A DNA stretch of 22,482 bases from a virus. The stretch covers positions 1 through 22,482 of the IMG/VR virus record IMGVR_UViG_3300031851_000210; one strand, 5' to 3'. This document shows positions 1 through 22,482 of the stretch, one piece after another. The notes beneath the pieces are model-generated. The model did no database searches and was not told the DNA's origin. It saw only the letters and a list, made by a program, of their open reading frames with translations. The position numbers and the translations under genes were made by a program. The stretch's first letter is position 1; each line of letters starts with the position of its first letter.

Positions 1-2772
1 AATGTCAGGGACAATGCAAAAGCAAAACTAAACATACCAGATCACAGTTGGGTGTACATAGACAAAGAATTTTTTGATACTATCACAGATGAAACCTATG
101 ACGACAGAGCGGCATATTTAGATAATCACTTAGATCATTTTAACAAACAAGTAAACAATACCAAAGTGTATGTTATACCTTCAAGTCACTGGAGCGATGC
201 CGAAGATGCCACAAACGGATTAGAACTTATTGATACATTTGAAAAAAATAAAAACTATTATCACACTTGGCGTAAAAGTGGTTATAAAAAAATATTAAAT
301 AGGTTCAACAGAATTTATGGTTATAGTTGGAAGAATATAATTGATCCAGATAAGTTTATTCAAGGCAAAGGTGATGTATATCAAAAATTACAAGGCATTG
401 GTATCGAAATCACTCACAAAGGCGACAGTAGAAAAGGTGCACCTGGACAAGATGATTTATTAGATGCTGAAGAAACAAAAAATACCAAAAGCGGTGAACC
501 ACTTAACAGAAGCAGTGGTATTAGTTGGGAAAATATGGAAGATGATGCAGAGCAAAAACGTTTTGATGCATTTGATTGGGAACAGTATCCAGCAAAAATG
601 AAAGATGTAGTTGCTAAAGAAATGTCTAACAAAGAAAGCAGTTTAGGTAGTTTTAAAGTAGCATTAGAAAACGTTCTTAAAAAAGTACTTGATGGTGATG
701 TAGGCATAAACCAAAGTGATTTAGGAAGACCTCTAGACAGATTGGCCAGAGCGGCTGGTGTAGAAGAAATGGACGGAGACAGTTCAAACAGTATAGCAAG
801 TAAAACAAATTGGACTAACTTGTCTGACTACTTAGGAATAGAAAGAGGTGTGAACGATCAAGGTCCAAACTTACTTTTAAAAGTTTATAATCAATTTGAT
901 GGCAACCACGAATGGAGACCTGAAGAAACCGACGAGGATGGCAAAAATGTAATTGGATTAAAAAGATGGGCCGCCGCAGTTAAAGAAGCAGAAAAATATA
1001 TCAGAGACAACTACAATGTAAGTGGTGGAAACTACTTTAGAAAGAATGTAGATGGCAGTGACGGCGATGATGTAAGCAGTATGTATAGTAATAATACAAT
1101 ATCAACATCACCAGAAAATGAGTTTGATTCAGATTACGATAAAGCCAGAGCAGACCATCCAGGCTTCGATAGAATGATGCAACGTGGTATGCAGGATTAC
1201 TTAGCACGTGGCCAAGTAAATGACCTAGTAGGATTTTTAAACAATCCAAACAATGATAATGTTTTCAAATCGCAGGTTTTGAATACTATAACAAATCGAG
1301 GTGATATGCAAAACGGTCCTTTTGCAAGTTTCCAAGATGCATTAGCAGTTACTCGTAGACAAGGTAATGAAAGTGTGTTTGCTAAATTTGATAAATTGCC
1401 TTTACAGGAACAATTAAGATACTTAGAAAGAATAGATAATAATAAATTTAAGACGATACCTAATACAATTAAAGTAGAAGGTGCTGTTCCAGATAATACC
1501 AAAGTAAGAATAATAAACAAGTTATTGTCTGATCATATGCCAGCAAGTGATATTAAAAAACAAATGGATGCCTATTTTGCAATACCTAATCCTCAAATGA
1601 TAAATGACTTTAGGTCTATGAGAGTACAGGGCGGAGATGATGCATGTTTAAGAGGAGTACTTAGAAATTATGTTAAAACATCTATGCACCCTTCACTTGT
1701 TAAAAGAGTAAACTTAAATGAAGTATATACAGGTAGTGTTTCTGATAGTAAAAAAGATGTAATAGATAAAATTTCTGCATTACCAGATGACGGAGAGCAA
1801 ACAAGTAAAATAATATCATACATAGAGCAACTTTTAAATGATATGGGTGTAGGTGGAAGACTCGCAAGTATAATGCAAGGATTAGAAAATGTAGAAGATG
1901 CAACGGTTGATGCAACAATTAAAAAGATTGCAAAAATAATTGCAAGTATAGAAATGACACCTTTAGAAAGAGCTCAATTATTTGCTATGTGGCAAAAAGA
2001 TACATTAGTTGATATTAGTAATATTACTACACCAGGTGATTATGCATTTAAAGATGTATTTAAAGGTTACGGAATAGAACTGTACATGACAGAACTAGTA
2101 GATGATTTAGCAGATGTTTCAGGATACGGAATAGGAGCAGGAGAATTTTTATTTGCTGTATTAAGTAAACGCATATCAGGAATAGGTTCCGGAAAAGGTG
2201 TTGGTGATTTAATAGTAGACGGAAAGAATGTAGAAGTAAAAACAAAGACAGCCAAAAATGCTAGGTTTGTTGACTACCATGTTAAACCAGATGATAACTG
2301 GCAATCCAAAACAAAACAATTTTATAAAGAGTTTGCAGATATAGATATTGTTGCTAATTCTCCTGCAACAGGTATAAACACAGGAGATTTAATGAATTGT
2401 TTAAGAGATCCCAAGTTAATACAAGAACCTTTAAGGGCTCAAAACTTTTTAAAACATATAAAAGGGTTATTTAATTCTCACATGCCTACATTAGATGGAA
2501 GTCAATTAACACAATTAGTAACTTTATTTAATAGTAGTAATGAAGCACAATTTAAAAAGACATATGGTGCTTTAAATATTTTAAATTATATGAATGTAAA
2601 AAATGCTAAAGGTGATTTAGATGGCATTATGTTTGTAGATAAACCTACGAAAACTATGTGTTATGTAAAAACTTTAGAAGATATACTAGCAAGAGATTTA
2701 GCAGTTGGTACAATATATACAGTAACAAAAGAGAAAAGTTATCCGTATCCTCAGATAGGACTTACAAAATGA
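1..2772 (+). CDS. Large phage protein with PD-(D/E)XK-like motif (5' end missing)
   Basis: The reading frame is open from the left edge, so the gene is partial; 923 residues are visible. A GTG at 52 is the first start-like codon, but upstream codons (reading NVRDNAKAKL) continue without a stop, so the true start is probably outside. Most of the protein is hydrophilic with no signal peptide or membrane segment. Near codons 2199-2243 it reads GDLIVDGKNVEVKTKT, preceded by a GAGEFLFAVLS helix. This E...D-(hydrophobic)-ExK arrangement resembles the active-site core of restriction-endonuclease-fold proteins. Large proteins with such a motif occur in marine T4-like phages, but I do not recognise the family or its role; a virion or DNA-processing protein is possible. 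The stop overlaps the next ATG (ATGA), implying translational coupling. Confidence 0.8.
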   Translation, partial: NVRDNAKAKLNIPDHSWVYIDKEFFDTITDETYDDRAAYLDNHLDHFNKQVNNTKVYVIPSSHWSDAEDATNGLELIDTFEKNKNYYHTWRKSGYKKILNRFNRIYGYSWKNIIDPDKFIQGKGDVYQKLQGIGIEITHKGDSRKGAPGQDDLLDAEETKNTKSGEPLNRSSGISWENMEDDAEQKRFDAFDWEQYPAKMKDVVAKEMSNKESSLGSFKVALENVLKKVLDGDVGINQSDLGRPLDRLARAAGVEEMDGDSSNSIASKTNWTNLSDYLGIERGVNDQGPNLLLKVYNQFDGNHEWRPEETDEDGKNVIGLKRWAAAVKEAEKYIRDNYNVSGGNYFRKNVDGSDGDDVSSMYSNNTISTSPENEFDSDYDKARADHPGFDRMMQRGMQDYLARGQVNDLVGFLNNPNNDNVFKSQVLNTITNRGDMQNGPFASFQDALAVTRRQGNESVFAKFDKLPLQEQLRYLERIDNNKFKTIPNTIKVEGAVPDNTKVRIINKLLSDHMPASDIKKQMDAYFAIPNPQMINDFRSMRVQGGDDACLRGVLRNYVKTSMHPSLVKRVNLNEVYTGSVSDSKKDVIDKISALPDDGEQTSKIISYIEQLLNDMGVGGRLASIMQGLENVEDATVDATIKKIAKIIASIEMTPLERAQLFAMWQKDTLVDISNITTPGDYAFKDVFKGYGIELYMTELVDDLADVSGYGIGAGEFLFAVLSKRISGIGSGKGVGDLIVDGKNVEVKTKTAKNARFVDYHVKPDDNWQSKTKQFYKEFADIDIVANSPATGINTGDLMNCLRDPKLIQEPLRAQNFLKHIKGLFNSHMPTLDGSQLTQLVTLFNSSNEAQFKKTYGALNILNYMNVKNAKGDLDGIMFVDKPTKTMCYVKTLEDILARDLAVGTIYTVTKEKSYPYPQIGLTK

Positions 2773-4286
2773 GCAAATTAAAAGAACTATTTTTAAGCAA
2801 AAAAGAATTAGAGAAAAAGAAAAAAGATCTAATGGCTGACGCCGGAGGCGGTGGCGGTGCTGGTGGCGGTGGTGCAGGAGCAGGCGGTGGAGCAGGTTCA
2901 GGTGCTGGTGCTGGTTCAGGTGGTGGCGCAGGTCCTGGTAATGGTTCAGGTGGCGGTGCTCACGGAAATTCAAGTGGAGGCGGCGGGTCTGCAGGCAGTG
3001 GTGACACTGGTTCCGCTGATTCCACACCTAGTGCTCCTTCAGGGTTCCATGGGATAGGTACTTACATGCCAGGCGCTAAACCAAAAAAGAAAAAGAAAAA
3101 GAAAAAATTTAAGTTCGGTGATGGTATATATGAAGCAATACTCCAAGAAAGAAAACTAGGTGATAAGCATTATGATAGGAACGAATTACCTCAATTAAAA
3201 CAAAAACATTTAATAGATTCTCCTTTTGATTATACATTCAAAGAGATGAATTTAAGCGACATCATACCTGTACAATCACAACGTGTTAAAGGATTAGTAC
3301 AATCGTCAGAAAAACAAATAATTAATAAAACTAATAAACCTTTAATTGTAGATAATGAAGGTTACTTGGTAAATGGACATCATAGATATGACGCCGCCCA
3401 TAATTTAAAAATGGATAAAGTTGATGTTATAGAAATTAATGCAGGCATTGAGGAATTAGTTTCCGAGTTTAGTGACTTAGTTAGTAATACAAAAATAGAA
3501 GAAGGTTTACCAGGTAGTACATTATCTTCTGAAGATCCTAGATATAAAAGTCCCAAACTATACTCATACAGAGATGAACAACTACGACAACTAAACCATG
3601 TAGATGTGGTAAGAGAATTTATTGATCCAATGGCACAAACGTTTATGCTACATGGACTTAGACTGGATTACAGTTTTAATAATACACAAGAATTTAAAAA
3701 ATATAGTCCTGGATATAGAACATTAAAGAACCTTATACAGGAATATGGCTTACACAAACAAGTTAAAATTACAAAAAGTAATCCTTTTAGTACTCCTCCA
3801 GGTCAAACAGAATTAAAATTTGGTGAAGTGGATGATCAAGACAGAGAAATGAAAGTAGAAGAAAGACCTCAACTTACTTTAAATGAATTAAGAAGTGGTA
3901 CAGAACCAGGCGGTTCCTATTTTCAATATTTAGATTTAATAAGAGGATATCTTAACAGAATAGAAATTATAAATGATGAACGTTTAATCAATTTAGACTA
4001 TATAAGAAATCTAGTACCAGGAAATCCTAAAGCAGGAATGAAGATGGACACTCCCCAAAGAACTAGGTATCGTAAAATTACAAATGATATTATATTATTG
4101 GAACAAGTAGTGGAAACTAATATTCCAAAATTAATGGCAGTACTTTATGAAATTAGAACTATACTTGTAAATCGAATGAAAAACGGTGGAGTTGAAGAGC
4201 AATCTTTAGATACATTAGACATTTACTTAAAAGATATATTAGACGAGAAGATACAACGTAATCTCAAAGCCAATAAAGACAAATAG
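2769..4286 (+). CDS. ParB-like domain protein with Gly-rich and poly-Lys segments
   Basis: A 505-residue protein. The ATG at 2769 overlaps the upstream stop as ATGA; an in-frame ATG at 2658 lies deep inside the previous gene and is less likely. Order of parts: a charged helix (1-22); an almost pure Gly/Ala/Ser segment (about 25-85); a basic stretch with eight consecutive lysines (106-113); a ParB/sulfiredoxin-like domain (about 161-224) containing PLIVDNEGYLVNGHHRYDAA, where NGHHR (202-206) is the typical signature; then a mostly helical C-terminal half without a recognised domain. ParB-like domains bind nucleotides or DNA or act as nucleases, and small phage versions are common, but the exact activity here is unknown. 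The Gly-rich part probably acts as a flexible linker and the lysine run could bind nucleic acid (inference). Confidence 0.85.
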   Translation: MSKLKELFLSKKELEKKKKDLMADAGGGGGAGGGGAGAGGGAGSGAGAGSGGGAGPGNGSGGGAHGNSSGGGGSAGSGDTGSADSTPSAPSGFHGIGTYMPGAKPKKKKKKKKFKFGDGIYEAILQERKLGDKHYDRNELPQLKQKHLIDSPFDYTFKEMNLSDIIPVQSQRVKGLVQSSEKQIINKTNKPLIVDNEGYLVNGHHRYDAAHNLKMDKVDVIEINAGIEELVSEFSDLVSNTKIEEGLPGSTLSSEDPRYKSPKLYSYRDEQLRQLNHVDVVREFIDPMAQTFMLHGLRLDYSFNNTQEFKKYSPGYRTLKNLIQEYGLHKQVKITKSNPFSTPPGQTELKFGEVDDQDREMKVEERPQLTLNELRSGTEPGGSYFQYLDLIRGYLNRIEIINDERLINLDYIRNLVPGNPKAGMKMDTPQRTRYRKITNDIILLEQVVETNIPKLMAVLYEIRTILVNRMKNGGVEEQSLDTLDIYLKDILDEKIQRNLKANKDK

Positions 4287-4300
4287 ATACTTGCTTTAGT

Positions 4301-4308
4301 ATTAAATA
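4301..4308 (+). promoter_or_regulatory. Possible weak late promoter (ATTAAATA)
   Basis: ATTAAATA differs at one position from the ATAAATA core seen elsewhere in the window. It ends exactly 5 nt before the ATG at 4314, the same spacing as the sites at 5331 and 16756, which argues that it is functional despite the mismatch. The predicted +1 would be the A of the start codon. Confidence 0.35.
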
Positions 4309-4313
4309 CTACT

Positions 4314-5339
4314 ATGGAAGTATCACCTAATTTTTATAATTATAATTACTATGCTACCCTTTCTGATACACAGAAAGTTGCTTATAATCACTCTGAACAA
4401 TCCAATGATCAAAGTAAATTAAATTTACATGATATCAGACAAATTTTACACGATAAACAATACACTGATGTAATAATGCCTGAATGGATAATCAATAACG
4501 ACAGGCCAAATTATACATTATGTACTAATTCTCATGTTACAGATAATGATACTAAATTAGAAGAAAATAAAAAAATATCATTACATAGAAAAATAATGAT
4601 GCATAATAATTATATAGATGAAGATTATGATACCAACGATAATATTAGATATTATTTAAATAGCCATGGTTTTAGATGTGAAGAATTTTCTGATACTGAA
4701 TGTATAGCATATATAGGATGTAGTCATACATTTGGCACTGGAGTTACACATGATGAAATATGGCCTGAACTTGTAAGTAAGAAATTAAACATGAGGTCAG
4801 CAAATTTAGGAGTACCAGCAGTAGGTATTGACTATTTTAATCTATATATGAATCTGTTTTTTAAAGCAGAAATAAGTAACTGTAAAGCAATAGTAGTGAT
4901 GCTACCTCCTTCCATAAGAACATCTTTCTTTTATAATTGGCAAGGAGGCGATGGATATAAGCCCGGAGAAAAAGGTACTGCTATGGGGCAATATGAATGG
5001 ATGGATGGACTTAAACATTATTCCACAGAAGATTTAAGTAATGCATCGAATATGACAAAGCAATTTGAAAATTGTCATAAAGAAGTATTACAGCACACAT
5101 TATTAAATTTAGAAAACTGCTTTGATAGAGATCTAACATCTATAAGCACAATACAAAATGTTGCAAAAGATTTAAATATTCCTTGTTTAGTCTACTCTAG
5201 TTATTACTTTACTAACGAAAGAATTAGATTAAATTTTCCTTTAGACTTTGGTAGGGACTGTGCCCATGCAGGAAGAAAATCTCATGCAAGTATGGCTGAG
5301 CAGATAGTACAAGATTTGAAGCAACAATTTGATAAATAG
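4314..5339 (+). CDS. SGNH/GDSL-like hydrolase
   Basis: A 341-residue protein with the hallmarks of the SGNH hydrolase fold. Block I is IGCSHTFGTGV, with S137 as the likely nucleophile in GCSHT. A block II-like NLGVPAVG follows. The C-terminal DCAHAGRKSH supplies a DxxH motif (D315, H318) matching block V. The family includes esterases and acyl-hydrolases acting on sugars, lipids or peptidoglycan substituents. The substrate here is unknown; glycan deacetylation or virion-associated surface processing are possibilities (inference). There is no signal peptide and no Shine-Dalgarno sequence. The gene lies 27 nt after the ParB-like gene and just behind a weak late-promoter-like octamer. Its last codons and stop lie inside the next promoter octamer. 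Confidence 0.75.
   Translation: MEVSPNFYNYNYYATLSDTQKVAYNHSEQSNDQSKLNLHDIRQILHDKQYTDVIMPEWIINNDRPNYTLCTNSHVTDNDTKLEENKKISLHRKIMMHNNYIDEDYDTNDNIRYYLNSHGFRCEEFSDTECIAYIGCSHTFGTGVTHDEIWPELVSKKLNMRSANLGVPAVGIDYFNLYMNLFFKAEISNCKAIVVMLPPSIRTSFFYNWQGGDGYKPGEKGTAMGQYEWMDGLKHYSTEDLSNASNMTKQFENCHKEVLQHTLLNLENCFDRDLTSISTIQNVAKDLNIPCLVYSSYYFTNERIRLNFPLDFGRDCAHAGRKSHASMAEQIVQDLKQQFDK
5331..5338 (+). promoter_or_regulatory. T4-type late promoter octamer GATAAATA
   Basis: GATAAATA matches the T4 late consensus TATAAATA at seven of eight positions and overlaps the end of the SGNH gene. In T4 the octamer spans about -13 to -6, which puts +1 at 5344, the A of the next ATG. Confidence 0.6.
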
Positions 5340-5343
5340 TAAT

Positions 5344-5508
5344 ATGAGGATTTCAGAAATTATTATTGAGACAACATCTGCAGGTGGCATAGCCACAGTT
5401 GCACAACCTATGGGTAAAATGATTAAACGACCTAATCCTAGTATATATGCAACCAGCAAAACGAAAAAGAAAAAAGCAAAGAAAAAAGATGAAAGCAGTA
5501 AAGGGTAA
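5344..5508 (+). CDS. Small lysine-rich protein (54 aa), unknown function
   Basis: The ATG at 5344 follows the GATAAATA octamer by 5 nt and the previous stop by 4 nt. The 54-residue product starts MRISEIIIETTSAGGIATVA, continues QPMGKMIKRPNPSIY, and ends with a strongly basic tail (TKKKKAKKKDESSKG). The IATVAQPMGK-type stretch resembles one I recall from short proteins of marine T4-like phages, but that is from memory and no function is known to me. The lysine-rich tail suggests nucleic acid binding or packaging with DNA (inference). It is too short for many ORF callers, but the promoter position and its place between genes support it. Its end overlaps the next ORF by 20 nt. Confidence 0.6.
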   Translation: MRISEIIIETTSAGGIATVAQPMGKMIKRPNPSIYATSKTKKKKAKKKDESSKG

Positions 5509-5710
5509 ACATGATTTTCTAAGTTTAATAAGTAGTTCTGAATCTAGAATATTCAATAAAGTCGATTTACAAGGCTTTACTGGGGTAAATACTTTAAACG
5601 AGCAAGAACAATATGTTGCAGAAGAACTTTATAAAAAAGACGTTTTGCAAAAAATACAAAAAGGTGCATACATTGGCTACAAAACATACCCACAAAAAAA
5701 GAAAATATAA
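5489..5710 (+). CDS. Small hypothetical protein (73 aa)
   Basis: The reading frame opens at ATG 5447, but that start would overlap the 54-aa gene by 62 nt and add a highly basic segment read out of frame from its lysine-rich tail. The internal ATG at 5489, preceded by a purine-rich AAAGAAAAAAG stretch, gives a 73-residue protein beginning MKAVKGKHDFLSLI and overlapping by only 20 nt. Composition is mixed charged and hydrophilic with no membrane segment. I do not recognise it. It sits between two other small genes in staggered frames, typical of phage small-gene clusters. The chance that it is spurious is moderate. Confidence 0.5.
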   Translation: MKAVKGKHDFLSLISSSESRIFNKVDLQGFTGVNTLNEQEQYVAEELYKKDVLQKIQKGAYIGYKTYPQKKKI

Positions 5711-6080
5711 TCCTAAACTTGCTAACAAGTTAGATAATCTAGCAAAGACTGTAGCAAAAAAAGGTATATATGTAGTTAAAAAAACTAAAACAGGTTATGA
5801 TGTTATAGATTACATTAAAAAAGAAGTACTAGTTGCTGATATACCTTTTAGTAGAACAGCAAATAACTTCTGTGATAGCCTTAATAAAGAAGGTGAAAGG
5901 GGTGTAGCACAATTAACACATCACGTTCGTGTATACCATAAACATATGAATGACATTATGTTTTATAAGCATACTATAAGAACAAGTAAAGACACTACTA
6001 AAGTATTTACAGCAGGTGTTCGTATGCAAGATAGTTTAGGAATGGTCAAAGAAGCAAAACATCACCTTGCATTTTATTAA
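5673..6080 (+). CDS. Hypothetical basic protein (about 135 aa), probable TTG start
   Basis: The frame is open from an ATG at 5613, but that start would overlap the previous gene by 98 nt. A TTG at 5673, preceded by AAAAAGG about 8 nt upstream, gives a 135-residue protein starting MATKHTHKKRKYNPKLANKL. A GTG at 5667 is another option. The body (LAKTVAKKGIYVVKKTKTGY and onward) is rich in lysine, histidine and polar residues, with a globular-looking centre (YDVIDYIKKEVLVADIPFSR). No membrane segment or known motif is visible, and I do not recognise the family. It is followed by a late promoter serving the next gene. The frame itself is convincing; the start is uncertain. Confidence 0.65.
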   Translation: MATKHTHKKRKYNPKLANKLDNLAKTVAKKGIYVVKKTKTGYDVIDYIKKEVLVADIPFSRTANNFCDSLNKEGERGVAQLTHHVRVYHKHMNDIMFYKHTIRTSKDTTKVFTAGVRMQDSLGMVKEAKHHLAFY

Positions 6081-6098
6081 AGAAAATTGTCACTAATT

Positions 6099-6106
6099 GA
6101 TAAATA
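6099..6106 (+). promoter_or_regulatory. T4-type late promoter octamer GATAAATA
   Basis: GATAAATA lies in the 60-nt gap upstream of the gene at 6141. Predicted +1 is near 6112, giving a leader of about 29 nt that contains an AGGAAG ribosome-binding site at 6130-6135. Confidence 0.65.
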
Positions 6107-6140
6107 AGAGTATAGCGGAACATATACTTAGGAAGAAACC

Positions 6141-7478
6141 ATGTTTATAAGAGATTTTAATCCAAACGGTAAAACGAAAATTAATAATATTAATAAGTTG
6201 TTGAAAGAACAATTTAATATGTCTATCAAGAATTCTTTTCCAAAGAAAGAAAAACTTGAAACTATTAAAGAAATGTCTCAAAATGCAATTATTAAACTAA
6301 AGAATACATCAAAGCAATTCCAATTAGAACCTGAATATGCAAAATATCTAGGCATTAAGGATGTCATTGATACTATGTTAGCAGAAGGCTACTATGCAGA
6401 ATCCCCTGCTTACGAATCCATGTGTCAACAGTTAAGAGAAACTGTTAAACAATTAATGGACAGTGGATACACAATGGACGAAGCAAGTGCAGAATGTATG
6501 AACAGATTCAGACAAGATAGCAGATATGCACATGAAGATGGTGTTATACTTCCTATTATTATTAAAGCGGCAAAAGAATATTACGGTGAAGGTAGTTGTG
6601 AGTCTATAGAAGAACTTGCTGTTGACGGTCCTAATACAGACCTAAACGAATACTTATTAAAAGAACTTTCCAAAGAAATAGGTGTTGAACTTACAGATCC
6701 TTCAAGTATAGATGCTATAGAAGAAAAACTTGGATTGTTTTCTGAAGTATCTGGTAAAAGCAGAGACTCAATTGTTGGCTTCCTCAACGGTTTAGAAGAA
6801 GATGCTTTATCAAATGGTATTAAGTTCTTTGGAGCCAAAGTTGCTCAACATAAAACAAACGAAGACAAATACATTATGTCTATTGCTCAAGGTGCCGTTG
6901 ATGGTAAAAAAGAAGTTGAGATAGACGGTGAAATGGAACCTGTTAAAATGTCAAAAGAAAAAGGCGAAGAGATCTTAGGCAAAAAAGCAAAAGCAAAAGA
7001 AAGCATGTTTGATGACATTATAGATGATATGCTATCAGAAGAAATTGAAGGCACTACTGTAGAAGAAGCAGAAGTTGTTATGGCTGTTAGAGCATTAGCA
7101 GATGATATTCAGGACCACGTTGAAAGACTAGGTAGAATGGCAAATGAAGATATTCCAGCAATAGCAGACCAAATGATACATGAGTTTGGTGCAGACAGAG
7201 CCGCAACATTTAAAGACTCAGCAGAGCAAGTTCTTAATCAAGCACTAGAAAGTTCAAAACAAGCAAAAGAAGGTGTTAACCAACTAGTTGGTGGCATTAC
7301 TGGTACAGGAACAGATATGACTGGCTTAGGTGATACTAGTGATTTAGGCGATATAGATAGTGACTTAGGTAGTGATTCAATAGACGACCTAGCATTAGAA
7401 CCTGAAATGGATATTAATGAACCAGCGGCGGCAGGACCAGAAGAAGAGCCACTAGGTAGAGCACCAGTAGAGGGTTAA
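6141..7478 (+). CDS. Probable virion-related protein, 445 aa, acidic C-terminus
   Basis: The ATG at 6141 has a good ribosome-binding site (AGGAAG, 5 nt upstream) behind a GATAAATA late promoter, so late expression is likely. The protein begins MFIRDFNPNGKTKINN; the body is largely helical and charged (for example ESMCQQLRETVKQLMDSGYT). The last 60 or so residues form an acidic, Gly/Asp/Pro-rich low-complexity tail (DLGDIDSDLGSDSIDDLALE). There is no signal peptide. I do not recognise a named family. Late expression and tight linkage to two small genes in the same direction suggest a structural or assembly role (inference), and the acidic tail could fit a scaffold or chaperone. The next gene begins 2 nt after its stop. 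Confidence 0.8.
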   Translation: MFIRDFNPNGKTKINNINKLLKEQFNMSIKNSFPKKEKLETIKEMSQNAIIKLKNTSKQFQLEPEYAKYLGIKDVIDTMLAEGYYAESPAYESMCQQLRETVKQLMDSGYTMDEASAECMNRFRQDSRYAHEDGVILPIIIKAAKEYYGEGSCESIEELAVDGPNTDLNEYLLKELSKEIGVELTDPSSIDAIEEKLGLFSEVSGKSRDSIVGFLNGLEEDALSNGIKFFGAKVAQHKTNEDKYIMSIAQGAVDGKKEVEIDGEMEPVKMSKEKGEEILGKKAKAKESMFDDIIDDMLSEEIEGTTVEEAEVVMAVRALADDIQDHVERLGRMANEDIPAIADQMIHEFGADRAATFKDSAEQVLNQALESSKQAKEGVNQLVGGITGTGTDMTGLGDTSDLGDIDSDLGSDSIDDLALEPEMDINEPAAAGPEEEPLGRAPVEG

Positions 7479-7480
7479 TA

Positions 7481-7831
7481 ATGCTCATTACTGAGGTAGT
7501 AAACGTAACAGAATCCTACGAAAGCGAATTACTATTAGCAGTACAAGATCTTATGTCTATGGCAATGTCTAAAGACATGAAAAAACTATCTACAGTAAAG
7601 TTTCAAGCAAAACTTAAAGATCAAGGATTCGTTGCATCAGTAGAAGAAATTATACAAGCAGTTGATAAATCAGGATATGCTAATAGTATAGACAAAGATG
7701 TTATAGTACCTAAAGATGAATTAGCAGATTTAACTAGTGATGATCCTAAAGATGAAGAACCAGAAGATAAAGTTGATGTAGGCGATATGGCAGGTGACCA
7801 AGCATTGTCAGATATCAAGGCGGAGTTATAA
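7481..7831 (+). CDS. Small acidic protein (116 aa), unknown function
   Basis: Starts 2 nt after the 445-aa gene, and its stop codon overlaps the next start by 1 nt, so it is almost certainly translated in the same operon. The N-terminal two thirds (MLITEVVNVTESYESELLLA and onward) look helical. The last 35 or so residues are strongly acidic (DDPKDEEPEDKVDVGDMAGD), echoing the acidic tail of the upstream protein. No motif is recognised. A partner of the preceding protein in virion assembly is plausible but not shown by the sequence. Confidence 0.75.
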   Translation: MLITEVVNVTESYESELLLAVQDLMSMAMSKDMKKLSTVKFQAKLKDQGFVASVEEIIQAVDKSGYANSIDKDVIVPKDELADLTSDDPKDEEPEDKVDVGDMAGDQALSDIKAEL

Positions 7832-8151
7832 TGGCTAACATATTCGTAAATGCCACACAGGCAAGAACAAATTCCAGAAACAATAGTGTTATACATGGTG
7901 AAATAAGATCTATAGAAAATCTTGTACTAGCCAATGTTGATGCAGGTGTTTTATATGCGAACGTTACTACAGGCACTACAATGACCGACAGCAATGTATA
8001 TTATAATGTATACAATTCAATTTCAACAGATCCAACAAAAAGCGATCAAATAAATTATGTTAAAGAGTATTTCGTGAACTTAGGATACGGAGTTTCCATT
8101 TTAACTAATTCTAGCTCAAATAATACTATTACCTGGAACATTTCCTGGTAA
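7831..8151 (+). CDS. Small conserved-looking phage protein (106 aa)
   Basis: The ATG overlaps the upstream stop by 1 nt (TAATG), and GGAG lies about 5 nt upstream. The product begins MANIFVNATQARTNSRNNSV and is rich in Asn, Thr, Ser and Val, with a C-terminal half (DQINYVKEYFVNLGYGVSIL then NNTITWNISW) typical of a compact alpha/beta or beta-rich fold. I recall similar short Asn/Thr-rich proteins ending in a Trp-containing strand from marine T4-like myoviruses, where they are annotated as hypothetical or structural. That is memory, not a search. A small virion component is the best guess. Confidence 0.75.
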   Translation: MANIFVNATQARTNSRNNSVIHGEIRSIENLVLANVDAGVLYANVTTGTTMTDSNVYYNVYNSISTDPTKSDQINYVKEYFVNLGYGVSILTNSSSNNTITWNISW

Positions 8152-8160
8152 GTACTAGTA

Positions 8161-8168
8161 TATAAATA
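8161..8168 (+). promoter_or_regulatory. T4-type late promoter, exact TATAAATA
   Basis: A perfect match to the T4 late octamer, 9 nt after the stop of the preceding gene. Predicted +1 is about 8174, giving a 12-nt leader before the ATG at 8186 with no Shine-Dalgarno sequence. Confidence 0.7.
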
Positions 8169-8185
8169 ACTTTTAAAAATTATAA

Positions 8186-8860
8186 ATGTTAAACCAAAAA
8201 TATGACTATCCAGCCTTACGACGAGAGACCCAAAAGAACGGAAAAAGACAGTACGTAGGCGATTCAGGAAAACCGGTACCAAGTGTTACAACAGTACTAT
8301 CAGACACAGGCGACAAAACGGCTTTAATAAACTGGCGTAAACGTGTAGGTGAAGAAGAAGCAAACAGAGTAAGTAGAGAGTCAGCAGGCTTAGGTACTAA
8401 AGTACATAATGCTATAGAAAAATATATCCTACAAGAAGAATACGAAATAAAAGGAAATAACTTTATTAGTGTTATGGCGGAATCTATGACAACCGAAATG
8501 ATTAATAATGGTCTTAGTAAAGTAGATGAGCTATGGGGTGTTGAAGTAGGATTAATTGCAGAAGGATTATATGCTGGTACATCAGATGCTATAGGTATAT
8601 ATGAAGGCGAGGATGCTATTATAGATTTCAAAACATCTAAGAAGATTAAGCCTCGTAAATGGATTGAAGATTATTTTATGCAAGGTTGTGCTTATGCATT
8701 AGCACATAACGAAATGATGGGTACTGAAATACGCAAGGTAGTAATACTTATGGTAGACAGAGATAGTAATTTTAAAGAATATACTATTAAAGATGAAGAA
8801 TTTGATGCATACTGCGACAAGTGGTCGGATAGACTAGCAGACTATTATAACAAACAATAG
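8186..8860 (+). CDS. PD-(D/E)XK family exonuclease (RecB/Cas4-like fold)
   Basis: A 224-residue protein with the core of RecB-like PD-(D/E)XK nucleases. LGTKVHNAIEKYI carries the helix with the conserved His. AGTSDAIGIYEGEDAIIDFK carries the metal-binding acids D134 and D147 and the catalytic lysine K149 (D-x12-D-F-K). YFMQGCAYALAHNEM fits the downstream helix with its conserved Gln/Tyr. No Cys4 iron-sulfur cluster as in Cas4 or AddB is visible. Single-domain proteins of this kind in T4-like marine phages are annotated as exonucleases and likely act in DNA recombination, repair or host DNA breakdown. It lies among virion genes behind an exact late promoter, so late expression is expected. The specific substrate is unknown. 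Confidence 0.8.
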   Translation: MLNQKYDYPALRRETQKNGKRQYVGDSGKPVPSVTTVLSDTGDKTALINWRKRVGEEEANRVSRESAGLGTKVHNAIEKYILQEEYEIKGNNFISVMAESMTTEMINNGLSKVDELWGVEVGLIAEGLYAGTSDAIGIYEGEDAIIDFKTSKKIKPRKWIEDYFMQGCAYALAHNEMMGTEIRKVVILMVDRDSNFKEYTIKDEEFDAYCDKWSDRLADYYNKQ

Positions 8861-8868
8861 TAAAAGAT

Positions 8869-8876
8869 GATAAATA
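8869..8876 (+). promoter_or_regulatory. T4-type late promoter octamer GATAAATA
   Basis: GATAAATAC lies just upstream of the fibre-like gene. Predicted +1 near 8882 leaves a 20-nt leader containing AGGAG at 8887-8891, 10 nt before the ATG. Confidence 0.7.
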
Positions 8877-8901
8877 CTAATAAGTTAGGAGACTTATAAG
8901 T

Positions 8902-11604
8902 ATGGCAACAGTAGATACAAATAACAATGTAATCATTTCAAGGATTCAACAACGTAGAGGTCTGAAACAAGATTTACCTCAACCGTTGAGATCTGGAGAG
9001 TTTGGTTTTGCAACAGACAGCAAACAACTTTTTATAGGTGGAGGTCTAGATTCTACGTCCAATATAAGTGTTGCAGAAACAACTACAAGTGCATTGGCAC
9101 ATTCTCTAGGTATATCTAATACAAGAATAATACATTTTACAGTTCCACATAAAAGATTCCTAGTTGGAACATATGACGGTGTATCAAAATCAAGTTCATG
9201 GGCATTAACATCAGATACTTTCTCTGGTAGTGCAACACCTGTATTTAATATTAATATTACAAATACTCCTACAGCATTTCCAGTAAGTGGAACTAGTAAT
9301 AGCACGAGCGTCACAGTAGACTCTAGTAATGCATTTATAAGTGTAGGAGATGTTTTGTCAGGAACAGATGTTACTGGACTAGCATCTGTAACGTCAGTGA
9401 CAACTAATAGCGGTAATGCTAGTCAAATTGATTTAGTATTATCATCAGCACAAACACTAACTACATCAAATACAATTACATTTACTCCTAACAATATAAA
9501 AAATGTATTAACAAATGAAAACTTTAAATCGACAGATGTAGTAGTATTAAAAAATACAGTAAAATTAACAGGAGATAATACAAGTGCAATACCAACTTCT
9601 GATACAGATTACAGTTTAAGTACATCTACATTAGGTTCTAATACTCATACATTAACATATAGAGTAGCACCATTATCTACAGATGAAATATCTGTTACAT
9701 ATTATAGTAATACAGCAATTACTAAAGCATTGTCTAATACTACAACAGTATATGCTGGAACTACAGCACAAAGTTTCTATACACAAGAAAGTATTCCAAG
9801 TTATAGACAACTAAGTAATAGTCTAGTAAGAGTAAATGATACAACTGGAACAGGTATTATTGGATTAGAATTTAAACATTTAGCAATTTTTGAAGATGGT
9901 TCTACTATTTCTAACCCAACAAATTTAAGTTTAGGAAATTTATTAGTAAGTAATAATTCTGATAAAAGTATTTCCCCAGTTGGCTTGTCTGCATCCAGTT
10001 CAGTAGTAACAATACTAACAGGTTCTAGTGCATTATATAGTAATACATCAACTAACGATCATGTGTATGTAGAGAGGGCAAGTGAAGATGGCAGTAATGT
10101 AGAATTTGGTCCTAGTTGGCTACATGGAAAAACATTAAAAGTATCTGATGTACAAACTAATACGATGAAAGTTACATTACCTACAGGTAATACATGGCAA
10201 ACTGCAAGAGCAGTAACTTCATCAGCATCATCAGGTAGTGTGGTAACCCTTACAGGTAATGTAGCAGGTGTTACTAATGGAGATTATGTAGACTTTGTGG
10301 GAGCAAATGCGGCACCATTAGGTAATGCATCATACCAAGTTACATCGGTATCATCAACTGGATTTACTGTAGTTGATCCCTCAGTATCAAATCCTATATC
10401 AGCAGGTTTAGAATATATTAATTTTGGTTCTGATAGTTCCAAAGCAAATGTACAAATTATTAGTAATTCTCACGGTTTACCTACTGGAGCAAAGGTAGAA
10501 TTAAAAAGTTCAACGGCCGCATCACAAGTTAGCAATGCAGAAAAAACATTAATAGCAGGGACATCAGATAGTACATACTTTATATCAGCAACAGCACCCG
10601 TATCAGCGAACGTTACAGGTACTGCTGACACAGTTTTAAGTGGTATTACTAAAATACATCATACTCCTGTATTAAGTTTAGATTTATCAGCAAACACTAC
10701 AATTACTGAAGCAATAGCAACAGTACAAAATGATCCTGAATTCCCAAATATTGCATTAATACCTGATACTGCTAATAAAATTTATATTAGTACTAAGGCT
10801 TCCAATGATTCAGTTAGTTCTGCTTCTGGACCCGGAGTTGAATTTACATTACATGAAGATTCAACAGGTACATTAGGTGCATTAGGATTAACAGCAGGTT
10901 CTAAAACAAGAACTAACAATACAGTTAAGGCAAAACTAGAAAGATGGCTTAACGATATTGTTACTAGTAAAGATGTAGATATATTTACAAGTGTAAAAAG
11001 TAATGATAAATTTAGTACTACTTCTGTTGGTAATTTAGGTACATATAATCTAGATATTACTGATACAGATGATCAACAATTTATTAGATTTGGTACTAGA
11101 GAAGAAGCAAGTAATTTTAATTACATCGTTAATAACTTATACTTCTCTACAGCATCTCCGGATATTAAAGGTTTATTAAATCTAAATACAAACATTCAAT
11201 TACTTACATCTGAAACAGCAGGCGGTGGTAGTAAATTAACTACTTTTGATTCTCTAAATTCTGCAACTATTACTAGCAGTGGTTCATCTCAACTTATTAT
11301 TAGTATAGATTCATCGTTGTACGATAGTTTTATTTTAAATTATACATGTAAATATGATGGAACAACAGATGGTAATTATAGAAGAGTAGGAAATATGTTA
11401 CTTAATACATTTGGTAATACACAATCTAATCCTACAGCATCAGAAGTACTAATGCAAGATATGGCAACAGACGTAGCACATATATTAAGTGGAGACGTAC
11501 AGTTTACATCTGTAAGAAATGGAACTAACATAGAAATATCAGCAATTAACTCTACTGGTAAACAATTAAGTATGAAGTTCATTACACAACGTTGGTCATC
11601 ATAA
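8902..11604 (+). CDS. Large tail fibre / tropism protein with Mtd-like N-terminus
   Basis: A 900-residue protein behind a late promoter with a good ribosome-binding site. Residues about 14-48 (IQQRRGLKQDLPQPLRSGEF, then GFATDSKQLFIGGG) match the short beta-hairpin module at the N-terminus of many phage fibre, receptor-binding and tropism determinant proteins, including many in cyanophages. The rest is Ser/Thr/Asn/Val-rich with repeated beta-strand patterns (such as SSSVVTILTGSSALYSN and SASSGSVVTLTGNVAGVTNG), typical of elongated beta-structured fibres. No protease or enzyme motif is seen. It most likely forms a distal tail or fibre part that touches the host surface. The exact T4 counterpart cannot be named. 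The next gene starts 7 nt downstream. Confidence 0.75.
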   Translation: MATVDTNNNVIISRIQQRRGLKQDLPQPLRSGEFGFATDSKQLFIGGGLDSTSNISVAETTTSALAHSLGISNTRIIHFTVPHKRFLVGTYDGVSKSSSWALTSDTFSGSATPVFNINITNTPTAFPVSGTSNSTSVTVDSSNAFISVGDVLSGTDVTGLASVTSVTTNSGNASQIDLVLSSAQTLTTSNTITFTPNNIKNVLTNENFKSTDVVVLKNTVKLTGDNTSAIPTSDTDYSLSTSTLGSNTHTLTYRVAPLSTDEISVTYYSNTAITKALSNTTTVYAGTTAQSFYTQESIPSYRQLSNSLVRVNDTTGTGIIGLEFKHLAIFEDGSTISNPTNLSLGNLLVSNNSDKSISPVGLSASSSVVTILTGSSALYSNTSTNDHVYVERASEDGSNVEFGPSWLHGKTLKVSDVQTNTMKVTLPTGNTWQTARAVTSSASSGSVVTLTGNVAGVTNGDYVDFVGANAAPLGNASYQVTSVSSTGFTVVDPSVSNPISAGLEYINFGSDSSKANVQIISNSHGLPTGAKVELKSSTAASQVSNAEKTLIAGTSDSTYFISATAPVSANVTGTADTVLSGITKIHHTPVLSLDLSANTTITEAIATVQNDPEFPNIALIPDTANKIYISTKASNDSVSSASGPGVEFTLHEDSTGTLGALGLTAGSKTRTNNTVKAKLERWLNDIVTSKDVDIFTSVKSNDKFSTTSVGNLGTYNLDITDTDDQQFIRFGTREEASNFNYIVNNLYFSTASPDIKGLLNLNTNIQLLTSETAGGGSKLTTFDSLNSATITSSGSSQLIISIDSSLYDSFILNYTCKYDGTTDGNYRRVGNMLLNTFGNTQSNPTASEVLMQDMATDVAHILSGDVQFTSVRNGTNIEISAINSTGKQLSMKFITQRWSS

Positions 11605-11611
11605 TACATAG

Positions 11612-12043
11612 ATGTTTGTAAACTTGCAAACGCCGGAACAACGATTATCCAAATGGCGAGATATACGGAATAAGCCTCATTCAAATATACAAGAAGTATT
11701 AGAAGACTTTTCTTCAATAAAGTTGTCTTCCAGATACCTAGATTATTATACTCCAAAGAGCTGGCCTAATCCTTTTGAAATTGTAAATGAAGGATATTTT
11801 TGTCAAAGTGGTGTTTCATTAGTTTTAGCATCAACCTTAGTTTATAAAAATTTCTTATTTGAGGATAAGATCATCTATCCGGTGATAAGTAATAACATAA
11901 CAGGGAATTCAGGACTAGTTATTTTACATGATAATTTAGTATATAACTTTACTCCCAATAAGGTAGAAACATGGGATTACGTCAAAGAGAATTCCACAGT
12001 ATTTCAGATACATAATTTGCAAAAAAACAAAATTATTTCTTGA
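11612..12043 (+). CDS. Hypothetical protein following the fibre gene (143 aa)
   Basis: Starts 7 nt after the fibre-like gene, with no obvious promoter, so it is probably co-transcribed with it. The protein starts MFVNLQTPEQRLSKWRDIRN and contains SRYLDYYTPKSWPNPFEIVN and EGYFCQSGVSLVLASTLVYK. It looks like a compact soluble domain with conserved-looking aromatic and glycine positions. I recall similar proteins of about 140 residues, annotated hypothetical, in marine T4-like phages, but cannot assign a function. It could be a fibre assembly factor by position (inference). The stretch after it holds the nrdA promoters. Confidence 0.75.
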   Translation: MFVNLQTPEQRLSKWRDIRNKPHSNIQEVLEDFSSIKLSSRYLDYYTPKSWPNPFEIVNEGYFCQSGVSLVLASTLVYKNFLFEDKIIYPVISNNITGNSGLVILHDNLVYNFTPNKVETWDYVKENSTVFQIHNLQKNKIIS

Positions 12044-12067
12044 TTTTATATTGTTTTATGTTACAAT
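12040..12067 (+). promoter_or_regulatory. Candidate sigma70-type promoter upstream of nrdA
   Basis: TTGATT (12040-12045) and TACAAT (12062-12067) are separated by 16 nt, and the -10 hexamer is preceded by TG plus one base (extended -10). It lies at the end of the previous gene and in the 84-nt gap before nrdA. This is a host-type promoter pattern, unlike the late octamers elsewhere. Confidence 0.5.
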
Positions 12068-12071
12068 GAAC

Positions 12072-12102
12072 TTGACATAAATATGATTGTTGAAAGAATA
12101 AT
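12072..12102 (+). promoter_or_regulatory. Second candidate sigma70-type promoter upstream of nrdA
   Basis: A perfect TTGACA (12072-12077) is followed after 19 nt by AATAAT (12097-12102). The spacing is slightly long, so strength is uncertain. Together with the site just upstream it suggests early or middle transcription of nrdA-nrdB by host sigma70 RNA polymerase. Confidence 0.45.
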
Positions 12103-12127
12103 TTAGTTTTTAAGGACACAGAAACAC

Positions 12128-14416
12128 ATGCAGGTAAAGAAAAGAGACGGTACACTAGAAGATCTTAATGTAGAAAAGTTACACAAAGTTGTTATGTATG
12201 CTTGTGAAGGAATTGCAGGTGTAAGTGCAAGTGAAGTAGAAATACATTCCCAAATACAGTTCTTTGAATCTATCGCTACAGAAGACATTCAAGAAACATT
12301 AATTAAAAGTGCGGCAGATTTAATCTCAGAAGAAACTCCCAATTATCAATATGTAGCAGGTAGACTTATTAATTACCACCTGCGTAAAATGGTCTATGAT
12401 AGTTTCACACCTCCCTGTCTTTGTGATATTATACAAGACAACATTGATAAAGGATTTTATGATTCTGAATTTACTAAACTTTTTACTAAAGAAGAAATAA
12501 ACGAATTAAATGATCATATCAAGCATGAGCGAGATGAAGTATTAACTTATGCGGCTATGGAACAATTCCGTGGCAAGTACCTAGTACAAAATAGAGCAAC
12601 AGGCGAAATATTCGAAACACCACAAGTAGCATACATGATGATTTCGGCTACATTGTTTAGTAAGTATCCAAATGAAACTAGAATGAGTTATATAAAATCT
12701 TATTATGATGCTATTAGTACCTTTAGAATATCTTTGCCTACGCCTGTTATGGCTGGTGTAAGAACTCCGCAACGACAATTTAGTTCTTGTGTACTTATAG
12801 AAACAGGTGATAGTTTAGATAGTATTAATGCTACAAGTAGCAGTATTGTTAAGTATGTAAGTCAGAAAGCAGGTATTGGTATAGGTGGTGGAAGTATTAG
12901 AGCAGTAGGTTCTGCAATTAGAAATGGCGATGCTACACATACAGGCGTTATTCCCTTCTATAAAATGTTCCAGTCTGCTGTAAAAAGTTGTTCACAAGGA
13001 GGAGTAAGAGGCGGAGCGGCTACATTATACTATCCTTTATGGCACTTAGAAATTGAGGAGTTGTTAGTACTTAAGAACAATAAGGGCACAGAGGACAACA
13101 GAGTGCGTCACATGGACTACGGTGTACAGTTTAATAAGTTAATGTACGAAAGACTTTTAACAGGCGGAAATATTACATTGTTTAGTCCTCAAGATGTTCC
13201 TGGATTATATGATGCATTCTTTCAAGATCAAGACAAGTTTCAAGAGTTGTATGAGAAAGCAGAACGTATGACTAGTATTAGGAAGAAGTCTATTCCTGCA
13301 CAGGAATTGTTTAGTGCCTTTATGACAGAACGTAAAGATACAGGTAGAATATACTTAATGAATGTCGATCATGCTAATACACATGGTTCATTTATTGAAG
13401 AAGTAGCACCAATTAAACAAAGTAATTTATGTTGTGAGATAGATTTACCCACAAAGCCTTTGAATGATATTAATGACCCAGAAGGTGAAATAAGTTTATG
13501 TACATTAAGTGCAATAAATTGGGGTGTATTAAAAGATACTAGTGAACTAGAAAAGGTCTGTGACCTTACTGTTAGAGCATTAGACGAACTATTAGATTAT
13601 CAAGAGTATCCAGTAGTGGCGGCAGAATTAAGCACAATGAATAGAAGACCTCTAGGTGTTGGTATTATAAACTTTGCATACTGGTTAGCAAAAAATAATA
13701 GTACATATCAAGAACCAGATTTAGAATTAGTTGATAAGTGGGCAGAAGCATGGAGTTATAGTTTAATAAAAGCAAGTAATGATCTTGCAATAGAAAAAGG
13801 TGCTTGTCCTAAAAATATGGAAACAAAATACGGACACGGTATTACACCTAACCAAACATACAAAAAAGATGTAGATGAACTAGTTAAACATAAAGAACGT
13901 ATGGATTGGAAAGAATTAAGAAAAAGTTTAAAAGAACACGGAATTAGAAACTCAACATTAATGGCATTGATGCCAGCAGAAACATCTGCACAAATTAGTA
14001 ATAGTACAAATGGAATAGAAGCACCAAGAAGTTACATTAGCATTAAACAAAGCAAACATGGTGTATTAAAGCAAGTTGTACCAGGGTTTCCGTACTATAA
14101 GAATAAATACGACTTACTATGGGAACAGAAGTCACCTACAGGCTATTTAAAGATAATGGCGGTATTACAGAAGTACATAGACCAGGGAATTTCGGTAAAT
14201 ACATCTTACAATCCAGAACATTATGAAGATGAAAAAGTTCCTATGTCTGTATTACTTACAGATGTTATTACTTTTTATAAATATGGTGGCAAACAGTTAT
14301 ACTACAATAACACATATGATGGACAAGGGGAGATAGATATCAATAAGGACGATGCGTCTGATCAGTTGGAACTATCTGAAATAGACGATGAAGATTGCGA
14401 GAGTTGTAAAATATGA
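12128..14416 (+). CDS. nrdA: Class Ia ribonucleotide reductase large subunit (NrdA)
   Basis: A 762-residue protein that reduces ribonucleoside diphosphates to deoxyribonucleoside diphosphates together with NrdB, supplying dNTP precursors for phage replication. The N-terminus (MQVKKRDGTLEDLNVEKLHK) is an ATP-cone regulatory domain. Active-site residues line up with the E. coli enzyme: C221 and C458 as the redox pair (E. coli C225/C462), N433, C435 and E437 in SNLCCEIDLPT (E. coli N437, C439, E441), and the Y725-Y726 radical-transfer pair (E. coli Y730/Y731) in QLYYNNTYD. The C-terminal tail ends CESCKI, a redox CxxC shorter than the CESGACKI of E. coli. AAGGA lies 11 nt before the start. The stop overlaps the nrdB start as ATGA. 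Confidence 0.97.
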   Translation: MQVKKRDGTLEDLNVEKLHKVVMYACEGIAGVSASEVEIHSQIQFFESIATEDIQETLIKSAADLISEETPNYQYVAGRLINYHLRKMVYDSFTPPCLCDIIQDNIDKGFYDSEFTKLFTKEEINELNDHIKHERDEVLTYAAMEQFRGKYLVQNRATGEIFETPQVAYMMISATLFSKYPNETRMSYIKSYYDAISTFRISLPTPVMAGVRTPQRQFSSCVLIETGDSLDSINATSSSIVKYVSQKAGIGIGGGSIRAVGSAIRNGDATHTGVIPFYKMFQSAVKSCSQGGVRGGAATLYYPLWHLEIEELLVLKNNKGTEDNRVRHMDYGVQFNKLMYERLLTGGNITLFSPQDVPGLYDAFFQDQDKFQELYEKAERMTSIRKKSIPAQELFSAFMTERKDTGRIYLMNVDHANTHGSFIEEVAPIKQSNLCCEIDLPTKPLNDINDPEGEISLCTLSAINWGVLKDTSELEKVCDLTVRALDELLDYQEYPVVAAELSTMNRRPLGVGIINFAYWLAKNNSTYQEPDLELVDKWAEAWSYSLIKASNDLAIEKGACPKNMETKYGHGITPNQTYKKDVDELVKHKERMDWKELRKSLKEHGIRNSTLMALMPAETSAQISNSTNGIEAPRSYISIKQSKHGVLKQVVPGFPYYKNKYDLLWEQKSPTGYLKIMAVLQKYIDQGISVNTSYNPEHYEDEKVPMSVLLTDVITFYKYGGKQLYYNNTYDGQGEIDINKDDASDQLELSEIDDEDCESCKI

Positions 14417-15510
14417 CAGTATTAGATACAAAAAATAGAGCAGATCATACTAAAGTAACAATGTTTCTAGATCCGACTGGCGGTCCAGTCATGCAGAGAT
14501 TTGATACACTTAAATATAAACAGTTTGATAAGTTTACAGATAAACAATTAGGTTTCTTTTGGAGACCAGAAGAAGTAGACATTCTTAAAGATGCTACTGA
14601 CTTTAAAAACTTGACAGATCATGAGCAACATATCTTTACAAGTAATTTAAAAAGACAAATACTACTTGATAGTGTACAGGGTCGTTCACCTAATATTGCT
14701 TTCCTGCCTATAGTAAGTCTTCCTGAATTAGAAACATGGATTGAAACTTGGGCGTTCAGTGAAACAATACATAGTAGAAGTTACACACATATTATAAGAA
14801 ATGTTTATCCAAACCCTAGCAAAGTATTTGATGAAATGTTAGACATACAAGAAATTGTAGATTGTGCTGATAGTATTACAGCAAATTACGATAAACTTAT
14901 AGAACATAATTTACTAAAAGAACAAGGTAGTAAAAAGTATGACGAATATGAACATAAGAAAGCAATATGGATGTGTTTAATGAGTGTAAACATATTGGAA
15001 GGTGTACGTTTTTATGTTAGTTTTGCATGTAGTTGGGCATTTGCTGAACTTAAAAGAATGGAAGGCAATGCAAAAATTATAAAGTTTATTGCTAGGGACG
15101 AAAATGTGCATCTAGCAAGTACTCAAACAATGTTAAAACTTTTACCACAAGATGATAAAGACTTTGCAAAGATACAAAAGGAAACTTATGCAGAGTGTAC
15201 ACAGATGTTTGTAGATGCAGTTGAGCAAGAAAAGGCATGGGCAGACTATTTGTTTAAAGACGGAAGTATCATTGGACTTAACGCAGAACTACTTAAACAG
15301 TATGTAGAGTATATAGCGGCCAAACGAATGCATGCCGTAGGCCAAGAGAAATTATATAATAAAGGAACTAACCCTTTACCTTGGACACAGTCTTGGATAA
15401 CAGGTGGTTCAGTGCAAGTAGCACCACAAGAAACAGAAATTAGTAGTTATGTTATAGGTGGAACTAAACAGGATGTAGATGGCAACACATTTAAAGGATT
15501 AAGTTTGTAA
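14413..15510 (+). CDS. nrdB: Class Ia ribonucleotide reductase small subunit (NrdB)
   Basis: A 365-residue ferritin-like protein housing the diiron centre and tyrosyl radical that activate NrdA. The iron ligands are all present: D86 (LLDSVQG), E117 and H120 (FSETIHSRSYTH), E196 (NILEGVRF), E230 and H233 (ARDENVHLAS). Y124 corresponds to the E. coli radical tyrosine Y122, so it is the classical Ia type rather than a tyrosine-less form. A C-terminal tyrosine region (EISSYVIGG) fits the E. coli Y356 radical-transfer site. The start is fixed by the ATGA overlap with nrdA, and its TAA overlaps the next ATG by 1 nt, so the three genes form one operon. Confidence 0.97.
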   Translation: MTVLDTKNRADHTKVTMFLDPTGGPVMQRFDTLKYKQFDKFTDKQLGFFWRPEEVDILKDATDFKNLTDHEQHIFTSNLKRQILLDSVQGRSPNIAFLPIVSLPELETWIETWAFSETIHSRSYTHIIRNVYPNPSKVFDEMLDIQEIVDCADSITANYDKLIEHNLLKEQGSKKYDEYEHKKAIWMCLMSVNILEGVRFYVSFACSWAFAELKRMEGNAKIIKFIARDENVHLASTQTMLKLLPQDDKDFAKIQKETYAECTQMFVDAVEQEKAWADYLFKDGSIIGLNAELLKQYVEYIAAKRMHAVGQEKLYNKGTNPLPWTQSWITGGSVQVAPQETEISSYVIGGTKQDVDGNTFKGLSL

Positions 15511-16415
15511 TGAAATTAGTTGTTTGTGGTTGCAGTTGGAGTTCTAGAGATCCTAACCATTTAGATACAGAATACGGTTATTATATTTCCAAACATTTTG
15601 GATGGGAGTATCAAAACATAGCCAGACCAGCATGTGATAATTTTGGTATTAGACTACAAATAGATTATGCTGTAAAAGTATTGAAAGCAGATTTTATAGT
15701 TGTAAACTGGACTACTCCTTGTAGAATATGCTGGAATAATACGGGTAAAGACTATCATATATTTGAAGGTCTTAAAGAATTAGACTACGATGTAGAAAAT
15801 ATTAGATCTGATGGTTCTCAAGGAACTTTTACAAGACACCAACATCCTGAATATCCAAACGACAAGCCTGTAATTACAAGTCAAAGTTTAGTAAGTATAT
15901 TAGAAAATAACTTAACATGTACATATGAAGAAGCATGTTACAACTGGTGGATGTTAGATCAATATTTTACATCGGAGCAATTCTATGCATTTAGAAAGTG
16001 GTATATGTATATGTATGATCACGACTTAGAAGCACATAAACAATTATATATGATGCAAAGTGCTGTAGAAGTGATGCAACGTAATAACGTTAAGTTTTTA
16101 TTCTGTCCAAATACTTTTACATTTAAACAAACAGAGACAAATTTAAAGCAACCTGATCATACAAACAGGCATACTCTTGCTATAGATGAAACACGAAACG
16201 ATGGTGAATATTTATTTGATTTTGTTCCTGATAATAACATGTTACAAGAAGGAATTTCTAGTTCCTTACAAGGCGACCATAGACGAATGAAGGAACAGAA
16301 TATGGAACATGAACCTGGTGCTGATTATACTCATCATTTAAGTCCACAAGCACAAGAAGAATGGTCTAATACTTATGCTATACCTAAAATTCAATCTATA
16401 CTAGATAATTCTTAA
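15510..16415 (+). CDS. SGNH-hydrolase-like protein (301 aa)
   Basis: Starts within the nrdB stop codon (TAATG). The N-terminus MKLVVCGCSWSSRDP has a GCSWS motif in the block I position of SGNH hydrolases (S9 as candidate nucleophile). EYQNIARPACDNFGIRLQID resembles block II, and near the C-terminus DYTHHLSPQAQEEW gives a DxxH (D272, H275) plus following helix like block V. It shares this architecture with the SGNH protein at 4314, but the sequences are clearly diverged. The reaction and substrate are unknown. Its position behind nrdAB suggests earlier expression than the surrounding late genes. A catalytically inactive SGNH-fold protein is also possible. Confidence 0.7.
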   Translation: MKLVVCGCSWSSRDPNHLDTEYGYYISKHFGWEYQNIARPACDNFGIRLQIDYAVKVLKADFIVVNWTTPCRICWNNTGKDYHIFEGLKELDYDVENIRSDGSQGTFTRHQHPEYPNDKPVITSQSLVSILENNLTCTYEEACYNWWMLDQYFTSEQFYAFRKWYMYMYDHDLEAHKQLYMMQSAVEVMQRNNVKFLFCPNTFTFKQTETNLKQPDHTNRHTLAIDETRNDGEYLFDFVPDNNMLQEGISSSLQGDHRRMKEQNMEHEPGADYTHHLSPQAQEEWSNTYAIPKIQSILDNS

Positions 16416-16421
16416 TAAATA
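16414..16421 (+). promoter_or_regulatory. T4-type late promoter octamer AATAAATA
   Basis: AATAAATAC overlaps the stop of the preceding SGNH-like gene. Predicted +1 is near 16427, leaving a 19-nt leader before the ATG at 16446 with a weak GAGAA. Confidence 0.55.
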
Positions 16422-16445
16422 CTATATAACACACAGAGAAATAAT

Positions 16446-16760
16446 ATGTATGATATCAAAAGCCTTATAGGCAAAACAGTAACAATTAAATTAACTTCCG
16501 GCGTAGAACTTATTACTAAGTTAATAGGATATGTAGCAAAAGATAAAAACGTTACATGTGAGTACCCCATGACAATTATAATTAGTGACAATGAAGTTGC
16601 CGCAGTACCTTATCAATATACCGGTAACTCTAGTGAAGTAATATTTTCTCTTAACAAAATATTAACTATATGTCCTACACTAGCAAAACCAGAAGAAGAC
16701 TATCTATTATTAGTTGCCAATTCCAAAGAAGTAGAACCAGAAACTATTGAAACTGCATAA
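16446..16760 (+). CDS. Possible Sm/Lsm-fold small protein (104 aa)
   Basis: The sequence begins MYDIKSLIGKTVTIKLTSGV and continues ELITKLIGYVAKDKNVTCEY, then PMTIIISDNEVAAVPYQYTG and EVIFSLNKILTICPT. A short N-terminal helix, then strands of the type 'V.IKL.SG.E...KL.GYV', then a polar loop and further strands, resembles the layout of Sm-like (Lsm/Hfq) proteins, which form rings that bind RNA. The resemblance is by pattern only; the Sm signature is not complete, and a small OB- or SH3-like virion protein is an alternative. It has its own late promoter and precedes the PAAR gene. Confidence 0.7.
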   Translation: MYDIKSLIGKTVTIKLTSGVELITKLIGYVAKDKNVTCEYPMTIIISDNEVAAVPYQYTGNSSEVIFSLNKILTICPTLAKPEEDYLLLVANSKEVEPETIETA

Positions 16761-16763
16761 ATA
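16756..16763 (+). promoter_or_regulatory. T4-type late promoter octamer CATAAATA
   Basis: CATAAATA contains the stop codon of the upstream gene (TAA 16758-16760). It ends 5 nt before the PAAR start codon, placing the predicted +1 on the A of that ATG. Confidence 0.55.
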
Positions 16764-16768
16764 ATAGT

Positions 16769-17044
16769 ATGACAACATGCAGATTAGGAATAGATATGGC
16801 AGGCGGTGGCTTAATTATGGGCCCAGGAGCACCTTCAGTAATAGTTAATAATGCACCAATTAGTACAATTAATGACGGCATAGCAACACACGGAGAAGCA
16901 CCTCATACCTCAGGTAGTAGTCTTATAACAACCGGTAGCGGTACAGTTAAAGCAGAAAATAAATTTGTTTCTATTGCTCCAGGTGTTGTAAGTTGCGGTC
17001 ATACTTTAGCACCAGGATCAACCACAGTCATAACAGGACTGTAA
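16769..17044 (+). CDS. PAAR-domain tail spike tip protein (T4 gp5.4-like)
   Basis: A 91-residue protein matching the size and composition of PAAR-repeat proteins, which form the sharp metal-binding cone on the membrane-piercing spike of contractile tails (gp5.4 in T4). The sequence is built of short Gly/Ala/Pro/Ile-rich strands, with SVIVNNAPISTINDGIATHG, THGEAPHTSGSSLITTGSGT and SCGHTLAPGSTTVITGL. C5, H53, H59, C82 and H84 are candidate metal ligands at the tip. It lacks a C-terminal effector extension, so it is a plain spike tip. Late expression is implied by the octamer directly upstream. The radical SAM gene starts 1 nt after its stop. Confidence 0.85.
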   Translation: MTTCRLGIDMAGGGLIMGPGAPSVIVNNAPISTINDGIATHGEAPHTSGSSLITTGSGTVKAENKFVSIAPGVVSCGHTLAPGSTTVITGL

Positions 17045-17045
17045 A

Positions 17046-18068
17046 ATGCCCAATCTCGTCTCAGTACGAGGCCCCCATGCTCGAGGCCCTATGGACAATA
17101 TTAGAGTCCAATGGAATATGGGTAACTCATGTAACTACGAATGTGAATACTGCCCTAGTATATTACACGATGGTTCCAAGCCATGGCTACCCTTAGAGTC
17201 CTATTTAACGACCATAGAGCGTCTATCACAGCATTACAACAACTTGGGTAAACGTGTGGACTTTGAATTAATAGGTGGAGAAGTTACAGTTATCCCCGGA
17301 TTTGAAGATATTATACGAAAAATAAGCGAATACAATACACATAACGTTGTCTTTACAAATGGTAGTAGAACAGTTAAATGGTGGAGTAAAGCAAAACATT
17401 ATATGGACGGTGTGGTATTAACATTTCATCCAGACTCACAAGATAAGCAACATATAATAGATGTTATAAATGAAATAAAAGATCATGTTACAATAGATAT
17501 TAACATTGCTGGTATAGGTGGCCATGTACAAGATCTAGGAGATTTTGTAGAAGAATTAAGAGTATTATTTTTAGACTGTGAACATAATAGATATGATAAT
17601 GTAAGTATATGTGTTAAAACTATGTATAAGAAGCTCTTAGGCGCTCACAGTAAGCAAGAAACATACTGGAACTATACAGATCTAGAACTAGAAGTACTAC
17701 AACGTCCTGGAATAAAACCAATGCCTCCAGTAGAACCAATAGAACATGTAGAAGAACATGAGCCACAAGAGCATGTAGAAGATACTTCCTGGATGACAGA
17801 ATTTTTATACGATGACGGAACAGCAAAGTATGTACAAAGCCATCAAATAATTAATCAACGTTTGAATGCATTCAAAGATATGAAATGCCACTTAGGATTT
17901 GAAAGTTTAAATATAGATGCTACAGGAGAGATGTATAGTAGTTGGTGTGGTGCTGTAAACTTTGGTAATATAAGCAATCCTGATTGGAGTCTACCTGCTA
18001 GTGAAGTTTCTTGTCCTTTTGAATATTGTAATAATATATCAGATATTGCTATTACTAAGACTGCTTAG
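17046..18068 (+). CDS. Radical SAM protein with C-terminal SPASM/twitch-like cysteines
   Basis: A 340-residue protein. NSCNYECEYCPS carries the CxxxCxxC motif (C29, C33, C36) that binds the [4Fe-4S] cluster cleaving S-adenosylmethionine. IGGEVTVIP (GGE at 77-79) and VVFTNGSR (102-108) are the usual SAM-contact and strand motifs of the partial TIM barrel. The C-terminal region has LNIDATGEMYSSWCG and further cysteines (C281, C301, C323, C328), as in proteins with an auxiliary SPASM/twitch cluster, many of which modify peptides or carry out sugar chemistry. A His/Glu/Pro-rich insert (PVEPIEHVEEHEPQEHVE) separates the halves. It starts 1 nt after the PAAR stop, so it is probably expressed with it. 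Its stop overlaps the converging minus-strand gene by 4 nt. The substrate is unknown. Confidence 0.85.
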   Translation: MPNLVSVRGPHARGPMDNIRVQWNMGNSCNYECEYCPSILHDGSKPWLPLESYLTTIERLSQHYNNLGKRVDFELIGGEVTVIPGFEDIIRKISEYNTHNVVFTNGSRTVKWWSKAKHYMDGVVLTFHPDSQDKQHIIDVINEIKDHVTIDINIAGIGGHVQDLGDFVEELRVLFLDCEHNRYDNVSICVKTMYKKLLGAHSKQETYWNYTDLELEVLQRPGIKPMPPVEPIEHVEEHEPQEHVEDTSWMTEFLYDDGTAKYVQSHQIINQRLNAFKDMKCHLGFESLNIDATGEMYSSWCGAVNFGNISNPDWSLPASEVSCPFEYCNNISDIAITKTA

Positions 18069-19153
18069 TTCCAATAGAACTTTTTAATATTCTTTTCTAA
18101 TGTACAATCTTCATGATTTTTACTAAAGTAAAATATATTTTTTAATAATACATTGTCCATAAATTGTGTATCTTTAACATGTTTACGGTGTCTATTATTT
18201 AAAAATCCGTTGAATGATTGTACAATATATTGTCGAGCTTTGTTATCCCAATCATTACATAAGCAATTATTAAATACTTCAAAACTTTCTCGGTTACAAA
18301 ATACATGTCCAGTAGAACTTATAAATACTTCGTTATTAAATTCTAAATCTAATTTGTAAATACTTGATTTATCTGGTACTTTAACATTAAAAATGTCCTG
18401 CCCTTGATCATTTTTTAAAAAATATCTTAAACTCATAAATCCTAATGTGGTACGATATAAATCTTTATGTTGTAAATTTAAATTACTATATGTTGCTATT
18501 GCTTCTGTAACATCATGTAAAAATTCATCTTGATACGGTAAATCATCACTTACATAAATTACATCATGTACCCATTTGCCTTTTACATTAAAAACATTTT
18601 TGACACCGTCTTCAAATGTAGTGCCTTTTGTAATTTTTATACTATTATTATTTTGCTTACATATTTTTAATAAAGGAAGTAAATCTATTAAATTATGTTG
18701 GTAACCAATAAATTCTATAATTGTTTTATTTTTTGTTTGTTTTAAAAAATTATGAATGCTATCCCAATCAATATTACTTACAACACTATTTGTATTGTTT
18801 TCTATACCGTAGGAAAAAAGATAGAAACTTACATTATTATCTAATAAATTTTGTACTAGATCTGTATTTAAATTACTACCATAAGTAAAAATCATACACT
18901 CAATATTTAATTCTTTACATAGTTTAGATAAGTTTACTATATTAGAGTACTCTAAAGAATCTCCATAAAAACTATTACAGAAAACTTTTTTAGGATTATT
19001 TTCTATAATAAATTCTTTTAGTAAATTAAAGTCACATTCCTGAATAGGATAATTACGTTTACCAATACGGCTACAAAACCATTGACCTTGGGGAGATAAA
19101 CTATTAAAAGTTTTAGTGTAAGATGTTAAATCTAAATATAATGTATCAATCAA
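18065..19153 (-). CDS. Radical-SAM-fold-like protein lacking CxxxCxxC (362 aa)
   Basis: The start is a TTG at 19153, 9 nt after the stop of the protease gene, with GAAAG right before it. The N-terminal region holds FCSRIGKRNYPIQEC (C27, C40) but no CxxxCxxC. Later motifs match radical SAM barrels: VFCNSFYGDSLEYS (57-70) in the GGE/GDP position and CMIFTYGSN (85-93) like the TNGS strand of the neighbouring radical SAM protein. Near the C-terminus, VFISSTGHVFCNRESF followed by CLCND resembles the twitch/SPASM stretch of the upstream protein. It looks like a diverged paralogue that has lost SAM cluster binding, perhaps a partner or substrate-recognition subunit (inference). The assignment to this fold is by eye. 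Confidence 0.7.
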   Translation of the reverse strand: MIDTLYLDLTSYTKTFNSLSPQGQWFCSRIGKRNYPIQECDFNLLKEFIIENNPKKVFCNSFYGDSLEYSNIVNLSKLCKELNIECMIFTYGSNLNTDLVQNLLDNNVSFYLFSYGIENNTNSVVSNIDWDSIHNFLKQTKNKTIIEFIGYQHNLIDLLPLLKICKQNNNSIKITKGTTFEDGVKNVFNVKGKWVHDVIYVSDDLPYQDEFLHDVTEAIATYSNLNLQHKDLYRTTLGFMSLRYFLKNDQGQDIFNVKVPDKSSIYKLDLEFNNEVFISSTGHVFCNRESFEVFNNCLCNDWDNKARQYIVQSFNGFLNNRHRKHVKDTQFMDNVLLKNIFYFSKNHEDCTLEKNIKKFYWN

Positions 19154-19162
19154 CTTTCAATA

Positions 19163-20752
19163 TTAAAATTTCGGTACATTAACGTTTTGGTTAGGCTGAA
19201 ACATTGGAGATAATTCATAGTTAATAGTTGTATTTAAATCATATTCTGTATTATCTGCATCATAGTAATAAGTGTTAATAGAACCTTCTAATTCACTTTC
19301 AGCAGTTTCATATAAACCTACAGTATACTCTTCAACGGAAAATATATCACCTATTTTACCTTTAACACCAAATGTATAAAATCCAGGAGCTCTATCAGCC
19401 GCAACACCAGAAGTGTCTAAAGTTAATATTCCTGTGTTTTTATCAAATGCCATCCAAGGTGATAAAGGACTAAAAGACAACACATCAACATTTGCGGCAC
19501 TTCCATTAATACCTAAATCTATAGTTGCTGTTTGTCCTCTTCTTACATTCCCCACAACACCTGAAGGTGTAGTAAATAATTGTGCAGATGCATCATCACC
19601 AGCAGAATCTAACTGTAATATAGCATAATGCATACCAGTAGTATCATGGAAACCGTGACCAGTTTGTTCTGATTCATCCATTGTTATCATGGTACTTCTT
19701 ATCTTACCTTCTGCAATTAATACTTCTTTAATTTTATTAGAATCAAATGTTGGATGTTTCTCAATAAATGCCGCAGTACCACCTGCAACTAATCCTGAGG
19801 AAAGACTTGTTCCGCTACCTGCTGAATAAACTGTATTAGAAATTGATACTGCATAACATACGTCTTGACCAATAGTTAAAATATCAACAGCGGCACCAAA
19901 GTTATTTAATGAGGTAGTAGCACTTCCGCCGTCCCATGCTGTATTTGTAAATTCTGTAATTTTATAGTTTCTGTCATGAGAACCAACAGTAATTATTTCT
20001 TCAATGCCTGCTGGTGAGAACGTATTTACATTTTCATTTTTATTACCAGCGGCCGCAACTACTACAACATTTGCCGCATTAAGTTCCATAACTTTAGAAT
20101 CTATTAAATCGTTTTGTGTAGTAATCCAAGGAGCACATAATACTTTAACATCTGTAGTGTCATTTGCATTATGATGAGCTAATATTTGACTAAATGCTGT
20201 TACAACATTACCAACTGAAGTTTCGCCTGCAACTGCATCATATAGTTTAACATTCATTAACTTGGCATCTTTTGCTGTACCAATGTTATCACCTATAATT
20301 AAAGAACCTACTGCTGTACCGTGACCTACATTATCATCGTAATCTGATCCATATGATGACCATAAATTAGTAATTGTTCCATTTGTAAATTCTTCATGAT
20401 TTGGATTAATACCGGAATCTAGTAGGTAAACAGTTTTACCATTGCCTGTATATGCTGGTACATAATCTGCATTATCTTGTACTGTACCATCTATAACATT
20501 TAATCTGTTATCAATATAGTCAAAGTGACTAGTATTTAATACTGATGCTTCTAATCCACTATTAGCATCTGTTAAAGAAGAATATTTTACACCAGACATT
20601 GCCGCTAACTGCTCAGCAGTAGCATCTATTTGGTATGTCATGTTCAAATCAAAGGTTGTGGTAACTGATGCTCCAGCATTTGTAATTGCCGTGGCCGCCG
20701 CCGTTGCATCTGCGTGGACACCTGCGTCCATTTCTACTATATAACTTGCCAT
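19163..20752 (-). CDS. Subtilisin-like serine protease (S8) with C-terminal beta domain
   Basis: A 529-residue protein with GGAG-type ribosome-binding site 10 nt before the ATG at 20752. The N-terminus MASYIVEMDAGVHADATAAA and onward to about residue 70 looks like an I9-type inhibitor propeptide. The catalytic triad is complete: D112 (YLLDSGINPNHEEF), H144 (GHGTAVGS), S315 (SAGSGTSLSSGLVAG), with oxyanion N237 (VVVAAAGNKNEN). The last 130 or so residues (LSFSPLSPWMAFDKNTGILT, TYYYDADNTEYDL) form an Ig/cadherin-like Asp-containing beta region. There is no signal peptide, so it acts in the cytoplasm or on the virion. A minus-strand late promoter lies 44 nt upstream of the start. Virion-associated maturation or surface-protein cleavage is likely (inference). 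Confidence 0.9.
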   Translation of the reverse strand: MASYIVEMDAGVHADATAAATAITNAGASVTTTFDLNMTYQIDATAEQLAAMSGVKYSSLTDANSGLEASVLNTSHFDYIDNRLNVIDGTVQDNADYVPAYTGNGKTVYLLDSGINPNHEEFTNGTITNLWSSYGSDYDDNVGHGTAVGSLIIGDNIGTAKDAKLMNVKLYDAVAGETSVGNVVTAFSQILAHHNANDTTDVKVLCAPWITTQNDLIDSKVMELNAANVVVVAAAGNKNENVNTFSPAGIEEIITVGSHDRNYKITEFTNTAWDGGSATTSLNNFGAAVDILTIGQDVCYAVSISNTVYSAGSGTSLSSGLVAGGTAAFIEKHPTFDSNKIKEVLIAEGKIRSTMITMDESEQTGHGFHDTTGMHYAILQLDSAGDDASAQLFTTPSGVVGNVRRGQTATIDLGINGSAANVDVLSFSPLSPWMAFDKNTGILTLDTSGVAADRAPGFYTFGVKGKIGDIFSVEEYTVGLYETAESELEGSINTYYYDADNTEYDLNTTINYELSPMFQPNQNVNVPKF

Positions 20753-20801
20753 TTTGTTTTAACTCCAGTAAATAGGTAATGTGATTGCTATTTTATATAA
20801 G

Positions 20802-20809
20802 TATTTATC
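20802..20809 (-). promoter_or_regulatory. T4-type late promoter octamer on minus strand (GATAAATA)
   Basis: Read on the minus strand, the bases are GATAAATA followed by C. Predicted +1 is near 20796, giving a leader of about 44 nt before the protease ATG, with GGAG (20763-20766) in it. It lies in the divergent 92-nt gap between the protease and the PP-loop gene. Confidence 0.6.
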
Positions 20810-20844
20810 ATATATTGAAGAAAAACAAATAGGATACTGATTTA

Positions 20845-21873
20845 ATGAAACATGATATAGGAGGCTTATCTTTAGACTTAGATAATTTATTATTTAAATT
20901 AAATTTAAATAATCCTGGTGATGATATAAAATTAGTAGATTTATGTATAGAAAAAATTAAAGAATATGAAAACCCTTTAGTATGTTTGAGCGGAGGATAC
21001 GATAGTCAATTTATGTGTCTACTTTTGAAACAAGCAGGCATAGAGTTTACCGCAGTAACATATGAAACTATGTGGGGTCTAAATGTTGTAAATTCTCCTG
21101 ATGCATATATGGCACAGAATTTTGCAAAGAAACATGATATACCCTTACAATTAATAAAATTAGACTTCAAAACATTTTTAGAATCAGAACAATACTTGGA
21201 ATATGCTATAAAGTATCATACAAGTAGTCCACAAATAGCATATCATTTATACTTCCTAGACCAAATAGATTATACAGATAGAAGTATAGTAATGGGAGGA
21301 GATATACCTAGATTTGCTTTGGATGAGGATACACAAGAAATAATTAGTATGATCCACAGTGACGGTGAGCTTTTTAGGACCACAATAATACCTTACAAAA
21401 TGTATGCAGAAGAAAACAATGTTAAAATGTGTAAAGATCTGCTATTTTATACCCCAGAATTATTTTATAAGTCTTTAGAAAATTTTGCAAATTTAGTAAA
21501 AAAACATAATGTTATAGGAACTATGGATGATACAACTACAGGTAATTACATAAAAGAATTATATTATAATAATATAACTGAAGAAGATTGTGAAACTAAC
21601 TTAATGTCTAATACAGGATTTGAAAATATTAAATTACATTTTATGAGCTTGTCAGGTGATTATGATGATTTTAATAACAAGTACAGAGCACCACTTATGT
21701 CTTTATTAGATAATTTTTATAAAAAAACATATGGTATAACATTTAATTATACCGGTTCTATTAGTCAAAAAATTTCAGGTTTTGATCAGATGGCTTTATT
21801 AATAGATGACTTGCAAGATTATTACGAAAATAATTCTATTAAACTTATCAAGCACTATAAATTAGAATTCTAA
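20845..21873 (+). CDS. PP-loop ATP pyrophosphatase (asparagine synthase C-domain-like)
   Basis: A 342-residue protein. LVCLSGGYDSQFMCLLL contains the SGGxDS PP-loop (S49-S54) of ATP pyrophosphatases, which adenylate a carboxyl or base and release pyrophosphate. It is followed by the second-strand region GIEFTAVTYETMWGLNVVNS and FAKKHDIPLQLIKLDF, as in asparagine synthase, QueC and related ligases. It lacks the CxxC zinc motifs of QueC and any N-terminal glutaminase domain, so it is not a full asparagine synthetase. A C-terminal part of some 150 residues (FKKTYGITFNYTGSISQ-like composition) is unassigned. AGGA lies 10 nt before the ATG. The substrate is unknown; amidation or ligation of a peptide or surface molecule is possible (inference). 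Confidence 0.8.
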   Translation: MKHDIGGLSLDLDNLLFKLNLNNPGDDIKLVDLCIEKIKEYENPLVCLSGGYDSQFMCLLLKQAGIEFTAVTYETMWGLNVVNSPDAYMAQNFAKKHDIPLQLIKLDFKTFLESEQYLEYAIKYHTSSPQIAYHLYFLDQIDYTDRSIVMGGDIPRFALDEDTQEIISMIHSDGELFRTTIIPYKMYAEENNVKMCKDLLFYTPELFYKSLENFANLVKKHNVIGTMDDTTTGNYIKELYYNNITEEDCETNLMSNTGFENIKLHFMSLSGDYDDFNNKYRAPLMSLLDNFYKKTYGITFNYTGSISQKISGFDQMALLIDDLQDYYENNSIKLIKHYKLEF

Positions 21874-21910
21874 AAAACAGACCCGTTTAGGCCCATTTAT
21901 TTAAAAGTTA

Positions 21911-21918
21911 TATAAATA
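21911..21918 (+). promoter_or_regulatory. T4-type late promoter, exact TATAAATA
   Basis: A perfect late octamer (within TTATATAAATAGGG) in the 89-nt gap between the PP-loop gene and the cytochrome module. Predicted +1 is near 21924, with a 39-nt leader before the ATG at 21963. It indicates that the cytochrome genes are phage late genes rather than host flanking DNA. Confidence 0.7.
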
Positions 21919-21962
21919 GGGTGTATAACATAATATAACTTAACTTTATATCAACCTCCAAC

Positions 21963-22085
21963 ATGATAAAATCGTTTTTTACATTATGGCTAGTCTGTTC
22001 CATCCAAATAGACAGCCAAAATTATGGCGCTCTTAGAAGTTTGAGGCAGATTATCGAAATGAAGATCTACCATGAGCCAACATAA
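21963..22085 (+). CDS. Small putative exported peptide (40 aa)
   Basis: The ATG at 21963 opens a frame of 40 codons beginning MIKSFFTLWLVCSIQIDSQN, with a basic residue, a hydrophobic core (FFTLWLVCSI) and a polar region, as in a Sec signal peptide, followed by NYGALRSLRQIIEMKIYHEP. There is no Shine-Dalgarno sequence; the leader sequence is ACCTCCAAC. It sits directly behind the exact late promoter and overlaps the next small gene by 14 nt. I do not recognise it. Real expression is supported by its position, but its size makes this uncertain. Confidence 0.45.
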   Translation: MIKSFFTLWLVCSIQIDSQNYGALRSLRQIIEMKIYHEPT

Positions 22086-22173
22086 AATTAATAACATAAA
22101 AGATAGACTAGAATTATTTACATTAACAGCAGTATTTGTTGTAAGCATTCTAGCACTTACACCAGGAACATAA
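22072..22173 (+). CDS. Small membrane protein (33 aa) before cytochrome c
   Basis: ATG at 22072 (GAAGA about 6 nt upstream) gives MSQHKINNIKDRLELF, followed by a single membrane segment (FTLTAVFVVSILALTPGT, residues 16-33). The layout of a short charged N-terminus and one membrane helix is like that of accessory microproteins of respiratory oxidases, and the next gene is a membrane-anchored cytochrome c starting 1 nt after its stop. The sequence is too short to assign a family. It is most likely co-translated with the cytochrome. A holin-like peptide is an alternative. Confidence 0.55.
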   Translation: MSQHKINNIKDRLELFTLTAVFVVSILALTPGT

Positions 22174-22174
22174 T

Positions 22175-22482
22175 ATGAGAGAATTAGGAATGACTTTAAT
22201 GGGCGTCTTAGCGATAGGAATTTTCTTTGTCGCAAAAGTATATCCTAATTTAGAATATACAGGAGCATCTAGCAACAGTAGTTGTACTGGACAATGTTAT
22301 GTAGATTATGTAGCACTTAACGGTACACCATCTGAGATAGAACAACGCAAACAAGCATTGGCTAACTTGGACGAGTTCAGCGACATCAGAAGTTTATGGG
22401 GCGGTTGTGCCGCATGTCATGGAGCAGAAGGACAAGGTATGGCAGTATTCCCTAAACTTGCAGGACAAAATAAAGACTACAT
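22175..22482 (+). CDS. Membrane-anchored cytochrome c (3' end missing)
   Basis: The ATG at 22175 has AGGA at 22164-22167 and follows the 33-aa gene by 1 nt; the frame runs off the right edge after 102 codons. Residues 4-23 (LGMTLMGVLAIGIFFVAKVY) form one membrane anchor. WGGCAACHGAEGQGMAVFPK contains the heme c motif CxxCH (C78, C81, H82) and the following FPKLAGQN typical of class I cytochromes c of the c4/c5/c553 or oxidase-subunit kind. The usual distal methionine ligand would lie past the edge. Between anchor and heme site is CTGQC (C37, C41), a possible disulfide or metal site. It should be exported and matured by the host's cytochrome c system and carry electrons at the inner membrane. 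Phage location is inferred from the upstream late promoter. Confidence 0.8.
   Translation, partial: MRELGMTLMGVLAIGIFFVAKVYPNLEYTGASSNSSCTGQCYVDYVALNGTPSEIEQRKQALANLDEFSDIRSLWGGCAACHGAEGQGMAVFPKLAGQNKDY

Follow-up and report, generated by a model that had tools for sequence, protein, structure and literature searches.

The cytochrome c locus

The window analyzed here is the complete stretch of 22,482 nucleotides of IMG/VR virus record IMGVR_UViG_3300031851_000210. At its right end lies a cytochrome c gene (22175..22482, + strand), open at the contig end and encoding 102 of about 147-149 residues, which was recognized by a Pfam match above the cut-off, by viral relatives (at least 390) and by alignments. 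The HMM search for cytochrome c families proposed along with the original prediction returned Cytochrom_C (PF00034; 24.0 bits, cut-off 21.3), the window copy contributing residues 77-101 alone to this domain, with most of the heme domain beyond the contig end. An SD-like AGGA is found ahead of the ATG. The translation of the ORF, together with this Pfam match, bore out the two features first noticed in the protein, namely a hydrophobic N-terminal segment (residues 4-23; 22184..22243, +), which is a predicted signal anchor and corresponds to helix 2-25 in a structural model, and the heme c attachment site CAACH (residues 78-82; 22406..22420, +). Absent from that first description were a second, invariant cysteine pair, CTGQC (residues 37-41; 22283..22297, +), and the C-terminal part, including the distal Met, which falls past the contig end in the window copy and was seen in relatives alone.

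Two tiny genes had been proposed upstream of the cytochrome gene. The second one, encoding a 33-aa single-span membrane peptide (22072..22173, +) whose stop adjoins the cytochrome start, is clearly conserved, being matched by peptides at the same place in the related loci L181, L006, L040 and L045 (shuffle p = 0.0005 versus each of the four). The first one, a 40-aa ORF (21963..22085, +) with a hydrophobic start followed by GALRxLR, is less sure: similarity to peptides of L045 and L181 was weaker (shuffle p = 0.008 and 0.09), and no clear Shine-Dalgarno sequence was found upstream of it.

Further upstream, the T4-late-type promoter octamer TATAAATA (21911..21918, +) is exact, intergenic and kept in L181, the layout of which is that of the window: a gene of the same 342-aa family, TATAAATAG in the same place, a 33-aa membrane peptide, a 42-aa peptide and the cytochrome. 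The 342-aa neighbour of the window (20845..21873, +), common to the syntenic L181 and located outside the module, is a PP-loop-like protein by a weak match below the cut-off. The exact T4 late octamer of the original prediction is present, although the number of exact octamers in the window does not exceed chance (4 versus 6.75 expected by shuffling); intergenic sequence makes up 2.2% of the bases, yet two of the four copies fall there, ahead of + strand genes. Late expression in this contig, judged from one octamer, is plausible. Among relatives, the octamer occurred at 500 bases or less from the cytochrome in 10 of 88 loci (4.3 expected), and at 1000 bases or less in 21 of 87 (8.7 expected, shuffle maximum 16), related contigs not being independent in either count. 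With such weak enrichment, the late octamer was rejected as a general feature of the cytochrome family.

Phage origin and gene neighbourhoods

The remainder of the window was phage-like, and included class I ribonucleotide reductase genes (nrdA/nrdB, Pfam above cut-off), a PHROGs exonuclease family, a PAAR-like protein and a large protein whose start resembles Mtd_N. In the product of an ORF at 2658-4286, a long stretch rich in Gly, Ala and Ser precedes a run of lysines. In addition, three genes adjoin one another at 17046-20752: the first (17046-18068, +) encodes a radical SAM protein, the second (18065-19153, -) a 362-aa protein for which no match was obtained, and the third (19163-20752, -) a subtilase. 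Together they could form a peptide- or protein-modifying cluster.

Scanning IMG/VR with the window protein retrieved 196 relatives, and with a phage-plus-bacterial profile at least 390, by which the cytochrome gene was found to be present in other marine T4-like contigs, as had been suggested for verification. The T4-type capsid gene gp23 was carried by six cytochrome contigs of 36 to 135 kb, the other contigs tested being fragments without it. One gp23 showed 65-67% identity to its counterparts in Pelagibacter phage HTVC008M, Methylophilales phage Melnitz, DLP_6 and phage C48C1; these are therefore T4-like phages for which the deposited phage collection offers no close cultured relative.

T4-type core genes flank the cytochrome on both sides in many relatives, in several arrangements. 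The gene was located directly after nrdB in 23/89 loci and directly before glutaredoxin in 26/89, with glutaredoxin within 2.5 kb in 43/89. In another arrangement, a helicase-like gene and a 155-aa gene precede the cytochrome and genes read as 55, 47 and 46 (names of this type on the contigs were inferred from the gene order of C48C1) follow it, with 57-aa and 28-aa membrane proteins before the cytochrome and a 60-aa one (TM60) after. The matching stretch of phage C48C1, annotated as helicase, hypothetical, late sigma factor, SbcD and SbcC, contains no cytochrome, which makes the module look inserted among core genes. The upstream stop was at most 4 bases from the cytochrome start in 66/89 loci, consistent with co-transcription, and small membrane proteins adjoined the gene in 44/85. 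Four loci (L082-L085; NHBP01000001.1, NYUU01000108.1, JAAXIF010000105.1 and NYUU01000003.1) were found in Planctomycetaceae, Synechococcus and Sphingobacteriales MAGs, and were read as misbinned T4-like phage contigs because of their nrdA/nrdB-cytochrome-glutaredoxin order.

Conservation and selection

From the loci listed, 89 distinct full-length phage proteins were taken, which together with 13 bacterial ones amounted to 102 distinct sequences; as sequence sets were drawn from the matches listed, the diversity among relatives is a lower bound. C37, C41, C78, C81, H82, P93, M123 and W124 were kept in 89/89 phage proteins. Both cysteines of CTGQC were also present in 13/13 bacterial proteins, and the cysteines and histidine of CxxCH in 102/102 proteins (89/89 phage and 13/13 bacterial). 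M123, the C-terminal distal Met ligand of class I cytochromes, was equally found in 89/89 phage and 13/13 bacterial proteins and, since M119 is replaced by Q in 17 of the 89 phage proteins, it is M123 that represents the conserved distal ligand. Residue 42 was Tyr in 88 phage proteins and His in one. Each protein contains one CxxCH, where cytochrome c4 is defined by two heme domains.

The N-terminus was hydrophobic in all of the 89 phage proteins but one; an AxA-like site was detected in 17, most having no AxA site. Moreover, pairwise dN/dS among phage proteins showed a median of 0.28, and of 0.17 for the closest pairs: the cytochrome gene is maintained by purifying selection.

Structure of the heme domain

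An AlphaFold model of the relative L003, built with 90 sequences, had a pLDDT of 86, with values of 90-97 across most of the heme domain, and superseded an earlier model (pLDDT 73) for which no Foldseek match was obtained at E ≤ 0.001. Residues 67-147 of the L003 model superpose on cytochromes c (Foldseek, VIA-align), including 8yts (Z 13.8, rmsd 1.7 Å, 81 residues), Vibrio c554 (Z 12.9), Pseudomonas c552 (Z 12.6) and the c4 chain of the P. aeruginosa bc1-cbb3 supercomplex 8smr (Z 11.8). Sequence profiles agreed with the structure, with c4/c554 chains on top and a c552 of another type (3m97) appearing weakly. On this model, assignment of the heme domain to class I, c4/c554/c552 type, is well supported. 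The distal methionine and the cytochrome fold, the lack of such features having been named as an argument against the original prediction, are both present, as seen in the relatives and in the L003 model. A genuine phage-encoded monoheme cytochrome c, predicted from its sequence to be exported and loaded with heme, is likewise well supported.

Genes associated with the cytochrome

An alternative oxidase (AOX; PF01786, E 1.4e-73) was encoded next to the cytochrome in some relatives and occurred on 6 of the 50 cytochrome contigs tested; in two of the loci it belongs to one run of genes with the cytochrome, with the gene orders TM133-AOX-cytochrome in L185 and TM133-cytochrome-AOX in L194. AOX was observed in the T4-like marine phage contigs L185, L194, L149, L064 and L083; the deposited phage C48C1 also encodes one (OQ984149.1 26279-26830, annotated as hypothetical), and no other phage of the collection gave a match at E ≤ 0.001.

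TM133, a small membrane protein family with no Pfam match over the cut-off, adjoins the cytochrome in L141, L160, L185, L191, L194 and L196. The phage TM133 profile matched three bacterial loci (E 5e-17 to 2e-13), and in all of them the TM133 homologue lies beside a bacterial cytochrome: in L224 it follows the cytochrome gene with an overlap, in L225 it precedes it by about 80 bases, and in L228 the two are divergent. The fact that the adjacency of cytochrome and TM133 is kept in phages and bacteria, in differing orientations, argues for a functional link. A DoxX-like membrane protein, just above the Pfam cut-off, was located immediately downstream of the cytochrome in L157, L195 and L196. In L138, L139 and L199 the gene directly upstream encodes an AhpC/TSA peroxiredoxin, which in some other contigs lies 3 kb off. 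Most cytochrome contigs carried no AOX and many no TM133; given this patchy distribution of both, no single partner is universal.

Bacterial homologues

Homologues were searched at the family, order, class and phylum levels, with thresholds and profiles that differ among searches. Within one bacterial family 27 of 137 genomes carried them, and within its order 28 of 391, with a few of the order-level matches covering mainly the heme domain. Among 369 genomes of the class, the full-length architecture was found in the reference genome itself alone, and so were homologues among 398 genomes of the phylum. Bacterial homologues appear to be confined to this one gammaproteobacterial order, which is probably the source of the phage gene; while SAR11 had been put forward for comparison, the nearest bacterial homologues found belong to this order and not to SAR11. 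The bacterial proteins (L086-L090, L224-L242) are anchored orphan cytochromes c with the same architecture throughout, 30-55% identity and TM133 in three loci, but their genes differ in being chromosomal, with a G+C content of 44-60% (32-37% in the phages) and without linkage to phage genes.

In a midpoint-rooted tree of this short protein, most phage proteins were placed on one side and the bacterial ones grouped with a few divergent phage proteins (L144, L159, L201 and L185), every bacterial group being a single clade. This pattern fits an old acquisition with possible later exchange, although the direction of transfer cannot be proven with a midpoint root and a short protein. The neighbours of the bacterial gene vary; in one group, a GMC oxidoreductase and its small subunit are nearby, suggesting a carrier for dehydrogenases, yet not as a general rule. 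AOX was found in 1/137 genomes of the cytochrome-holding family, and hence does not point to that family as the host.

Proposed role in host respiration

The gene is considered, with reasonable confidence, to be an auxiliary metabolic gene for an anchored, periplasm-facing monoheme class I cytochrome c of the c4/c554/c552 type, which would carry electrons in the respiratory chain of the host. Support of, or interference with, the host electron transport chain was the role originally suggested, and this reading is strengthened by the co-location of AOX in some relatives. The phage cytochrome would leave the cytoplasm through Sec, receive its heme from the host cytochrome maturation system, and would then pass electrons from the host quinol:cytochrome c reductase or from periplasmic dehydrogenases to a terminal oxidase, coinciding with the shutdown of host gene expression, and respiration and proton-motive force would be sustained until lysis. 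In the relatives that encode AOX, quinol would gain a second route to oxygen, implying a wider reshaping of respiration.

Electron carrying might instead serve redox balance or oxidative stress, the cytochrome acting with AOX, peroxiredoxin and glutaredoxin as an electron sink that averts over-reduction and reactive oxygen, and not proton pumping. The glutaredoxin genes within 2.5 kb, the peroxiredoxin directly upstream in three loci and the AOX in some would agree with such a role, but glutaredoxin, a cytoplasmic protein, is most simply explained by the ribonucleotide reductase encoded next to it, while peroxiredoxin and AOX occur in few loci, making this explanation unlikely. It is more doubtful still that the phage cytochrome, together with the tiny membrane proteins, interferes with respiration by competing with the host carrier, diverting electrons or uncoupling (for example, as a preparation for lysis or to keep other phages out): small membrane proteins do adjoin the gene in about half of the loci and a late-type promoter is possible in the window, but the heme ligands and fold are fully retained, as in functional carriers, and no match to a defence family was obtained in PADLOC. 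There is also a slim chance that the cytochrome works through TM133 with one particular dehydrogenase or another enzyme, and not as a general respiratory shuttle, as could be read from the conserved adjacency to TM133 and from the GMC oxidoreductase and small subunit near the bacterial gene in one group; bacterial neighbourhoods otherwise vary, however, and no dehydrogenase accompanied the phage gene in the loci read. Misassembly into host sequence, or host DNA at the contig end, which the position of the gene at the extreme end of the contig might have suggested and which had been named as a possible refutation, can be discarded in view of the hundreds of viral contigs in which T4 core genes lie on both sides, in several arrangements.

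Beyond the role of the cytochrome as a respiratory carrier, it is tentatively proposed that T4-like phages of marine heterotrophs hold a respiration-remodelling module (cytochrome c, TM133 or tiny membrane proteins and, in some, AOX or a DoxX-like protein) that would replace or re-route host aerobic electron transport. If true, this would be the respiratory counterpart of the photosynthesis genes of cyanophages. A cytochrome c that is widespread and under selection, yet without a match in 50,697 phage genomes, makes phage management of host respiration directly testable, and provides a marker for a marine phage-host system that is not in culture.

Comparison with known systems

The membrane-anchored cytochromes c_y/CycM consist of an N-terminal anchor, a linker and a class I domain, and shuttle electrons from bc1 to the oxidase. 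The phage protein is predicted to share this layout, but its heme domain ranks nearest to c4/c554 and not to the mitochondrial type. With the class I cytochromes c4/c554/c552 of Gammaproteobacteria (PDB 8yts, 2zzs, 1cno, 1etp and 8smr) it has in common the fold of the heme domain, the CxxCH and the position of the distal Met, differing from them in the extra predicted N-terminal anchor and the invariant CxxxC segment, and from c4 in having one heme domain instead of two.

Among phages, tblastn searches of the 50,697 deposited genomes with the window protein, the full-length L003, the host-like L144 and a bacterial c-type domain gave no match, and neither did the comparison of the cytochrome with PHROG families. 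In the literature on phage or viral cytochrome c, with preprints and most subscription papers outside coverage, no monoheme carrier was found. Phage soxD, encoding a protein with a cytochrome c motif, has been reported in phage genomes from metagenomes (PMC8190135), but is a subunit of a sulfur-oxidation enzyme; oxidase genes have been reported in viromes (PMC3474794, PMC3877843), and another study states that cytochromes or similar electron carriers were not observed in its phages (PMC8115048).

Cyanophages carry plastocyanin (petE) and PTOX, the latter belonging with the alternative oxidases (PMC10452541, PMC7472177). These are likewise cases of phage-borne electron transport, soluble or at the quinol level; plastocyanin, however, is a copper protein, not homologous to the cytochrome, and acts in photosynthetic hosts. 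That phages tune photosynthetic electron flow is well established, while the literature searched offered no comparable evidence of a respiratory carrier in phages of heterotrophs. What is new in the present case is a putative respiratory carrier among the electron-transport auxiliary genes of phages, with hosts that are apparently heterotrophic.
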